Source: Pyxidicoccus parkwaysis
GTDB lineage: Bacteria > Myxococcota > Myxococcia > Myxococcales > Myxococcaceae
Reading direction: 5' to 3'
NCBI RefSeq assembly: GCF_017301735.1
Contig: NZ_CP071090.1
Location: 11,391,001 to 11,455,000 of the forward strand
DNA length: 64,000 nt
Shown here piece after piece: positions 1 through 64,000 of the stretch (its first letter is position 1; every line of letters begins with the position of its first letter). The notes under the pieces are model-generated. The model searched no databases and was not told the DNA's origin. It was given only the letters and a program-made list of their open reading frames with translations. Position numbers and translations under genes: made by a program.

Positions 1-78
1 CGGCACCTCACCATCTACCCGCTGGGCGCGGAGGTGGACGCAGCGCTCGCGCAGGAGGAGGCGGAGGGGTCGGCGTGA
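1..78 (+). CDS. C-terminal end of an unidentified protein, cut by window start
   Basis: An open frame runs from base 1 to a TGA at 76-78. It encodes 25 residues that include LGAEVDAALAQEE, an acidic, helix-like tail. Nothing upstream is visible, so no function can be given. The nucleotide sequence of this tail is repeated immediately downstream with a 68-bp period (see the repeat at 13-148), which suggests that the gene end was duplicated in tandem. Confidence 0.5.
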   Translation, partial: RHLTIYPLGAEVDAALAQEEAEGSA

Positions 79-148
79 GTGTCTACCTAGTGGGCGCGGA
101 GGTGGATGCCGCGCTCGCGCAAGAGGAAGTCGAAGGGATGGCCTGGGT
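13..148 (+). repeat. Two tandem 68-bp copies of a gene 3' end
   Basis: Bases 13-80 and 81-148 align at an offset of 68. The core GCGCTCGCGCA lies at 43 and again at 111, and GGGCGCGGAGGTGGA at 24 and 92. Copy 1 lies mostly inside the partial gene ending at 78. Copy 2 is outside it and has silent-looking and non-silent changes. This is the first of four gene-tail duplications in the window. Confidence 0.75.
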
Positions 149-170
149 GGTGGGGGGATTCAGGAGTTGA
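75..170 (+). pseudogene. Duplicated tail of the preceding gene, read as a 31-codon ORF
   Basis: A GTG at 75 overlaps the TGA of the partial gene (GTGA) and opens a 31-residue frame containing VGAEVDAALAQEEVEG, nearly the same as the tail of the upstream protein. It ends at TGA 168-170. It is most simply a tandem copy of the upstream gene's 3' end. Translation by coupling cannot be excluded, but no function is evident. Confidence 0.35.
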
Positions 171-232
171 GTAGGAGATAGACGACCTTGAGGGTTGGGT
201 CCGCCAGCGCGGGAGGTCCGGTATGAAGAGCC

Positions 233-658
233 ATGCTCGGGCGACTGTGGCTCACCGGCCTTGTAGTGCTCCTGCTCCTTCCGGGCTGTGTGTCGATTGC
301 AGGCTCCCCAGGAGGGATATCGCCCTCGCAATTCAGATTCGCGCCTCTGGTACCGAAGGGACGAGGTGCGGCAGGCGGTTGGAAGGCCGCACAGGTGGTC
401 ATCAACCTCGTGCGAATGCCGAATGACCCCACCGTCGTCTCATGTGCTCTGTCCGTGGAGGTTCCCGAGGTCAACAAGGATGGGAAGGTCACGGACGGCT
501 TCGCACAGCGTGCCGCGGCCATGGCGGCAGATGAGGTCGCAGCGAGAGTTGCCGGGCAGGGACTTCTCGCCGCGGAGCTTTGCGAGAGCTTTCGTCGGGA
601 AATGCTGCGGGAACTCGACCTGCTCATCGCCGGAGCGCGCATCCGGCGGATGCTGTAG
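233..658 (+). CDS. Small lipoprotein of unknown function
   Basis: A 141-residue protein starting at ATG 233, preceded by GGGAGGTCCGG at a suitable distance. The N-terminus is a lipoprotein signal: MLGR, then a hydrophobic stretch, then lipobox LLPGC with the acylated Cys near residue 19. The mature part has no recognised catalytic motif; it contains a likely amphipathic helix rich in Ala and charged residues (about 85-135). It is probably anchored in the outer membrane. The next gene starts 27 bp downstream and may be co-transcribed. A lipoprotein followed by a small cytosolic protein could be an effector/immunity-type pair, but the sequence does not show this directly. Confidence 0.7.
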   Translation: MLGRLWLTGLVVLLLLPGCVSIAGSPGGISPSQFRFAPLVPKGRGAAGGWKAAQVVINLVRMPNDPTVVSCALSVEVPEVNKDGKVTDGFAQRAAAMAADEVAARVAGQGLLAAELCESFRREMLRELDLLIAGARIRRML

Positions 659-685
659 CGGGGATTGACCTTACGTGTGCCACCT

Positions 686-1276
686 ATGACCTCTTCGCCT
701 TCGGTGGAGCAGCTCTTTGAGTTGGTCTCCCATTACTTCCCTTCCGGCCGCCGTGGCGAAGACCCGGGCTACGACGCCACGCCAGAAATCCAGCGACTTA
801 ATGCATTGCGCAAGCAGTCGCTGGAGGAAGGTCAGGAGCGGTGGGAGCGGTTCCTGACCCGTCTTCGCGAAGCACTGCCGGAAAATAGGGTCGAGGACTG
901 GAGCGTGCTCTGGTCCGATGACAACTGCTGGCGGGTGCGGGTCTCTCATCCGGAAACATTGCTCACCCCGGACGGCGGCAAGGTGTTCCGTGACGTGGTC
1001 GGACTGGTCAGCATCCTGGTGCCCGCCGCCGCGACATACACCTCGATAAAGAAGAAGCGGGGAGAACGCTACGAGCCTTCGACACTCTTCTACGAGCCGG
1101 TGCCCGAGATGCGCGCATACGAAGAAACCCTGCTGGCGGTCATGCGCGCCGAGCTCGGCGTGGAGCGGCTGCCCAACAAGACGCTCCTCACCCTGGTTCC
1201 CGACATCCAGTGGGGCAATGTCTTCCTTGGCGAGGTCCGCCTCATCGACTGCCTCTTCACTGACGACCGCTGGTGA
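686..1276 (+). CDS. Conserved hypothetical cytosolic protein, possibly immunity-like
   Basis: About 196 residues from ATG 686 (MTSSPSVEQLF). An in-frame TTG at 665 is an alternative start, and neither has a strong ribosome site. There is no signal peptide and no membrane segment. The protein is rich in Trp, Asp and Glu, with WSVLWSDDNCWRVRV near residues 72-86 and a C-terminus ending in FTDDRW. This composition resembles small immunity proteins of polymorphic toxin loci, but I cannot assign a family with certainty. It follows the lipoprotein at 233-658 with a short gap and ends just before a strong hairpin. Confidence 0.55.
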   Translation: MTSSPSVEQLFELVSHYFPSGRRGEDPGYDATPEIQRLNALRKQSLEEGQERWERFLTRLREALPENRVEDWSVLWSDDNCWRVRVSHPETLLTPDGGKVFRDVVGLVSILVPAAATYTSIKKKRGERYEPSTLFYEPVPEMRAYEETLLAVMRAELGVERLPNKTLLTLVPDIQWGNVFLGEVRLIDCLFTDDRW

Positions 1277-1283
1277 GCACCCC

Positions 1284-1314
1284 CGAGGGGACGGCTTGAG
1301 TCACCGTCCCCTCG
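1284..1314. terminator. GC-rich hairpin between convergent genes
   Basis: Arms CGAGGGGACGG (1284-1294) and CCGTCCCCTCG (1304-1314) are perfect complements, with a 9-nt loop. The hairpin sits between the stop of the gene at 686-1276 and the stop of the minus-strand peptidase at 1328. It has no clear U-run, so it may act as a bidirectional terminator or mRNA-end stabiliser. Confidence 0.6.
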
Positions 1315-1327
1315 TGTCGAGCCGGCC

Positions 1328-3403
1328 TCAGTTCCGGTCGAGGTACGTCTTGTACGCGTCGAAGCCGTAGTCGCGGCCGAGGAAGTCCTTCACCAACTCA
1401 GCGGCGGGCTTGGAGCCTCCGGGCTCCAGCACGGTGCGGCGGTACTTCATCGCCGTCTCCCGGTCCAGGTACCCGTGCTTCTCGAACTCCGTCTCCAAAT
1501 CCTTCGCGATGACGGACGACCACAGGTACGTGTAGTAGGCCGCCGAGTACGAATCCAGATGCCCGAAGGCGAGCTCGAAGTGCGTGCCGTCCCGGTACTC
1601 GTGCTTGAAGGGACTCAGCTTCTTCTGCAGCGCCAGCATCGCCTGCGTCGTGTCGAAGCCCGGCTTGCGCGTGTAGTAGTCCAGGCTCACCGCCGACAGG
1701 AACAACTGCCGCCGGGACCACAGCCCCTTGCCGAACTCCTTGGATGCCCGCAGCTTCGCCACCAGCTCCGCCGGAATCGTCTCGCCCGTCTGGTGGTGCT
1801 TCGCGAACTGCGTCAGCACCTGCGGGTTGCTCGCCCACTGCTGCAGCAGCATGGACGGCGTCTCCACGAAGTCCCACTCCACCCGCGTGCCGGAGATGCC
1901 GCTCCACTCCTGGCGGCCCGCGAAGATGGCGTGTACCAGGTGGCCGAACTCGTGGAAGAACGTCTCCACCTCGTCGTACGTCATCAGCTCGCCGGCCCGG
2001 CCGAAGTTGCACACCAGCGCGGCCTCCGGGTAGCGCTTGCCCGTCTGGCCCGCCACGAGGTCGAACTGCGCCGCGTGCTTGTACTTGTCGTCACGCGGGT
2101 GCATGTCCAGGTAGATGCGGCCCAGGAGCGTGCTCCCGTCGAGCACGTCGTACGCCTCCACCTCCGGGTGCCACACCTTGGCGTCGTCCGCCTTGCGCCA
2201 GGTGAGCCCCCACATGCGCGCGGCGATGTCCATGACGCCCGCCTTCACCCGCGCATACTCGAAGTAGGGCCGCACCGCCTGCGAGTCGAAGCCGAAGCGC
2301 TCCGCGCGCAGCCGGTCCTCGTAGTAGTCCTGGTCCCACGGCTCCAGCGTCTTCGCGCCGGGCACGTCCTTCTGCTTGCGCGCCAACAGCTCCGCGAACT
2401 CCTGCTTCGCGCGCGGCTCGGTGGCCGCCGCCAGCTTGTCGATGAAGTCCGCCGCCGCCTTCTGCGTGCGGGTCATCTTCGTCTCGGTGGTGTACGCGGC
2501 CCAGCTCTCGTAGCCCAGCAGCGTGGCCAGCTCGTACCGCTTCGCGATGAGCTGGTTGAGCACGGCCTGATTCTTCGGGAAGGCCCGCTGGCGGTACGCG
2601 CGCCACAGCTTCTCGCGCGCCTTGGTGTCCTTCGCGTACGTCATGAAGGGGAAGTAGTCCGGGTAGTTGGAGGTGATGACCACCTTGCCGTCCTTCCCCG
2701 GCGCGTGCGCCTTCCGGTAGTCCTCCGGCAGGCCGTCCAGCTCCTTCGGGCTGAAGGACACGCTGCGCACGTCCTCGGCGATGTTCTTCCCGAACTCCTG
2801 ACCCAGCTTGAGGATGTCCTCGTTGAGGGCCTTCACCTTCGCGCGCGTCGCGTCGTCGCGGTCCACACCGGCTCGGCGGAAGTCGAGCAGCGAGCGCTCC
2901 ATCCAGTAGCGCGTGGCCGCGTCCTCGTGGGACAGGTCCACCGCGGAGAGGGCGTCATACACGCCGCGGTCCTGCGACAGCGCCACGTTGGCCGAGTCCA
3001 CCCGCTGCTCGCACTCGCGCGCGGCGTCGCGGAAGGCGGCGTCGGGCTGCACCTCGCGGGCGAGGCTGGAGCGGTTGGTGGCGGCCGTCAGCGCGCCGGA
3101 GGCCTCGTCGTACGCGGCCAGCACCGCCCTGCCGTCCTTGCGCGCGTCGAGCGTCTTCAGCCGGGCAATCTGCGTCCGGGCAAGCTCGAGGTCCGCGTCG
3201 CACGCGGCGGTGTACTCCTGCACGGTGCCGGAGAGCACGCTGGAGATGCGGGGCGGCGGCGGCTCGGCGGGCGCGGGGGCCGGGGTGGGAGCCGGCGCGG
3301 GGGCCTGGGCCTGCTGGGGAGCGGGCTCGGTGGCCGCGGTGCCGTGCGAGCAGCCCGCCGCCACGAAGGCCGCGGAGAGGGTGAGGGCAGTGAGTCTCTT
3401 CAA
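1328..3403 (-). CDS. M3-family zinc metallopeptidase (oligopeptidase) lipoprotein
   Basis: A 691-residue peptidase. The start is TTG at 3403, with GGAGG nine bases upstream. The N-terminus is a lipoprotein signal (MKRLTALTL...FVAAGCSHG), followed by a low-complexity Pro/Ala linker (about residues 25-52). The catalytic domain carries the M3 zinc motif in FFHEFGHLVHAIF, plus a downstream Glu in VEWDFVETPS as expected for the third ligand. M3 enzymes cleave short peptides; here the enzyme is probably membrane-anchored and would process peptides in the envelope, which fits a predatory or proteolytic lifestyle. Length and domain order are normal for thimet oligopeptidase-like enzymes. It is transcribed divergently from the CheR-like gene, the two starts being about 40 bp apart. 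Confidence 0.9.
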   Translation of the reverse strand: MKRLTALTLSAAFVAAGCSHGTAATEPAPQQAQAPAPAPTPAPAPAEPPPPRISSVLSGTVQEYTAACDADLELARTQIARLKTLDARKDGRAVLAAYDEASGALTAATNRSSLAREVQPDAAFRDAARECEQRVDSANVALSQDRGVYDALSAVDLSHEDAATRYWMERSLLDFRRAGVDRDDATRAKVKALNEDILKLGQEFGKNIAEDVRSVSFSPKELDGLPEDYRKAHAPGKDGKVVITSNYPDYFPFMTYAKDTKAREKLWRAYRQRAFPKNQAVLNQLIAKRYELATLLGYESWAAYTTETKMTRTQKAAADFIDKLAAATEPRAKQEFAELLARKQKDVPGAKTLEPWDQDYYEDRLRAERFGFDSQAVRPYFEYARVKAGVMDIAARMWGLTWRKADDAKVWHPEVEAYDVLDGSTLLGRIYLDMHPRDDKYKHAAQFDLVAGQTGKRYPEAALVCNFGRAGELMTYDEVETFFHEFGHLVHAIFAGRQEWSGISGTRVEWDFVETPSMLLQQWASNPQVLTQFAKHHQTGETIPAELVAKLRASKEFGKGLWSRRQLFLSAVSLDYYTRKPGFDTTQAMLALQKKLSPFKHEYRDGTHFELAFGHLDSYSAAYYTYLWSSVIAKDLETEFEKHGYLDRETAMKYRRTVLEPGGSKPAAELVKDFLGRDYGFDAYKTYLDRN

Positions 3404-3444
3404 GGGTGGGTTCCTCCGGAGTCCATCGGAAACGCCGGAGCGTC

Positions 3445-4623
3445 ATGCCACATCCCGCTCGCTTCTGCTCGGCGGTGGAGTGGGCGGCCGGGCTGGATGT
3501 CGGGGGCATCCACCGTGAGAAGCTTCACGCCGTGACGGACCGCGAGTGCCTGGACCTCTTGCAGTGGGCCGCGCCCCGCCTGCGCCTGCGGTGGGCGGGC
3601 TTCCGTCGCTCCAGCATCCGGGGGCAGGTGCGCAAGCGGCTCGGACGGAGGCTCCAGGCGCTGGGCCTTCCGGATGCCGCTGCCTACCGCGCCCGGCTGG
3701 AGGTGGATGCGGACGAGTGGGCCGTGCTCGACGCGCTCTGCCGCGTCACCATCTCCCGCTTCTACCGCGACGCGCACGTCTTCGACGCGCTGCGGGATGT
3801 GTTGCTGCCTCCGCTGTTGGAGGCGCTGCCGCCGGGAGGCACGTTCCGAGTGTGGAGCGCCGGCTGCGCTTCCGGCGAGGAGCCCTCCACGGTGGCCATC
3901 CTGTTCCGACTCGGCCTCCAGCCTCGCTTCCCGCACGTGCGCCTGGAGTTGCTTGCCACCGACGCCGACGAGGCACTGCTCGCTCGCGCGCGCCGGGGTT
4001 GCTACCCGCGCGGCTCGTTGCGAGAGCTGCCGCCGGAGTGGCGCGCCCGCGCCTTTCTTGGCACCCACGGCCCTGCCGACTCGTCCGACACTCACGGCGC
4101 TGCCGACTCGTCCGACACTCATGGCCCTGCAGACTCGTCAGGCACTCACGGCGCTGCCGACTCGTCCGACACTCATGGCCCTGCAGACTCGTCAGGCACT
4201 CACGGCACTGCGGACCCGTCCGGCACTCACGGCGCTGCCGATGCGTCCGGCACTCACGACGCTGCTGACTCGTCTGGCATTCACGGTGCTGCTGACGCGT
4301 CCGGCACTCACGGCGCTGCTGACGCGTCCGACTCGGACGACGAGCCCTGCATCGACTCCGCATACCGCGAGGGCGTCACCTTTCTCCGACAGGACCTGCG
4401 CACGGAGATGCCGGACGGTCCGTTCCACCTCGTGCTCTGCCGCAACGTGGCCTTCACCTACTTCGCGCCGCCGCTGCAGCTCGAGGTACTCGCGCGGCTC
4501 AGGACGCGACTGGTGCCGGGCGGATTGCTCGCCATCGGCGGCCACGAGTCCCTTCCCGAGCATGGCGCTGAATGGACGCGCGCCGCGGGAGCGCTGCCGC
4601 TCTTCCGCAAGACGTCGAGCTGA
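3445..4623 (+). CDS. CheR-type methyltransferase with a 90-residue repeat insert
   Basis: A 392-residue protein from ATG 3445, with GGAG four bases upstream. CheR enzymes methylate glutamates on chemoreceptors using S-adenosylmethionine. Matching features are SRFYRD (N-terminal domain end), the SAM-binding loop VWSAGCASGEEPST (about residues 136-149), LLATDADEALLARAR and the C-terminal core LVLCRNVAFTYF. Between the beta-subdomain region LPPEWRARAFL and YREGVTFLRQDLR lies a run of ten 9-residue repeats of the form THGAADSSD (residues about 207-296) that ordinary CheR proteins lack. No receptor or CheA/CheW gene is adjacent, so it is an orphan. The insert is acidic, hydrophilic and probably disordered; it could be a flexible spacer or a binding tail. 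Confidence 0.82.
   Translation: MPHPARFCSAVEWAAGLDVGGIHREKLHAVTDRECLDLLQWAAPRLRLRWAGFRRSSIRGQVRKRLGRRLQALGLPDAAAYRARLEVDADEWAVLDALCRVTISRFYRDAHVFDALRDVLLPPLLEALPPGGTFRVWSAGCASGEEPSTVAILFRLGLQPRFPHVRLELLATDADEALLARARRGCYPRGSLRELPPEWRARAFLGTHGPADSSDTHGAADSSDTHGPADSSGTHGAADSSDTHGPADSSGTHGTADPSGTHGAADASGTHDAADSSGIHGAADASGTHGAADASDSDDEPCIDSAYREGVTFLRQDLRTEMPDGPFHLVLCRNVAFTYFAPPLQLEVLARLRTRLVPGGLLAIGGHESLPEHGAEWTRAAGALPLFRKTSS
4063..4332 (+). repeat. 27-bp in-frame minisatellite, ten copies
   Basis: Ten consecutive 27-bp units encode THG[AP]ADSS[DG]-type nonapeptides inside the CheR-like gene. Units are not identical: the first five alternate Pro/Ala, and later units drift (THGTADPSG, THDAADSSG, IHGAADASG). 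Because 27 is a multiple of three, copy-number change would alter protein length without breaking the frame. Confidence 0.95.
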
Positions 4624-4773
4624 GGCGCTTCGGACCCGGTGTTGTGACGCCCCGTGAAACCTGAGTCACCCGTCACGGCTTCGTGACGCGCCCCGCCTTG
4701 AGCGCTGCTCGCGTGCCCGGTACCACCGTCGCCTCTTTGGGGCCAATCCCCTGGCCGGAGGGAAGGCAACGTT

Positions 4774-5670
4774 ATGCGCAAGGCGCTGTGTGCGGCGGTC
4801 GCGTCGTTGATGCTGTCTGCATGTGGAGGTTCTGGCGGTGACACCCCCGCCCAGGCGAAGCAGGACGGTCTGTCGATGTCCGCAGAGACGGGCCGCACGG
4901 ACGGCACCTTCGTCCACGGCGGCGGCGAGGTGTCCTTCTCCTCGCACGAGGTGGAGCCTGGCGTGTACCGCCTGGAAGTGCGGCTGCGGGGCATGACGCT
5001 CACCGGACTGATGGACCCGGCCAGCGGCGTCTCCACGCTGGATGGCTTCGCGGACGGCAGCGCGACGGACACGCAGCTCGGTGACGCGGACCGCGACCTG
5101 CTCTCCGCGTTCTACGGCGCGCTCAACGCGCAGCTCCCCGCGGGCGACGCGGCGGCCCCGGAGGCCATGTACCTGCGGCGCGCGGTGGGCCTGTGGGCGC
5201 AGAACCCCAGCACCGTGGACCTCAAGCGCACGGTGATGGGCGAGCAGGGCCGCGGCTACACCATGCTGTGCAGCTACACCAAGTGCAACGGCCGCCAGAC
5301 GGGCAGCTGCGGTGGCGTGTACAACTGGTACTCGTACGCGAAGCACGACTGCAACAAGGGCGGCTTCGACTATGCGGGCAACCAGCAGATTGCGCAGCTC
5401 GGCGACCACACCACGTGCAGCGGCGATGAGTTCTACCTGAATGGCAGCACGTGGGTGTGCGGCGAGCCGGACCACTGGTCGCGCCCGAAGGTGATGGGCA
5501 TCTGCTTCGGTCGCTGCGGCGGCGGCTGCGGCGGTGACACCCAGTACACGCTGGACGCCACCAACCACGACGGCTGCGTGCGCAACGGCCACGTGCTGGC
5601 GAGCGCCTACTGCGACGACCAGTTCACCTCCGCCAGCGACGACGAGCTGTTCGCTCCCAACTGCTACTGA
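4774..5670 (+). CDS. Cys-rich secreted lipoprotein of unknown function
   Basis: A 298-residue protein starting at ATG 4774, with a strong GGAGGGAAGG site upstream. The lipoprotein signal ends at lipobox MLSACGG (Cys about 17). Residues 20-150 form an acidic, glycine-containing domain. Residues about 160-298 are a cysteine-rich module (CSYTKCNG, GSCGG, HDCNKG, TTCSGDEF, CFGRCGGGCGG, GCVRNG, AYCDD) with roughly a dozen cysteines spaced as expected for disulphides, and many Tyr/Trp/Asn residues. It is probably exported and disulphide-stabilised. I know no confident family. The following small lipoprotein gene starts only 6 bp after the stop, so the two are likely one transcript. Confidence 0.8.
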   Translation: MRKALCAAVASLMLSACGGSGGDTPAQAKQDGLSMSAETGRTDGTFVHGGGEVSFSSHEVEPGVYRLEVRLRGMTLTGLMDPASGVSTLDGFADGSATDTQLGDADRDLLSAFYGALNAQLPAGDAAAPEAMYLRRAVGLWAQNPSTVDLKRTVMGEQGRGYTMLCSYTKCNGRQTGSCGGVYNWYSYAKHDCNKGGFDYAGNQQIAQLGDHTTCSGDEFYLNGSTWVCGEPDHWSRPKVMGICFGRCGGGCGGDTQYTLDATNHDGCVRNGHVLASAYCDDQFTSASDDELFAPNCY

Positions 5671-5675
5671 GCCGC

Positions 5676-6065
5676 ATGGCGTTGGGACGTGTGAAGGTGA
5701 TGCGGGTGGGCCTCGGGGCGTGCTGGCTGGTGCTGGCCGCCCTCGGGTGCTCGTCCGCGTCCTCCAGGACACAGGCCGCGGAGGAGACGGTGCGCCGCTT
5801 CTTCGCGGCGTTGCCCTCGGAGGACTGCGCGGTGCTGGCACCGCTTCTGGCCACCGGGGGCAGCGCGCGCTCCTGCGAAGAGACCGTGCGGGAGCTGAAT
5901 GAGCACGGCATCTCCCTGGTGGCCATCTCCGGGTCGACAGTCGACGGGCGCGACGCGGAGGCCGTCATCGTCCGGACCCGCGTGGCCAGCGGCGGCTCGG
6001 AGCGCAAGGAGCCGTGGCTCTTGCGCGTGGAGCGGCAGGCAGGCGCGTGGCGCGTGCGGTTCTGA
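5676..6065 (+). CDS. Small lipoprotein, possible NTF2-like fold
   Basis: A 129-residue protein from ATG 5676; ATG 5700 (MRVGLGACW) is an alternative start that gives a more typical signal peptide. The lipobox is LAALGCSS. The mature domain begins with AEETVRRFFAALPSEDCAVL and ends with LLRVERQAGAWRVRF, a layout seen in NTF2/SnoaL-like lipoproteins, where a helix (RFF.AL...DC) is followed by a curved sheet ending in a W-R-V motif. No catalytic residues can be pointed to. It lies directly after the Cys-rich lipoprotein gene, so co-expression is likely. Confidence 0.7.
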   Translation: MALGRVKVMRVGLGACWLVLAALGCSSASSRTQAAEETVRRFFAALPSEDCAVLAPLLATGGSARSCEETVRELNEHGISLVAISGSTVDGRDAEAVIVRTRVASGGSERKEPWLLRVERQAGAWRVRF

Positions 6066-6142
6066 GAAGTGGAGTACGCTTCACATCCAACCTCCTGCAC
6101 GCGCCTTGCAGCACGGCGGGCACCTGGGAGGGCAAGCGAGTC

Positions 6143-6706
6143 ATGAGGATTCGATACCGTCTGATGCTGGCTGGCGCCGTGGCGCTCGTCGTGGCCCTGG
6201 TGGCGGTGGCGCTGTGGCCGGCGGCTCCTGTCGAGCACGCGTCTCCGGTGGCGCCTCCGCCCGAGGCGTCCGTCGCCCCGCTGGCGGAGACGTCCGCGCC
6301 GGCGCCGGTGCAGATGCCCGGGAAGGCCGCCGCGCGAGTGGCTCCGGTACTCGCCAGCAGCGAGGAGCGGAGTGCCACGATGGTGGCGCTCGGGCCCGGG
6401 GACGTCGCGCCGGAGCCGGAGGTGGAGAACCCTCCGCCGCAGGAGAACGACGAGATTGTGCCCGAGCTGCCGCAGACGGCGCAGTGGCGGCTGGAGAAGA
6501 CGACGCACATCACCGCGCTGCTGGGCCGGGACGTGGAGCGGCTGGAGCGCGAGCGCGAGGAGGCCGAGACGCGCGGTGACGAGCGGCGGAGCGCGCAGCT
6601 CCAGACGCTGCTCCAGCGCCACCGGGCGCGGCTGCATGAGCTCCGCGAGGAGATTCAGGAGCTGAACGAGGCAGCGAAGCAGGAGCAGGAGTCATCCGGC
6701 GAATGA
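6143..6706 (+). CDS. Membrane-anchored coiled-coil protein
   Basis: A 187-residue protein from ATG 6143, with GGGAGGG upstream. A single N-terminal membrane segment (about residues 9-27, LMLAGAVALVVALVAVAL) is followed by a long Pro/Ala/Glu linker (30-110). A highly charged helical region (about 125-185) contains WRLEKTTHITALLGRDVERLERE and heptad-like LHELREEIQELNEAAK, so a coiled coil is likely. It lacks enzymatic motifs. It probably sits in the inner membrane with the coiled coil in the periplasm, acting as a scaffold or spacer; that role is an inference. No neighbour points to a pathway. Confidence 0.7.
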   Translation: MRIRYRLMLAGAVALVVALVAVALWPAAPVEHASPVAPPPEASVAPLAETSAPAPVQMPGKAAARVAPVLASSEERSATMVALGPGDVAPEPEVENPPPQENDEIVPELPQTAQWRLEKTTHITALLGRDVERLEREREEAETRGDERRSAQLQTLLQRHRARLHELREEIQELNEAAKQEQESSGE

Positions 6707-6755
6707 GGCGGAGGCCAGCGCTCCTGCGTCCTCCACGAGCCCGTGGAGTGGCTCG

Positions 6756-8078
6756 ATGACGGGGATGCGGCGGCGCGTTGCCTTCACGAGCCAGTGTCGC
6801 GGTGTTGCGAGCGGAGGTCGTACCGGAGCCGTGCTCGCGGCTCGCGGTTCCTGGGCCGTGCTCCTGCCGTTGGTGGTTTCGCCGCTCTCATCTCGTGGCT
6901 GCTGGGCCGTAATCCTGCCATTGGTGGCCTCGGTGCTCGCCTGTCAGCCCGTGATGGATGCGCCGCTCGTGTTCACGGAAGTGCGTGCACAGGAACGCCG
7001 TGTCGTAGGTGGCGCGGATGCTCCGGATGACCTCGCCGCGGTGGCGCTCATCGCCCGGCGCACCCGGTGCGGTGGCGAGCCGCCGGTGCTGCTCTGCTCC
7101 GGGGCGCTCATCGCTCCCGACGTCGTGCTCACGGCCGCGCACTGTCTCGCCATCTTCGGTCCGGAGGGGCCTCATGAGGTCTACCTCGGCCAGGTGCTGC
7201 TGCCCGAGCCGGAGCCCTCGCCACGAGGTCGCTTCATCCGCGTGTCCCGCGCCGTCATCCATCCGGACTACGACGCCGCCACGCACGCATACGACGCCGC
7301 GCTGCTGCGGCTCGCGGCACCGGTGGATGTGGCTCCCTTCTCCCTGCCGGACTCCACGAGCGCTGTACCGGTCGCTGGTGCCTCCGCGCGGGTGGTGGGC
7401 TACGGGGACACGAAGGATGCGCGGGCTCCGTCCGGACGGAGAATGCAGGGGACGCTCACGGTGACGCAGGTGGAGCCCGCTGCCTTCCGCGCTGGGCCCT
7501 CGCCGAGCATGAGCTGCGTGGGAGACAGCGGCGGTCCCGTGCTCCTGCGTGATGGCGCGCGCGAGGTGCTGGTGGGGCTCACCGTGAGCGGTGACGTCGC
7601 CTGTCGCGACGAGGCCCGCAACGTGCGCGTGGACGCGCTGCTCGACGGCTTCATCCGCCCGTTTCTCGACGAGGCGCCCGCACCCGTTGTGCCCACGCTG
7701 TCTCCGGAGGACCTCTGCGCCGCCACGTGCTCGCGTGACGCGGAGTGTCCGTCGGGGCTCACCTGTGTCTCCGTGGACGGTGCGCCCGGCCACTGCCTGC
7801 TGCCCGCGCTCCAGGAAGGGAGCTTCGGCGCGACGTGCACGGAGGACTCCACGTGTGGCACGGGCGGGCTCTGCGCGCGGCTGGAGTCCGAGGGCGATGC
7901 CGCATGCCGCTGCTTCACGCCCTGCGCCGGTCCGCTCCCGGACCCGGAGCCGGTGGACCCGCCTGGTTCCGGAGATGACAGCGGCGGCTGCGCGAGTGTG
8001 CCGGGCCCTTCGCTCCTTGCCCTTCTCGTGCTTGCGCTCCGCGCTGCTCGCGGCACACGTCCGTCGTCACGGCGTTAG
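6756..8078 (+). CDS. Secreted trypsin-like serine protease (S1) with MYXO-CTERM-like tail
   Basis: 440 residues from ATG 6756 (ATG 6765 is also possible). After an unusually long N-terminal signal region with an internal duplication, the protease domain begins at RRVVGGADAP (about residue 85). The triad is clear: His in LTAAHC, Asp in YDAALLRL, Ser in CVGDSGGPV. After the catalytic domain comes a Cys-rich stretch (CAATCSRDAECPSGLTC, TCTEDSTCGTGGLC), then a Pro/Gly linker and a C-terminal anchor: GGCAS, hydrophobic LLALLVLALRAA, and a basic end. This layout fits MYXO-CTERM sorting signals, which are cut and surface-anchored by myxosortase-type enzymes. The DNA encoding the anchor is repeated twice more downstream of the stop. 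Confidence 0.88.
   Translation: MTGMRRRVAFTSQCRGVASGGRTGAVLAARGSWAVLLPLVVSPLSSRGCWAVILPLVASVLACQPVMDAPLVFTEVRAQERRVVGGADAPDDLAAVALIARRTRCGGEPPVLLCSGALIAPDVVLTAAHCLAIFGPEGPHEVYLGQVLLPEPEPSPRGRFIRVSRAVIHPDYDAATHAYDAALLRLAAPVDVAPFSLPDSTSAVPVAGASARVVGYGDTKDARAPSGRRMQGTLTVTQVEPAAFRAGPSPSMSCVGDSGGPVLLRDGAREVLVGLTVSGDVACRDEARNVRVDALLDGFIRPFLDEAPAPVVPTLSPEDLCAATCSRDAECPSGLTCVSVDGAPGHCLLPALQEGSFGATCTEDSTCGTGGLCARLESEGDAACRCFTPCAGPLPDPEPVDPPGSGDDSGGCASVPGPSLLALLVLALRAARGTRPSSRR
6841..6942 (+). repeat. 51-bp duplication within the protease signal region
   Basis: Bases 6841-6891 and 6892-6942 are tandem copies (17 codons each). They encode SWAVLLPLVVSPLSS-like and CWAVILPLVASVLA-like hydrophobic segments one after the other, giving the protease two consecutive signal-like stretches. 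Confidence 0.85.
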
Positions 8079-8279
8079 CCGTCGCGAAGAGTGTCCCGGG
8101 CCCTTCGCTCCTTGCCCTTCTCGTGCTTTTGCTCCGCGCTGCTCGCGGCATACGTCCGTCGTCACAGTATTAGCCGCCGCGAAGAGTGTCCCGGGCCCTT
8201 CGCTCCTCGCCCTTCTCGTGCTTGCGCTCCGCGCTGCTCGCGGCATACGTCCGCTGTCATGGCGTTGGCCGCCGCGAAG
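7995..8279 (+). repeat. Three 95-bp copies of the protease's MYXO-CTERM tail and downstream spacer
   Basis: Copies begin at 7995, 8090 and 8185, each starting AGTGT[GC]CCGGGCCCTTCG and running through the hydrophobic-anchor codons, the stop-codon region and the spacer GCCGCGAAG. Copy 1 is translated as the protease C-terminus. Copies 2 and 3 lie after the stop; because 95 is not a multiple of three they are not in a shared frame. The end of copy 3 has changed to AAGGAGGT and forms the ribosome-binding site of the next gene. Confidence 0.93.
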
Positions 8280-8292
8280 GAGGTCGGTGCTG

Positions 8293-8610
8293 ATGCTGCA
8301 CCTGCTGGTCCTGAGGTACCGGGTGTCCGAGCACGAGGCGGAGTCCCATGTCGCGGAACACGTCCGCTACCTGGATCACCATCACCGGGCTGGGACATTC
8401 CTCGTGTCCGGACAGACGATTCCGTCGGACGAGGGCGGCGCCATCCTGGCCCGGGGCGTCGACCGCGCCACCGTGGAGCGCATCACCGCCGAGGACCCCT
8501 TCGTCCGCGCCGGTGTGGCCACGTACACGGTGACCACCATCGACCCGGGCCGGGTGCACCCCGCGCTGGCGGAGTTGCTCGGCGTGGAGGCCTCGCGCGT
8601 GCGGGGCTGA
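8293..8610 (+). CDS. YciI-like (YCII domain) protein
   Basis: A 105-residue protein from ATG 8293, with an excellent AAGGAGGT site eight bases upstream. It has the YciI fold signature: an N-terminal beta strand (LHLLVLRYRV), His residues in HVRYLDHHHRAGTFLVSGQT, then GGAILARGVDRATVERITAEDPFVRAGVA and a closing strand YTVTTIDPG. YciI-type proteins are small ferredoxin-like dimers; some are dehydrochlorinases or act alongside other enzymes, but most are uncharacterised. The closeness of the ribosome site to the tandem tail repeats of the upstream protease means its expression may have been shaped by those duplications. Confidence 0.85.
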   Translation: MLHLLVLRYRVSEHEAESHVAEHVRYLDHHHRAGTFLVSGQTIPSDEGGAILARGVDRATVERITAEDPFVRAGVATYTVTTIDPGRVHPALAELLGVEASRVRG

Positions 8611-8655
8611 TTCAGGAACCGCGAGGACAGGGCGCCGCGCCCGGCTTCCTGGGTG

Positions 8656-9068
8656 GCGGAACGAACGTTCCATCCGCTTACGACGTCCGGGCCGCGACTG
8701 CCTCTTCGGACTGAACGCTGGCGGAACGAACGTCCCTTCCGCTCCCGGCACCCGGCCGCATTCGCCTCGCCGGGCCGAACGCTGGCGGAATGAACGCTCC
8801 TTCCGCTTCCAGTGTTCGCTCTGGGCCTGCCTCTGCGGCCAGGCCGCTCGCGGAATGAACGTTCCTTTCACGCCCGGTGCCCGGGCCGAGCCTGCCTCTC
8901 CGACCAGTCCGCTCGCGGAACGAAAGTTCCGTCCGCTTCCGGCGCCCGCTCCACGTCTGCCTCGTCGGGCTGATTGCTGGCGGAATGAATGCTTCTTCCG
9001 CTTCATACGTGCCCGGGCCGCGGCTGCCTCGCCGGGCGGGCCTCTGGCGGAATGAACGTTCCTTCCGC
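8656..9068. repeat. Seven-copy, 65-bp-period array of a 22-bp near-palindrome
   Basis: Near-palindromes start at 8656, 8721, 8785, 8850, 8915, 8980 and 9047. Each has left arm GCGGAA, centre close to GAACGTTC and right arm TTCCGC, with single central mismatches. Spacing is 65, 64, 65, 65, 65 and 67 bp. The 42-45 bp between palindromes are also related (TTCCGGCGCCCGGGCCG, then CTGCCTCGCCGGGC), so the true repeat unit is the whole 65 bp. As 65 is not a multiple of three, no reading frame persists through the array and it is not coding. Single copies occur at 20695 and 33704. Confidence 0.92.
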
Positions 9069-9095
9069 TTCATACGCGCCTCACGCTCGACACGT

Positions 9096-9335
9096 GCGTG
9101 CCAGGCGGGGCTGTGCGTTGGCGGCCGTGCTCGCATCTGGAGCGGGCGGCTTCGTGTCACTCAGGCGCTCAGGCTGCGTGCCATGCGGGGCTATGCGCTG
9201 GCGGCCGTGCTCGCATCTGGAGCGGGCGGCTTCGTGTCACTCAGGCGCTCAGGCTGCGTGCCATGCGGGGCTGTGCGCTGCGGCCACGCTCGCATCCGGA
9301 GCGCGTGGCCTCGTGTCACTCAAGTGTGAATGCGC
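9096..9335. repeat. Three tandem 80-bp repeats
   Basis: Copies start at 9096, 9176 and 9256, each beginning GCGTGCCATGCGGGGCT and containing GGCTTCGTGTCACTCAGGCG. Copies 1 and 2 are nearly identical; copy 3 is more diverged and shorter. The segment GTGTCACTCAGGCG also marks the stop-codon region of the basic protein gene at 9404, so this array appears to be built partly from that gene's 3' flank. The period is not a multiple of three. Confidence 0.9.
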
Positions 9336-9480
9336 GTCCTGCGCGCGCCCCGGTACTTGTAGGCCCTGCCCGCCTTCAGCGGCGTCGTGTCCCCGTGTGT
9401 CACTCAGGCGCGGATGCTCGTCTTGCGCGCGCCCCGGCGCTTGTAGGCCTTGCCCGCCTTCAGCGGCGTCGTGTCTCCGC
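9313..9480 (-). repeat. 84-bp tandem duplication of the 3' end of the basic-protein gene
   Basis: Bases 9313-9396 and 9397-9480 align at an offset of 84 and share CTGCCCGCCTTCAGC and GTCGTGT. The copy at 9397-9480 encodes the last part of the minus-strand basic protein plus its stop; the copy at 9313-9396 lies downstream of the stop and has accumulated changes. Confidence 0.88.
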
Positions 9481-9802
9481 GTCCGGTGGTCTTCTTCGCG
9501 GTGCCTTCCTTGCGGTAGGCCGCGGCGGCCATGGACGGCAGCGTCTTGCGCCGCGACGTGCTGCTACCCAATTCAGGCACCGGCAGCTTGCTGCTCTTCG
9601 TCCTGTTGCCTCGTCCCGGCTCCTTGCGCGGGCTGACGCTGCGGTCCGGGAACTCCGCGTCCCCCAGCGCGAGCCGCCCCAGCTTCTTCGCCTTGTGCCG
9701 GCCTTCACCCTCGGCCCGGCCCACGTCCGTGGCCTTGAGGGTCAGCGTCGTGCCCTTCTTCTTCGCCTGCTTCACACGTGTCGCTCGAGACTTCTCTGGC
9801 AT
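9404..9802 (-). CDS. Small, very basic Lys/Arg-rich protein
   Basis: 132 residues from ATG 9802 (MPEKSRATRVKQAKKKG), with GGGAGG upstream. About a quarter of the residues are Lys or Arg, spread along the chain with few hydrophobics, as in histone-H1-like or ribosome/nucleic-acid-associated proteins. Motifs such as KAKKLGRLALGD, SRRKTLPSMAAAAYRKEG and KAGKAYKRRGARKTS suggest a flexible nucleic-acid-binding chain; this role is inferred from charge only. A second such gene occurs at 13134-13433, sharing the short motif RKTLP. The 3' end is duplicated downstream. Confidence 0.75.
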   Translation of the reverse strand: MPEKSRATRVKQAKKKGTTLTLKATDVGRAEGEGRHKAKKLGRLALGDAEFPDRSVSPRKEPGRGNRTKSSKLPVPELGSSTSRRKTLPSMAAAAYRKEGTAKKTTGRGDTTPLKAGKAYKRRGARKTSIRA

Positions 9803-9944
9803 GGAACCTCCCAGGCACTCAGGTAGGAATGAATCTCCCCGGTTGCCAGGGAGCAGCGGGGCGGACAGGCCCCAGCGCCGCCGTTCCCTGCGGCGCGTCC
9901 TTCCCCGGCTCCACCTCCGCGCCAGCGCACGTCGCCGCGCTCTC

Positions 9945-10673
9945 ATGGCGTCACTACTCCACACCCGCATCGTCCCCAAGGCCCGGGTTGCGCACGCGCG
10001 CGTCGCGGTGCTCCCATGGCACCTCGTGCCGCGCCCACTCCTTCCACAGGTCCCGCCCGACGCGGACGCCTCGCACCGCGTCTGCGCCACCTGCGCGCGC
10101 GCCGTGCTCCCCGGACGCGACGCACGCTGCCGGGAATGCGGCGGCTCGCTGGAGGATGCGCCGCACGTCTCGCGCGGGCCCCCACCTCCGCCGCCTCCCC
10201 GCCGCCTCACCCGCGCCCAGCGCGCGGCCGTCCTCCGTCCGAAGTGGGCCTCGCAGTACTGGATGGGGACGTTCTTCCTCGCCCTGGGCACGCTGGTGCT
10301 GCCGGTGGCGCTCGCCTTCCTCCGGCCGCTGCTGTTGATGGCGGGCATCTTCCTCGTCGTGGGTGTCCGGCTCCGCCGCTCCGGCTGGCCCTCCGTGCTC
10401 CGCCGCGCGCAGCGCCGCCGCCTCCATGTCCTGCGCTGGGGCCTCGGCGCCCCGGCGGAGTTGACGCAGGTGGAGCGCCACTCCCTCCCCGGACTCGAAG
10501 CGGGCCGCGTGGCCCGGCTCGACTACGTCTTCCTCGTCCACGGCCAGCCCGTGCCGGGGAGCGTGCCCTCGTCGCGCCTCGCGGACGCACGCCGGCCTCC
10601 GGGGGAGCCCGTGTGGGCCGTCTACCTGGCCGAAAGTCCGGACGTCAGCGCGCTCTGGCCGCCGGAGTCCTGA
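9945..10673 (+). CDS. Zinc-ribbon membrane protein of unknown function
   Basis: About 242 residues from ATG 9945; the true start is uncertain because the upstream ribosome site is weak. An N-terminal zinc ribbon (CATCARAV...CRECGG, about residues 50-70) is followed by a Pro-rich linker, two adjacent membrane segments (about 107-140, FFLALGTLVLPVALAFL and LLLMAGIFLVVGV) and a soluble C-terminal part with VAVYLAES-like strands. It resembles small zinc-ribbon/TM proteins of unknown role. It is divergent from the basic-protein gene and upstream of a DUF1361 membrane protein gene. Confidence 0.68.
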   Translation: MASLLHTRIVPKARVAHARVAVLPWHLVPRPLLPQVPPDADASHRVCATCARAVLPGRDARCRECGGSLEDAPHVSRGPPPPPPPRRLTRAQRAAVLRPKWASQYWMGTFFLALGTLVLPVALAFLRPLLLMAGIFLVVGVRLRRSGWPSVLRRAQRRRLHVLRWGLGAPAELTQVERHSLPGLEAGRVARLDYVFLVHGQPVPGSVPSSRLADARRPPGEPVWAVYLAESPDVSALWPPES

Positions 10674-10787
10674 GCGGCACGGGCCCTGGCCTGGACGTTG
10701 CTATGGCGGGTGGGCACCATCCTTCCCAGGTGCGCACCGTGTCCTCCGGGCCACGGTGCGCGGCCTGGCAGCCCCACCTTCGCCGCC

Positions 10788-11477
10788 ATGTCCCAGACTC
10801 CCTCCGTCATGTCCGTGCTGCACCGCCATGGCTTCTGGCCCGCGCTCCTGAGCAGCGCCGTCGCGATGGGCCTGGTGGCCCTCCGGCTCGACTGGAGCGA
10901 GCGCGCCAGCTTCGCGTTCCTCCCCTGGAACCTGTTCCTCGCGTGGGTGCCCTACGTCCTGTCGCTGGTGGCACGCCTGCTCATGGCGCGGGGCCGGGAC
11001 AGCGGCTGGCTCCTGGCGCCGCTGGCCCTGGGGTGGCTCGCGCTGTTCCCCAACGCGCCGTACCTCCTCACGGACTTCATCCACCTGCGTCAGCGGCCGG
11101 TGGTGCCGCTCTGGTTCGACGCGACGCTGCTCGCGCTCTTCGCGGCCACCGGCTGGCTGATGGGGCTGCTCTCGCTGGAGGTGTGGAAGGAGTGGCTGGA
11201 GCGCAGGTGGGGCCGCGCCCGCGCCTGGGCCTTCGTGGCCGCCACGTCGCTGCTGTGCGGCTATGGCATCTACCTGGGCCGCGTGGAGCGGTGGAACAGC
11301 TGGGACGTGCTCTCCGAGCCCGGGCGCCTGCTCTCCGCCATGGCCTCGCACCTGCGCGAGCCCGGCGCCTTCCCGCTGATGACGCGCCTCACCGTCGTCT
11401 TCGCCATGCTCGTGCTCTGCTCCTACGCCGTCTTCGAGGTGCTGGTGTCGCGCCTGCGCTGCCGTCGCCCCGCGTAG
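10788..11477 (+). CDS. DUF1361 integral membrane protein
   Basis: 229 residues from ATG 10788 (MSQTPSVMSVLHRHG). There are at least six hydrophobic segments. DUF1361 hallmarks are visible: FLPWNLFLAWVPY near residue 35, LALFPNAPYLLTDFIHL near 85 and GRVERWNSWDVL near 165. The family is an uncharacterised group of bacterial inner-membrane proteins with polar residues buried in the membrane, so a transport or lipid-related role is possible but unproven. The gene follows the zinc-ribbon protein gene by about 114 bp. Confidence 0.85.
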   Translation: MSQTPSVMSVLHRHGFWPALLSSAVAMGLVALRLDWSERASFAFLPWNLFLAWVPYVLSLVARLLMARGRDSGWLLAPLALGWLALFPNAPYLLTDFIHLRQRPVVPLWFDATLLALFAATGWLMGLLSLEVWKEWLERRWGRARAWAFVAATSLLCGYGIYLGRVERWNSWDVLSEPGRLLSAMASHLREPGAFPLMTRLTVVFAMLVLCSYAVFEVLVSRLRCRRPA

Positions 11478-11582
11478 CCATCACCCGTTCCGTTCAGGTG
11501 TGACTGCATTCCCGGCGCGCCCGATATGGCCCCGCGCGCGGTGCGTTCGAGCGGCACCCCCGAAGACCTTCAGGTGCATCGG

Positions 11583-13082
11583 ATGATGAAGACTCACACA
11601 GCGGCCTGGCTGCTGGCCGTGGCCCTGTCGCTGCAGGCGTGCGGTGATGCATCCCTTCCAGCGTCCGCCACCCCTGCGCCCCCGGAGCAGGGTACGGCCC
11701 CGCTGGCGGCCACGGAGCCGGACGACGTCCTCACCGGGCTCCAATCCATTCCGGGACTCACCGTCATCTCCGAGCGGCCCTCGCCCATTCCGGGCACGCG
11801 CCTCTTCCTGCTGCGCCTGGAGCTGCCCGCGGACCATGCACGTCCGTTGGGAGAGCACTTCCAGCTCCGGATGATGCTCCTGCACCGCTCGGCGCAGGCG
11901 CCCATGGTGCTCGCCAGCGAGGGCTACATGCTGGGCGGCATCTATCAGGCCGAGCCCACCGCGCTGCTCGGCGCCAACCAGCTCCTGCTGGAGCACCGCT
12001 TCCTGGGCGCCTCGCGGCCCGCGTCCAATGACCTGGGGCTGCTCACCATCGAGCAGGCCGCGGGCGACTACCACCGCGTCATCCAGGCCTTCAAGCCGAT
12101 GTACCCCGGGCGCTGGTTGACGACGGGAAGCAGCAAGGGCGGCATGGCCGCCGTGTTCCACCGCTATTTCCACCCGGACGACGTGGACGCCACCGTGGCG
12201 TACGTCGCTCCCAGCAGCCACGGGCTGCGCGATGAGCGCTACGTCCCATTCCTCGAGCGGGTTGGGGACGCGGACTGCCGGGCGAAGCTGGAGGCCTTCC
12301 AGCAGGACGTGCTGCGCCGTCGAGACGAGCTCCTGCCCCTCGTCGAGGCGCTGGGCACGACGCTGGGCACCGGCTTCGAGGGGGTGGGCGGCCCCGACAG
12401 GGCGCTGGAGTTCTCCGCCGTCGAGGCGTCCTTCTACTTCTGGCAGTACGGCACGCCGTCCGCCTGCGCGTCCATTCCCGCGCCCGACGCGCCGGCGGAG
12501 GAGACCTTCGCCTTCCTGGACGGTGTGGTGGGCGTGGCCTACACGTACGGAGACCGCTTCATCGCGCCCTTTGCCCCCGCCTACTACCAGGCCGCGACGC
12601 AGCTGGGCTGGCCCCGCTTCCCTTCACGGCATCTGCGCGGTCTGCTGCGCTACCCGGGTGAGAACACGCCTGACGTGTACCTGGACTTCCCGGTGCCGCA
12701 GCCGTTCGACCGGGCTGCCATGCTCCGCGTGGAGTCCTGGGTCTGGAGGCACGGCGAGCGGATGCTCTTCGTCTACGGAGAGAACGACCCGTGGTCCGCC
12801 ACGGCCTTCTCCGTGCGCGAGCACAATGACGCGTTCCGCTTCTTCGTCCCCGGCGGCAACCACGGCGCCAACATCCGCGGACTGCCCGCGCCCGAGCAGA
12901 CCCGCGCCCTCGAGCGCCTCTTCACGTGGATGGGGCTGAGCGCTCCGTCCGCGACGGTACACACGCTGGCGCTGGAGCACGCCGCCGAGGCGGAGGCATC
13001 GAGGCCCGCGCCGCTGCGCTCGCGACGTGGGTCGCCCCAAGACACGAGGACACCGCCTCCACCCGGTGCGCCCGGGCGGTGA
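11583..13082 (+). CDS. Secreted S37-family (PS-10) serine peptidase lipoprotein
   Basis: 499 residues from ATG 11583 (MMKTHTAAWLL); the lipobox is LSLQACGD. The alpha/beta-hydrolase core fits the PS-10 / S37 tripeptidyl aminopeptidase family: LLEHRFLGASRP, nucleophile Ser in TTGSSKGGMAA (about residue 183), acid Asp in FVYGENDPW (about 400) and His in PGGNHGANI (about 424). Such enzymes release short peptides from protein N-termini outside the cytoplasm. The last 35 residues are a low-complexity Pro/Arg tail. Together with the M3 peptidase and the S1 protease it adds to the extracellular proteolytic capacity of this region. Confidence 0.85.
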   Translation: MMKTHTAAWLLAVALSLQACGDASLPASATPAPPEQGTAPLAATEPDDVLTGLQSIPGLTVISERPSPIPGTRLFLLRLELPADHARPLGEHFQLRMMLLHRSAQAPMVLASEGYMLGGIYQAEPTALLGANQLLLEHRFLGASRPASNDLGLLTIEQAAGDYHRVIQAFKPMYPGRWLTTGSSKGGMAAVFHRYFHPDDVDATVAYVAPSSHGLRDERYVPFLERVGDADCRAKLEAFQQDVLRRRDELLPLVEALGTTLGTGFEGVGGPDRALEFSAVEASFYFWQYGTPSACASIPAPDAPAEETFAFLDGVVGVAYTYGDRFIAPFAPAYYQAATQLGWPRFPSRHLRGLLRYPGENTPDVYLDFPVPQPFDRAAMLRVESWVWRHGERMLFVYGENDPWSATAFSVREHNDAFRFFVPGGNHGANIRGLPAPEQTRALERLFTWMGLSAPSATVHTLALEHAAEAEASRPAPLRSRRGSPQDTRTPPPPGAPGR

Positions 13083-13133
13083 CGGTGTCCTTTGTCCACC
13101 GGGCTCGCGAGCCTCGCGGGCTCGGAGCGCGTG

Positions 13134-13433
13134 TCAGCCGCCGTGCAGGGGCAGCCGCTTCTTGGGACCGCCGGTGTGCTTCACGTTCATCTCGCTGGGG
13201 GACTTCTTGCGGCCCTTGAGCGTCGTCGAGCGGCGCCGGTGGCTCTTGGGCTCGTGCAACTCGGCGGCGGGCCCGAGCGTCACCCGCTCCAGCGTCTTCT
13301 GACGGCGCAGTGCCGCGGCGTCGTCCCGGGGCAGCGTCTTGCGCCCCTTGCTGGCCTGCACGCTGGGCTGGGCCGCGTGCGCATCCACCCGCCGCTTGTT
13401 CTTGATTCCTGCCACTTTCGTCCGCACGGCCAT
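13134..13433 (-). CDS. Small, very basic Lys/Arg-rich protein (second copy type)
   Basis: 99 residues from ATG 13433 (MAVRTKVAGIKNKRR), with GGAAGGAGGG upstream. It is highly basic and hydrophilic, with KGRKTLPRDDAAALRRQ, SHRRRSTTLKGRKKSP and KHTGGPKKRLPLHGG. It shares general composition and the RKTLP motif with the protein at 9404-9802, so the two may be distant paralogues. Nucleic-acid binding is inferred from charge alone. It is convergent with the S37 peptidase gene. Confidence 0.72.
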   Translation of the reverse strand: MAVRTKVAGIKNKRRVDAHAAQPSVQASKGRKTLPRDDAAALRRQKTLERVTLGPAAELHEPKSHRRRSTTLKGRKKSPSEMNVKHTGGPKKRLPLHGG

Positions 13434-13621
13434 GATGCCCTCCTTCCGTGGAGAGGTAAGGACGGCGCCCCGGCTTTTCCATCCCCCTCCGGGGGAAGGA
13501 ACGGGGGCCATGTCGCGTGCCTGCGTGCTCTCCGGCCGCTCCTCCCTCCCCGCCGGACGGGGTGCTTCCTCGCGGGCCGGACTCGGACGCTGCACGCCCG
13601 GCGGCTCTCACGGGAGCAGTG

Positions 13622-14107
13622 CTACGTCGACGAGCGCTTCCCCTTCTTCGGCGGGCGGGTGCTGGTGGTGGACTCGGGCGGGAAGAGCCAGCCCTCGGAG
13701 CCGCGCGAGGACGAGGTGTTCTGCGTGGCCTCGGACGGCTCCAGGTGGAGGCCGCGGCAGCCGCGGCACCAGGACTGGGGCCGGCGCCCGCTCTTCATGA
13801 TGCGGTAGCCGAAGTCCTGCTCCGTGGGGCCCACGTGGCCGCAGCGCGGGCAGCGGCTCAGGGACGTGGTGCCAATCTCCTTGGCCTTCTGGCGGCCGTG
13901 CTCCACCACCAGGGCCAGCGCCGCGGCGAAGCCGATGCGCCCCGTGGAGGCGACGTGGAAGCTCCGGCCGCGCTTGCGGTTGCCACGCCCCAGCACGGGC
14001 TGGAGGTCCATCCCTCCGAGCAGGTTCCGCTGCTCGAGGACACGCGACGGCGAGTTGTCGTGGGTCGAGTGGCTCACGGGACAACTCATACTGGGGCGGT
14101 CTGACAT
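13622..14107 (-). CDS. Zinc-ribbon protein of unknown function
   Basis: 161 residues from ATG 14107; ATG 14089 is an alternative. Residues about 85-118 hold a four-Cys zinc ribbon (CPRCGHVG ... SWCRGCRG). Residues 35-75 are basic with an aliphatic helix (RIGFAAALALVVEHGRQKAKE). The tail is Ser/Thr/Lys rich and probably disordered. A nucleic-acid-binding role is plausible for this layout, but no family is recognised. The start choice is weakly supported. Confidence 0.55.
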   Translation of the reverse strand: MSDRPSMSCPVSHSTHDNSPSRVLEQRNLLGGMDLQPVLGRGNRKRGRSFHVASTGRIGFAAALALVVEHGRQKAKEIGTTSLSRCPRCGHVGPTEQDFGYRIMKSGRRPQSWCRGCRGLHLEPSEATQNTSSSRGSEGWLFPPESTTSTRPPKKGKRSST

Positions 14108-14296
14108 GCCCTGCCCGACGGCCCCGGTCCGCCTGGCCGCTCCCCAGGTGGTGCTGAACGAAAGTCCAGTAATGTCGCGGGCCTACGCGCATCCCACCCC
14201 TGAAGTGGGGTGGCTCGGTGGGCCGCATGGCCGGCCGGAAGGCCGAAGCGGGGAGGGGCCGTGCGCAGGTTGTCGGGGACGAACGGAGGCCCCCAC

Positions 14297-14752
14297 ATGA
14301 CGCGCCCCACCAACGAGACGGAGCTGATGCAGCGCCGCGTGCAGCGGCACGACTCCCACACCCGCTCCACCTACGCGGCATTCATCCGCCACCTGTGCGA
14401 GGTGGGGAAGCTGGAGCCCTCGCTGGCCGAGTGCGCGGCGGTGGCGGTGCTCCGCGCGCTGGAGCGGCGCATCCTCCCGGCGGAGGCGAAGGATTTGGAG
14501 GCCCAGTTGCCGCGCCGGCTGGTGGAGTTCCTCCCGCCGCTGGAGCAGCGCCCGCAGCGGCCGCGCCGCTTCGGCAAGGAGGAGTTCCTCCAGACGGTGG
14601 CGGACGATTTGGAGAAGCCGGTGGAGCAGATGGAGCCAGTGGTGCGCGCCGTCTTCCGGGCGATGAGGGACCTCATCTCCGAGGGTGAGGCGGACGACGT
14701 CGCCAGCAACCTGCCCCCGGACCTCCAGGCCCTCTGGAGGCTCACGCAGTAG
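14297..14752 (+). CDS. DUF2267 domain protein
   Basis: 151 residues from ATG 14297, with GGAGG eight bases upstream. The all-helical sequence shows DUF2267 characteristics: AECAAVAVLRALERRILPAEAKDLEAQLPRRL (two helices) and a second half-repeat VRAVFRAMRDLISEGEADDVASNLPPDLQALW. DUF2267 proteins are small, cytosolic and uncharacterised, often near stress or envelope genes. The stop is four bases from the stop of the convergent 5'-nucleotidase gene. Confidence 0.85.
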   Translation: MTRPTNETELMQRRVQRHDSHTRSTYAAFIRHLCEVGKLEPSLAECAAVAVLRALERRILPAEAKDLEAQLPRRLVEFLPPLEQRPQRPRRFGKEEFLQTVADDLEKPVEQMEPVVRAVFRAMRDLISEGEADDVASNLPPDLQALWRLTQ

Positions 14753-14755
14753 GCG

Positions 14756-16273
14756 CTACTCGCCGGCGTCCGGGCCCAGCACCCCGCCGCCGCCCGTGTC
14801 CGAGGAGGGGAACACGGGCGTGCCGCCGGGCAGGCTCGGGTCATGCGGCAGGCTGCCGCGCGGGCTGCGCAGGTACACGAAGGGCGTGGCGAAGAGGAAG
14901 TTGGACACGCGCGACGTGTAGATGTCCGCGTAGCGCTCCATCTGCCGCGCCAGGTGGCTCTTGTCGTTGCCCGCGCGCGTGAGCAGGCCCCACACCGGGT
15001 TGGACAGCTCCGTGGCCGCGCGCGCCATGGGGCCCAGCTCCGCGTCCAGCGCCTCCAGCTCCGCGCGCAGCTCGCCCAGCCGCGCCACCAGGTCCGCCTC
15101 GGACGGCGCCTCCGAGCGCGGGCCGTACTGGAACTTCCGCCGCTGCAGCTCCAGCCGGAGCTGGCAGCTCTCCGCCTCCAGCCGCTCCTTGTGCTCCATC
15201 CGCTCGCCCAGCCGGGCCTCCGTCGCGCGGAAGCCGGCGATGGCGCGCACCTCGTCCTCCAGCTCGCGGAGGATGAGCGCCGTGCGCCAGCGCAGCACGT
15301 CCTTCGTCACGTGCACGTCGCCGAACATGTGGTCGCCCACGTAGAGAATCTGGTCCCCGCTCATCCCCAGGTGGCGCTCCAGCTCCACCGCGCTGCCGCC
15401 GAAGTACGGCGTGCCGGGCTTGAGCGGCCCCGAGTGCTGCCGCAAGAGCGCCTCGCCGCCCACCTCCACCACTTCGTAGAGCGCCGAGCGCGTGGTGAAG
15501 AACTCCGGCTTGCGCGCGGACACAATCACCACGTCGAAGAGCTGCCGCCACGTCATCCCGCCCGGCAGGTGCCGGTCGAAGGCGAAGTGCATCATGGGCT
15601 CGGTGTAGGCCCACTCGCTGTTGGTAATCAGCAGCAGCTTCTTGCCGGCATTGCGCTGGTCCAGCAGGGCCAGCGGCGTCTCCGGGTCGTCGATGACATA
15701 GCGCTCCGGGTCCGCGATGATTTCCGCCTTCAGCCGCCCCTGCATGTGCGTGGCGTCCAGGTTCTTTCGCACCTGCTCGTAGAGGTCCGTGTACCCCATG
15801 GGCGTGGTGCCCGGCAGCTGGCCCGCGTCCAGCCGGTCCACGAGCTGCGCGTAGATGCACGCCTCGGACAGCGAGAAGAGCGTGTTGAGGAACACCCAGC
15901 GCCGCTCGTGCAGGTCGATGATGGTGCTGGCGTACTCGTCGCGCTGGTCCTCGAAGGACATGGGCCGGGTGCCGTGGAGGGCCTTCTTCACGATGCCGAA
16001 GCGGTTGGCCTTGAGGAGGTTGCCCTTCTCCGTGTCGATGATGAGCCCGCGGATGGCGAGCCCCGGGTCGAACGTCAAATCCTCCACGGGCCAGCCCTGC
16101 GCCACCAGCCGGTCTCGGATGTACTCGTAGGCCCGGCGCTCCCACGCCTCCACCCGGTAGTGGATGAGCGTGTAGTCCATGTCGTAGCCCACGGCCTTGA
16201 TGGCGCGCAGGTTGAGGGTGCGGTTGCAGAAGAGGCCCCGCTCGGGCGGCGGGCTGGCAAGGTTCGTACGCAT
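14756..16273 (-). CDS. HAD-superfamily 5'-nucleotidase (NT5C2-like)
   Basis: 505 residues from ATG 16273; a GTG at 16279 is an alternative. The catalytic HAD motif I is VGYDMDYTLIHY (about residues 28-39), where the first Asp is the nucleophile and the second the acid/base. SARKPEFF supplies the Lys region, and YVGDHMFGDVHVTKD is the motif with metal-binding Asp residues. The length and the long helical insertion after the core fit the eukaryote-like cytosolic purine 5'-nucleotidase family (IMP/GMP-type) also found in myxobacteria and Legionella. It would dephosphorylate nucleoside monophosphates in the cytosol. It is divergent from the CPBP protease gene. Confidence 0.88.
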   Translation of the reverse strand: MRTNLASPPPERGLFCNRTLNLRAIKAVGYDMDYTLIHYRVEAWERRAYEYIRDRLVAQGWPVEDLTFDPGLAIRGLIIDTEKGNLLKANRFGIVKKALHGTRPMSFEDQRDEYASTIIDLHERRWVFLNTLFSLSEACIYAQLVDRLDAGQLPGTTPMGYTDLYEQVRKNLDATHMQGRLKAEIIADPERYVIDDPETPLALLDQRNAGKKLLLITNSEWAYTEPMMHFAFDRHLPGGMTWRQLFDVVIVSARKPEFFTTRSALYEVVEVGGEALLRQHSGPLKPGTPYFGGSAVELERHLGMSGDQILYVGDHMFGDVHVTKDVLRWRTALILRELEDEVRAIAGFRATEARLGERMEHKERLEAESCQLRLELQRRKFQYGPRSEAPSEADLVARLGELRAELEALDAELGPMARAATELSNPVWGLLTRAGNDKSHLARQMERYADIYTSRVSNFLFATPFVYLRSPRGSLPHDPSLPGGTPVFPSSDTGGGGVLGPDAGE

Positions 16274-16441
16274 AGGCACCCTGGCTTTGCCCCGGCCGGA
16301 GGCAAAAGTCGATGCCCGCGTGCGTCCCCGTCAGGTGCAGGGCAGATGCGCCGGCCACCGCGCGGGCACCCGTGTAGGCTGCCGCGCCCGCTGCCATGGC
16401 GCCCCGGTTTGCACTGGCATGACACCCCCGCTCCCGCTGCC

Positions 16442-16537
16442 ATGACGCCCCCCGCTCCCGCTGCTATGACGCCCCCCGCTTCCGCTGCCATGACGCCCCC
16501 CGCTTCCGCTGCCATGACGCCCCCCGCTTCCGCCGCC
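16442..16537 (+). repeat. 24-bp tandem repeats each carrying an in-frame ATG
   Basis: Four units of form ATGACGCCCCCCGCTTCCGC begin at 16442, 16466, 16490 and 16514 and encode MTPPA[PS]AA. A partial fifth unit follows without the ATG. Every unit offers a possible start codon for the CPBP protease. Confidence 0.92.
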
Positions 16538-17320
16538 GCCACCCCGAGCACCTCGCGCGCCCGGCTCGCCTTCGCCTGGCTCGTCCTCTTCGCCGCCTAC
16601 GAGGCGCCCGAGGGCGTGGGCGGGCGCCTGCTCGGGAGCGCCACGGTGGCCGCGGTGCTGATGACGCTCTTCCACGCGGTGGCCTGGGGCGTGGGACGGG
16701 GGCTGGGGTACCGCAACGGCTTCCGGGCCTACGCGCTGGAGTGGCGCGGCCGGGCGCTGGGGCCGGCGCTGGCGCTGATGCTGGTGCTCAAGCCGCTGTC
16801 CATCTTCGTGGGCGGAGCGCTCGGCGTGCTCCGCGTGCAGTCGCTGGAGAAGGCGCCCACTGCCGGAGCGCTGGTGCTGGGCGTGCTCGGCGTGGCGGTG
16901 TCCACCTTCGTGCCGTCCCTGGCCGAGGACATCGTGGCGCGCGGCTTCTGGTTCCGCGCGTGGCCCGTGGCGGGGAAGGGCTGGGGCTACGTGCTCCTCT
17001 GCGCGGTGACATTCGAGCTCACCCACGTGTATCGCCTGGGCAACGGCCCTCGCGAGTGGCTGATGCTCTTCTGTACGGGCCTCGCCTTCGCGGCTGCTGC
17101 TGCGCGCACCGGCTCGCTGTGGGGCGCGGTGGGGTTGCATTGGGGGTGGAACCTTGCCAACGGGCTGATGGACCTGGTGCTGGACGTCAACCCGGTGGGC
17201 ACCGATGGGCCCCTGCTCTCGGCCGCGACGGGGCTGGTGGCGCTCGCGCTGGTGGTGCTGCTGCCCAGGGGGCCGCGAGAGGAGACGCCCGCGCCTCCGG
17301 AAAGTGCAGCCGGCATCTAG
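16442..17320 (+). CDS. CPBP-family (CAAX-like) intramembrane protease
   Basis: 292 residues if the first in-frame ATG (16442) is used; in-frame ATGs also occur at 16466, 16490 and 16514, one per 24-bp repeat. The body has about seven membrane segments. CPBP motifs are present: AEDIVARGFWF (an Asp in place of the second Glu of the usual EExxxR), VTFELTH and GLHWGWNLANG. These residues form the intramembrane active site. Family members cleave prenylated or bacteriocin-type substrates or confer self-immunity, but the target here is unknown. The first 25 residues are low-complexity MTPPASAA repeats and are probably non-essential. Confidence 0.82.
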   Translation: MTPPAPAAMTPPASAAMTPPASAAMTPPASAAATPSTSRARLAFAWLVLFAAYEAPEGVGGRLLGSATVAAVLMTLFHAVAWGVGRGLGYRNGFRAYALEWRGRALGPALALMLVLKPLSIFVGGALGVLRVQSLEKAPTAGALVLGVLGVAVSTFVPSLAEDIVARGFWFRAWPVAGKGWGYVLLCAVTFELTHVYRLGNGPREWLMLFCTGLAFAAAAARTGSLWGAVGLHWGWNLANGLMDLVLDVNPVGTDGPLLSAATGLVALALVVLLPRGPREETPAPPESAAGI

Positions 17321-17380
17321 TTTGGGGGTTGCCGCTCACGAGTGTTGTTCCTACCGTGCGCGTCCGCCCCCGAGTGCCTC

Positions 17381-17926
17381 ATGCCTGGAATGAGTCGCCG
17401 TGTCGCCATCAGTGCCGTCGTGCTGGCCGTCGTGGTCGGGATTGCGGTCGGCGCGGGCGGCTTCACCTTTGTCTATGCGAAGGGCGCCTCGTACCTCACC
17501 GACGACCCGGCCGCGTGCGCCAACTGCCACGTGATGAATGAGCAGTACGCGGGCTGGGTGAAGAGCAGTCACCACACCGTGGCGGTGTGCAATGACTGCC
17601 ATACCCCGCACAACTTCTTCGGGAAGTACTTCACCAAGGCGCTCAATGGCTGGCACCACTCGGTGGCCTTCACCTCCGGCGACTTCCACGAGCCCATCCA
17701 CATCGGCGAGCGGAACCTCCAGGTGACGGAGGCCGCGTGTCGCTCGTGTCACCAGGACATCGTCCAGGCGATTGAGCCGGGGCTGCTGGTGCGCGTGTCC
17801 GCGCAGGCCACGGGGGACTCACGGAAGGACGCAGAACTTCACGGCAGCCTGCACCCGCCTCCCGCGGACGGGACGATGAGCTGCCTGCGCTGCCACCACT
17901 CGGTGGGACACCTGGAGCTGGATTGA
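17381..17926 (+). CDS. nrfH: Tetraheme cytochrome c, NrfH/NapC type
   Basis: 181 residues from ATG 17381 (MPGMSRRV; ATG 17390 is also possible). One N-terminal membrane helix (about residues 9-30) is followed by a periplasmic domain with four heme-binding CxxCH motifs: CANCH, CNDCH, CRSCH and CLRCH. This is the NrfH layout. The protein oxidises membrane quinol and passes electrons to NrfA. The stop is directly followed by the nrfA start (one-base gap), so the two genes form a tightly coupled operon. Confidence 0.92.
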   Translation: MPGMSRRVAISAVVLAVVVGIAVGAGGFTFVYAKGASYLTDDPAACANCHVMNEQYAGWVKSSHHTVAVCNDCHTPHNFFGKYFTKALNGWHHSVAFTSGDFHEPIHIGERNLQVTEAACRSCHQDIVQAIEPGLLVRVSAQATGDSRKDAELHGSLHPPPADGTMSCLRCHHSVGHLELD

Positions 17927-17927
17927 T

Positions 17928-19427
17928 ATGGCGAACCGGAGCTGGCTGCTGCTGGTAGGCGTGGGTGTCGTCTCTGCCGTGGCCGCCGCGGCCGCCGTCG
18001 CGCTGGCCACCAACATCTTCGAGCGCAAGCAGGAGGCGAAGAATCCCTTCTTCCGCGTGGTGGAGCTCACCGACGACACGGTGGACCCCGCCATCTGGGG
18101 GAAGAACTTCCCGCTCCAGTACGACATGTACCTGCGCACCGTGGACCAGGTGCGCACGAAGTACGGCGGCAGCGAGGCCGTGCCGCACACGCCCACGCAG
18201 GTGGACCCGCGCTCGGTGGTGGCGCAGAGCCGGCTGGAGGAGGACCCGCGCCTCAAGCGCATGTGGGCCGGCTACGCCTTCAGCAAGGACTTCCGCGAGG
18301 AGCGCGGCCACGCGTACATGCTCTCGGACCAGACCTTCACCGAGCGCCAGCAGGTGACGCACCAGCCGGGCGCGTGCATCCACTGCCACGCCAGCTCGTA
18401 CACGCTCTACAAGAAGCTGGGCAACGGAGACCTCTTCAAGGGCTTCGACGCGGTCAACCACCTGGGCTACTTCGAAGCGCGGAAGATGGTGGACCACCCG
18501 GTGAGCTGCATCGACTGCCACGACAGCCAGACGATGCAGCTGCGCGTGACGAAGCCGGCCTTCATGCTGGGCATGAAGCGGATGAAGGCCGCGCAGGGCG
18601 TGCAGGACTACGACGTCAACCGGGACGCCACGCGCCAGGAGATGCGCAGCTACGTCTGCGGCCAGTGCCACGTGGAGTACTACTTCAAGGGCCCGGAGAA
18701 GACGCTCACCTTCCCGTGGGACAAGGGGCTCAAGATTGAGAACATCCTCGCGTACTACGACGAGAACCCGCACAAGGACTGGGTGCACGCGGAGACGGGC
18801 GCGCCGGTGCTGAAGGCACAGCACCCCGAGTTCGAGATGTGGAACCAAGGCATCCACGCGAGCTCGGGCGTGGCGTGCGCGGACTGCCACATGCCGTACA
18901 CGCGGGTGGGGGCGCAGAAAATCAGCGACCACCACGTGCGCAGCCCGCTGCTCAACATCAACCACGCGTGCCAGACGTGCCACCACTTCTCGGAGGCCGA
19001 GCTGCGCTCTCGCGCCGAGGCGCTCCAGGAGCGCACCTTCCGGCTGCGCAACCAGGCGATGGACGCGCTGATGGGTTTGCTCGACGACGTGAAGAAGGCG
19101 AAGGCGGCGGGGAAGACGGACGCGGAGCTGGCCGGGGTGTTCGCGCTGCAGCGGCGCGGACAGTTCATGCTCGACTTCATCGAGGCGGAGAACTCGATGG
19201 GCTTCCACGCGCCGGAGGAGGCGGCCCGCATCCTCGCGCAGTCGACGAACATCCTCCGCCAGGCCCAGGTGCTGGTGAGGGACCCGACCTTCAAGCCGGA
19301 GATTCCCGACCAACTGCCCGCCGCCGAGGGAGATGCCCACCCGGGGCCCGGCGTCCAGGGCAAGACGGTCGGCGCGCCCTCGGGGAGCGGCGAGCCGACG
19401 GGGGATGGCGGCGCTCCGGTGCACTGA
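17928..19427 (+). CDS. nrfA: Cytochrome c nitrite reductase catalytic subunit
   Basis: 499 residues from ATG 17928. A signal/anchor region (about 5-28) precedes the pentaheme domain. Heme motifs are CIHCH (150-154), CIDCH (194-198), CGQCH (244-248), CADCH (317-321) and CQTCH (348-352). Highly conserved NrfA stretches follow, such as YVCGQCHVEYYFKG, DWVHAETGAPVLKAQHPEFE and ACADCHMPY. NrfA reduces nitrite to ammonium with six electrons. The first motif, which binds the catalytic heme, is CxxCH here rather than the CxxCK of the E. coli enzyme; such variants are known in other bacteria. The last 60 residues are a Gly/Pro-rich tail not needed for the fold. It is paired with nrfH. Confidence 0.93.
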   Translation: MANRSWLLLVGVGVVSAVAAAAAVALATNIFERKQEAKNPFFRVVELTDDTVDPAIWGKNFPLQYDMYLRTVDQVRTKYGGSEAVPHTPTQVDPRSVVAQSRLEEDPRLKRMWAGYAFSKDFREERGHAYMLSDQTFTERQQVTHQPGACIHCHASSYTLYKKLGNGDLFKGFDAVNHLGYFEARKMVDHPVSCIDCHDSQTMQLRVTKPAFMLGMKRMKAAQGVQDYDVNRDATRQEMRSYVCGQCHVEYYFKGPEKTLTFPWDKGLKIENILAYYDENPHKDWVHAETGAPVLKAQHPEFEMWNQGIHASSGVACADCHMPYTRVGAQKISDHHVRSPLLNINHACQTCHHFSEAELRSRAEALQERTFRLRNQAMDALMGLLDDVKKAKAAGKTDAELAGVFALQRRGQFMLDFIEAENSMGFHAPEEAARILAQSTNILRQAQVLVRDPTFKPEIPDQLPAAEGDAHPGPGVQGKTVGAPSGSGEPTGDGGAPVH

Positions 19428-19604
19428 CGAACCCCGGCCTCCGTGGAGGGAGCGGCTGCCCGTCTGGTGACGGAGCGGGCGCTCACGTCGCGGTGGCGCT
19501 GTCCGGCGGGGCTTGGGCACCGTGGCCCGAATGCCCGGCGAAGGCTGGCCGTTGGACGTGGGTTGAAGAGACACCCACCGGCCGCAAGCGCCAGGGATGG
19601 TTGC

Positions 19605-20252
19605 ATGAAGAGTCTTCGAGGGGGCGCGGGAGCCCTCGTCGCCGCGCTGATGCTCGTCGCCGGGACGTCGCGCGCGGAGGAGGCGTGGAAGACGTTGGCT
19701 GAGCGGCCCTACCTCATCAAGGTGCGGCCGCGTCCGGGCACCCACGCGAAGGACGTGTGGGCCGAGGGCGAGCTCGATGCCAGCGCGGCCGATGTGCAGT
19801 CGGCCCTGACGGACGCGGACTCGTACCGGGACTGGATGCCGTACGTGAAGGAGTCGCGCACGTTGGAGCGGCTGCCGGACGGCTCGAAGCGGACGTACAC
19901 GCGGCTGGATTTGCCCTTCGTCTCCGCGCGCGACTACGTGAGCCACGTGGTGCCGGAGTCGACGCTGGCGGCGGACGGCTCGGGCGTCTTCGCGCAGCGC
20001 TGGCAGGCCGAGCCGGACGCCATCCCCGAGCGAAAGGGCACGGTGCGGCTGCGGCTCAACGAGGGGAGCTGGCGCGTGGAGCCGCGAGGCGAGGGGCGCT
20101 CCTACGCCGTGTACCGCTTCACCGTCGACCCCGCCGGCTCCATCCCCGGCTTCCTGGCCAACATGGGCCAGAAGGACGGAGTGGTGGACACCTTCCGCGC
20201 CGTGGAGAAGCGGGCCCGTCAGCAGGCCGAGGAACGAAGCCGGTCGCGGTAA
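19605..20252 (+). CDS. Exported START/SRPBCC-fold protein
   Basis: 215 residues from ATG 19605. The signal peptide ends at GTSRAEE (about residue 25). The mature domain fits a START-like lipid-binding fold: AEGELDASAADVQSALTDADSYRDWMPYVKESRTLERL, then VSARDYVSHVVPES and a C-terminal helix with GSIPGFLANMGQKDGVVDTFRAVEKRAR. Myxobacterial START proteins of this kind are thought to bind hydrophobic ligands, but the ligand here is unknown. It lies 177 bp after nrfA on the same strand, so co-transcription is possible but not required. Confidence 0.82.
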   Translation: MKSLRGGAGALVAALMLVAGTSRAEEAWKTLAERPYLIKVRPRPGTHAKDVWAEGELDASAADVQSALTDADSYRDWMPYVKESRTLERLPDGSKRTYTRLDLPFVSARDYVSHVVPESTLAADGSGVFAQRWQAEPDAIPERKGTVRLRLNEGSWRVEPRGEGRSYAVYRFTVDPAGSIPGFLANMGQKDGVVDTFRAVEKRARQQAEERSRSR

Positions 20253-20384
20253 CCACGCCTCGTCCCGCACGTCGCGCGTGTGCCTCCACGGGCCGCATCC
20301 GCGCACGTCCCGAAGACATGGAGCGTGTCCAGCAGTTGCTCGCATCCGCCGGGCATCAACCCGGGGCCTGGAACCCCTGGTCGC

Positions 20385-20555
20385 TCACGTCGATTCCAGG
20401 TCCTCTCCTCGGGCCTTGCCGACCCCGCGCATGATGAAACTCGAGCCACTCGTGTGGTTCCAGCCTTCCACGTAGGCCGTCCAGGGGCCCCGGGTGGTCG
20501 CGGCGACTCGCGCTCGAATCTCTCTCAATTCCTCATCCGAGATGGCGTGGCTCAT
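20385..20555 (-). CDS. 56-residue small protein, probably a truncated family member
   Basis: Runs from ATG 20555 to TGA 20385-20387, with GCGGAGGG immediately upstream. The sequence MSHAISDEELREIRARVAAT, followed by TRGPWTAYVEG and SGSSFIMRG, resembles the N-terminal half of a small phage- and plasmid-associated protein family with an E-L-x-x-I-x-x-R-x-x-A-x-T-x-G-P-W start. In those proteins the chain normally continues. Here a different frame downstream reads CEQLLDTLHVF, which could be the rest of a broken C-terminus. It is either a real microprotein or a frameshifted remnant. Confidence 0.5.
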   Translation of the reverse strand: MSHAISDEELREIRARVAATTRGPWTAYVEGWNHTSGSSFIMRGVGKARGEDLEST

Positions 20556-20694
20556 GGTCCCTCCGCTGATGGAGCTCGGCGGCTTTGTCTCGGCGGCCGC
20601 ATCTCAACTCCTCGCTGGCTGGGAATCCAACCCGCGCCGTGAGGTAGGCCCTCCCTACCCAACCCATGTCAGCCCCCTCCGGTAGAAGGGAATC

Positions 20695-20716
20695 GTGGAA
20701 GGAACGTTCCTTCCGC
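20695..20716. repeat. Single copy of the GGAACGTTCC palindrome
   Basis: An 18-bp perfect palindrome, GGAAGGAACGTTCCTTCC (20697-20714), extended by G-G/C-G flanks, matches the core of the array at 8656-9068. It lies about 42 bp upstream of the TetR start and upstream of the minus-strand small protein. Confidence 0.85.
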
Positions 20717-20757
20717 GGGACGGGCCGCCCGGAGGGGCGGGCTGAAGGGGTCGGGGC

Positions 20758-21516
20758 ATGGGATTCCAGGAGCATTTTCTGTCGGGGATGATGCAGAGCT
20801 CGGCGGAGGTACTGGGCCAGCACGGCTATGAACATGTGAAGGCCGAGCACCTGGCGCGGGCCGCGGGCCTGTCGGTGGGCTCGCTGTACCGGCGCTACGG
20901 CAGCAAGCAGCGCTTCGCCCAGGAGGTGCGCGACTTCAGTGAGAATGTCTTCTGCCAGGAGGTGGACTGGGCGTACCTGTGCAAGCACGGGGCGGACGGA
21001 GTCACCTTCCGTGAGGCCTTCTTCGTCTTCTGGAACGCGATGACGAAGTGGGCGCTGGGACTGTCCGGCCCCTTCAGCTTCACCTTCCTGCACCGGCATC
21101 CGGAAGTGCCCGGGCAGCCGGCGCCTGGCAGTACGGCGCGGGCCCTGGTGCGCGAAGTGCTTCAGCACGGAGTGCAGGAAGGAGCGCTGCTGCCCGGCTA
21201 CGTCAGGGCGGGAGAGGCGCTGGTGTGGGGCACGTTGGCGGAGCTGGTGCGGGCGTCGGCGGAGCGAAACGAGACGGTGTACCTGGAAGACATCGCCGAG
21301 TCGGGAGAAGCCCTTTGGCGCGCGCTGGCCAGAGCGGAGGACTCGGGTGGGACTGGCGGAGGCTGTGCTCCTCCTGGCGCCGCGCAGGCAGCACCGCAGG
21401 CATTGGAGGGTGACTCCAGTGGCCTCCATGAGGAGGAGGCTCCTCCTGGTGCCGCGCAGGCGGAACCCCGGGGCTCGTCGGAAGACGCTGGCGAGCCTCG
21501 GTCTCCGGAGGGCGGG
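20758..21516 (+). CDS. TetR/AcrR-family regulator with no stop codon of its own
   Basis: From ATG 20758. The N-terminal helix-turn-helix is clear: ...AEVLGQHGYEHVKAEHLARA, AGLSVGSLYRRYGSKQRFAQEV (about residues 12-58). The rest up to about residue 200 is an all-helical ligand-binding domain (TARALVREVLQHGVQEGALLPGYVRAGEALVWGTLAELVR). After ALWRALARAE the chain becomes low-complexity, with the motif APPGAAQA twice. The frame then stays open, antisense to the whole ywiC-like gene and into the DksA-like gene, ending only at 22848. The end coordinate given is therefore arbitrary. A stop exists at 21411-21413 in another frame, so a small frameshift near the end is the simplest explanation. Confidence 0.7.
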
Positions 21517-21519
21517 GAT

Positions 21520-22332
21520 TCACGCCAATCCCACGCCGAGCAGCACGGCGGTGACGAGGCCCGCCGCGGCGAAGCTCCAGCCCATTTGCTTGAGGTGGCG
21601 AGGACCCATTCTGAGGACGAGCGTGCCGAGTGCCACCAGGGGAGCCGGCAGCAGCGCCACCGCGCGCCATGCCGACACGCCCGTGGACAGTGCCCACACC
21701 AGCGCGCCCGCGATGCCGAGGCCACCGGCCACGAGCACGGCGAGGCGCGGCAGGGCGCGGTTTCCGCGCGGCTTGTGGGACCGGATGATGACGTGCACCA
21801 CCACCGTGGCCAGTGCGAATCCCAGGGCGAACGTGCCCCACACCGACAGCGCCGCGTCCGGTACCAGACCTCCCGCGACGCCCACCGGCACCGCCCAGGC
21901 TCCGAGCGCCAGCGACGCGAGCACCTCACCGGAGAGCGTGCGCTCCTGCCGGCCCCAGGCCATGAGCAGCACCTCTCCACCCAGGATGCCGGGCAGCGCG
22001 AGGTAGGGCCGGGCGGCGGCGTCGAGTCCCCGGAGGGCGAGCACCAGCGAGGCGGCCCCCAGCGCGGCGAAGAAGGCCGTCCGGCTCCGGGCCACGAGGC
22101 GCTCCTCCTCGTGCCGGCGCGCGCCCCGGTGGCCGAGCAGGACGAGCACCGGCTCGTGCAGGAGGAAGCAGGAGACCGCCGCCAGGGTGAGCCACAGCGC
22201 GCTGGCGTTCGGCCCGGTGAGGGAGAGCACCGTGGCCAGCGGGAGGCCGAGCTGGAAGTACGCGCCATGCTCCCGGGGCAGGAGCGCCTGACGGGAGAGG
22301 GAGAGGGGCTGTCGGGCGGGGAGGGTCACCAT
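21520..22332 (-). CDS. YwiC-like integral membrane protein
   Basis: 270 residues from ATG 22332. The YwiC family signature is near the N-terminus: LLPREHGAYFQLGLPLATVL (about residues 17-36). About nine hydrophobic segments follow, with short basic loops (GHRGARRHEEERLVARSR, RSHKPRGNRALPRL). The family is an uncharacterised group of inner-membrane proteins, found in Bacillus near anaerobic nitrate genes. In this window nrfHA lies about 1.3 kb away, which may or may not be meaningful. It is convergent with TetR and divergent from the DksA-like gene. Confidence 0.8.
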   Translation of the reverse strand: MVTLPARQPLSLSRQALLPREHGAYFQLGLPLATVLSLTGPNASALWLTLAAVSCFLLHEPVLVLLGHRGARRHEEERLVARSRTAFFAALGAASLVLALRGLDAAARPYLALPGILGGEVLLMAWGRQERTLSGEVLASLALGAWAVPVGVAGGLVPDAALSVWGTFALGFALATVVVHVIIRSHKPRGNRALPRLAVLVAGGLGIAGALVWALSTGVSAWRAVALLPAPLVALGTLVLRMGPRHLKQMGWSFAAAGLVTAVLLGVGLA

Positions 22333-22566
22333 GCGCCATTGGAGAGCAAGCGCCGTTCCGTTCCCGAATCCCGGGGGTGGATGGGGTGGGCGGCGCAATG
22401 GGTGCGGAGGCTCTGGGGGCTCGCGCAAGCCTTGCGCCGGGAGCGGCTCGGGGACGCCCGGAGCGGGGAGGCATGGTTCCTGAAATGTCCCTCCCTGCCC
22501 TGGAGCCGTGGGCTCCGGGAGTGGCCAGGGTTCTGGAAGGCGCCAGGGGCCGCTGTGGAGGAGCAC

Positions 22567-22848
22567 ATGGACATGCTGGCCCGTGAGGCCCAAGAAGCGC
22601 TGCGGCAGCGCAGCCAACGCCTGCGGGCTCGCGCCGGAGCGTCCGCGAAGGTGGTGGAGGACGGTGCGGCCGGGCTCACCGACTCGGAGCTGCGGGAGCT
22701 CGACGACATCGAGGAGGCGCTTGCTCGCATTGATGAAGGGGAGTTCGGGCGCTGCGCGCGGTGTGGCGGCGCCATCGGCAGGCACCGGCTGCGTGCCGTC
22801 CCCGAGGCACGTCACTGCATCACATGCTCGGCTGAAGTGGTGCGGTGA
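22567..22848 (+). CDS. DksA/TraR-type zinc-finger protein
   Basis: 93 residues from ATG 22567, with GGAGGAG just upstream. The structure is a helical coiled region (LAREAQEALRQRSQRLRARAG), then LTDSELRELDDIEEALARIDEGEFG, and the TraR/DksA four-Cys zinc finger CARCGGAIG...CITC. The motif IDEGEFGRCARCG is typical. Such short members bind RNA polymerase's secondary channel or have taken other roles. The 3' end (GCTCGGCTGAAGTGGTGCG) is duplicated twice downstream of the stop. Confidence 0.87.
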   Translation: MDMLAREAQEALRQRSQRLRARAGASAKVVEDGAAGLTDSELRELDDIEEALARIDEGEFGRCARCGGAIGRHRLRAVPEARHCITCSAEVVR

Positions 22849-22932
22849 GCCGGGCTTGTCGTGACGGGCTCGGTTGAAGTGGTGCGGTGAGCCGGGCTCG
22901 TCATGACGGGCTCGGCTGAAGTGGTGCGATGC
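22826..22932 (+). repeat. 42-bp tandem copies of the DksA-like gene's 3' end
   Basis: GCTCGG[CT]TGAAGTGGTGCG starts at 22826, 22868 and 22910. Copy 1 includes the last codons and stop of the zinc-finger gene; copies 2 and 3 (the last one partial) follow it with few changes. Confidence 0.92.
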
Positions 22933-22991
22933 ACTGTGCTGGGTCTGCGTTCTGCTTCGCACCCGTTCAGAGCCGTGCTCCGGAGCCCGCG

Positions 22992-23924
22992 TCACAGGTT
23001 GGGGAACCTCACCGGTTCAACCGTGAGGGTGCGGGTGCCTCCCGCTTCCTGTAGCTCCAGGGTGTAGGCGCCAGGAGCTTTGTTTCTTGGGGCATCAGCT
23101 TCCACGATGATGCGGACGTCGGGATTGCTCCCCGCCGTGGACCCCGACTGCCACACCTGCAGAATGTGTGGCCGTTGTCCTTGCGGTCCGATGAGTGCGG
23201 CGCTCCCAATCCTCCAGGGATGTTCGCCTGGGGGGAATGTCATGCTCACCTCCACCGCGATTTTGTCTTCTACGCGGAAGCTCATGGCTTCCATCTGCGC
23301 GAACTCCACTCCCCTGACCTGGGTGGCTGGCCACTTGAGTTGCTTGACGGCGACACCCGTGTCCCCCATCCATTGGGAGGCAATGGCACCGACGAGCTCC
23401 GAGGGACCGCGCTCCGCTCGGAGCCGAGCGTTCTCCTCGCGCAGTCGTTGAAGCTCCTGCATCAGCTCGCCGGGGTCTTTCAGGTCGGGTGGACCAGCGT
23501 TCCTTTCGCGCACGACCTCCACCTGTGTGTCCGCATGTTCCTGGACCACCACGAGGAGGAAGAGGGCTTCGGTGGGTCGTCTGCCTGCCGCGAAGCGGAC
23601 GGTGAGCCGAAGACGCTCTCCATCACGCAGTGCTTCCGAGGGTACGAGCGCGACGGTGTCTTCGCCCACGACCACGCGGCGGAATCGTTCCCGGCCCTCC
23701 AGGTCCAACCTGTCTCGTATGAGAGGACCGTCGAAGAGCATCAGGCTGGCGATGCCCGGCTGGATGGCAATCTCCGGGAGTGCGGCGGGGGACTCGGAGG
23801 ACAGTTCAATGCGGCGGGTCGGCTCCCGCGCTTGTTCCCGGGAACCCGGCGACTCCTGGGCGGCGGCGGCCATTGCCCCGAGGGCGACGAGCACGAGGAG
23901 TGGGACGCGAAGCGAGGCCGACAC
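22992..23924 (-). CDS. DUF2381 (TIGR02268) family exported protein
   Basis: About 310 residues from GTG 23924 (start inferred: it gives a signal peptide ending at AAAAQES). The layout fits the Myxococcus paralogous DUF2381 family: an N-terminal beta domain (RRIELSSESPAALPEIAIQPGIA, LLFDG-like strand, VALVPSEALRDGERLRLTVRF), a helical coiled segment (about residues 175-195, LMQELQRLREENARLRAERG) and a C-terminal beta domain ending TLTVEPVRFPNL. It is probably periplasmic. The start lies about 14 bp after the kinase stop, so it is almost certainly co-transcribed with that kinase, a pairing that recurs in myxobacteria. Confidence 0.85.
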   Translation of the reverse strand: MSASLRVPLLVLVALGAMAAAAQESPGSREQAREPTRRIELSSESPAALPEIAIQPGIASLMLFDGPLIRDRLDLEGRERFRRVVVGEDTVALVPSEALRDGERLRLTVRFAAGRRPTEALFLLVVVQEHADTQVEVVRERNAGPPDLKDPGELMQELQRLREENARLRAERGPSELVGAIASQWMGDTGVAVKQLKWPATQVRGVEFAQMEAMSFRVEDKIAVEVSMTFPPGEHPWRIGSAALIGPQGQRPHILQVWQSGSTAGSNPDVRIIVEADAPRNKAPGAYTLELQEAGGTRTLTVEPVRFPNL

Positions 23925-23937
23925 GCGGAAGGCTCCG

Positions 23938-25893
23938 TCATTCCTCGAAGCGGTCGAAGTAGTCGACGGCCATGAGCTCGATTCGCGAGACGATGATGGC
24001 GTTCTGGGCGTCTCCTCCGGGTTGTCTCGGCGTGCCTCGCTGTCTGTCGTTGATCTCGTAAATCTCCAGGCACATCGGGTACTGCACATCCTTCATACGC
24101 ATCTGTGTGAAGCGACCATGGACGCGCTGCTTTCCAATGTAGAACTGTCCGTAGATCTCCGTTCCTCTCGCGACCACTCCTCGAGAATCGAAGGTGGGAC
24201 GGGCCACGACCCGTCCCTCGCGGACGGTGATGAGGGAGGCAAGGGCGTCATCGGTGAGGCGGGTCTTGATGGTGCGACCAGGACCGAACCCCAGCTTCTT
24301 CATCGCCTCCACCGCTCCGGGCGGGCAGTCATCCGCTGGCGGCAGCGCCTGCTCCAGCCGTGGCGGCGTGCTCGCGCAGGCGAAGCCCGCGCATGCGGCG
24401 GCGGTGGCGGCCGTCCGTATCAGGCTGTTGGCGATGCGAGCGCGGGGTGTCTTCTCCGGGGCCTGGAGCCCGGGAGCGGGGTCGGTCTTCTTCACGGCGG
24501 CGGCTTCCTGGGGTGACGCCACCGACGGAGTGGCGACCGCGGAGGTGGGACCCACCGGTGGCGGGGACGCGGCCGTTGCAGTGTGTGAGGGCTCAGCGGG
24601 GCTGGCCAATTTCTGACCGACTGCGGTGGTCGCATTGCTGGCGACCTCCATGGTTGTGTCATTCACGGCGTTGGTGGATTGAGCCGCCAGCGCCACCAGT
24701 GCCAGGCCCAACGTCGCGAGCAGGGACCACAGCCGGCCGTGCGCGTGGATGCGTCGCGTCGGGTTCTCCACCCTGGCGTTGCTCGGCAGCGCCTGGGAAG
24801 TGGGCTTCGGCGGCGGGTTCAGCACACCGAGCAACCGTGCCCACAGCCGCAACACCTTCGCTCGCGCCACCGAGGGCGGCCGGTATGCATGCGTTGGCCA
24901 CTCCGGGCGGCGCACGCGCGGTGGACGCGCGGGGACTCCTTCCGTGGCGGGTTGCGGAGGCTCATGCCACTCGAAGAGGTTCGCGGCCCGCGCTTCGCCC
25001 GGTGTCTCGCTGAGGACCTCCGCGAGCGCCCCGTGGAGCTGGGCTCCCGTCTGGAAGCGCAGCTCGGGAGCCTTCTCCAGCAGACGGAGGATGACGGCCC
25101 CCAGCGCGGGCGGCACGCGGGGATTCACCACCGACGGCGCCAGCGGCTGCTGCGAGGCGATGGCCGCGCAGAGCACGTCCGGTGGCCACTCGGGGGAGAA
25201 GGGGTAGTGGCCGGTGAGCGCGCGGTACAGGCAGACGCCCAGCGCGTAGAGGTCATCGGTGGCGGCGCAGGTGTAGCGGACGTCGAGGCGCCGGTGGCGC
25301 TGGTGGAAGCGGATGGCCTCGGGGCTGCGCAGGTGGAGCGTGCCCGGCGGCAGCGGGCCCGTGGTGAGCGTGGGCGCGCCCACGTAGTCACCCGAGCCCA
25401 GGTCGATGAGCACCGGGTCGCCTTGCTCGGCGCGCATGAGGATGTGCTCGGGCTTGAGGTCCCGGTGCAGGACTCCGCCCGCGTGCAGCGCGTCCAGGAT
25501 GAGCGCCAGGCGGCTCGCGGCGTCCACCAGCTGCTGGAGCGTGGGATTGTGGCGGTCCGCCCAGTGGTGGAGCGCGGGGCCGGGCACCCAGTCCATGACG
25601 AAGAAGAAGTGCCCGGTGACGACGTCCGGCCAGCGCCCGCAGGCGTGGACCGCCACCACGTGCGGGTGCACGGCCTTGTCCATCAGCAGCGTGAGCTCGC
25701 GCGTCGAGCGCGGCTCGAAGGGATGGCGCGCCAGCTTGAGCGCGAAGGGACGGCCCGGGTCCTGGACGGCCTCCACCTTGTAGACGGCGCCGTAGCCGCC
25801 CGCGCCCAGCCGCTCGAGGAGGCGCCAGCAGCCGCCCACCACCGTGCCGGGCGGCAGTGACTCGGGGTTCATCTGGAGGATGGGTGGGCTCAT
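23938..25893 (-). CDS. Membrane Ser/Thr protein kinase (Hanks type)
   Basis: 651 residues from ATG 25893; ATG 25872 is also possible. Kinase domain about 20-295: Gly-rich loop GAGGYGAVYK (30-39), Lys 53 in ALKL, catalytic loop HRDLKPEH (143-150), and DLG at 164-166 in place of the usual DFG. It is followed by a Pro/Arg juxtamembrane segment, one membrane helix (about 388-405) and a large extracytoplasmic part. That part begins as a low-complexity Ala/Thr/Pro linker and has a second hydrophobic patch with Cys near 490-500. It then ends in a folded domain (PGAVEAMKKLGFGPGRTIKTRL onward). It would phosphorylate Ser/Thr in response to an envelope signal sensed by the C-terminal domain, possibly with the DUF2381 protein. 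Confidence 0.9.
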   Translation of the reverse strand: MSPPILQMNPESLPPGTVVGGCWRLLERLGAGGYGAVYKVEAVQDPGRPFALKLARHPFEPRSTRELTLLMDKAVHPHVVAVHACGRWPDVVTGHFFFVMDWVPGPALHHWADRHNPTLQQLVDAASRLALILDALHAGGVLHRDLKPEHILMRAEQGDPVLIDLGSGDYVGAPTLTTGPLPPGTLHLRSPEAIRFHQRHRRLDVRYTCAATDDLYALGVCLYRALTGHYPFSPEWPPDVLCAAIASQQPLAPSVVNPRVPPALGAVILRLLEKAPELRFQTGAQLHGALAEVLSETPGEARAANLFEWHEPPQPATEGVPARPPRVRRPEWPTHAYRPPSVARAKVLRLWARLLGVLNPPPKPTSQALPSNARVENPTRRIHAHGRLWSLLATLGLALVALAAQSTNAVNDTTMEVASNATTAVGQKLASPAEPSHTATAASPPPVGPTSAVATPSVASPQEAAAVKKTDPAPGLQAPEKTPRARIANSLIRTAATAAACAGFACASTPPRLEQALPPADDCPPGAVEAMKKLGFGPGRTIKTRLTDDALASLITVREGRVVARPTFDSRGVVARGTEIYGQFYIGKQRVHGRFTQMRMKDVQYPMCLEIYEINDRQRGTPRQPGGDAQNAIIVSRIELMAVDYFDRFEE

Positions 25894-26031
25894 GAACGTC
25901 TGAGGTCTCCTGGTATGACATCAACCTATCAGGTTGAGTGGATTTGTGGAGACCTCCCGTGTCGTGCCCTGGAGGCCCGGAGGAGGCCCGGACTCCTGTC
26001 TCCGGAGCCCCTTCCGAGGAACGCCGACACG

Positions 26032-26939
26032 ATGCTCCCCCTCCAGCGCTGGCTGTCCCCCGACGAAGCCACCCGGTACCTCCGCCCGTACGAGAGCTTC
26101 CGGAGCCGGGGGGCCATCGGGGGCATGGACGTGGACCCCCAGGTCCTGGCCTACGGGTCCGGCCAGAGCGGGGCAGGGTGTTCGCCGGCGGGCGGGTGGG
26201 CTCGCTCGCGCTGGAGAACGCCAAGGGCTCCACGTTCATCGACGGTGACTTGTACGTGGACGGGTGGCTGGAGAACCCCGGGGGCCTGGTCTTCGTCCGG
26301 GGCAACCTGGTTGCGCAGACGCTCTTCACGAGCGGCCTCCTGGTCGTCCTCGGAGAGCTGCGCGTGCGCCGGCTGTTCGGCGAGGACGAGCCGGACGGGA
26401 CGTATGTCTTCGGCGACATGCACGTGGAGAGCGCCGTCTTCTCCCACAACCACCTCATCGACGTGTGGGGGACGGCGGAGCTGGTGGCCCAGGTCCACGA
26501 CGAGGTCCACGGGCGCGAGGCCGTGGTGAGGCGGCTCGTCGAGTGGGGCGTGCTCACCGGCGTGGACCCGGAGGAGAACCTCCAGGACGTGAAGTACTCC
26601 ATCGGGAAGGTCCGGCGGGGCCTGCGCACCCTCGGGGAGCAGTGCGGGCCGCTCCCGGAGGACTGGACGGCGCGGCGGTACACGCCGAAGCCGGAGGAGA
26701 CCCCGGCGGCGGCCGAGCACCCCCCGCCCTTCCGGCCCGCCGTTCTCGTCGAGCTGGAGGGGTGGCTCGGCTCGGCGGGGCTGACCCAGCGGCAGCAGCT
26801 GGAGGAGCTGCGCACCCGCTGGCTCCCCCGGCTGGAGGACGCGTCCATCCGTCCCGGGGCGGCACGGTTGATTCGCGGGGCCATCAACTCCAAGAAGCTC
26901 GCCGGGGAGCGGGACGCCCTCCTGAAGGCGCTCGAATAG
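26032..26939 (+). pseudogene. Frameshifted gene for a protein with bactofilin-like repeats
   Basis: From ATG 26032 one frame encodes MLPLQRWLSPDEATRYLRPY, then RGAIGGMDVDPQVLAYGSGQS. The continuation (RVFAGGRVGSLALENAKGS, FIDGDLYVDGWLENPGG, LVFVRGNLVAQTLF, TYVFGDMHVES) is in a different frame ending at 26939. The break lies at the G-run 26170-26173, where one missing base would restore a single 302-residue protein. The middle part has the short strand-turn pattern of a beta-helix, as in polymer-forming or YqeB-like cytoskeletal proteins; the C-terminus is helical. Either the gene is broken or the sequence has a one-base error. Confidence 0.65.
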
Positions 26940-27048
26940 CCCGTCGCCACCTCCGGAGGGCGGGCGGGAGCCCGAGGGCTCCCCCTTGCCGGTGTCCTCC
27001 AGCGGGCGCCTGCCCGGGGGGCTCGGAAAGAAGCCGTGCATGGAGCCG

Positions 27049-27066
27049 TGTCTATGGGTATAGACA
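27049..27066. promoter_or_regulatory. 18-bp dyad just upstream of the HTH gene start
   Basis: Arms TGTCTAT (27049-27055) and ATAGACA (27060-27066) are perfect inverted repeats around GGGT, ending seven bases before ATG 27074. Its position and symmetry fit an operator, possibly for autoregulation by the small HTH protein. It covers the place where a ribosome site would be expected for that start. Confidence 0.6.
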
Positions 27067-27073
27067 GGCCCAC

Positions 27074-27304
27074 ATGTGTCCCATGGTGAAGACGGAAGAC
27101 CTCATCGACGCCCAGGGAGTGGCCGGGTTGCTGCGCCTGAGCCACGCCAACAGCGTCAGTACCTACCTGCGCCGCTACCCGGACATGCCGCGGCCGGTGC
27201 TGGATTTGGGGGCGGGACGCCCCCGGCTCTGGCTGCGCCCCCAGGTGGTGCGCTGGATGCGCGCCCGCCAATCCGAGCAGCTCAGCGTTGGAGGTGAATC
27301 ATGA
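27074..27304 (+). CDS. Small helix-turn-helix DNA-binding protein
   Basis: 76 residues from ATG 27074; ATG 27083 (MVKTEDLIDAQGVA) is an alternative. The sequence EDLIDAQGVAGLLRLSHANSVSTYLRRYPDMPRPVLDLGAG then RPRLWLRPQVVRWMRARQ is the pattern of a winged MerR/AlpA-type HTH that recognises short DNA sites. It overlaps the start of map by four bases (ATGA), so translation of the two is coupled. A dedicated regulator fused by overlap to an essential aminopeptidase gene is unusual. The dyad at 27049-27066 could be its target. Confidence 0.75.
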   Translation: MCPMVKTEDLIDAQGVAGLLRLSHANSVSTYLRRYPDMPRPVLDLGAGRPRLWLRPQVVRWMRARQSEQLSVGGES

Positions 27305-28293
27305 CCACGGCCGTTCCCCGTACGCCCCCCGCCGTCCTGCCCGGCCCGAATGACACCTGCTGGTGCGGCAGCGGCGCCAAGTACAAGAAGTGCCACCGTG
27401 GCGCGGACGCCGTGGAGGCGCGCAAGAAGGGCCCCGAGGCTCGCAAGGGCGTGCGCCCCGGAATCGTCAGTCCGCGCCGCACGGTGCCGCTGCACATCCC
27501 CCGCCCGGACTACGCGGAGACGGGCCGGCCCGGCCGCCGCACCTCCAACTCGGAAATCAACACGCCGGACGTCATCGCCCGCATGCGCCGCGCCTGCAAG
27601 GCGGCCGCCGAGGTGCTCCAGGAGGTGGCCACGCACGTGCGCCCGGGCATCACCACCGACGAGCTGGATGCGATTACGCACGAGGCGTACATCAAGCGCG
27701 GCGGCTACCCCAGCACGCTGAACTACCACAACTTCCCGAAGTCGCTCTGCACCTCGGTCAACGAGGTCGTCTGCCACGGCATCCCCGACAGCCGCGCGCT
27801 GGAGGACGGGGACATCATCAACCTGGACATCACCATCTACCTGGATGGCGTGCACGGGGACTGCTCGGCCACGTACTTCGTGGGCAACGTGGACGCGGAG
27901 AGCCAGCGGCTGGTGAAGGTGACGCGCGAGTGCCTGGACATCGGCATCGCCGCGGTGAAGCCCGGCCGGCCCATCAGCGACATCGGCCGTGCGATTGAGG
28001 ACCACGCGACGAAGAACGGCATGAGCGTGGTGCGGGCCTACTGCGGCCACGGGATTGGCGAGACGTTCCACACGTCCCTGCAGATTCCCCACTATTACGA
28101 GCCCGAATCGAACACCATCATGCAGCCCGGGATGATTTTCACGGTGGAGCCGATGATCAACCTGGGCGGGTGGGGCAGCCGGACGTGGGATGACGGGTGG
28201 ACCGCCGTCACCGCCGACGGGGCGCGCAGCGCGCAGTTCGAGCACACGCTGCTCGTCACCGACAAGGGCGCCGAAATCCTCACGGTGCCTTGA
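27301..28293 (+). CDS. map: Type I methionine aminopeptidase with SEC-C zinc motif
   Basis: 330 residues from ATG 27301, with GGAGGTGAATC upstream. It removes the N-terminal Met from new proteins. The N-terminal SEC-C-like motif CWCGSGAKYKKCHR (about 20-33), as in some longer MetAP enzymes, probably binds zinc and aids ribosome contact. The catalytic domain has Asp ligands in NLDITIYLDGVHGDCSATYF, His in CGHGIGETFHT, and Glu in FTVEPMI and QFEHTLLV. All five metal ligands are present, so it should be active. It overlaps the upstream HTH gene by four bases and the convergent transporter gene by 14 bp at the 3' end. Confidence 0.95.
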   Translation: MTTAVPRTPPAVLPGPNDTCWCGSGAKYKKCHRGADAVEARKKGPEARKGVRPGIVSPRRTVPLHIPRPDYAETGRPGRRTSNSEINTPDVIARMRRACKAAAEVLQEVATHVRPGITTDELDAITHEAYIKRGGYPSTLNYHNFPKSLCTSVNEVVCHGIPDSRALEDGDIINLDITIYLDGVHGDCSATYFVGNVDAESQRLVKVTRECLDIGIAAVKPGRPISDIGRAIEDHATKNGMSVVRAYCGHGIGETFHTSLQIPHYYEPESNTIMQPGMIFTVEPMINLGGWGSRTWDDGWTAVTADGARSAQFEHTLLVTDKGAEILTVP

Positions 28294-29203
28294 GCGGTGC
28301 GGCGCTCTCGGGCGTGGGCAGCCGTTGCACGCGGCTGCGCACGCTCCCCAGCACGCAGGCCACCACGAGCAGCGCGGCGCCCAGCGTGCCGCGCTCCACC
28401 GTCTCGCCGAGCAGCAGCACGGACCAGCCCAGCGTGAGCAGCGGCTGGAGGAGCTGAATCTGGCTGACGCGGGCCACGCCTCCGAGCGCGAGTCCCCGGT
28501 ACCAGGCGAAGAAGCCGAGGAACATGCTCACTCCGGAGACGTAGGCGAAGCCGGCCCACGCCCTGAGGCTGACGTGTGACGGCAGGCCGCTCGCGTCGAG
28601 GTTGAACACGAGGATGGGCAGCAGCACGGGCACGGACATCACCAGTGCCCAGCACAGCACGCGCCAGCCGCCGAGCTCTCGGGCCAGGGCGCCGCCCTCG
28701 GCGTAGCCCACGGCCGCGGCGGCGATGGCGAGCAGCATCAGCGCGTCTCCCGCCGTGGGCTTCCCCGCGCCCTGTGCGGCGGCGAAGGCCAGCACGGCGG
28801 CGAGGCCGGCCGCGCTCACGAGCCAGAAGGTGACGGAGGGGCGCTCGCGGGCGCGGAACACGGCCGCGACGGCGGTGGCCGCGGGCAGCAGGCCCACGAG
28901 CACCGCGCCGTGCGAGGCGGGCATGGAGCGCATGGCCACGGCGGAGAGGAGCGGGAAGCCCACCACCACGCCGCCCGCGACGAGCGCGAGCCGGGGCCAG
29001 TGGCGGCGCTCGGGGAGACGCTCGCGACGGATGGCCAGCAGGGCGCCCGCGAGCGCCGCCGCCACCACCCCACGGCCGAGTCCGACGAGGGTGCTGCCGA
29101 GCTCCGGCACGGCCGCGCGCGTGGCCGGCAGCGTGAGGCTGAAGGCGAGGACTCCGAGGGCGCCGAACAGCAGGCCCTCTCGCGTTCTGGCGGATTCCGT
29201 CAT
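28280..29203 (-). CDS. EamA/DMT-superfamily transporter
   Basis: 307 residues from ATG 29203. There are ten hydrophobic segments in two similar halves, as in drug/metabolite transporters (LLFGALGVLAFSLTLPATRAA in the first half; AWAGFAYVSGVSMFLGFFAWYRGLALGGVARVSQIQLLQPLL in the second). The second-half motif LGGVARVSQIQLLQPLLTLGW is typical of the EamA family. It would export a small metabolite across the inner membrane; the substrate is not visible. The MocR regulator at 29993 lies across from it, and such regulators often control neighbouring EamA genes. Confidence 0.88.
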   Translation of the reverse strand: MTESARTREGLLFGALGVLAFSLTLPATRAAVPELGSTLVGLGRGVVAAALAGALLAIRRERLPERRHWPRLALVAGGVVVGFPLLSAVAMRSMPASHGAVLVGLLPAATAVAAVFRARERPSVTFWLVSAAGLAAVLAFAAAQGAGKPTAGDALMLLAIAAAAVGYAEGGALARELGGWRVLCWALVMSVPVLLPILVFNLDASGLPSHVSLRAWAGFAYVSGVSMFLGFFAWYRGLALGGVARVSQIQLLQPLLTLGWSVLLLGETVERGTLGAALLVVACVLGSVRSRVQRLPTPESAAPLKAP

Positions 29204-29433
29204 CGATGGTGCTCCTTCAAGCGGGGAGGCCGTGGTGCCGGTGCGCGTGGCTGTGCGGCGCGTGGCTCGCGGGTGTCCTGGTGATGCGTGGGCCTTGGCC
29301 CGTGGGCTGTGTCGCCGGTGTGATGGGCGCCGTCTGCTTCCGGCGATATGCGGTCAGGATGCGTGTGGCTTCGAGCGGAGGCGCCACGTGGCGGTTCTGC
29401 ATCGCTGCCGCGCTGTTCGCGTCGTCGTCGCTG

Positions 29434-29796
29434 TCACGGCGTGCAAGCCTCGGGGTCATGGTGCGATGTCTCCCTCCCGGTGCCGGACGGCCACTTCGCC
29501 AGGCAGAAGCGCGCGGCGCGCAGGGCCTGCACCACCACGTGCCCGGGCGCGTCCACCTGCACGGTGTCACCCGGGCCGAGCACGTAGTCCCTCGCGTCCC
29601 CCTCACGCGTCAGCCACAGTTGCCCGTCCGCGCAGGTGAGCGCGAGGTGCTGGCCGCCGTGCAGGTGGGCGCTCCACGTGGCGCCCAGCTCCAGGCACAG
29701 TGGTCCCTCGCTCCCGTCTCCCCGCGCCCCGGGCCTCAGCCACTCCGCCAGCGCCCGCATCCAGTCGTGAATCGTGAAGGCCTGGGTCACCGTCAT
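29434..29796 (-). CDS. DUF2917 domain protein
   Basis: 120 residues from ATG 29796. The central beta-rich part matches DUF2917: LALTCADGQLWLTREGDARDYVLGPGDTVQVDAPGHVVVQALR, with the W-x-T-x-x-G-D-x-x-D-Y core. DUF2917 is a small cupin-like family of unknown function found near MocR-type regulators and transporters. The gene is on the same strand as the EamA gene and directly faces the MocR gene across the 29868-29908 dyad, so it is probably a regulated target. Confidence 0.82.
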   Translation of the reverse strand: MTVTQAFTIHDWMRALAEWLRPGARGDGSEGPLCLELGATWSAHLHGGQHLALTCADGQLWLTREGDARDYVLGPGDTVQVDAPGHVVVQALRAARFCLAKWPSGTGRETSHHDPEACTP

Positions 29797-29867
29797 CGCC
29801 GTCTCCTCCTGTCCCGCGCAACATGCGCCCGGCGGGCAGAACAGAACAGATTCAGCGGTTCATGATT

Positions 29868-29908
29868 GTGACCAGTACAGTCATGTGTAGGAGAACTGTA
29901 TCGGTCAC
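29868..29908. promoter_or_regulatory. Long inverted repeat in the DUF2917/MocR intergenic region
   Basis: Arms GTGACCAGTACAGT (29868-29881) and ACTGTATCGGTCAC (29895-29908) match in 12 of 14 positions, with a 13-bp spacer. The dyad sits between the divergent DUF2917 and MocR genes, about 72 bp from the DUF2917 start and 85 bp from the MocR start. This is where a MocR dimer would be expected to bind. No mobile or terminator context explains it. Confidence 0.65.
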
Positions 29909-29992
29909 AGTCCGGGGCAGGTGTATCTGGGCGGCGGGACGTAATCCGATTACCGATGACGGCCGTGGGGTGGCACACCCCCGGGAGGACGC

Positions 29993-31429
29993 ATGGGCGC
30001 GCTGGCACATCGACCGAAGCTGTACGAGCAGGTCGCCGAGCGGCTGGGAGATGCCATCTCGGCGGGCACGCTGCGGCCGGGAGACAGGCTGCCCTCCGTG
30101 CGGCAGCTCAGCCTCCGTGAGCGCGTGAGCATCTCCACCGTGCTCCAGGCGTACCTGCACCTGGAGTCCGTCGGCCTCATCGAGACGCGACCGCAGTCCG
30201 GCCACTACGTGCGCCGCCGCGAGCGCCCCCGCCTCGCCGAGCCCCTGGTGTCCCGGCCCGTTGCCGCCGCCACGCCCGTCACCGTCAGCGCGCTGGTCTC
30301 CCGCGTGTACCGGTCCGCGCATGACCCGCGCATCGTCCAGCTCGGCGCCGCGTGGCCAGCCCCCGAGCTGTTGCCCACCCGGCGGCTGTACCGCGAGCTC
30401 AACGCCCTCACCCGCGAGGCGGGAGACGCGGGCATCGTCTACGACCTGCCGCCCGGCTGCCCGGAGTTGCGGCAGCAGCTCGCGCGCCGCTCGCTGGACT
30501 GGGGCTGCGCGCTGTCCTCCGAGGACTTCATCACCACATGCGGCGCGTCCGAGGCCATCAACCTGTGCCTGCTCGCGGTGGCGCGCACCGGCGACACCAT
30601 CGTCATCGAGTCCCCCGCGTACTACGGCACGCTGCAGGCGATTGAGTCCCTCGGCCTACGAGCGCTGGAGATTCCGAGCAGCCCGCGCTCCGGCATGGAG
30701 CTGGACGCCCTGCAGGCCGCGCTGGAGCGCAGGCGCGTGGCCGCGGTGCTGGTAGTTCCCAGCTTCAGCAACCCGGTGGGAAGCTGCATGCCGGAGGAGA
30801 ACCGCAAGCGACTGGTGGCCATGCTCGCCGAGCGCGACGTGCCGCTCATCGAGGACGACATCTACGGAGATTTGCACTTCGGCCCGGAGCGCCCGCGCGC
30901 GTGCAAGTCATTCGACACGACGGGCAACGTGCTCTTGTGCGGCTCGTTCTCCAAGACGCTCGCCCCGGGCTTCCGCGTGGGCTACGTGGCACCGGGCCGC
31001 TTCCGCGAGCGCGTGGAGTTGCTCAAGTTCTCCCACTCCGTGGCCACCGCCACGCTGCCGCAGCTCACCATTGCGCGCTTCCTCCAGGAGGGCGGCTACG
31101 ACAGGCACCTGCGCACGCTGCGCCGCCGGCTCGCCTCGCAGGTGGAGCGCATGGTCGAGGCCGTGGCCGAGCACTTCCCCGAGGGCACGCGCGTGGCCCG
31201 CCCGTCGGGCAACTCGCTCCTGTGGGTGGAGTTGCCGCCGCGCGTGGACGCGCTGGAACTGCACGCGAAGGCGCTGGACGCGGGCATCAGCATCGCGCCC
31301 GGGCCCATCTTCTCCGCGCGGCCGGACTCGTACCGCCACTTCTTCCGGCTCAGCTGCGGCCACCCGTGGACGCCGCGAATCGAGGGCGCGGTGTCCACGC
31401 TGGGCAGCCTCGCGCGCAGCCTCGCGTGA
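29993..31429 (+). CDS. MocR/PdxR-type regulator (GntR HTH fused to aminotransferase-like domain)
   Basis: 478 residues from ATG 29993. Residues 8-75 are a GntR winged helix (LYEQVAERLGDAISAGTLRPGDRLPSVRQLS, RVSISTVLQAYLHLESVGLIETRPQSGHYVRRR). Residues about 100-470 are a class I aminotransferase fold, with the PLP Lys in CGSFSKTLAPGFRVGY and GASEAINLC, ESPAYYGTL and DDIYGDLHFG. MocR regulators bind PLP or aminated ligands and activate or repress adjacent genes. The dyad at 29868-29908 and the divergent DUF2917/EamA genes are the natural candidates for its targets. Confidence 0.93.
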   Translation: MGALAHRPKLYEQVAERLGDAISAGTLRPGDRLPSVRQLSLRERVSISTVLQAYLHLESVGLIETRPQSGHYVRRRERPRLAEPLVSRPVAAATPVTVSALVSRVYRSAHDPRIVQLGAAWPAPELLPTRRLYRELNALTREAGDAGIVYDLPPGCPELRQQLARRSLDWGCALSSEDFITTCGASEAINLCLLAVARTGDTIVIESPAYYGTLQAIESLGLRALEIPSSPRSGMELDALQAALERRRVAAVLVVPSFSNPVGSCMPEENRKRLVAMLAERDVPLIEDDIYGDLHFGPERPRACKSFDTTGNVLLCGSFSKTLAPGFRVGYVAPGRFRERVELLKFSHSVATATLPQLTIARFLQEGGYDRHLRTLRRRLASQVERMVEAVAEHFPEGTRVARPSGNSLLWVELPPRVDALELHAKALDAGISIAPGPIFSARPDSYRHFFRLSCGHPWTPRIEGAVSTLGSLARSLA

Positions 31430-31432
31430 GGC

Positions 31433-32842
31433 TCACTGCGGCCGGAGCCGGAAGAGCGTCAGCCGGTCATCCGCCGAGAGCCCGACGCTGAAGCGGAACG
31501 TCTTCGGGCCGAACGTCACGAGGTACGAGTACACGCGGTCATCGCCCAGCGTCGTGCGCTCCACGAGGACGAGCGGGCCCGGGGCCCCCAGCGGGCTCAG
31601 GTGGGCCTGGTACCTCTTCACGCCGTCCGGGAAGAAGCCCGCGCGGACGTACGCGAAGTCAGCCGGGGCGAGCGTCCCCGTGCGGGCCTTCTCCAGCAGT
31701 TCTGTGGCTCGCGCGGTGATGCGCGGCTCGCGGTCCTCGATGGGCGTGGGGGTGGGCTGGGCGAGCGCGGGGCTGACGATGGGCGCGAGACCCTCCGCGA
31801 AGCTCGAGGGAATTCCCGCCGCGGAGTTGGTCAGCACGACGATGGAGACGCCCTCGCCGAGGTAGCGGCCGAAGTAGCTGGTGAAGCCCTGCCACGCGCC
31901 GGTGTGCTGATGCAGCGGCTTTCCGGCACGCTCGTCGAACTGCCAGCCGAAGCCATACGGGTAGGTGGCACCGCTGTTGAGCGGCGCGGGTGAGAGGATT
32001 TCCTTCCAGCTCTCCGGCGTGAGAATGGCGCGGGCCTGGACGGCCGCGTCCCACGCGAGCATGTCCTTCACGGACACGTACATGGAGCCGTCCCCGGTGG
32101 TGTTGAGCGACGGGGCCACCCACTCCTGGTTCTTCAGCACGCCGTCGACGATGCGGTAGCCGGCCGCGCGGTGCGGGATGATGTCCTCCTCGTTGATGAT
32201 GCGCGCGGTCTTCATTCCGGCGGGCTTGAAGACCTTCTCGCTCAGCACGTTGCCGTAGAAGGTGCCGGCGACGCGGTTGACGATGATGCCCAGCAGCACG
32301 TAGCCGGTGTTGCTGTAGGACCAGCGCGCGCCGGGAGCAAACTCGGGTTGCAGCGCGTAGGCGAAGCGCGCGAGGTCCTCGTCGGTGTAGTCCTTCCGGT
32401 AGTCGAGCGTGCCCTCCAGGTCCGGGATTCCGGAGGTGTGGTTGAGCAGGTGGCGCACGGTGATGCCGTTCCACGACGCGGGAGCTCCGGGGAAGAACTT
32501 CGACACCGGGTCCGTCAGTGAGAGCTTCCCCGCCTCGACCTGGAGCATCACCGCCATCGCGGTGAACTGCTTTCCGAGGGAGCCCGCCTGGAAGAGGGTG
32601 TCCGGACCGGCCGGGACTTGATGCTCCAGGTTGGCGAAGCCGTAGCCCTTCGCGACGAGGACCTTGCCGTTCTTCACGATGCCGATGCCGACACCGGGGA
32701 CCTTCTGGCGCTCCATTTCCGCGCGCACGAAGGTGTCGATGCGCGCGAGGAGCGGGGCCTGGGGCGCGGCGGAGGCGCGGCTCGTGGTGAGGCAGAGCAG
32801 GAGGGCGGGGAGCAGCGTGAGACAGCGGACGAGGCAGCGCAC
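31433..32842 (-). CDS. Exported serine hydrolase (class C beta-lactamase family)
   Basis: 469 residues from ATG 32842, with a signal peptide ending near SRASAAPQ (about residue 25). Beta-lactamase/PBP-like motifs are present: SxxK in QAGSLGKQFTA, YxN in WSYSNTGYVLLG and HTG in LHQHTGAWQGF. The last 110 residues form a beta-rich domain after the catalytic part (LSPLGAPGPLVLVERTTLGDDRVYSYLVTF). The enzyme is likely periplasmic or outer-membrane-associated, hydrolysing an ester, amide or D-amino-peptide; antibiotic resistance is not implied. It is convergent with the MocR gene; the stops are four bases apart. Confidence 0.87.
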   Translation of the reverse strand: MRCLVRCLTLLPALLLCLTTSRASAAPQAPLLARIDTFVRAEMERQKVPGVGIGIVKNGKVLVAKGYGFANLEHQVPAGPDTLFQAGSLGKQFTAMAVMLQVEAGKLSLTDPVSKFFPGAPASWNGITVRHLLNHTSGIPDLEGTLDYRKDYTDEDLARFAYALQPEFAPGARWSYSNTGYVLLGIIVNRVAGTFYGNVLSEKVFKPAGMKTARIINEEDIIPHRAAGYRIVDGVLKNQEWVAPSLNTTGDGSMYVSVKDMLAWDAAVQARAILTPESWKEILSPAPLNSGATYPYGFGWQFDERAGKPLHQHTGAWQGFTSYFGRYLGEGVSIVVLTNSAAGIPSSFAEGLAPIVSPALAQPTPTPIEDREPRITARATELLEKARTGTLAPADFAYVRAGFFPDGVKRYQAHLSPLGAPGPLVLVERTTLGDDRVYSYLVTFGPKTFRFSVGLSADDRLTLFRLRPQ

Positions 32843-32925
32843 GTGAGCGACTCCTTCGGGGCGGGAGGGTCCGCACTGACGATGGAGGACATAGCGCGCT
32901 CTGTTGCGACAGGGCTACAGGAGCG

Positions 32926-33624
32926 TCAGCGAGCGAAGAGCAGCCCCGCGCCCTCTTTCGCCGCGCGGTCCACCGCACGCGTCACCGCGTCGAGCGCGAC
33001 GGAGGGATTGCCCCGGCTCGCGAGTGACAGCCCGCGCTGGAGCATGGAGGTGAAGCGCGCCATGCCTCGCACGGGCTTGTAGTCCGGGGGCCCGCTCAAG
33101 TGCTCACGGAGGTCATCGCGCACCTGCTTCACCTCGGTGGCCGTCCAGTAGCCCAGCGAGGGAACCTGTCGCTTCAGGCCGATGCCCTCGCCCACCGCCA
33201 TGCCCGGCGCACGGCCCCAGACGAGGTGCCTCCAGAGCTGTTGCGTCCGCTCCGGACACGCCGAGCCGATGACGGCCTCCGCGGCCTGCACGTCCTTGTC
33301 ATCCGGCGACACGTCGGTGGCCCGCGCGAGCGCGTCGCTCGCTGCGTGCTCTCCGCGAACGAAGAAGTCGGACAGGTCATCGAGCAGGTCCACCACTGCG
33401 TCCTGGAAGCGCTCGGGCGGCCGGGCCAGCTCGGCAGCGCCCCGGCGCAAGAGGTGGTCCACGAGGTCCACCACGGCTTGAAGGTCCTCATCCAACTCCT
33501 GCTCGTCCGCGGGCACATTCGAGGTCCACTCGTGGATGAACCAGGCGCGGAACGCCGTGAGCCGCTCCGGCGTGAGCACGCCGGTGAGGCCCTCGGCGGG
33601 GGCGAGGAAGAGGCAGACGTCCAT
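32926..33624 (-). CDS. Conserved myxobacterial hypothetical protein
   Basis: 232 residues from ATG 33624. Without signal peptide or membrane helix, it is predicted all-helical and acidic (PADEQELDEDLQAVVDLVDHLLRRG, FQDAVVDLLDDLSDFFVRG), with a Trp-rich middle (LWRHLVWGR, GYWTATEV). No known family is recognised; the content fits the many short lineage-specific cytosolic proteins of myxobacteria. Its neighbours give no clue to function. Confidence 0.65.
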   Translation of the reverse strand: MDVCLFLAPAEGLTGVLTPERLTAFRAWFIHEWTSNVPADEQELDEDLQAVVDLVDHLLRRGAAELARPPERFQDAVVDLLDDLSDFFVRGEHAASDALARATDVSPDDKDVQAAEAVIGSACPERTQQLWRHLVWGRAPGMAVGEGIGLKRQVPSLGYWTATEVKQVRDDLREHLSGPPDYKPVRGMARFTSMLQRGLSLASRGNPSVALDAVTRAVDRAAKEGAGLLFAR

Positions 33625-33703
33625 GACGTCCTTCTACCCGAGACGCGTGCAGGAGGGGACGCCGTCCGAGTCTCATGCAGGCCCCGTTCGGGCCGCGCGG
33701 GGA

Positions 33704-33725
33704 GCGGAAGGAATGTTCCTTCCAC
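33704..33725. repeat. Single copy of the GGAA(C/T)GTTCC palindrome
   Basis: Left arm GCGGAAGGAA, centre TG, right arm TTCCTTCCAC match the array at 8656-9068 and the single copy at 20695. It lies between the hypothetical protein start (33624) and the OmpA gene's 3' end (33753). Confidence 0.82.
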
Positions 33726-33752
33726 AGGTCCCGCCGTCCGACGCGTGTGTGC

Positions 33753-34400
33753 TCAGCCGCGCCCCGTCACCTCGGGCATGTCGATGTGCAGCTCGACGCG
33801 GCGGTTGGCCATGCGGCCCTGCTCGTTGGTGTTGGGCGCGACGGGCTCCGTCTCGCCCTGACCGAGCACCACCATCTGCCGCTCCTCCACGCCGCGCCCC
33901 TTCAGCACTCGCGCCACCGCGTCCGCGCGCCGCAGCGACAGCGACTCGTTGTAGGACTCCGTGCCCCGGTTGTCCGTGTGGCCCTCGATGGTGATGTGGT
34001 CCTCCGGGTACTTCGCGAGGATGTCGCCAATCTTCGTGAGCTGCGCCACCGCGTCGTCCTTGAGCACGGCGCTATTCGTCTCGAACAGCAGGTCGTCCTG
34101 GAGATTCACCAGCAGGCCGCGGTCCGTCTTCTGCGTCTCCGCGACCTTCTCCAGCTCCTGCGCGCGCTTGTCGAGGTAGTTGCCCACGCCGCCACCCACG
34201 GCCGCACCCGCCGCCGCGCCGATGGCCGCGCCCTTCCAGCCGCCAGCGACGGCACCCACGCCAGCGCCCGCGACTCCACCCACGGCCGCGCCCGTCGCAG
34301 TGCGCTTGCCCGGAGTGGCGCAGCCTGCTCCCAGCATCACCGTGGAGAGGAGCACCGCCGCCGCCGTCTTCCGAACCGTCGTGTTCTTTCGAGTCGTCAC
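33753..34400 (-). CDS. OmpA-family lipoprotein with glycine-zipper segment
   Basis: 215 residues from GTG 34400, chosen because AAGGAGG precedes it by six bases. Lipobox LGAGCATP is followed by a glycine-zipper region (about residues 30-75, AAVGGVAGAGVGAVAGGWKG and AIGAAAGAAVGGGVG) that can insert into membranes. The C-terminal OmpA domain binds peptidoglycan (NSAVLKDDAVAQLTKIG, IEGHTDNRGTESYNESLSLRRADAV, GQGETEPV). It would tie the outer membrane to the cell wall. Layout and length are normal for OmpA lipoproteins. It is the third gene in a run of minus-strand genes but is not obviously linked to them. Confidence 0.9.
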   Translation of the reverse strand: MTTRKNTTVRKTAAAVLLSTVMLGAGCATPGKRTATGAAVGGVAGAGVGAVAGGWKGAAIGAAAGAAVGGGVGNYLDKRAQELEKVAETQKTDRGLLVNLQDDLLFETNSAVLKDDAVAQLTKIGDILAKYPEDHITIEGHTDNRGTESYNESLSLRRADAVARVLKGRGVEERQMVVLGQGETEPVAPNTNEQGRMANRRVELHIDMPEVTGRG

Positions 34401-34525
34401 GTGAAGCCTCCTTGTCCCTGGGTTGGAAGGCTCCACACGTTGGAGATTCACGCGAAACTTCGGGAGGGCGCGGCGCCTGCCTGCTGTGCAGGCGGTACCG
34501 CTCCGCTGCCCGGGGGGCAGGCGGG

Positions 34526-36370
34526 CTACACGCGGATGGGCGGCTCAATCAGCACGGGCTGCGTGGCCTTCGGGTCATCCGGGTCGAAGGCGGGCGCGAA
34601 GGGGCCTGCGTTCGTCGCCTTCCACTTGCGCGGCACGCGCTCGACGCCCACCGGGTACACCTTGAGGTGCCCGTCCTCGTTGATGTGCAGGCGCAGGAAG
34701 TTCTTCCAGTCCGGCAGCGCCAGCGAGATGAACGCCTCGTTGGAGTGGGCCCCGAAGACGTTGACGCTCAGCCAGAGGTACAGGCCCATGACGAACGGGC
34801 CCACCAGGAAGCCGCCGAGGAAGGTGAAGCCCGAGGACAGGAGGAACTTGCCCGCCAGGTGCGCCCAGCCCGCCGTGCAGTGCAGCCCGTCCGCCGTCAG
34901 GTCCGGACACACGCCCAGACAGCTCACCGTGAAATAAGTAGCGGCCCACGCGGTGAAGAAGGCACCGAAGATGTGGGCCAGCCCGTGGAGCGTCCCCGCC
35001 AGCGTGCGCCACCTCCCGAAGTGCGGATCCGCGAAGCCGATGAGCCCGCCGATGGTGCCGAGCCCCAGCACCAGCGTCCACGGCCGGCTCACCATGCTGT
35101 TGGCCACCGCCATGACGACCAGGGGCAACTGCGTCAGCCCCAGCGAGCCCACCTCCGCGTACGCCGCCAGCGCCAGCAGCAGGTAGAGCGCACCCGTTAT
35201 CAACCCGAAGAGCGGGCTGTAGCGGATGAGGAAGAGATTCTTGCGCGCGAGCTTTCGCGACTTGCGCTCGTCCGGGAAGCTCTTCTGCAGGGTGTAGCCG
35301 TCACGCAGCACGTGCGCGGCCGGCGCGTGCGTGGGGTGCATGAAGGCGCCGCCTCCGCCCGCGGTGATTTTCTGCCGGCCCGCGGCGTCCTCGTGCCGGC
35401 GGTAGTGGTGCAAGTCGCCAGCGAGGAAGACGCTGATGCGCCGGCCGAGCACCTTCTCCTGGAGGTACTCGAGGTTGTTCTCCAGGTAGCTGCCCTTGCG
35501 CCGCGAGGCCGCCGCGAGAATCCACGCGGGCTCCGCGTTGCAGAGGATGACGCGGTCCTCCGGCCCCATGTGCTGGGCCACCTCGCGGAAGTACTCCACC
35601 TGGGGCACGTCGATGTCGCTGTTGAGCTGCACGTCCGTGCCGACGAGCCACCAGCGGTGCGGCAGCTTCAGCGCGAAGTAGCTGCGGCTCTGCCGCGTGC
35701 GCCGGCCCGCAATCCACCGGTTGGCGCAGAACAGCCGCATGAAGGCGGAGAGCCCGTCGTACCAGTCGTGGTTGCCCGGAATGACGAACAGGTCCGGGTT
35801 GGGCGTGTGCGAGCGGCGCATGGCCGCCTCGTAGGGCTGCACGAGGCGCTCCTCGTACGTCTCGCGGCTGGCGCCGGGGTACACGCCGTCCCCGCCGAAG
35901 ACGAGGACGCGGCCGCGCTTCGTCTCGTGCGGCTCGCCGCGAGTGATTCCGCGCACGGGCAGCGAGAGCCGGGGCAGCGCGAGCAGCCGGGCGATGGTGT
36001 ACGTGGAGTTCCACCCGTCACCGGTGTCCGCCACGTAGTCGAGCCAGAAGTCGCCCTCGGGCAGCGTCTCCTGCGAGTAGTCGAAGTAGGGGGCCTGCGG
36101 CCGCACCACGGCCTCGATGAGGCGGTGGTCCGCGCGGGCGCCGAACACCGCCGCGACGATGGCGTCCAGGCCCGTGCGCAACAGCTGCGCCGGGTGCAGC
36201 CAGCGCACCATGTCCGCGCGCCGGTGCGGGTTCGTCGCCGTGCCGCTGTCGGAGACGGGCACGCCCTCGCGTGGGGAGACCGGCTGGAGGGGCTCGAGGG
36301 TGATGGGGGGTGACGACGATTCGCCGGGCTCCTGCGTGCGCGCGGCGGCCCGGTTCCGCTCAGCGGCCAT
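34526..36370 (-). CDS. Metallophosphoesterase with C-terminal membrane domain
   Basis: 614 residues from ATG 36370. The calcineurin-like phosphoesterase core has its metal-binding motifs in order: DYVADTGDGWNSTY (D), FGGDGVYPGAS (D), PGNHDWYDGL (NHD) and LAGDLHHYRRH (GDxHxY). The second half carries at least six membrane helices (LITGALYLLLALAAYAEVG; PLVVMAVANSMV; FLLSSGFTFLGGFLVGPF), so this is a membrane-tethered phosphatase or nuclease. Its start overlaps the cupin gene by 11 bp, indicating a joint transcript. The N-terminal 40 residues are low-complexity. The substrate is unknown. Confidence 0.87.
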   Translation of the reverse strand: MAAERNRAAARTQEPGESSSPPITLEPLQPVSPREGVPVSDSGTATNPHRRADMVRWLHPAQLLRTGLDAIVAAVFGARADHRLIEAVVRPQAPYFDYSQETLPEGDFWLDYVADTGDGWNSTYTIARLLALPRLSLPVRGITRGEPHETKRGRVLVFGGDGVYPGASRETYEERLVQPYEAAMRRSHTPNPDLFVIPGNHDWYDGLSAFMRLFCANRWIAGRRTRQSRSYFALKLPHRWWLVGTDVQLNSDIDVPQVEYFREVAQHMGPEDRVILCNAEPAWILAAASRRKGSYLENNLEYLQEKVLGRRISVFLAGDLHHYRRHEDAAGRQKITAGGGGAFMHPTHAPAAHVLRDGYTLQKSFPDERKSRKLARKNLFLIRYSPLFGLITGALYLLLALAAYAEVGSLGLTQLPLVVMAVANSMVSRPWTLVLGLGTIGGLIGFADPHFGRWRTLAGTLHGLAHIFGAFFTAWAATYFTVSCLGVCPDLTADGLHCTAGWAHLAGKFLLSSGFTFLGGFLVGPFVMGLYLWLSVNVFGAHSNEAFISLALPDWKNFLRLHINEDGHLKVYPVGVERVPRKWKATNAGPFAPAFDPDDPKATQPVLIEPPIRV

Positions 36371-37046
36371 GGGGCGCGTTCTCCCTCGGGCCCTGCGTGA
36401 AGCGCTGCTCGGGGCCGGGGCCGGCGTAGACCTGCACCGCCTTGAACGTCGCGCCGGGCAGCACGCGCGCGGAGTGCTTCGCTCCCGCGGGGATGTAGAC
36501 GGCGTCCGCCTTGCCGACGCGCAGCTTCTCTCCGGAGACGGTCATCTCCGCCGTGCCCTGCTCGATGTAGAGAATCTCCGCGCTCGTGTCGTGGGTGTGC
36601 TCGGGCACCTCGGCGCCGGGCTGCAATTCGAGCAGCGTGACGGATGCGGCGGTGGCACCTGTGGACGGGTTGAGCAGCAGCGTCGCGCGGCCCTTGCCTC
36701 CGGCGATGACGTGGCGCGGGGCTTCGGCGGTGGGCACGCGGTAGCGCACGGTGGGTGAGGCCGGGCCGGTGGGCGCGACGGGCGTGGGAGCCTGGGCCGT
36801 CGAAGGTGCCGAGGCAGCGGGCGCGGGCGGCTGGGCCGTTGAGGCGGGCGGCGTCGCGCCAGGCGGAGTGGATGCCGATGCGGTCACCGGCTTCGCTGAG
36901 GGCGCGGCCAGCTGGGGCGCCGCCTGTGCGATGGGAGCGGAGGCCGAGGCAGTGGGCTTCGCGGGAGCCGGCGCGGGCTCACGCGCCCAGGACAGCGTGG
37001 CGGTGCCAGCGACGGCGAGCACGGGAATCAGGAGGCGGGAGCGCAT
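36360..37046 (-). CDS. Exported single-domain cupin protein
   Basis: 228 residues from ATG 37046. A signal sequence (MRSRLLIPVLAVAGTATLSWA) is followed by a long Pro/Ala/Thr low-complexity stretch (about residues 25-100). The C-terminal cupin core has metal-binding His and Glu in LELQPGAEVPEHTHDTSAEILYIEQGTAEM and ending AGAKHSARVLPG. It is exported and probably binds a metal; the role (regulation, isomerase or binding protein) is open. It overlaps the metallophosphoesterase gene start by 11 bp. Confidence 0.85.
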   Translation of the reverse strand: MRSRLLIPVLAVAGTATLSWAREPAPAPAKPTASASAPIAQAAPQLAAPSAKPVTASASTPPGATPPASTAQPPAPAASAPSTAQAPTPVAPTGPASPTVRYRVPTAEAPRHVIAGGKGRATLLLNPSTGATAASVTLLELQPGAEVPEHTHDTSAEILYIEQGTAEMTVSGEKLRVGKADAVYIPAGAKHSARVLPGATFKAVQVYAGPGPEQRFTQGPRENAPHGR

Positions 37047-37144
37047 GCGTGTCCTGGATTATCACGGCCGTGGCCCTTGTCTGGAGGGCAGGCAGGCGCG
37101 GTTCTTCGTTCCCTGGACGCTCGCCCTGGGGCACCCTGGCCGGC

Positions 37145-37606
37145 ATGTCGCACTCTCCCCTGAAGGACTACCCCATCGTCGTCCCCTTCACGCTCCACTG
37201 GAGCGAGATGGACGCCTTCGGCCACGCCAACAACGCCCGCACCTTCACCTGGTTCGAGTCCTCCCGCATCGCCTACTTCGCCCGAGTGGGCCTCACCGGC
37301 CCGTCGGGAGCGGGGGAGGACCGGACGCCGGGCGGCATCGGCCCGATTCTGGCCGCGACGAATGCGGAGTACCTGCGCCCCGTCGTCTTCCCCGCGCGCC
37401 TGCTGGCCGGCACGCGCGTCAGCCGCATCGGCACCTCGTCGATAACCATCGAGCACGCCGTTGCCGGCGAGGAAGACGGCATCCTCTACACGCGGGGCGG
37501 CTGCATCATCGTCACCCTGAAGTACGGCACCCACGAGAAGGTCCCCGTCCCGGCGCACATCCGCGCCTCCATCGAGGCGCTCGAGGGGCGCTCCTTCGGC
37601 CCATGA
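37145..37606 (+). CDS. Acyl-CoA thioesterase (hotdog fold)
   Basis: 153 residues from ATG 37145. Hotdog-fold thioesterase features of the 4HBT family: HWSEMDAFGHANNARTFTWFE (the D-x-x-G-H-x-N-N motif) near residue 18-38, SSRIAYFARVGL and VVFPARLLAGTRVSR. It hydrolyses acyl-CoA in the cytosol; chain-length preference cannot be read. It is transcribed divergently from the cupin gene and followed by a methyltransferase gene on the same strand. Confidence 0.9.
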   Translation: MSHSPLKDYPIVVPFTLHWSEMDAFGHANNARTFTWFESSRIAYFARVGLTGPSGAGEDRTPGGIGPILAATNAEYLRPVVFPARLLAGTRVSRIGTSSITIEHAVAGEEDGILYTRGGCIIVTLKYGTHEKVPVPAHIRASIEALEGRSFGP

Positions 37607-37687
37607 GAGACAGACCATCCACCGGGGGACGTCCGGGTGCGCGAGGGAAGGTGCGCGCCCGGCCATGAGTGGTAGGACTCGCCGCAC

Positions 37688-38458
37688 ATGAGTGACGTGG
37701 TGCTGGAGTTCTACGAGGGATTGGCGGAGGAGTACCACCTGCTCTTCGCCAACTGGACGCAGTCGGTGGAGCGGCAGGGCGCCGCGCTGGATGCCCTGCT
37801 GCGCCGCTGCGGCGCGCCTCCGCCCCGGCGCGTGCTCGACTGCGCGTGTGGCATCGGCACCCAGGCGCTGGGATTGGCGGCCCGGGGCTACACCGTGCAC
37901 GCCACCGACTTGAGCCCCGCCGCCGTGGCCCGAGCCGAGCGCGAGGCCCGCAACATGAACGTCCACCTCACCACGGGCGTGGCGGACATGCGGACGCTGG
38001 ACACGCAGGTGGCGGGCACCTTCCCGGTGGTGATGGCCTTCGACAACGCGGTGCCGCACCTGCTCACCGACGAGGACCTGGACGCGGCCGCGCACGCCAT
38101 GGCGGCGAAGCTGGCGCCGGGGGGCCTGTTGGCGCTGAGCATCCGCGACTACGACTCGCTGGTGGCGCAGCAGCCGCGCTTCACCTCGGAGCGGGTGCTT
38201 GATGCGCCCGAGGGCCGCCGCATCCTCTTCCAGCTCTGGGACTGGTCCGCGGACGGGCGGACGTACACGGTGCACCAGTTCATCCTGCGCCCCGAGGGCA
38301 GCGGCTGGCAGACCACCGAGCACACCGGCGTGTACCGCGCCCTGCATCGCGTGGAATTGGAGCGGTCCCTGACGCGGGCCGGGCTGATGGACACGCGGTG
38401 GTACTCGCCGGAGGAGACGGGCTTCTATCAGCCCATCCTCACCGCGCGGAGGCCGTGA
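37688..38458 (+). CDS. Class I SAM-dependent methyltransferase
   Basis: 256 residues from ATG 37688. The Rossmann SAM-binding motif is VLDCACGIGTQALGLAARGY (about residues 49-68); TVHATDLSPAAVARAER is motif II, and FPVVMAFDNAVPHLL and LAPGGLLALSIRDY follow. A small C-terminal beta part ends GFYQPILTARRP. A small-molecule substrate is likely but not visible. The 3' end overlaps that of the HxlR gene by 20 bp (convergent). Confidence 0.88.
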   Translation: MSDVVLEFYEGLAEEYHLLFANWTQSVERQGAALDALLRRCGAPPPRRVLDCACGIGTQALGLAARGYTVHATDLSPAAVARAEREARNMNVHLTTGVADMRTLDTQVAGTFPVVMAFDNAVPHLLTDEDLDAAAHAMAAKLAPGGLLALSIRDYDSLVAQQPRFTSERVLDAPEGRRILFQLWDWSADGRTYTVHQFILRPEGSGWQTTEHTGVYRALHRVELERSLTRAGLMDTRWYSPEETGFYQPILTARRP

Positions 38459-38903
38459 CGCGCCGGGCGCGCGTCTCGCTGGCGTTCTTCCGGGGCGACT
38501 GGGCCTGCTTCGCCCGGGCCTCGAAGACGCGGGGGAGGTTGTCCTCAATCCAGTCGGTGAGCGCCTCGACGTGGGTGGCGACCTCCTGGCCCAGGGGCGT
38601 GAGGGTGTAGTCCACGTGCGGGGGAATCACCGGATGCACTTCGCGCAGGACGAAGCCGTCCGCCTCCAGGGCGTGCAGCGTCTGGGCGAGCATCTTCTCG
38701 CTCACCCCGGACACCTTGCGCCGCAATTCGCTGAAGCGGTGCGTGCCATCCAGCAGGGCGACCAGCACCAGCACACCCCAGCGGCTGGTGACGTGCTCCA
38801 GCACGCCGCGTGAGGGGCAGTCCGCCGCGTACACGTCGCCCCGCTGCTCCGCCCACTTCGTCATCTGCCTGCGCAGGTGCTTGGGCTGCTTGCTCGCTGT
38901 CAT
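38439..38903 (-). CDS. HxlR-family transcriptional regulator
   Basis: 154 residues from ATG 38903. HxlR winged-helix features: CPSRGVLEHVTSRWGVLVLVALLDGTHRFSELRRKVSGVSEKML, AQTLHALEADGFVLREV and VDYTLTPLGQEVATHVEALTDWI. The Cys at about residue 29 is the redox-sensing position in quinone- or aldehyde-responsive members. It is divergent from the quinone-oxidoreductase-like gene, and the two dyads between them are the expected operators. HxlR/QorB-type pairs respond to electrophiles. Confidence 0.9.
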   Translation of the reverse strand: MTASKQPKHLRRQMTKWAEQRGDVYAADCPSRGVLEHVTSRWGVLVLVALLDGTHRFSELRRKVSGVSEKMLAQTLHALEADGFVLREVHPVIPPHVDYTLTPLGQEVATHVEALTDWIEDNLPRVFEARAKQAQSPRKNASETRARRVTASAR

Positions 38904-38913
38904 GTCAGTAGCT

Positions 38914-38948
38914 TACCTCAAGGTAGGTACTTACGAAAAGTTAGTACC
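38914..38948. promoter_or_regulatory. Two inverted repeats in the HxlR/oxidoreductase intergenic region
   Basis: TACCT (38914-38918) and AGGTA (38921-38925) form a short perfect dyad. GGTACTTAC (38926-38934) and GTTAGTACC (38940-38948) form a nine-base dyad with one mismatch around GAAAA. They lie upstream of both genes, as HxlR operators do in related pairs. Confidence 0.7.
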
Positions 38949-39007
38949 GCCGTTACGGTGAGTCTCGCGATTCAACGCAGGATTCATTTCCTCAGGAGAT
39001 TCACCCC

Positions 39008-39862
39008 ATGATTCTCGTCACTGGTGCCACCGGAAAGCTTGGCCGTCTCGTCGTCGAGGAGTTGCTCAAGAAGGTCCCCGCCAGCCAGGTCGCGGTGGGC
39101 GTGCGCAACCCCGCGAAGGCCGGGGACTTCGCCTCGCGCGGCGTGCAGGTGCGTCAGGCGGACTACAGCAAGCCGGAGACGCTGGGCGCGGCGCTGGCCG
39201 GCGTGGACAAGGTGCTGCTCATCTCCGGCAACGAGGTGGGGCAGCGGGCACCGCAGCACAAGGCCGTGGTGGACGCGGCGAAGAAGGCCGGCGTGAAGCT
39301 CTTGGCGTACACGAGCATCCTGCGCGCGGACACCACCGGCATGGCGCTTGGAAAGGAGCACAAGGCCACGGAGGAGGCCATCCGCGCCTCGGGCGTGCCG
39401 TTCGTGTTCCTGCGCAATGGCTGGTACTTCGAGAACTACACGGAGAACCTCGGGCCGGCGCTGGCGCACAACGCGCTCCTGGGCAGCGCGGGCGAGGGCC
39501 GCATCGCGGCGGCCACGCGAGCGGACTACGCGGCGGCGGCGGTGGTGGTGCTGACCACGCCTGGGCACGAGAACAAGGTGTACGAGCTGGCGGGGGACGT
39601 GCCGTTCACCATGGCCGAGCTCGCCGCCGAGGTGTCGCGCAAGGCGGGCAGGACGATTGCGTACAACAACCTGCCGGCCCAGCAGTACCAGGGCATCCTC
39701 GTGGGAGCCGGCGTGCCGGGGCCGTTCGCCGAGATTCTGGCGGACTCCGACGTCGGCGTGACTCGCGGCGAGCTGAACGACAACTCGGGAACCTTGCGCA
39801 AGCTCATCGGCCGGCCGACGACGCCGCTCGCGGACGCGGTGGCGGTGGCGTTTCCGCGCTGA
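39008..39862 (+). CDS. NmrA/QorB-like NAD(P)H:quinone oxidoreductase
   Basis: 284 residues from ATG 39008, with AGGAG upstream. N-terminal NAD(P)-binding Rossmann motif VTGATGKLGRLV (about residues 4-15). Substrate-pocket region VFLRNGWYFENYTEN and GGILVGAG-type strand. This combination is typical of QorB/YtfG quinone reductases controlled by HxlR regulators. It would reduce quinones or related electrophiles in the cytosol. The HxlR gene 104 bp away, divergent, is almost certainly its repressor. Confidence 0.88.
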   Translation: MILVTGATGKLGRLVVEELLKKVPASQVAVGVRNPAKAGDFASRGVQVRQADYSKPETLGAALAGVDKVLLISGNEVGQRAPQHKAVVDAAKKAGVKLLAYTSILRADTTGMALGKEHKATEEAIRASGVPFVFLRNGWYFENYTENLGPALAHNALLGSAGEGRIAAATRADYAAAAVVVLTTPGHENKVYELAGDVPFTMAELAAEVSRKAGRTIAYNNLPAQQYQGILVGAGVPGPFAEILADSDVGVTRGELNDNSGTLRKLIGRPTTPLADAVAVAFPR

Positions 39863-39996
39863 GGTTTCGTCAAGGTGCCTCGGCGGCTCACGGCGCCGCA
39901 CGTGGTTGCGGCGTCCATGCCGTGGCGACTCGAAGCTTCGTCGGGTCACCTCATCGGGCGGCCCCTCGTGATTCCGTCGAGGGGGCGTGTCCCATG

Positions 39997-40728
39997 TCAG
40001 CCAACATTCTTCGCGGGCTGCATCCGTGCGGCAGCCGCCGCGAGGAAGGCCTGGATGAGCGGGTGCGGCTGGCCCGTGCTCGCGCTGAGCTCGGGCTGGA
40101 AGAGCGTGGCCATGAAGAAGGGATGGCCGGTGAGCTCCACCACGCGCACGGCGCCCTCTTCGTCCTCGCCGGTGATGCGCAGCGGTGCGCCGTCGAGCAC
40201 GTGCCGGTAGCGCGTGTTGAGGCCGTAGTTGCAGTGGTAGGCCTCGGTGGACTCGGTGCGGCCGTAGGCCTTCGCTGCCTGGGAGCCTGCGGTCAGCGTC
40301 ACCTTGCCCTTCATGCCGACCAGTGAGCAGGAGAGGGCGCCGACGAGGGGCATGCTGGCGTCCGGGTTGGATTCGGCGTGGTCCGCGTCGCGCAGTCCGA
40401 GAACATTGCGCGCGAACTCGATGAGCGCGTGCTGGAAGCCTCCGCAGGTGCCGAGGAAGGGGATGCCCTGCTCGCGCGCCGTGCGAATCGCGGTGAGGGC
40501 TCCGTCCATGTTTTCGTAGGGACTGCCGGGCACGCACCACACTCCCGCGAGCGCGGTGAGCGTGTCCGTGGATGCGCCGTCGAGCTGGCGCGTGTGCAAC
40601 CACGTGAGCTCGGGAGTGACGCTGAGGGCACGGCCCGCGAGCTCCAGGGCCACGGGGATGGCGCCATGCGCGCGCACGGCGGGACTCCGGTCTCCCACGA
40701 GACCGATACGGACGACGGGGTGGCTCAC
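39997..40728 (-). CDS. CTP-synthase-like glutamine-amidotransferase family protein
   Basis: 243 residues from ATG 40728. The chain matches the stand-alone family known as CTP synthase C-terminal-region-related (seleno)proteins. The nucleophile loop is FLGTCGGFQHALIEFARN; the codon is TGC, so this is a Cys, not a selenocysteine, form. In true CTP synthase glutaminases the catalytic His-Glu lies in FHPE; here the equivalent is LFQPELS, so the His is replaced by Gln. Ammonia-releasing activity is therefore doubtful. It has no attached synthetase domain and stands alone; the function is unknown. Confidence 0.85.
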   Translation of the reverse strand: MSHPVVRIGLVGDRSPAVRAHGAIPVALELAGRALSVTPELTWLHTRQLDGASTDTLTALAGVWCVPGSPYENMDGALTAIRTAREQGIPFLGTCGGFQHALIEFARNVLGLRDADHAESNPDASMPLVGALSCSLVGMKGKVTLTAGSQAAKAYGRTESTEAYHCNYGLNTRYRHVLDGAPLRITGEDEEGAVRVVELTGHPFFMATLFQPELSASTGQPHPLIQAFLAAAAARMQPAKNVG

Positions 40729-40863
40729 GGTTCCTCCTGACGGTTCGACCGCTCCGGGACTCGACAGCAGCGCGAGCGGGATGCGCCAGGGACCTCGCGG
40801 ATAGCAGGCGGGTCTTCGTGCGACAAGGAATGTCTTTGCTCGGAGTCTGCTCGAGGGCGCCGC

Positions 40864-42180
40864 TCAGGTGCCACGCTTCGCGTCCGCGGGGGCGTTGGGG
40901 TGGCGGATGAGGAGCATGCGCAGCTGCGGCTGACGGCGGACGGCTTCCTGCCGCAGCAGGTGCGCGATGAGGGGCGGCGGTGCCGCGCTCCAGCGCGCGA
41001 TGTTCTGGATGAGCATGGGCGAGCGGTAGGTGCGTCCGCACAGCAGCGACGCCGTCTTCCCGTCCACCGGCATGCCGATGAGCGCCGCCAGCGAGCGGCC
41101 CTCGGTGTTGATGATGAGCTCCACCTTCTCTTCCGCCGGTCCGCTGGCGAAACGCTGGCGGAGCACCTCGCGCGCCGAGCGCCGCGTCCCCTCGGGGATG
41201 TCGCGGTCGTTCGTCACCTTGTGCAATTCCATCAGCCGCCGCGAGCCCCACAGCCTTCGGAACAGGCCCGAGGGAAGTTGCGGATTGCGCACCAGCCACC
41301 GCCGCACGCCCGCGTCCGCCGCGAAGGCCGCTCGCGCGCACAGCGCCTCCAGCCCCACCGGGTTGCGGTGGTAGCGCGCCACCAGCCGCGCATGCGCCAG
41401 CCCCGTGCGAGCGTTCTCCAGCACCGCCTTGATGACCGCCGGCACCGGGTCGAAGCACAGCGCGGAGAGCACCGGGTCCTCCGCCGAGTGCGCGTGCGCC
41501 ACGCGCTGGTCCTCGGGCAGCGGATGAAGTCTCGTCTCGAAGAGCTGGCGGTAGTTGCCCAGCGCAATCTCCGACTCCTCCTCGGCGGGCTCGGGCTCGG
41601 GCTCGTCCGAGGCGTCGGCCTCCGAGGGTGACTCGGCCTCCTGGGTCGTCAGGTCGAGCGTGGGGAGGTTCTCATTCGGCTCGTCAGGAGAGCTCGATGG
41701 TGGACGGACCGTCCCGTGTGCCGGGGACGCGTGGCCGAGAAGAGGACTCCTGCCCTGCGTTGGACTGGTGGCCCCAACGTGAAGGGAACTCGCGTCCTGT
41801 GCTGGACTCGCGGCTCCCGCGTACAGGGGACTCGCGTCGTGAGGCGGCGTCGAAGCAGCCGTGTTCGCTGGATGCTGCGCGCTCATCTGCGCAGTGGTTA
41901 CGGCTGGGCCCCCACCCATGGGAGCTCGTGCGGGAGCCGTAGCCGGTGCCTGCGCGGGCGCCCCACCTGGGCTCGCGACGGCGGCGGGGAGCAGCGCGCC
42001 CTCGGAGACGAGCCGCGAGAGGATGGTCCTCAGTCGCTCCACGGGCAGCCCCGTCAGGGCGGGGAGGTTCCTCGCCGGCGTGGCGCCGTCCAATCGCGAG
42101 AGCACGAAGCCCTCCTCCGCGCTGAGCGCCAGCTTCCGCAGGTCCACCGAGGGATTCAGCTTGGGAATCCATTCCGCCAT
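40864..42180 (-). CDS. Hypothetical protein with Pro/Ser-rich linker repeats and helical C-terminus
   Basis: 438 residues from ATG 42180 (MAEWIPKLNPSVDLRKL). N-terminal part (about 1-75) resembles a small winged helix (LRKLALSAEEGFVLSRLDGA, LPALTGLPVERLRTILSRLVSEGALL). A disordered Ser/Pro/Ala linker (about 75-180) contains three 14-residue repeats of the type DASPLYAGAASPAQ. The C-terminal half (about 215-430) is helical, HEAT-like: VLSALCFDPVPAVIKAVLENART, HARLVARYHRNPVGLEAL. Such myxobacterial proteins are common but uncharacterised. Regulatory or scaffold roles are possible. Confidence 0.68.
   Translation of the reverse strand: MAEWIPKLNPSVDLRKLALSAEEGFVLSRLDGATPARNLPALTGLPVERLRTILSRLVSEGALLPAAVASPGGAPAQAPATAPARAPMGGGPAVTTAQMSAQHPANTAASTPPHDASPLYAGAASPAQDASSLHVGATSPTQGRSPLLGHASPAHGTVRPPSSSPDEPNENLPTLDLTTQEAESPSEADASDEPEPEPAEEESEIALGNYRQLFETRLHPLPEDQRVAHAHSAEDPVLSALCFDPVPAVIKAVLENARTGLAHARLVARYHRNPVGLEALCARAAFAADAGVRRWLVRNPQLPSGLFRRLWGSRRLMELHKVTNDRDIPEGTRRSAREVLRQRFASGPAEEKVELIINTEGRSLAALIGMPVDGKTASLLCGRTYRSPMLIQNIARWSAAPPPLIAHLLRQEAVRRQPQLRMLLIRHPNAPADAKRGT
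41731..41850 (-). repeat. 42-bp repeats encoding a 14-residue motif
   Basis: Three units in the minus-strand gene at 40864-42180 encode DASPLYAGAASPAQ, DASSLHVGATSPTQ and a shorter, diverged GRSPLLGHASPAH. Confidence 0.75.
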
Positions 42181-42380
42181 CGCTCCGCAGTCTCCCATGA
42201 CCCGCGAGCCTCGCGGAGTGCTTCACTTCCCCTCCCGGGTCCCCTGTCGCAAATTGCGCGTGAGACTGGAAGTCGGGCTCACGGAGGGTCGGCTGGCGGG
42301 CACCCGGCCGGGTCCATGCCTACACGCTCCGACTCGGGGCAGGTTGACGCGAGGCACCCTGCTGGACACAACTTCACCCT

Positions 42381-42761
42381 ATGTCCGACCGCATCCAGAC
42401 CTATGCCGAGTTCTGGCCGTTCTATCTGCGGGAGCACGCGCTGCCGTCCACGCGCTGGCTCCACTTCGTGGGCACCAGCCTGGGCACGGGCATCGGCATC
42501 AGCGCCGCCGTGACGGGGAGTGGGTTGCTCGTCCCGGCCGCGCTCGTGGCCGCGTACGGCTTCGCGTGGTTCAGCCACTTCGTCATCGAGCGCAACAAGC
42601 CGGCGTCCTTCAAGTACCCGCTCTGGTCGCTCATCTCCGACTACCGGATGGCGGGGCTCATGGCCCTGGGCAGGCTCGGCCCGCACATGGACCACGCGCT
42701 CGCGGGTGGGCCCGGCAGCGGCGCCGCCAACCGGCTGCCCGCGGCGCAGGAAGCCCGCTAG
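42381..42761 (+). CDS. Mpo1-like (DUF962) membrane protein
   Basis: 126 residues from ATG 42381. The Mpo1/DUF962 family signature is clear: [24 protein letters not shown] near the N-terminus and [32 protein letters not shown] (about residues 52-85), with conserved His residues. Two to three membrane segments. Family members in yeast are dioxygenases acting on 2-hydroxy fatty acids; bacterial members are mostly untested. It is convergent with the phosphatase gene; the stops are two bases apart. Confidence 0.9.
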
Positions 42762-42763
42762 CG

Positions 42764-43252
42764 TCACCGGGCTCGCGGGACGAGGCTGTCAATCCAGGCC
42801 CGCTGCTCCGGAGTGTCCGGAACGGAGCAGCCGCGAGCCGTTTCGACCTGCCGCCAGGCCTGTTCCGAGGGAATCCCGCTCAGCCGCAGCAGCGAGGCGG
42901 CGAACAGGCACGAGCGTCCAATCCCCATCCTGCAATGGACAGCGACTGTCCCGCCGTCCTCGACGTGTCTGGCGAGCCGGACCAGCACGGGCCGCGCCTG
43001 CGCCACGTCCGGCACGCCACGGTCCGGCACGGGGAGTGAGACGTACTCCAGGCCCAGCCGGGCGGCCGTCTCCGCCTCCCGGGTGAGCTCCAGTGCCTCC
43101 TCCTCGTCCGGGCAGAGCATGGACACCAGGACGTCGAAGCCCTCCGCACGCAGGGCGGTGAGCTCATCCTCCAGCCAATCTCCACCTCGGGGTCTGCCAA
43201 CGATGGCCACACGCCCCTTCCCGAGCGGGAGGGGGAAGCTGCGACGCAACAT
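42764..43252 (-). CDS. Protein-tyrosine / dual-specificity phosphatase
   Basis: 162 residues from ATG 43252 (MLRRSFPLPLGKGRVA), with AGGAG upstream. The catalytic signature HCx5R is VAVHCRMGIGRSCLFAASLL (about residues 109-128), with Cys nucleophile and Arg. A general-acid Asp is likely in SLPVPDRGVPD. The small size and lack of extra domains fit a stand-alone dual-specificity phosphatase, which would act on phospho-Tyr/Ser/Thr in a genus rich in Ser/Thr kinases. Confidence 0.88.
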   Translation of the reverse strand: MLRRSFPLPLGKGRVAIVGRPRGGDWLEDELTALRAEGFDVLVSMLCPDEEEALELTREAETAARLGLEYVSLPVPDRGVPDVAQARPVLVRLARHVEDGGTVAVHCRMGIGRSCLFAASLLRLSGIPSEQAWRQVETARGCSVPDTPEQRAWIDSLVPRAR

Positions 43253-43373
43253 GTGAAGCTCCTGGAAATGTCTGCGGGGAGTCAGCGCGCTCCACCCGGG
43301 CCCGGCCCTCACCGCGCGCGAAGCCGCGTGGGAGTAGCCACGCGTCAGGGGACCGACCTATACACTCCCATCC

Positions 43374-44096
43374 ATGGGACGCATTTTCGAGACTCGTAAG
43401 GCCACGATGATGGCCCGCTGGAACAAGATGGCGAAGGTGTTCACGCGCATCAGCAAGGACATCGCCATCGCCGTGAAGGCCGGGGGGCCCAATCCCGACT
43501 CCAACTCCACCCTGCGCCGCGTCCTCCAGAACGCTCGCGCGGCGAACATGCCGAAGGACAAGGTGGAGGCGGCCATCAAGCGCGCCAGCGGCGAGACGGG
43601 CTCCAACTACGAAATCGTACTCTACGAAGGCTATGCCCCCCACGGTATCGCCCTGCTGGTGGAGACCGCCACCGACAACGTGGTGCGCACCGTGGCCAAC
43701 GTGCGCATGCACTTCAACAAGTACGGCGGCAACCTGGGCACCACCGGCAGCGTGGCCTTCATGTTCCAGCGCATGGGCGTCTTCCGCCTCCACCCCGAGG
43801 GCGTCAACCAGGACGAGCTGGAGCTGGAGCTCATCGACCACGGCCTCCAGGAGATGGGCGAGGGCACCGGCGAGAAGGGTGAGAAGCAGCTCATCATCCG
43901 CTGCGCCTTCACCGACTTCGGCCAGCTCCAGCACGCCATCGAAGAAAAGGGCCTGACGCCCATCTCCGCCGAGTCCGAGTACGTGGCGCAGAACCTCATC
44001 GAGCTGCCCGAGGACAAGGCCACCGAGGTCCTCGAGCTGGTGGACTCGCTGGAGCAGGACGACGACGTCCAGCGCGTCTTCCACAACCTCGCGTGA
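43374..44096 (+). CDS. YebC/PmpR-family protein
   Basis: 240 residues from ATG 43374. YebC features: KRISK-like start ([32 protein letters not shown]), [67 protein letters not shown]. Proteins of this family bind DNA or, in recent work, help ribosomes at polyproline stretches. Length is normal. It stands alone between the phosphatase gene and a lipoprotein gene. The region around it is typical of the chromosome, with no sign of transfer. Confidence 0.93.
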
Positions 44097-44160
44097 GCCG
44101 GGCGCACGACTGTCTGCCTGCTGGGGGCCCGGCGTTGAGTGGCCCTCCCATCCCCATGCA

Positions 44161-45678
44161 ATGCTCCGCGGCGTGAGTCAGCGTCTCCCAGCGTTCTGCG
44201 CCGCGCTCCTCGTGGCGTGCCTGGGCTGCAACGAGTCCTCCTCCGGCCCGTCCCGGCCGGACCCGGGGACTGTCGCGGCCGAGGGCCAGGACGCCGCGTC
44301 TCCCGAGCCCGCCGCCTCGCGCAATGCGTGGAGCCAGGCGCGCGTGGGTGACGTCGTGGAGTACGACTACACCTACGAGAGCGGCTCCTTCCGGTACCCC
44401 GAGTCCCGCCGCCAGCTGAGCGCCAACGCCGCGCTCCAGGTGGTCGCCATCCAGCGCCCGTGGGTCTGGGTGCAGGCGACGGTGAAGGTGCAGGGTGCCG
44501 CCACACCGGAGCGCCGCTTCCTCATCCCCGTGGACAGCCAGCGCGAGCCGCCGCCCGCGTCTCGCCCCAGCCCTCCGCCCGGCGCGGACGACCCGCGCGT
44601 GACGACGCGCATTGGCGGCGTCACCGTGACGTGCGTCGAGGGCGGCTCGGATGACAGCCCCGCGTCCGGCCCCGTCACCTCCTGGTGCGACACCGACGCG
44701 CCCGAGTTCTACCTGGCCCGGCGCCTCTGGGAGAAGTCCACGGGCGGGGGCATGTCGGGCGGGTACTTCAGCTCGAAGCTCCTGGCCACGCGCATCCGGC
44801 GGGGGGCGCTGAGTCAGCCGGTGCCGCCGCCCTCGGACATTCCCCGGCTCTTCTCGCCGGAGGCGTGGTGCCGCCGCCTTCCCGTCTCGGGCCACCATGG
44901 CGCGGTGGGCTCGGAGCAGCAGGAGGTCTTCATCGGCGGGTGGGGCCTGTCGCGGCGGCGCTCGCTGTCGCGCGTCCTGCGCACCACGGAGGACCTGCGG
45001 CGCACGGACCTGCTGAAAATCTCGGACGGCTGGTACGCCGCGAGCGAGTGGGCCGAGGAGTCCACCGGCTCGCTGCTGGAGGCGGTGTTGGCCGTCGGCC
45101 GCATGGAGGGGCAGCAGCCGGGACATGCCGGGAAGGCCACGCCAGGGCAATTCCGCCTGGGCTCCAGCGTGGTGGTGGAGAGCCGCGCCTTCGAGGACAC
45201 GCTCTTCCGCCGGGAGTACGCGGCGGACCCGTGGGCTCCCGCGTTCGACGGGCTGCCCTGGCTCGTGCGCTGGGAGCCGTTGCTCGAGGTGGAGTTGCCC
45301 GACGGCCGCGTGCGCGGAGACAGGCTGTGGGAGTGTGGCCCGGGGCCACTGACGCCCTCGCCCATTCCCGAGGGTGAGCTGCCGGACCGGGTGAGCCCGC
45401 TCGAGGTGTCGCGCCTCGCCAGCGCGCGGGAGTTGCACGAGGCCTGCGGGCAGACGTCGCTCACCAGCAAGCCGCGGCCCTACACGCTGAAGGTGCAGGT
45501 GGAGACGGATGGCAGCGTGCGGTCCGCCACGCTGAGCGCCGCGGGGCGCGAGGCGCCGAAGGAAGGCATTCCCTCGCGGCGTCTGCGGTGCCTGGAGGCG
45601 AAGCTCCGGCAGTTGCGCTTCCCGGCGCACCGGCTGCGCATGCCTCCGGTGGAGACGACGCTCTTCCTGCGCAACTGA
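44161..45678 (+). CDS. Large exported lipoprotein of unknown function
   Basis: 505 residues from ATG 44161. Signal with lipobox VACLGCNES (Cys about 24). Residues 30-60 are a Pro/Ala/Ser linker. A beta-rich domain follows (VGDVVEYDYTYESGSFRYPESRRQ, WVWVQATVKVQG). The middle contains scattered Trp/Asp residues. The C-terminal 85 residues resemble the last domain of energy-transducer-like proteins (YTLKVQVETDGSVRSATLS ... CLEAKLRQLRFPAHRLRMPP), where a TonB-type C-terminal fold is plausible. No enzyme motif seen. The next gene starts 35 bp downstream. Confidence 0.75.
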   Translation: MLRGVSQRLPAFCAALLVACLGCNESSSGPSRPDPGTVAAEGQDAASPEPAASRNAWSQARVGDVVEYDYTYESGSFRYPESRRQLSANAALQVVAIQRPWVWVQATVKVQGAATPERRFLIPVDSQREPPPASRPSPPPGADDPRVTTRIGGVTVTCVEGGSDDSPASGPVTSWCDTDAPEFYLARRLWEKSTGGGMSGGYFSSKLLATRIRRGALSQPVPPPSDIPRLFSPEAWCRRLPVSGHHGAVGSEQQEVFIGGWGLSRRRSLSRVLRTTEDLRRTDLLKISDGWYAASEWAEESTGSLLEAVLAVGRMEGQQPGHAGKATPGQFRLGSSVVVESRAFEDTLFRREYAADPWAPAFDGLPWLVRWEPLLEVELPDGRVRGDRLWECGPGPLTPSPIPEGELPDRVSPLEVSRLASARELHEACGQTSLTSKPRPYTLKVQVETDGSVRSATLSAAGREAPKEGIPSRRLRCLEAKLRQLRFPAHRLRMPPVETTLFLRN

Positions 45679-45712
45679 AGCTTCACACAGCGCTGTCCAA
45701 AAGGAGCGGGTG

Positions 45713-46921
45713 ATGAGCAGCGGAGGCTGGTCGAAGGCGCGGCTCGGCCGCATGCACGACGTCATGTCCCGTCACGTGGAGGAGGGCCGCGTGCCCGGCT
45801 ATGTCTCGCTGCTCGGCCGGCGGGGCGAGGTGCACGTGGATGTGGTGGGGAACAAGGCGCTCGGCGGTGGTGGGGCCATGCAGCGGGACACGCTGTTCCG
45901 CATCACGTCCATGACGAAGCCCGTCACCGCGGTGGCCGCGCTGATTCTGGTGGAGGAGTGCAAGCTGCGGCTGGACGACGCGGTGGACCGGTGGCTGCCG
46001 GAGCTCGCGAATCGCCGGGTGTTGAAGCGGCTCGCGGCGTCGCTGGACGACACGGTGCCGGCGAACCGGCCGATAACGGTGAGGGACGTGCTCACCTTCC
46101 GGATGGGCTTCGGCCTGGTGATGCCGCCGTCGGGGGCGCTGCCCATTGAAAAGGCCATCGCGGAAGCGCAGCTCTCCTACGGGCCGCCGAAGCCGGCGAC
46201 GCAACTGACGCCCGACGAGTGGATGCGCCGGCTGGGGGAGCTGCCGCTGATGCACCAGCCGGGAGAGCGGTGGATGTACAACACGGGCTCGCACGTGCTG
46301 GGCGTGCTGATTGCGCGCGCGTCCGGGCAGCCGCTGGAGACGTTCTTCCGCGAGCGCATCTTCGAGCCGCTCGGCATGAAGGACACGCACTTCACGGTGC
46401 CGGCGGAGAAGCTGGAGCGGCTGGCGACGTCGTACATGCCGAATTCGGAGACGGGCGCGCTGGAGCTGCACGACGGGGTGCAGGACAGCCAGTGGAGCCG
46501 TCCGCCCGTGTTCCCGGATGGGGCGGCGGGGCTGGTGTCGACGGTGGATGACTTCTTCGCCTTCGCGCGGATGCTGATGGGCAACGGGAAGCTGGGGAGC
46601 ATCCGCGTCCTGTCGCGGCGGACGGTGGAGGCGATGACGACGGACCAGCTCACGCCCGAGCAGAAGGTGGCGTCGGGGCTGGTGCCCGGTGCGTGGGGCA
46701 GCTTCGGCTGGGGCTTCGGCGTGTCCATCGTCACGCAGCGCGATGGCGTGGCGGCGGTGCCGGGGCGGTATGGGTGGGACGGGGGCTATGGCACGGCGTG
46801 GTCCAATGACCCGGAGGAGGAGCTGATTTCCCTCCTGATGACCCAGCGCGCGGGCTTCCCCACTCGCAATCCCGTGTACCAGGACTTCTGGACGCTGGCG
46901 TACGCGGCTATCGACGACTGA
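45713..46921 (+). CDS. Cytosolic serine hydrolase (beta-lactamase family)
   Basis: 402 residues from ATG 45713, with AAGGAG upstream. No signal peptide. Motifs: SxxK in ITSMTKPVTAV, YxN-like in WMYNTGSHVLG and a GG-type third box in YGWDGGYGTAW. The family includes esterases (EstB-like), D-aminopeptidases and others; the third box lacks the classic KTG. It follows the large lipoprotein gene in the same direction and sits just before the convergent type VI cargo operon. Confidence 0.88.
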   Translation: MSSGGWSKARLGRMHDVMSRHVEEGRVPGYVSLLGRRGEVHVDVVGNKALGGGGAMQRDTLFRITSMTKPVTAVAALILVEECKLRLDDAVDRWLPELANRRVLKRLAASLDDTVPANRPITVRDVLTFRMGFGLVMPPSGALPIEKAIAEAQLSYGPPKPATQLTPDEWMRRLGELPLMHQPGERWMYNTGSHVLGVLIARASGQPLETFFRERIFEPLGMKDTHFTVPAEKLERLATSYMPNSETGALELHDGVQDSQWSRPPVFPDGAAGLVSTVDDFFAFARMLMGNGKLGSIRVLSRRTVEAMTTDQLTPEQKVASGLVPGAWGSFGWGFGVSIVTQRDGVAAVPGRYGWDGGYGTAWSNDPEEELISLLMTQRAGFPTRNPVYQDFWTLAYAAIDD

Positions 46922-46964
46922 GGGCGCTCCTCTGCGCTCTTGAGCACCCCGTTCGCCCATCGAG

Positions 46965-47942
46965 TCAACGATTGTCCCAATTCTGAAGAGGACGGTGGTC
47001 GAATCGTTCCAGCCATGCCTGCCCGGCTGTCTCGTCCGGGAGTCCGAGATGCATCGGGCCCGTTCGCTCGAAGTATCTCGGCTTGAGGACCTTGGCGACG
47101 AGCGGCAACAGCCCCAGGTCGCTTGCACCGCGGTTCACGTCGCCCACCGGGGGATGTCTGGCGCCACGAATCCACAGGCCACGTCGCAGGCGCTGGACCT
47201 CGCACCCCTCGAGCGCCGAGCGAAGCTTCTCTTCGCCGCCGAGCGCCTCTGTGGTCGCGTCATCGAGGAGATTGATCCAATGCGCGGTCAGGACCCGTCC
47301 GCGCATCCAGTTCTTGGCCCAGTCGTAAGCAGGGTCGAACCCAAGGAACCGGGGCAGCAGCTTCTGGATTTCTTCTCGTGCCTCCACTTCGTACGAAATG
47401 GTGTGGATGAACGACATCCCGACATGCCCCGTCGAGAATGGAAACAGCTCGGCGGCCTCTTTCATGAACTGGAGGAACGCGGACTCCTCCATCGTGTTCA
47501 GGAAGTCCCAGGGGAACTCCAGTCGCAAGAAGCTGGTCTCATTCGGGTAGATGGGCTCCGTGAAGTTCGTGCCGCGAAAGCGCGCGCCGAATTGACCCGC
47601 CTGCCCATCCGCGGTCGAGGAGAGCACGAACCCAAACCCCTCGACATCCTCGGTCACCTGCATCGTTCGCAGTTCGTTGACCAGCTGGGTCCGCCTGCTC
47701 CTGTCGAACGGCTCCCATCCCCCCGGCGCATATTCATCGTCGGTGGTGACATAGGTCGTCGCAATCGCCCCTTCGGGAATGAAGCGCAGATAGGCATCAA
47801 GGACGTCCGCGGTTGCGGCGTTGGCTGCCGGCAGCGGCGCGGCTGTGTAGAGGAGAAGCGCGATTCCGGGCCGTACCACCACAACCTCTTCACCGTCGTA
47901 GGTCCGGGTCTTGGCAAGGAAGTTGAGGTCTCGTCGCGTCAT
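46965..47942 (-). CDS. Type VI immunity-family protein (DUF3396)
   Basis: 325 residues from ATG 47942; a GTG at 47960, overlapping the previous gene's last codons, is an alternative. The chain fits DUF3396: long acidic beta-rich N-terminal half with FRGTNFTEPIYPNETSFLRLEFPWDFL, then helical GLWIRGARHPPVGDVNRGAS. DUF3396 proteins neutralise toxins delivered by the type VI secretion system. It is the last gene of the minus-strand cargo operon, directly after the small putative nuclease, as an immunity gene should be. It has no signal peptide, so it acts in the cytosol, where a nuclease would attack. Confidence 0.82.
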   Translation of the reverse strand: MTRRDLNFLAKTRTYDGEEVVVVRPGIALLLYTAAPLPAANAATADVLDAYLRFIPEGAIATTYVTTDDEYAPGGWEPFDRSRRTQLVNELRTMQVTEDVEGFGFVLSSTADGQAGQFGARFRGTNFTEPIYPNETSFLRLEFPWDFLNTMEESAFLQFMKEAAELFPFSTGHVGMSFIHTISYEVEAREEIQKLLPRFLGFDPAYDWAKNWMRGRVLTAHWINLLDDATTEALGGEEKLRSALEGCEVQRLRRGLWIRGARHPPVGDVNRGASDLGLLPLVAKVLKPRYFERTGPMHLGLPDETAGQAWLERFDHRPLQNWDNR

Positions 47943-47953
47943 GGGCGGGCTGA

Positions 47954-48481
47954 TTAGCACGACTGGCTGGTGAGGGGTTTCGGCGGCTGGGTCATGCCCA
48001 GCTTCTCACTCAACGCCAGGTAGCGGTCGTACTGTGATTTGCCTGCCGGGAAGTAGAAATCCGCGCCAGGGTTTCCCTTGCCTCTGGAGAAGCGAACCTC
48101 ACCCGTCTTCCTATCGTAGAATTGAGTTCCTCCAGGGCAGACGAACTTGAAGTCGAAGAACTGCGTCGGGTTGCCTGCGGCATCGGTGGAGCAGGCGTCG
48201 GGCCAGAGCGTGCCCTTCAGGCTCGTTCCGCTGGCCTTCAGCTGCGCGCGGCTCTGGGACAGACGGGTGCCATCACTTGCATACCCACGCTCTCCATCAA
48301 TATGTGGAGGGGCTTTGTGATTCTGGATGGCTTTGTCACAGCACTCATGCTTCGCCTCTCCGAGCGAGGCACAGGTATCCCCCTCCTTCGGCTGAATCTT
48401 CTGGTGACATTCACAGAGGATTTGCTGCAGAACGCCCTCTGGCGTGACCGGCGCCCCTGCTTTCTGGGTGACGACCGTCAT
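47954..48481 (-). CDS. Putative type VI effector with PD-(D/E)xK nuclease motif
   Basis: 175 residues from ATG 48481. The N-terminal 60 residues are Cys/Lys rich (CECHQKIQ, HECCDK). The central part reads KGTLWPDACSTDAAGNPTQF followed by FDFKFVCPGG: a Pro-Asp, a spacer and Asp-x-Lys, the shape of a PD-(D/E)xK or VRR-NUC active site. Gly-rich loop SRGKGNPGADFYF follows. There is no signal peptide, so it would be delivered by another carrier. It lies between the PAAR-like DUF4150 gene (10 bp away) and the DUF3396 immunity gene. Family assignment is an inference from motif and context. Confidence 0.6.
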   Translation of the reverse strand: MTVVTQKAGAPVTPEGVLQQILCECHQKIQPKEGDTCASLGEAKHECCDKAIQNHKAPPHIDGERGYASDGTRLSQSRAQLKASGTSLKGTLWPDACSTDAAGNPTQFFDFKFVCPGGTQFYDRKTGEVRFSRGKGNPGADFYFPAGKSQYDRYLALSEKLGMTQPPKPLTSQSC

Positions 48482-48491
48482 GAGTGCCCTC

Positions 48492-48881
48492 TCACATGCA
48501 ATTCTTTTTGTTGTTGGTCATGATGTCGCCCAGCAACTGGACATTCTTGCCTTCTATCTTGACGTTCATCGAGCCAGGACCCACGAACTCGGTCACGTCC
48601 TGGGTGCTGGCGGAAATCAAGCCGCCCCCCGTCCCCTGGCTCGCCACATCCCCAATGCTCTTGAAGGATGCACCCTTGATTGCAACCTTCTTCCCCAGCA
48701 CGGTGACCGAGGTTGAAAAGCCTTGTGGCGAATTGTCCGACTTGCCGATGTTGGGCAGCGGCGTGGGAACGAAGGGCGCGGGAGGCCCTGGCATCTTGCA
48801 GACATTGGGCAAGGCGGCCGGTTTGATGCCGTTACTGTTTTCAGTAACAGGCGTCCGTGGGGTATTGACGGAGACGTTCAT
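48492..48881 (-). CDS. PAAR-like DUF4150 protein
   Basis: 129 residues from ATG 48881, with AGGAGGT six bases upstream. The sequence matches the DUF4150 / PAAR-like family: NVCKMPGPPAPFVPTPLPNIG (about residues 27-47), then VLGKKVAIKGASFKSIGDVA and TEFVGPGSMNVKIEGKNVQLLGD. DUF4150 proteins tip the type VI needle or bind its cargo. Here the domain stands alone rather than fused to a toxin; the toxin is the next gene. It overlaps the upstream ketosynthase-like gene by four bases (ATGA). Confidence 0.88.
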   Translation of the reverse strand: MNVSVNTPRTPVTENSNGIKPAALPNVCKMPGPPAPFVPTPLPNIGKSDNSPQGFSTSVTVLGKKVAIKGASFKSIGDVASQGTGGGLISASTQDVTEFVGPGSMNVKIEGKNVQLLGDIMTNNKKNCM

Positions 48882-49921
48882 CGCGCGACCTCCTGGTTGA
48901 AGTGAAGCACTGCCGCACCTCGGAGTCCCGACTCGGAACCGCACCAGACCATCGGGGCCGGACCGGGCGAGAACCCCCTGTCCTCGCTGATGATGGGCAG
49001 CATCATCAGCAGGGGCGCGGTCGCGGCACCGGTGTGGCCCCAGCAGTCTGTGGGTGCAACGTAATCCACCGCGTTCACGAACATCGCGGACGGAACACGC
49101 AGGATGGCGTATGAAAACTCGTCTTCACGGTACCGCTCGCCATTGATGTCGCAATATTGCCGGGTGATGGGCGTTCCCGCCTTGGCAGCGGCCTCGCGCA
49201 TGGCCTGCGCGAGTCCCTGACCCACGCACACTGTTCGCGTGTGCATTCCATGGGTCTCCTGGGCGGTAGCCACCCCGGCGACTCTCGCCAGTGACTTGAG
49301 CTTGAAACGGCGGGCGAACTCAGCAGTACACACCGCCAGCCAACCCGCGCCTTCACCGGGTGGAAAGCCCCACCGATTGCTGGAGGAAGCAACCCGCCCG
49401 GCCTCGTCCAGGGACTCGAGGAGGTCCGGGTCCATGAAAGAGTCGGCACCTCCAACGACACAGCATTCCGCCTCGCCGCTGCGAAGCGCGGCGACGGCCT
49501 GCTCCAAGCCTGCCATGCCTGACGCATGACCCTCAGTGAGGATGGCCAACTCGGGAGTGCACAGGGGGGAGGCATGCTGTGCCAGGCCCTCGGAAATCCA
49601 TCGAGCATCTTCCCGGGTGAAGAGCGGGCCGAGTTCCGGTAGCCCCAGGTAGATGGGCAGCCGTGTCTTGCACTCCGGCGGCAAGGCTTCGAGCACTTCG
49701 TCAAAGGCACTGGTGGCGAGGCTGAGGATGCGCTTACGCCGCTCATGCACCTCCAGAGGCCGGTGCAGCGCGGTCATGAACGGCTCGCCAGACTTGTCAA
49801 TCATGTACGGATGGGCCTGAATCCGGCTGATCCCCGCACGAACCGCCACGGCCGACGCGTAGGCCCTGTAGCCCACGGCAGTCCTGGCCCCCAACCCGAT
49901 GATGCAGGCTTGCTTGCCCAC
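48878..49921 (-). CDS. Degenerate beta-ketoacyl synthase-like protein in a type VI cassette
   Basis: 347 residues from GTG 49921, preceded by GAGGTGAA; GTG 49966, overlapping the DUF2169 stop by four bases, is an alternative. The thiolase-fold sequence is evident (ACIIGLGARTAVGYRAYAS; ECCVVGGADSFMDPDLLESLDEAGR). The usual active-site Cys (as in TACSS) is absent: the aligned stretch is GHASGMAGLEQAV. So the protein is probably non-catalytic. Proteins of this sort recur with DUF2169 and PAAR-like genes in type VI cargo cassettes, where they may act as a scaffold or adaptor. It is translationally coupled to its neighbours. Confidence 0.78.
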   Translation of the reverse strand: MGKQACIIGLGARTAVGYRAYASAVAVRAGISRIQAHPYMIDKSGEPFMTALHRPLEVHERRKRILSLATSAFDEVLEALPPECKTRLPIYLGLPELGPLFTREDARWISEGLAQHASPLCTPELAILTEGHASGMAGLEQAVAALRSGEAECCVVGGADSFMDPDLLESLDEAGRVASSSNRWGFPPGEGAGWLAVCTAEFARRFKLKSLARVAGVATAQETHGMHTRTVCVGQGLAQAMREAAAKAGTPITRQYCDINGERYREDEFSYAILRVPSAMFVNAVDYVAPTDCWGHTGAATAPLLMMLPIISEDRGFSPGPAPMVWCGSESGLRGAAVLHFNQEVAR

Positions 49922-49962
49922 GGCTTCACCTCGGTGGAATCCGAGAGCTCGATTGTGGAAGG

Positions 49963-50967
49963 TCACACATAGGGCTTCTCGATGATTCGGGTGAAGTCGA
50001 TGTCGTCGATGTCACGATGGCATGAAAGTGTGCTGTGCCATACCATGATCAATCTCGAGTGGTCCGGTTCGACAATGACCGTATTGAGCCTGGCGTGATG
50101 TGCAAGCCGCCTTTGGCCAATATGCGTGGCAAAGGAGAAGTAGCGCTTCGGGAGATCGAGCTGCAGGACGCCGCTGGGGGTCAGATTCACCAGGGCAAGG
50201 CGCTCTCCGCCTCGAAGTGGGGGCTCGAACTGCTGATCAGTGGGAGCACACTGGAGAAACTGGGAATCATAGTCGACTGGCAGCAATGGTTTTTGGGTCT
50301 TCACCCACTGCTCGTCATAGGTCCCCTGATACCGAATCCTTGGTTCCCAGTAACTGCATAGCGCCCCGAACCCACCAGGCCCCTTTTCGAGCGGCTCCCC
50401 TGGAAGCTGGACATTGGGAAGTGATTTGCCCGCACGATGAGCCGCGCTGGTACAGAAGCCTGTACCCACCGGATTCCGCCGATCAAGCCGGTGCTTGGAG
50501 GGTTCGGGGTCCTCCCGGTCATATCCTCCATAGGCGCGCTCGTATGTAATTGGCATCTGCACGAAGGGTCTGGGGGGCGTTGGCACCAGTTGCCGCACCA
50601 GGTTCCGCTCCCATGTCTGGTCGCCGCGAATCAGGAGCGCCTTCTGGCCTCTGGGGGTCCTGAGGCCTACTGCAAGCTCGTTGCAGGGCTGACCTCGTGG
50701 CGCATATGCCGTCGCATTGAGGTAGAGGTCCGTACGAGGCTTTGCGGCGATCAAATCCTGCTCGTAGAGCAGGCTCGATTCCCCTTCTGCCCCACGGTAT
50801 TCCGGGGCCAACCTGGGTTCATCTTGTTGGTCCGCAACGTCAAGAAAGCCCCCGGCTCCAATGCGGAAAGTTCCCTTGACGACCACCACCCAGTGCTTCT
50901 CGCCATGTTTGTCGATGGTGATGGCCGAGGCAGCCGCAAAGGGTGTGTGGTTTTGGAGTTCCCACAT
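49963..50967 (-). CDS. DUF2169 type VI cargo-adaptor protein
   Basis: 334 residues from ATG 50967. DUF2169 family features: N-terminal WELQNHTPFAAASAITIDKHGEKHWVVVVKGTF, central LYEQDLIAAKPRTDLYLNATAYAP and FVQMPITYERAYGG. Members are chaperone-like adaptors that load effectors on VgrG/PAAR components. Located upstream of the ketosynthase-like, DUF4150, nuclease and immunity genes on one strand, all with short gaps or overlaps, it supports a single operon. The third-position A/T use is higher than in flanking genes. Confidence 0.9.
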   Translation of the reverse strand: MWELQNHTPFAAASAITIDKHGEKHWVVVVKGTFRIGAGGFLDVADQQDEPRLAPEYRGAEGESSLLYEQDLIAAKPRTDLYLNATAYAPRGQPCNELAVGLRTPRGQKALLIRGDQTWERNLVRQLVPTPPRPFVQMPITYERAYGGYDREDPEPSKHRLDRRNPVGTGFCTSAAHRAGKSLPNVQLPGEPLEKGPGGFGALCSYWEPRIRYQGTYDEQWVKTQKPLLPVDYDSQFLQCAPTDQQFEPPLRGGERLALVNLTPSGVLQLDLPKRYFSFATHIGQRRLAHHARLNTVIVEPDHSRLIMVWHSTLSCHRDIDDIDFTRIIEKPYV

Positions 50968-51061
50968 GCAACGGCCCCCGGTCGATGAGTGGCAACCTGT
51001 TCACTGTAGGGTGCGCGGTAGAGCGCGTCAATCGCTCCTGGACGTATGGCAGACTATTGCC

Positions 51062-52366
51062 TCAGTTCCCGAAGTTCTTCGCGAACGGCCCCATCGAGAA
51101 GCTTGTTCGTGCGGCTCGGGCAGCCGCCAACTCGGCGTGCTGTCTGCCCATGAAGGCCCGTGTCTGGACCGCATGCGCGCCTCGGCTGCGGATGTATAGC
51201 TCCAGCGCGAGCACATGCCGGCGTCGCATGGGCTCGCGCTCGAGCGCGGCCAGGAGTGCCGCCGTGTCGAGTCTGCTTCCACGAAGGTAGCGGATGCCAC
51301 GCTCGAAGTTCTTCCGAGCTTTCCGCCACCAGGCCTCGACGGTTGAGCGAACGGGTATGGGCAGGCTGGCCTCCGGCGGTGGCACCAGGTTGGCATCCAG
51401 ATCTTCCTGCTCTAACGGAATGAGGGCCTCTGTCTCCTCCGGCACCCTTTGGTACTCCCCCTCCAGCTTCAGTCCTGTGATGGCCGAGAATGCCTCTCCC
51501 GCCAAGGCCGCGACTTGAGGGTCGTCCATCCATTCCAGGCACGCATCCGCGACCGAGGACTGGCCGCTGAATCCCAATGCCCAGAGCACATCTGGCCTCA
51601 GCTTCGGTTGGCGCAGCAAGCCCACCAGCCACTCTGAGTCCTGCTCATCTCCTCCAAGCGCAAGCATGACCAGGCACTGGCGCCGGCCTGGGCCACCCTC
51701 CTCCGCAACCCTGCGGCACGCGTTCCAGGCCATACGCGTGCCACAAACGAGCCCTGCCATGATTGCAGCTCCAGATACGCCCGAGCGCGGATCCACCAGC
51801 AGTTGCGGAAGCAGGCCGTTGACGATGTCCCGAGGCAGAGGGCGCACATCACGGAGCGCGGCAATCACATGCTCGGCATCGTCATGATGGAGCCACTCCT
51901 TCCTTGTTTCTTGTGGCACCTCGCCACGGAAGGCCAGCACCTGAAAGGCCATGAGTTGCAAGGCCTTGTCGTCTGCCGCAAGCCGCCTACGCAGCACCGG
52001 CTCCAGCTCATTCTTCGCGCTCAGCTCCAACGCGCGTCCCACGGCCGTGCGCTGCACGGCCTCTCCCATGTCGAACACCTGCAGGACCTTTTCAAGAGCT
52101 GGCGCTCCATTGCCGGCGAGCAGCGCGAAAGTCGAGGCGGAGATTCGCTCGCTTTCATCCGTCGTCAGGCCTGGCAGTAGTAGCTCGCTCATTGCGCTCT
52201 CACCTCCCACCACCAATCCGTCTAGATGGGCCAGCAAACGCTCCTCGCGCCTCGTGGTCGCTTGGAGGTCACATTCTGCTGACACGAGGGCTCGCTCCCA
52301 TTGCGACCAAAGGAACGTTGCCTCATCGAGGTGCTCTTCAAGCACGTCCATCATTACGGGGGCCAT
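51062..52366 (-). CDS. TIGR02270-family helical-repeat protein of type VI loci
   Basis: 434 residues from ATG 52366; TTG 52372 is an alternative. The helical, HEAT-like sequence fits TIGR02270: DVLEEHLDEATFLWSQWERALVSAECDL at the start, then repeating two-helix units (ALQLMAFQVLAFRGEVPQE, SVADACLEWMDDPQVAALAGEAFSAITGL). The family occurs with DUF2169 and PAAR-like genes and is thought to help cargo assembly, but no activity is known. It is the first gene of the minus-strand cassette, 94 bp before DUF2169. Its upstream region is AT-richer than the surroundings. Confidence 0.87.
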   Translation of the reverse strand: MAPVMMDVLEEHLDEATFLWSQWERALVSAECDLQATTRREERLLAHLDGLVVGGESAMSELLLPGLTTDESERISASTFALLAGNGAPALEKVLQVFDMGEAVQRTAVGRALELSAKNELEPVLRRRLAADDKALQLMAFQVLAFRGEVPQETRKEWLHHDDAEHVIAALRDVRPLPRDIVNGLLPQLLVDPRSGVSGAAIMAGLVCGTRMAWNACRRVAEEGGPGRRQCLVMLALGGDEQDSEWLVGLLRQPKLRPDVLWALGFSGQSSVADACLEWMDDPQVAALAGEAFSAITGLKLEGEYQRVPEETEALIPLEQEDLDANLVPPPEASLPIPVRSTVEAWWRKARKNFERGIRYLRGSRLDTAALLAALEREPMRRRHVLALELYIRSRGAHAVQTRAFMGRQHAELAAARAARTSFSMGPFAKNFGN

Positions 52367-52387
52367 GTTCAATCAAGCATAGGTAAA

Positions 52388-52746
52388 ATGAGAGCCTATT
52401 GGCGAGGAGCAATTCTAATCATGCTTGGAGTAAGTGGTAGGCGCTCGATTTCCCTCTGTCAGGCATTGCCCGCGGGCGCGCACGACTGCGCAGATGCGCG
52501 GAGTGCTCCGCTCCACGTGGCATCAGGGAGGAAAGTGGAGTGTTTCCATGTCCATGGTGGATTTGCCTCGAGATTCGCCTGCCGCGTCTGCTTGCTTCCC
52601 AGAGAGAAACTGCGCGACGTGTGTAAGCGACACGGGAGTGGGGCACCCTCACCGAGGGCGGCTGCCTCGGCATGGCGTTCGACCAGGACTCGACAGCAGA
52701 GGGCGGCCGCGTCGGCAGCGGCCGCCCCCGTGTCACCCGCTGCCGG
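52388..52746 (+). other. 380-base gap upstream of the type VI operon, possible gene remnant
   Basis: Between the TIGR02270 start and the IS end no complete gene is visible. The plus strand opens with MRAYWRGAILIMLGVSGRRS, a signal-like start, and two frames each carry Cys-containing, plausible segments, so a broken small exported protein is possible. A perfect 10-bp stem (GGGCGGCCGC at 52701-52710, GCGGCCGCCC at 52718-52727) lies just before the IS end and may be that gene's terminator. Confidence 0.3.
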
Positions 52747-52778
52747 TGAGCGTCAAGGTTGTTGTCGCGTGAGAGGGT

Positions 52779-53810
52779 TCAGCCGATACGCTTCATCTCC
52801 TGCACTGCCGGGGTGAGGTTCGGAGAGGGACCGAGACGGACAGGGCCCATCGGCGTCCAGTTGCGCGTGTCGCGGCTCCAGCGCTCGGGGTGCCGGTCAC
52901 GAGCGCGTTGGTACACCTTGCGGCGTCGGGCCAGCAGCGCGTCCTCGCGACCGAAGTGCCTGTCATCGGGCGTGACGAAGCGGATGGCGGAGTGGCGGTG
53001 CTCGGTGTTGTACCAGCCCACGAAGCGCGTCACCCAGGCTCGCGCGTCCTCGACGGATGCGAAGGGCCGCCGCGGGAAGGAGGGGCGGTACTTCAGCGTA
53101 CGGAAGAGAGCCTCGGAGAAGGGGTTGTCGTCCGAGACGCGGGGCCGGCTGAAGGAGGGCGTGACGCCCAGCCACTGCAGGGTGGCCAGCAACGTGGCGC
53201 CCTTCATGGGGCCGCCGTTGTCCGAGTGCAGCACCAGCCCCTCGGGGCAGTCGGCCTGCTGCCAGCAGCCGCGGATGAGGGCTGCGGCATGCTCAGACGA
53301 CTCCTCCTCGTGCACCTCAAAGCCCATGATGCGCCGGCTGAAGACGTCCACCACCAGGTACAGGTAGAGGAAGGCTCCCTTCACCGGGCCCTTCAAGTAG
53401 GTGATGTCCCAGCTCCACACCTGGTTCGGCCCGGTGGCGGTGTGCTCGGCCCGGGGCCTGAGCGTGGGGGCCTTGGCATGGCCTCGGTGGGCCAGCTGCC
53501 CCGCTTCGCGCAGCACCCGGTAGAAGCTCGCCTCGCTGGCCACGTACTCGCCGCGGTCCGCCAACCTGGGGACAATCTGCTTGGGTGAGGCGTCGCGGAA
53601 CTCCTCGCTGTTGGCCACCGCCAGGATACGGCGCCGCTCCAGCTCGGAGAGGCGGTTGGCCGGCTGGGTCCGTGGGCCGCACCGCCCGTCTTGGGCCGTG
53701 GCTGGCTTCCTCCAGCGCTGGATGGTGCGAGGGGCCACCCCGAGCCGCTCGCACACGGCCTCCAGGCGCACGCCCTTTTCCAGCGCCTCGTCGATGAGGG
53801 CGAGCATCAT
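52779..53810 (-). CDS. IS3-family transposase OrfB (DDE domain)
   Basis: 343 residues if started at ATG 53810, which overlaps the OrfA stop (ATGA). N-terminal HTH (LEAVCERLGVAPRTIQRW), then the integrase-like DDE domain: first Asp in WSWDITYLKGPVKG, second Asp in VLHSDNGGPMKG, Glu in NPFSEALFRTLKYRP. Spacing is normal for IS3. It is read in the -1 frame relative to OrfA; an A8 run at 53882-53889 lies in the overlap and could allow a programmed -1 frameshift giving an OrfAB fusion. All catalytic residues are present, so the element may be active. Confidence 0.9.
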   Translation of the reverse strand: MMLALIDEALEKGVRLEAVCERLGVAPRTIQRWRKPATAQDGRCGPRTQPANRLSELERRRILAVANSEEFRDASPKQIVPRLADRGEYVASEASFYRVLREAGQLAHRGHAKAPTLRPRAEHTATGPNQVWSWDITYLKGPVKGAFLYLYLVVDVFSRRIMGFEVHEEESSEHAAALIRGCWQQADCPEGLVLHSDNGGPMKGATLLATLQWLGVTPSFSRPRVSDDNPFSEALFRTLKYRPSFPRRPFASVEDARAWVTRFVGWYNTEHRHSAIRFVTPDDRHFGREDALLARRRKVYQRARDRHPERWSRDTRNWTPMGPVRLGPSPNLTPAVQEMKRIG

Positions 53811-54370
53811 TTCTCGCTCTTCTCGTCCGCTGCGTCGTCCTCGTCTTCCAGAGGCCTCTCGTCCCAGCCCAGCGCCTGGAGTTTTTTTTCGAGCACCAGC
53901 AGCGCGGCCGTCTCGGCCAGCGCCTTCTCCTTGCGGCGCAACTCGCGCTCGAGCTCCTTCACCCGCTTCTCCGAGGAGGCCAGCCGCCGACGCTGGCTGG
54001 CCGTCATGGCTCCGGAGGAGGCCGTCTGCGCTCCCTGGGAGAGGGCTCCGGCGGCAGCGGCCCGCCACTCCGCTAGCTGCTCTTCGTGCAGCCCCTCCCG
54101 GCGCAAAAGTGCTCCCAGCGCCTCGCCCTCCAAGCCGTGCGCCTCCGCCAGCACGCGCAGCTTCTCCTCGGGCGTCCACTTCTTCGGGCCAGCGGGCTTT
54201 TTCTCCTCGGGCGGGGGCGTCATCGCCGCCACCCTATTCGCCTCCCGCAGCCACTGCGAGAGCGTCGGCTGGGAGACTCCCACCTGACGGGCCAGCGCTG
54301 CGGCGCTCACCGCGCCCGGGCCCACCATCCGCTTCACCATCTGCGCCTTGAATGCATCCGTGTACGGCAC
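53807..54370 (-). CDS. IS3-family OrfA (HTH DNA-binding subunit)
   Basis: 187 residues from ATG 54370. N-terminal helix-turn-helix (AFKAQMVKRMVGPGAVSAAALARQVGVSQPTLSQWLREA) followed by a second helical region (KWTPEEKLRVLAEAHGLEGEALGALLRREGL) and a leucine-zipper-like coiled coil (SSEKRVKELERELRRKEKALAETAALLVLEKKLQ). The A8 slippery run falls at LEKKL, directly after the coiled coil. It binds the inverted ends and forms the fusion transposase with OrfB. Confidence 0.88.
   Translation of the reverse strand: MPYTDAFKAQMVKRMVGPGAVSAAALARQVGVSQPTLSQWLREANRVAAMTPPPEEKKPAGPKKWTPEEKLRVLAEAHGLEGEALGALLRREGLHEEQLAEWRAAAAGALSQGAQTASSGAMTASQRRRLASSEKRVKELERELRRKEKALAETAALLVLEKKLQALGWDERPLEDEDDAADEKSEK
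53882..53889 (-). promoter_or_regulatory. Slippery A8 run for -1 frameshifting in the IS3 element
   Basis: On the coding (minus) strand the sequence reads GAAAAAAAAC inside orfA codons for LEKK. OrfB is in the -1 frame relative to OrfA, which is the arrangement expected for programmed frameshifting at such a run. Confidence 0.75.
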
Positions 54371-54452
54371 TGCGTCCTGCCTGCTCTCGCCCCAGGGCGT
54401 CGTCAGCTCGGCACGTCAGCCGAGGCGACAACTTCCCTGACACAGGGGGCTG

Positions 54453-57400
54453 CTACTTCGTGAAGGTGATGGGCCCGTTGGACTGCGTGCTGTTGCCCGC
54501 GCCGTCCACGGCCTTCACCCGCCACGTGTGGCTGCCGGCGTTCAGCCCCGTAATGGAGAGCTGCTCCGTGCCCACGCCGTACACCTCGAACTCCCACAGC
54601 GAGTAGCCGTAGCCCGTCCCGCGCTGCACGCCGCGCATCCGCACGTAGCGCCCGACGCCGCTCAGGCCGGTGAGGTCGTCCTCACCGCCGTCTCCCGTCG
54701 TCACGTTGCGCAGCGTCTGCCAGCCCGTGCTCCCGTCGAGCGACGTCTCCACCACGTACTGCTTGCCGTACGCCGCCTCCCAGCTCAGCCGCACGCGCTT
54801 GAGGGAGTACACCGCCCCGAGGTCCACGGTGATGGACTCCGTGTCCGGACTGGCCGTGTCATTCCGGCTGGACCATCGCGTAGCCGCATTGCCGTCCACC
54901 GCGTCGTTCGGGCTGCCGAACTCGTTGGACGTCGCCGCCACGTTCTTCCCCAGCGCGAGGTTCGTCGTCGTCCCCACGTACGCATGCGGCGTCGCCGTGG
55001 GGCTGCGGTCCGTGCCGTCCACGTTGAGCACGTACTGCGACACGCCCGCGCCCACGTCCGTCGTCTGCTCCCAGATGAACGTCGTCGTCGCCCCCGACAC
55101 CGTCGAGCCCGCCGCCGGCACCAGCGCCGTGAAGGCCGCGGGCGGCGCCGTGTCGTTCATCGTGAAGGTCGCCGTGGCGGACGTCGTGACTCCCCCCGCC
55201 CAGTTGTAGGCCTTCACGAACCACGTGTGCGCCCCGTTGCCGATGGCCGTGCTCGTCAGCGACGCGGACGGAGTCCTCACCGTCGCCACCGGGAACGGGC
55301 TGCCGTCCAGGTACACCTCGTAGCGGTGGATGCCCGTCTGCGGGTCGCTGCTCGCCGTCCACGTGAAGGTGGGCTTCGTCGTAATCGTGGAGCCCGGCGC
55401 CGGCGTGGTGAGCGTGAAGGCCGTGGGCGGCGTGGCGTCCACCAGCCCGAAGCCCTGGATGCCCGCGCCGTACTGGAACAGCGGGTTGCCGTAGATGGGC
55501 TGAATCGCCTGGCCCGTCGCAATCTTCTGGCGAATCTCCGCGCGCTGCGCCGCCGTGGCGCCCAAATCAAAGGGCAAATCCCACTGCTCCAGCTGGCCAC
55601 TCTCTACGTCCGTGCCCACCTGGTCCATGCCGCGCGGGAGCTGCCACGGCAGCATGCCGCGCGGGAAGACGTCGCCGAAGAGCACGTCCGCCACGGCCGG
55701 GCCTCCGGAGTCGCCGGGCCGGTACGCGACGAGCAGCGCGTTGCTCTGTGGCACCACGTTGGTCAGCACGTACGGGCGCGGGAGGATGACCACCGTCGTC
55801 GTGGGGATGTTCTGCGACTTGAAGCCGGTGATGACGCCGTACTGGTTGCCCCACTTCGCGTCGTGCGCGGGGCCGATGGGGTCTCCGGGCAGGTAGGGCT
55901 TCTCCTTGTCCCACTCGGTGCCGTGGGTGAAGTAGCTCTCGCCCACCACGACGATGGCCGCGTTGGGCGTCACGCCCGCGGGCGCCGCGTCCTTGTAGAC
56001 GGTGATGCCCGCGGCCTCCGCGCGCTGCTTGATGGCCTGGTAGATGGTGAGGTCCCCGAACTCCGTCCCGTGGAAGTCCGAGCGCCACGTCACCATGCAG
56101 GACGGGTCATCCGCGCGCGGGCCTGCGACGACAATCGACGCACCGGCGGCCAGCCGCAGCGGCAGCGCGCCGTCGTTCTTCAGGAGCGTCATCGCGTTGG
56201 CCGCCGCGCGGCGCACCAGCGCCTTGTGGTCCGCCGTGTGCCACTGCGAGGTGCCGCCGGGGCCGCCCCGGTACGGGTCCTCGAAGACGCCCATGCGGAA
56301 CTTCAATTCCAGGATGCGGCGCGCGGCCTCGTCGATGCGCGACGCCGCGACTTCGCTCTCGAACGCGCCCATCTGCGTCGGCGTGGCGCCGCCCATGACG
56401 TCCGAGCCCGCCGTCGCCGAGCGAGACCACGCGCCCGACGGCAGCCAGTCCGAGCAGATGACGCCCGTGTACCCGAGCTTCGTGCGCAGGTAGTTGATGA
56501 TGCTCGGGTTGTCTCCGGCGCCGTAGCCCTCCGGCCCGAGCAGCCAGCTCCCCGCGTAGCCCGGCATGATGCCGCTGGTGCCGGCCTCGAGCGCCGCGTG
56601 CCACGGACGCATGTGGTAGTGGATGGTGGTGCCGTCGTAGGTGATGCCGGCCTCACCGCCCGCGCCCTGGCCCGGCCAGTGCTTCGTCGTCACCCAGATG
56701 GAATGCGGATTCACTTCCGGGCCGCCTTGCAGGCCCGCGATGAGCGCGCGGGTGAGGCCGGCCGCCAGGTCCGCGTCCTCGCCGTTGCCCTCTTGGATGC
56801 GCGGGTAGAGCACCTTGGTGCCCACCTCGGCCAGCGGCGACAGCGTGCCGCGGCTGCCTATCGCGAGCTGCTCGCGGCGCTGCATGTCTCCCAACTCGTA
56901 GACGGTGTCCAAGTCACGCGAGGCCGCGAGCGCGGGCTGCGTGGGCCAGCTCGTCTTGTAGCCGTGGATGGTGTCGCCCGCGTCGATGTGGGGGATTCCC
57001 AGGCGCGTGGCGGCGGAGGCCTTCTGGAAGTTGACGATGTCCTGCGGGCTCAGGGGGCCCATCATGAAGCCGGCCTCCGGCACCGTCTTCGCGTCGTAGA
57101 ACATCTGCAACGCCTTCTCGTGCAGCGTCATGCGCGACATCAGGTCGTTGACGCGCGTGGCGATGGGGTTGTGCCAGTCCTCGTAGGGCTCAATCGTCCC
57201 GTTCTTGTTGAGGTCGCGGATGCCGTTGATGAGCGGCACCGCGTCCGCCACCGTCTCCACCACCGGCAGGTACACGGAGAAGGTGCGCAGGTCCGAGCGC
57301 GTGGTGCCGCCGCTCGGGAGGGTGGCCACGACGTACCACTTGTACGTCCAGCGGTCCGGCAGGTCCTCGGTCAGCGTCCATGACGTGGCCGTGGTGGTGG

Positions 57401-58922
57401 TCATCAGCGTGTAGCGGTCCAGCAGGCTGCCCGGCGCCATCCAGTCGTAGTCGTTGCGGCTGATGTTCAGGTAGACCTTGTAGTTCGTCGCGCCGGTGAC
57501 GGCGGCCCACTGGAGCGTGGGGCGGCGCGTGCCGGTAATCATGGCGCCGTTGGCGGGCGCGGTGACGGCGAAGGCTCCGGAGACGGGCGGCGGCGCGGGA
57601 GCCACGTACGGGTCGGGGATGATGGTCCTGTCGCGCCCGTCGGGGCCCGTGCCCGTGGAATAGATTTCCACCTTCCACTCGGCTCCCTGCACCGCGAGCG
57701 CGGAGACAGTCTGGCCGCGCTGCACCACGCCGTTGGCGTCCGTGACGACAAGCCGGATGTCCGTGTTGGGCTGCGTGGGCGAGAACTGGTTCTTGGACAT
57801 CGTCACCGTGGTGTTCGGCGCGAAGGTGATTTCGTAGGTGAAGGGCCCGGGCGGGTTGCGCACGGAGGGCGTGGTGTTGCCCTCCTCGGGCGTGGGCGTG
57901 ACGCTGATGGGCGCGGGCGAGACGTTGATTTTCGCGTAGGCCAGCTCGGGGAACATGAGCTTCACCGTCTGGTTCGTCGTCTGCGGGGGCGGGTCGGTGG
58001 GGCCGCCGCCGGGCCCGTACACCTCGAAGGACCAGAGCGAGTAGCCGTAGCCGGTGCCGCGCTCGATTCCGCGCATGCGCACGTACCGCGCGCTGCCCGA
58101 AACGGTGGTCTGCCGGATGCCCGCGGCGTCGTTGCTCACGTTGGGCGCGAGCGCCGTCCAGGTGGCGTCGTCGTTGGAGCCCTCGAGCGCATACGTCTTG
58201 CCGTAGGCGCCCTCCCAGTTGAGCACCACCTTGCCGAGCTGCTGCACGGAGCCGAGGTCCACGCGAATCCACTCCGAGGCCGTCGCGGCGGAGGACCAGC
58301 GCGTGCCGGCGTCTCCGTCGAAGGCGTACTGCGCGGCGAGCTGCGGAGCGTTGACCTCCACGCTGGACGCGGTGGCGGGCCGGCCCTTCGCGAGGTCTCC
58401 GGCGGGGGCCGTGCCGCCGTACACCGCGAGCTCCCACAGCGAGTAGCCGTAGTCCACCGCGCCGCGCACCTGGCAGAGGATGCGCACGTAGCGGCCGGTG
58501 GCCGTCAGCGCGAGGTCATCCGTGCCGCCGTCGCCGTCGGTGACGACGCGCGCGTTCTGCCACGTGTTGCCGTCCGTGGAGACCTGCACGGTGTAGCCCT
58601 TGCCGTACGCCGTCTCCCAGGTGAGCACCACGCGGCCGATGGTGGTGCTCGCGCCGAGGTCCACCTGAATCCACTCGCTGGTGGTGAAGGCGCTGCCCCA
58701 GCGCGTGGTGGCGATGCCGTCCACCGCGTAGCTGCCGGGCAGGCCCGCTTCACTCGTGGACGTCGTCACCGGCTTGTTGAGGGCCAGGTTGACGGTGCCC
58801 ACCTGCGCCTGCGCGGACGGCGCGAAGGCCACCACACCCACTGCCGCGAGCATGGCGCACGCACGGGCCAGCCAGAGGCGGGCACCGTGCGCGCGTTGCA
58901 CGCGGGGAATCGGCACAGTCAT
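54453..58922 (-). CDS. Very large exported GH3 glycosidase with three discoidin (F5/8C) domains
   Basis: 1489 residues from ATG 58922 (GTG 58964 is less likely); signal ends near AQAQVGT (about 40). Order: discoidin domain 1 (about 45-170, NLALNKPVTTSTSEAG), discoidin 2 (about 178-303), a beta linker, FnIII-like (about 450-552), GH3 catalytic barrel (about 590-860) with KHWPGQGAGG and nucleophile Asp in VICSDWLPSG (about residue 825), GH3 C-terminal domain (about 900-1150, RADDPSCMVTW), two Ig-like segments, discoidin 3 (about 1330-1450, GYGYSLWEFEVYG) and a final Ig-like end. It probably hydrolyses beta-linked glucan or glycoside outside the cell, with the discoidin domains gripping polysaccharide. 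An IS3 element abuts the 3' end. Confidence 0.92.
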   Translation of the reverse strand: MTVPIPRVQRAHGARLWLARACAMLAAVGVVAFAPSAQAQVGTVNLALNKPVTTSTSEAGLPGSYAVDGIATTRWGSAFTTSEWIQVDLGASTTIGRVVLTWETAYGKGYTVQVSTDGNTWQNARVVTDGDGGTDDLALTATGRYVRILCQVRGAVDYGYSLWELAVYGGTAPAGDLAKGRPATASSVEVNAPQLAAQYAFDGDAGTRWSSAATASEWIRVDLGSVQQLGKVVLNWEGAYGKTYALEGSNDDATWTALAPNVSNDAAGIRQTTVSGSARYVRMRGIERGTGYGYSLWSFEVYGPGGGPTDPPPQTTNQTVKLMFPELAYAKINVSPAPISVTPTPEEGNTTPSVRNPPGPFTYEITFAPNTTVTMSKNQFSPTQPNTDIRLVVTDANGVVQRGQTVSALAVQGAEWKVEIYSTGTGPDGRDRTIIPDPYVAPAPPPVSGAFAVTAPANGAMITGTRRPTLQWAAVTGATNYKVYLNISRNDYDWMAPGSLLDRYTLMTTTTATSWTLTEDLPDRWTYKWYVVATLPSGGTTRSDLRTFSVYLPVVETVADAVPLINGIRDLNKNGTIEPYEDWHNPIATRVNDLMSRMTLHEKALQMFYDAKTVPEAGFMMGPLSPQDIVNFQKASAATRLGIPHIDAGDTIHGYKTSWPTQPALAASRDLDTVYELGDMQRREQLAIGSRGTLSPLAEVGTKVLYPRIQEGNGEDADLAAGLTRALIAGLQGGPEVNPHSIWVTTKHWPGQGAGGEAGITYDGTTIHYHMRPWHAALEAGTSGIMPGYAGSWLLGPEGYGAGDNPSIINYLRTKLGYTGVICSDWLPSGAWSRSATAGSDVMGGATPTQMGAFESEVAASRIDEAARRILELKFRMGVFEDPYRGGPGGTSQWHTADHKALVRRAAANAMTLLKNDGALPLRLAAGASIVVAGPRADDPSCMVTWRSDFHGTEFGDLTIYQAIKQRAEAAGITVYKDAAPAGVTPNAAIVVVGESYFTHGTEWDKEKPYLPGDPIGPAHDAKWGNQYGVITGFKSQNIPTTTVVILPRPYVLTNVVPQSNALLVAYRPGDSGGPAVADVLFGDVFPRGMLPWQLPRGMDQVGTDVESGQLEQWDLPFDLGATAAQRAEIRQKIATGQAIQPIYGNPLFQYGAGIQGFGLVDATPPTAFTLTTPAPGSTITTKPTFTWTASSDPQTGIHRYEVYLDGSPFPVATVRTPSASLTSTAIGNGAHTWFVKAYNWAGGVTTSATATFTMNDTAPPAAFTALVPAAGSTVSGATTTFIWEQTTDVGAGVSQYVLNVDGTDRSPTATPHAYVGTTTNLALGKNVAATSNEFGSPNDAVDGNAATRWSSRNDTASPDTESITVDLGAVYSLKRVRLSWEAAYGKQYVVETSLDGSTGWQTLRNVTTGDGGEDDLTGLSGVGRYVRMRGVQRGTGYGYSLWEFEVYGVGTEQLSITGLNAGSHTWRVKAVDGAGNSTQSNGPITFTK

Positions 58923-59226
58923 AGGGGAAAAGCGGGCCGCTGGAGAAAGTGGGGGAGGGGACACCGGAGCGACTGTCGAGGAGGAACTGCGTCCGAGCGG
59001 TCCATTCCTTTCTGCCTATGATTTTAATTGTTCGGACGTTGGATAAAGTCAAATCAGGTCCTGATAACGCGGCAAGTCGCGTGTTTCGGGTGAGCGTGGA
59101 CGCGCACGGAGGCGCAGCGCGGCTGCACTTGCACCGTGCTGCTGGTGATACCGGGTTGCGTGGAAGTGACATATGGCGGCGGGCGCTCCTCCTGCGGGAG
59201 GGCGCCACACGCACGCCGATGAAACA
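58923..59226 (-). promoter_or_regulatory. Promoter-like region of the GH3 gene
   Basis: No gene is visible in this stretch. An AT-rich island (59020-59055) carries, on the minus strand, TTGACT (59052-59047) and, 17 bases further, AATTAA, acceptable as -35 and -10 boxes. This would give an untranslated leader of about 100 bases before ATG 58922. Other parts show no structure. Confidence 0.4.
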
Positions 59227-59255
59227 CCGGGAGCCTCTTCGCGGGAGGCTCCCGG
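59227..59255 (-). terminator. Hairpin terminator after msrA
   Basis: Arms CCGGGAGCCTC (59227-59237) and GAGGCTCCCGG (59245-59255) pair perfectly around a 7-base loop. On the minus strand it follows the msrA stop by 13 bases and is followed by TGTTT, fitting a rho-independent terminator. Confidence 0.75.
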
Positions 59256-59268
59256 GATGCAACACGAC

Positions 59269-59925
<657 letters not shown>

Positions 59926-60051
59926 GCCCACAGGAATAGCGACCTCGGGGCCCGGTTTCACCCCCAGAAGGAGCAGCCGGCCGGGCGGCGGGTGGAAGGC
60001 CCGTCCCGACGGTGGGCCGCCCTGTGTCCCTCGACTACGGTGTCCCCCCAC

Positions 60052-61686
60052 ATGCGTACACGACTGACCGCCGCCCTCCTGTGTGTCCTCCCCTCCCTGA
60101 CCTTCGCCGCCGCCGCGAAGGACGCGCGCTGCCAGGGCACCCCCAAGGCCCGCGCCGCTCGCTTCTCGGAAGCCGCCATGAAGGGCACCCCCGCCGCCGA
60201 GCGCTATGCCGCCTACGTCCAGGCCTGCGCCCTGGACGAGGTGGTGGAGCTGACGAAGCAGCTCGTCCGCTTCAAGACGGTGAGCAGCGAGGTGCCCGCC
60301 GCGAAGAGCCCCGCCATCGCCGACATGGGCCGCTTCCTGCAGAAGTGGGCGAAGGCGCACGGCATGACGTACCGCGCCGTGGGCACCAACGACGTCTTCG
60401 AGCTGTCCTGGGGCGAGGGCGCGCCGAGCCTGGGCCTCGTCTTCCACGGCGACGTGGTGCCCGCGCCCGTGCACGAGTGGAAGAAGCCTCCCTTCGAGCC
60501 CTACGTCCAGGACGGCCGCCTCTACGGGCGCGGCGTGGAGGACGACAAGGGGCCGCTGGCGCAGGCGCTGGTGGCGCTCGACTTCGCGCGGCAGCTGGGG
60601 CTGAAGCCGCAGGGCCGCGTGCTGGTCATCGTCGGCAACGGCGAGGAGAGCGACTGGACGGGCATGCAGAAGTACACGTCCACCGAGCCCAAGGCCGCGC
60701 ACACCATCTCCGTGGACTCCAACTACCCCGTGGTGGCCGCGCAGTCCGGCTTCGTCGCCTGGAGCCTGGAGGCGCCCGTCGGTGAGGCCGTGAAGGACGC
60801 GAAGGCCACGCTGCGCGCGGTGGACGTCACCGGCGGCGAGTTCCTCACGCAGGTGCCCGGCGCCGCCACGCTGAAGCTCATGCCCTCCACGGGCCGCACC
60901 GCCGAGCAGGCGCTGGCGGACGTGCAGGCCGCCGTCTCCGCGGAGAAGGGCGCGCGCGCCACGCTGGAGGCGGACGTGAAGCGCGACGGGGACAGCGTGG
61001 TGCTCACCACGCACGGCAAGGCGGTGCATGCGTCCATCGCCGACGAGGGGCACAACGCGATGTGGGACCTCGCTGCCGTGGCCTCGCGCCTGCCGCTCGA
61101 GGACAACGGCATCGCGGCGATGCTGCGCGTGGTGGCCCGCCGCTTCGACGGGGACCACTACGGGCAGAAGCTGGGTGTGGCGTACAAGGACGACGGCCTG
61201 ATGGGTCCGCTCATCGCCGCGCCCACGGTGCTGCGCGTGAAGGACGGCGTCGTCACCCTGGGCGTCAACATGCGCCGGCCGCGGGGGCAGGACGCCGCGA
61301 CGTTCAACGCCGCGCTCGACAAGGCGACGAAGCGGGTGGGCGAGGACTCGGGTGGGCGCGTGAAGGAGGACACCAAGGCCCGCTACGTGGGCGACGCGCA
61401 CGTGGCGGACACGTCCGGCACGCTCGTCACCACGCTGCTCGACATCTACAAGCGCCACAAGAATGCCCCGGACGTGAAGCCCGGCTCGGTGCGCGGCGGC
61501 ACCTACGCGCGCCTGTTCCCCAGGGGCGTGGACTTCGGGCCCGGCTTCCCCGGTGAGCTGTACACGGGCCATGCACCGGATGAGTCCATCTCCCTGGAGA
61601 GCCTCGACGCCGGCACGCGCATGCTCGCCGAAGCCGTGCAGGCGCTGGCGCTGACGCCGCAGGCGGCCGAGCCCGCGACGAAGTAG
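60052..61686 (+). CDS. Exported M20-family metallopeptidase
   Basis: 544 residues from ATG 60052. A signal peptide ([14 protein letters not shown]) is followed by an about 60-residue helical N-terminal extension. Catalytic domain: [15 protein letters not shown] (His and Asp), [15 protein letters not shown] (bridging Asp), VGNGEESDW (catalytic Glu). The dimerisation/lid domain (about 250-400) and C-terminal His in [10 protein letters not shown] complete the pattern of dipeptidase-type M20 enzymes. Mature length is somewhat longer than usual (PepV-like). It would cleave dipeptides or similar in the periplasm and fits the proteolytic theme of the region. Its 3' end abuts that of the sensor kinase. 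Confidence 0.9.
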
Positions 61687-61689
61687 GCC

Positions 61690-63732
61690 TCACACGCTCG
61701 GGGGCACGCGCGGCCAGTACACCGTGAAGGTGGTGCCCTCCTCCGCCGTGGAGCGCACCTCCACGCGGCCCCCGTGCACGCCGGCAATCTGGCTGACGAT
61801 GTAGAGCCCCAGCCCCAGGCTGCGCTTCTGCTTCTCCGCGTCCCTCGGGCCCGGGTGCATCTTGAACGGGTCGAAGATGCGCGCCCGCAGCTCGGCCGGA
61901 ATCGGCTCGCCGAGGTTGTGCACCTGCAGCACCACCTCGTCGGGCTCGCCGCGCACCACCGTGCGCACCGGCGCTCCCTCCTGCCCGTGCTGAATCGCGT
62001 TGGCCACCAGGTTGCCCAGCACCTGGGACACGCGGTCCGGGTCCCACTGCCCCCAGGTGTCGCCATGTGCCTCGAAGACGAGCTGCCGCTCCGGGTGGCT
62101 GACCTGGAGCTCCTCCAGCGTCGCCTGGCACACCTCGGCCAGGTTCATCCGCTGGCGCGACACCGGAATCCCTCCGCCCAGCCGGCTGCGCGCGAAGTCG
62201 AGGATGTCGTTGATCATCCTCCCCATGCGCGCCGTGGCCTTGCGGATGCGGTCCACCGCGCGCCGCTCCGGCGGGCCCCAGCCCTCCGCGCGCGAGAGCT
62301 GGAACGCCGACGCGTTGATGGCGTTGAGCGGGTTGCGCAAGTCATGCCCCAATACAGCGAGGAGCTGCTCGCGGAAGTCCACCGCGCGCTGGAGCGTGGC
62401 CTCCGCCTGCTTGTGCTCGGTGATGTCCACCACGGTGCAGCCCAGGCCCAGCAGCTCACCCATGTCCGTGCGCACCGGGTAGACGCTGGCCTGCCACGTG
62501 CGGCCGCCGCCCCGGGACGCGGACGGGGACAGGACGAACTCGAACGAGCGCACCGGCTCGCCCGTCTCCAGCGCGCGGTGGAGGATGGGCTCGATGAGGT
62601 CCACAATCACCTTCGGCTGGATGTCGCGGAACGTGCGGCCCACGTGGTCGGCCACGGGGACGCCGTTGAGGTCCGCCATGGCCTGGTTGAGGCGCATGTA
62701 GCGCAGCTCCGTGTCCATGAAGGCGATGCCCATGGGCGTGGCGGACAAGAGCGCGTTGAGCTGCGCGAGCGAGCGCTGTGCCTCCACGCGCGCGCTGCGC
62801 TCATCCGCCTGGAGCCGGGCCTGGACCAGGTACGCCGTGGCCCGCTGGGTGATGCTGCGGAACAGCAGCGTGTCCGGGTCCGAGAAGAGGAAGGCGGTGC
62901 GCGAGCCCATGTACGCCACGCCCAGCAGCCGCTCGTCCTCCAGCATGGGCACGCCGTAGACGGCGCGCAGGCCCGGTTCCTTCAGGGCCGGCATCACCAC
63001 GCGCGGGTCCGTGGCGGCCGAGCGCAGGGCCTGCGGCTTGCGCGTGGTGGCCACCTGGCCCATGAAGCCCTCGTCCAGCCGCAGGGCGGTGCCGACGGCC
63101 ACGTCCGCCGCCAGCCCCACCGCGGCGCGCACCACCAGCTGGCTGCCCTCCAGCATCATCACCGCCGCCGAGTCCACCGCGAGCGCCGACTCCATCAGCA
63201 CGTTGAGCAGCCGCATCAGCAGCGCGTCCACGCTGGGGTTGTCCAGCGTGGCCTGCGTCATCCGGTCCAACGCCTGGAGGATGCGCTGACGGGCCTGTGA
63301 GAAACACGTCATGGTGCGCGTGACGACGCGGTCCACCGCCTCGTCCAGCCGCTCCAGTTCGCCCGGCGCCAACCCACGCGGCTCCGCCTCCAGCCGCCGG
63401 AGGATGCACTTGCGCAGGAGCGCGTACTCGGCCGCCACCTCGCCCAAGTCGAAGCCCTGGTCCAGCCGTATCACCGCGTGCTCGTCCCAGAGGGCGGTGC
63501 CCAGGCCCTCGGGGCCGTGCTCGATGACCTCGGCCAACGCGAGGAGCAACTCCGGCATGTGGTCCAGCAGCCAGGTGTGGCGCTCCGCGTGGTCCGCGTG
63601 CAGCGCGTGCATGCTCTGCTCCCAGTCGGACAGCAGTGCCGAGCGGTGCTCACGCAGGAACTCCGCGGCCCGGAGCGTCCTCGCCCCACCGGGCTCCTCT
63701 CTCGTCACGGAGCGTGATTCCGGCTCCAGCAT
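61690..63732 (-). CDS. Hybrid-free sensor histidine kinase (RsbRD-like, GAF, PAS, HisKA, HATPase)
   Basis: 680 residues from ATG 63732, chosen for the GGGAGGTCGG site upstream. Order: helical RsbRD-like N-terminal domain (about 20-165, WEQSMHALHADHAERHTWLLDHMPELLLALAEVIE), GAF (about 165-310, AVGLAADVAVGTALRLDEGFMGQVA), PAS (about 320-435, ATPMGIAFMDTELRYMRLNQAMADLNG), HisKA with phospho-acceptor His in LLAVLGHDLRNPLNAINAS, and HATPase with NLVANAIQHGQEGAP, a G-box LGLGLYIVSQIAGVHGG. No membrane segments are seen, so it is a soluble sensor. No response regulator is next to it. Confidence 0.93.
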   Translation of the reverse strand: MLEPESRSVTREEPGGARTLRAAEFLREHRSALLSDWEQSMHALHADHAERHTWLLDHMPELLLALAEVIEHGPEGLGTALWDEHAVIRLDQGFDLGEVAAEYALLRKCILRRLEAEPRGLAPGELERLDEAVDRVVTRTMTCFSQARQRILQALDRMTQATLDNPSVDALLMRLLNVLMESALAVDSAAVMMLEGSQLVVRAAVGLAADVAVGTALRLDEGFMGQVATTRKPQALRSAATDPRVVMPALKEPGLRAVYGVPMLEDERLLGVAYMGSRTAFLFSDPDTLLFRSITQRATAYLVQARLQADERSARVEAQRSLAQLNALLSATPMGIAFMDTELRYMRLNQAMADLNGVPVADHVGRTFRDIQPKVIVDLIEPILHRALETGEPVRSFEFVLSPSASRGGGRTWQASVYPVRTDMGELLGLGCTVVDITEHKQAEATLQRAVDFREQLLAVLGHDLRNPLNAINASAFQLSRAEGWGPPERRAVDRIRKATARMGRMINDILDFARSRLGGGIPVSRQRMNLAEVCQATLEELQVSHPERQLVFEAHGDTWGQWDPDRVSQVLGNLVANAIQHGQEGAPVRTVVRGEPDEVVLQVHNLGEPIPAELRARIFDPFKMHPGPRDAEKQKRSLGLGLYIVSQIAGVHGGRVEVRSTAEEGTTFTVYWPRVPPSV

Positions 63733-63931
63733 CGCCGACCTCCCGAGGCCCTGCCCGCCCTCGCCACTCCGCCTCAATGTTGGGCACGCCCTGACGCTCG
63801 TGCCTTGCCCTCACGTCTCAGTGAAGGCGCACTCCCGGGCGCCACGTCGCGCCGCCGCCGCCCGGGCCCCCGGCACTGCGCCCGCCGGGGCTGGCTGCCG
63901 CTCCCCGCGGGGCGAGGCGTCCGTGGGGATG

Positions 63932-63945
63932 TGTACCTTCGTACA
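63932..63945. promoter_or_regulatory. Short dyad near the window end
   Basis: TGTAC (63932-63936) and GTACA (63941-63945) form a perfect inverted repeat around CTTC, in a gene-free stretch between the sensor kinase start and the window end. It could be a regulator binding site for the kinase gene or for a gene beyond the window; nothing else in 63733-64000 is recognisable. Confidence 0.3.
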
Positions 63946-64000
63946 AGCATCACCTCGTCCACCCGCTGGCGCCCGGCTCATGCGACGTCCCTGCTGTGGG

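Follow-up and report, generated by a model that had tools for sequence, protein, structure and literature searches.

A lineage-specific in-frame minisatellite within an orphan CheR-family methyltransferase gene of Pyxidicoccus parkwaysis

Enzymes of the CheR family (PF01739) are characterised by methylation of receptor glutamates. The pentapeptide-docking residues of their beta-subdomain are given as Q182, R187, G188, G190, G194 and R197 (PMC2577667). In Myxococcus xanthus an orphan CheR, CheRa (MXAN_7103), is listed as a protein of 346 amino acids with its domain at residues 144-334 (PMC3945109). Repeat number is known to matter in another methyltransferase complex, in which the HsdS subunits of EcoR124I and EcoR124II carry two or three copies of a 12-bp TAEL repeat, a helical spacer whose effect on specificity is proven (PMC3874165). 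Our literature searches found no paper containing MXAN_7103, and none combining Myxococcus with tandem repeats and minisatellite.

We analysed a 64,000-nucleotide stretch of the P. parkwaysis genome (the window), in which a CheR-like methyltransferase gene is interrupted by a tandem repeat (Table 1). Upstream, the methyltransferase frame stays open as far as position 3406, and the ATG at 3445 could serve as the start instead. The SAM-binding domain of CheR (PF01739) was recognised with 124.1 bits, above the Pfam cut-off of 27, and its profile matched in two adjoining halves (3-105 and 107-183), one on each side of the array. The N-terminal all-alpha domain CheR_N reached 21.0 bits (cut-off 27), and 13 of the 22 members of a subfamily alignment matched it at E up to 0.001. 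Structural comparison identified the fold as CheR, since the matches at ranks 1 to 7 were all CheR (Z 20.8-23.6) and the next row had a Z of 13.3. The core residues corresponding to R98, E129, D154, R230 and Y235 of E. coli CheR are all kept (5/5), and the CheR core was modelled confidently by AlphaFold2 with pLDDT mostly above 85.

Table 1. Features of the methyltransferase gene, in window coordinates.
Feature	Position	Strand	Basis
CheR-like methyltransferase gene	3532..4623	+	GTG start inferred from orthologue start (MTDxEC); orthologue alignment
SSIRGQVR: two added codons, V to I, C to R	3610..3633	+	comparison with VRGQVC in 30 other genomes
Conserved helix preceding the array, PEWRARAFL	4033..4059	+	alignment with E. 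coli CheR as far as M186
Ten 27-bp units, (G/D)TH(G/D)(A/P/T)AD(S/A/P)S, 90 residues, predicted disordered	4060..4329	+	TRF, unit table, pLDDT
DSDDEPC, corresponding to the orthologues' linker of 7-8 residues with its Cys (e.g. F-PDPGPEP-C)	4330..4350	+	orthologue alignment

The protein thus has the SAM-binding domain, the fold (Z 22.8-23.6) and the five core residues in common with the CheR receptor methyltransferases of E. coli/Salmonella (1af7/1bc5) and B. subtilis (5ftw), and it may likewise methylate receptor glutamates. It differs from these classical enzymes in its sub-cut-off CheR_N match, its unkept docking set, its 90-residue loop array and the absence of che neighbours. MCP was matched 27 times and CheB 9 times, with no match closer to the gene than about 201 kb and about 207 kb, respectively; the gene is an orphan, not the CheR of a chemosensory cluster, and no che genes are nearby. 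CheRa of M. xanthus is probably the orthologue, judging by length and domain spacing rather than by alignment, and at its size no array is expected there, unlike in the window protein.

The repeat was detected by TRF at 4060-4330 with a period of 27, 10.0 copies, 84% matches, 0% indels and a score of 353. Lag-27 identity over 243 bases was 0.840 in the gene, whereas 1000 codon shuffles averaged 0.366 and never exceeded 0.444. A 21-base core found 8 matches in the window with up to 3 mismatches, all of them inside the array, where 0.02 would be expected. Together with the Pfam matches on both sides, the TRF result and the shuffles confirm what an earlier note on this DNA had proposed, namely that ten in-frame 27-bp units lie inside a CheR-type catalytic domain; the interval it gave, 4063-4332, is the TRF array with its phase shifted by one codon. 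The reading frame is uninterrupted across the array. Growth would have stayed in frame because the unit is nine codons long, and gain or loss of units would, as had also been claimed, stay in frame with a 27-bp unit in the coding frame. The acidity ascribed to the repeat is mild: its 90 residues include 14 Asp and 10 His and no Lys, Arg or Glu.

Several properties of the units bear on the age and the state of the array. Third-position GC is 0.66 in the array and 0.87 in the flank on either side, which is what a recent insert would show. All 27/27 bases agree between units 3 and 5 and 26/27 between units 2 and 4, and the pair 2-3 differs from the pair 4-5 by one base; such near-identity of units 3/5 and 2/4 is the mark of segment duplication. 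Most array blocks had pLDDT values of 32-50 in the AlphaFold2 model, so that the array is predicted to be disordered. Comparison of the units gave a pN/pS of 0.35 for the coding frame and of 0.39-1.82 for the five others; this hints, but no more than hints, that the sequence of the repeat may itself be kept. Third positions made up 6 of the 11 variable columns, a weak enrichment (p 0.12).

Known repeat families and a non-protein role were considered and rejected. An RTX-type nonapeptide, which forms a calcium beta-roll, was not among the Pfam hits (E up to 0.1), nor does the Gly/Asp spacing of the array follow the RTX pattern. A Plasmodium histidine-rich protein profile gave 26.4 bits against a cut-off of 45.8, and collagen-like adhesins and phage tail proteins matched weakly; these matches covered the array only and are attributed to composition. 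As to a regulatory or RNA role, the Rfam search of 3000-10000 gave no match, no promoter-like site was found in the regulatory scan, and one terminator-like site (4040-4053) was found where 0.4 would be expected by chance.

The distribution of the array was determined by comparing genomes, one per species. In the family search, which covered 96 genomes including the own one, 54 passed the threshold. Both gene halves were present in 41 genomes besides the own, and all 41 join them directly with no insertion; the remaining genomes above the threshold gave weaker single-piece matches, and G074, which belongs to the same genus, gave no orthologue match in this search. When a profile of 22 relatives was run against 195 genomes of the phylum, 45 matched at E up to 1e-60, own included. 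The other 44 orthologue genomes had one match each, with a DNA length between 6 codons shorter and 2 codons longer than the model span. The conserved Phe-to-Cys linker measured 7 or 8 residues at 59 loci in 30 genomes and 97 in the window. Orthology was supported by the shared gene neighbourhood, as the next two genes are found at 10 of 10 syntenic loci and the M3 peptidase at 8 of 10. A 54% match in a Gemmatimonadales MAG indicates that the subfamily extends beyond Myxococcota. The array is therefore private to the P. parkwaysis genome among the orthologue genomes compared, and between species it is absent, not shorter. The term "length-variable" used in the earlier note was an inference rather than an observation and finds no support between species: 44/44 other orthologue genomes, each standing for one species, have no insertion.

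A donor or a mobile repeat as the origin was rejected, because none was found in the own genome, or in the 95 other family genomes among the 8 candidates scored in each. The repeat is single-copy in the own genome, where the next DNA match reached 70% over 73 bases (E 0.26) and the next protein match to the array E 0.038. Short matches of 32-63 bases (best E 3.3e-4) occurred in 10 of the 95 other genomes, and the one inspected, in G073, lay in an unrelated frame. Recombination from a diverged donor was rejected as well, as divergence is raised over the whole gene with no sharp edge.

We then placed the array in the CheR fold. By alignment it starts directly after the residue matching M186 of E. 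coli CheR, a position that corresponds to the beginning of the receptor-pentapeptide docking loop. None of the six docking residues is kept in the window protein (0/6), and across 11 subfamily rows R187, G188, G190 and R197 were found in none, G194 in two and Q182 in one. The three-stranded beta-subdomain is not present in the predicted models of the window protein and of the orthologue in the relative G068; these have zero strands of at least 3 residues between the pre-loop helix and the next core strand, and the G068 orthologue has a short loop there. From residues and models, the subfamily appears to have lost the receptor-docking beta-subdomain of classical CheR. Since the docking residues are unkept and the subdomain is unpredicted, the array would have grown in a replacement loop, not beside a beta-subdomain. 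The earlier placement, which had the repeat separating the beta-subdomain from the remaining core, needs revision accordingly: the array is at the beta-subdomain position itself.

The reading that we prefer, with a probability of roughly two in three, is that a minisatellite specific to this lineage expanded within a surface loop of the orphan CheR-family enzyme and is most likely tolerated, rather than being a purpose-built switch. It would have been born within this lineage in a short loop at the site where classical CheR enzymes carry their receptor-docking beta-subdomain. Slippage or unequal exchange would have enlarged it, as the identical units 3 and 5 and the two nearly identical unit pairs suggest. 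The product would be an arm of some 90 residues, flexible, hydrophilic and mildly acidic, which extends out of the fold as a loop, while the catalytic core presumably remains folded and under purifying selection, tolerating the insert.

Arrays in related genomes are consistent with such an origin. Near the gene, P. fallax (G057) has an array of 83 bp x 9.0 between the peptidase and the methyltransferase gene, P. caerfyrddinensis (G054) one of 19 bp x 4.0 that runs from the orthologue's last codons past the stop (L048:8951-9026), G068 one of 102 bp x 2.8, and G073 one of 90 bp x 2.4. All four relatives examined (4/4) thus have arrays lacking a same-place counterpart in the other species compared, which favours ordinary expansion. 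We also surveyed 800 kb (40 stretches) of the own genome and 400 kb (20 stretches) of G068 for arrays of at least 4 copies, a period of at least 15 and at least 120 bases, and found 3 and 4, respectively; each of the seven has a period that is a multiple of three and falls in an open frame. Given the arrays in the four relatives and the survey, array birth is common here; the less common part is an array inside a folded catalytic domain. In-frame minisatellites of the genus, such as the DSGTQQQT (lipoprotein-like) and IPLPGAASYGD repeats, resemble the CheR array in having whole-codon units, open frames and hydrophilic or low-complexity products. They sit in linkers or tails, whereas the CheR array interrupts a catalytic domain.

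Other repeats were recorded in the window and at related loci. At 7994-8279 three tandem 95-bp copies occupy the 3' end of a trypsin-like gene (6756-8078), each carrying a coding stretch for the hydrophobic C-terminal tail of the trypsin-like protein; G068 and G054 are without about 190 bases at this site (gap 14 versus 205 bases). An intergenic, roughly 65-bp array at 8654-9071 contains a near-palindrome of type GGAATGAA..TTCC, and G068 and G054 have similar arrays at the corresponding site. The GGAATGAA..TTCC motif also fills the P. fallax array upstream of the methyltransferase gene; motif hits numbered 12, 8 and 7, with 2 in the window. At 16388-16537 an open frame holds 6.3 copies of a 24-bp unit, which encode APAAMTPP-type repeats. 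The DSGTQQQT repeat (L099:16645-16830) lies downstream of a lipoprotein-like signal, and the lipoprotein homologue in P. fallax carries a DAGT repeat whose units differ in length.

Selection on the gene was examined with regard to the possibility that it is losing function in this lineage, the array being one sign of weakened constraint. Amino-acid change is asymmetric: with G073 as outgroup the window gene had 26 changes and its G068 orthologue 4, compared with 29:22 and 23:14 in neighbour gene sets (Fisher p 0.007), although G073 is perhaps not a true outgroup for this gene, because at synonymous sites it is closer to G068 than the window is. The asymmetry was significant with 3 of 6 outgroups, namely G073, G057 (p 0.0002) and G067 (p 0.02), and gave p values of 0.12, 0.11 and 0.19 with G079, G063 and G061. 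A count of lineage-specific substitutions, 19 in the window versus 1-8, overstates the difference, because the window stands alone on its branch and 4 of 5 references have a close sister. The N-terminal VRGQVC motif, which is invariant in the 22-member alignment except for its Gly, is broken, with two residues added. Against a loss of function, the frame is open and the core residues are kept. Moreover, dN/dS between the window gene and six relatives was 0.205-0.352, no higher than the 0.239-0.396 between array-free relatives, and the window's 2 private changes among 105 columns that are invariant in the other sequences are not unusual, being inside the 0-4 range of the nine sequences tested. 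The catalytic core looks to be under purifying selection and the predicted enzyme looks intact, and we consider the loss of function rather unlikely. The faster change and the broken motif may reflect altered partner binding or weaker constraint.

An arm whose copy number adjusts reach, partner binding or metal binding, and which thus works as an adaptive element, also seems to us unlikely. In its favour, the unit is in frame, the array sits on the side of the CheR fold where partners dock, pN/pS between units is low, and the rest of the protein changes faster on this lineage with some outgroups. Each unit offers one His and one or two Asp as potential metal ligands, and in EcoR124I/II repeat number alters a methyltransferase complex (PMC3874165). 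The likeness lies in an in-frame repeat number inside a methyltransferase-complex subunit; the EcoR124I/II repeat is helical with a proven effect, whereas the CheR array is disordered in prediction and its effect putative. The absence of the array from 44/44 other orthologue genomes, with no length variants known, argues against tuning, as do the predicted disorder and the occurrence of the relatives' nearby arrays outside coding sequence. The suggestion in the earlier note that array length tunes activity or partner binding therefore keeps only indirect support, from the faster lineage change and the broken N-terminal motif, and is countered by the arrays in 4/4 relatives.

A bolder version strikes us as improbable: a disordered, length-adjustable arm at the lost docking hairpin would recruit a new partner or substrate, the N-terminal motif would have co-adapted, and copy number would set contact strength. 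An assembly artefact or a wrong frame is hardly credible, for although repeats are generally prone to misassembly, the 270 bp here are made up of units that have diverged, the genome is a single contig, orthologues align with both flanks in one frame, and the codon pattern fits on either side.

On the preferred reading of a tolerated insertion, the locus offers a dated natural experiment, in which one species carries, and its close relatives lack, a large disordered repeat in a folded catalytic domain. It would cleanly test the tolerance of a conserved enzyme, and it suggests that the CheR docking loop may be dispensable in this orphan subfamily. If array length were found to vary and to matter, the protein would be a tunable signalling enzyme.
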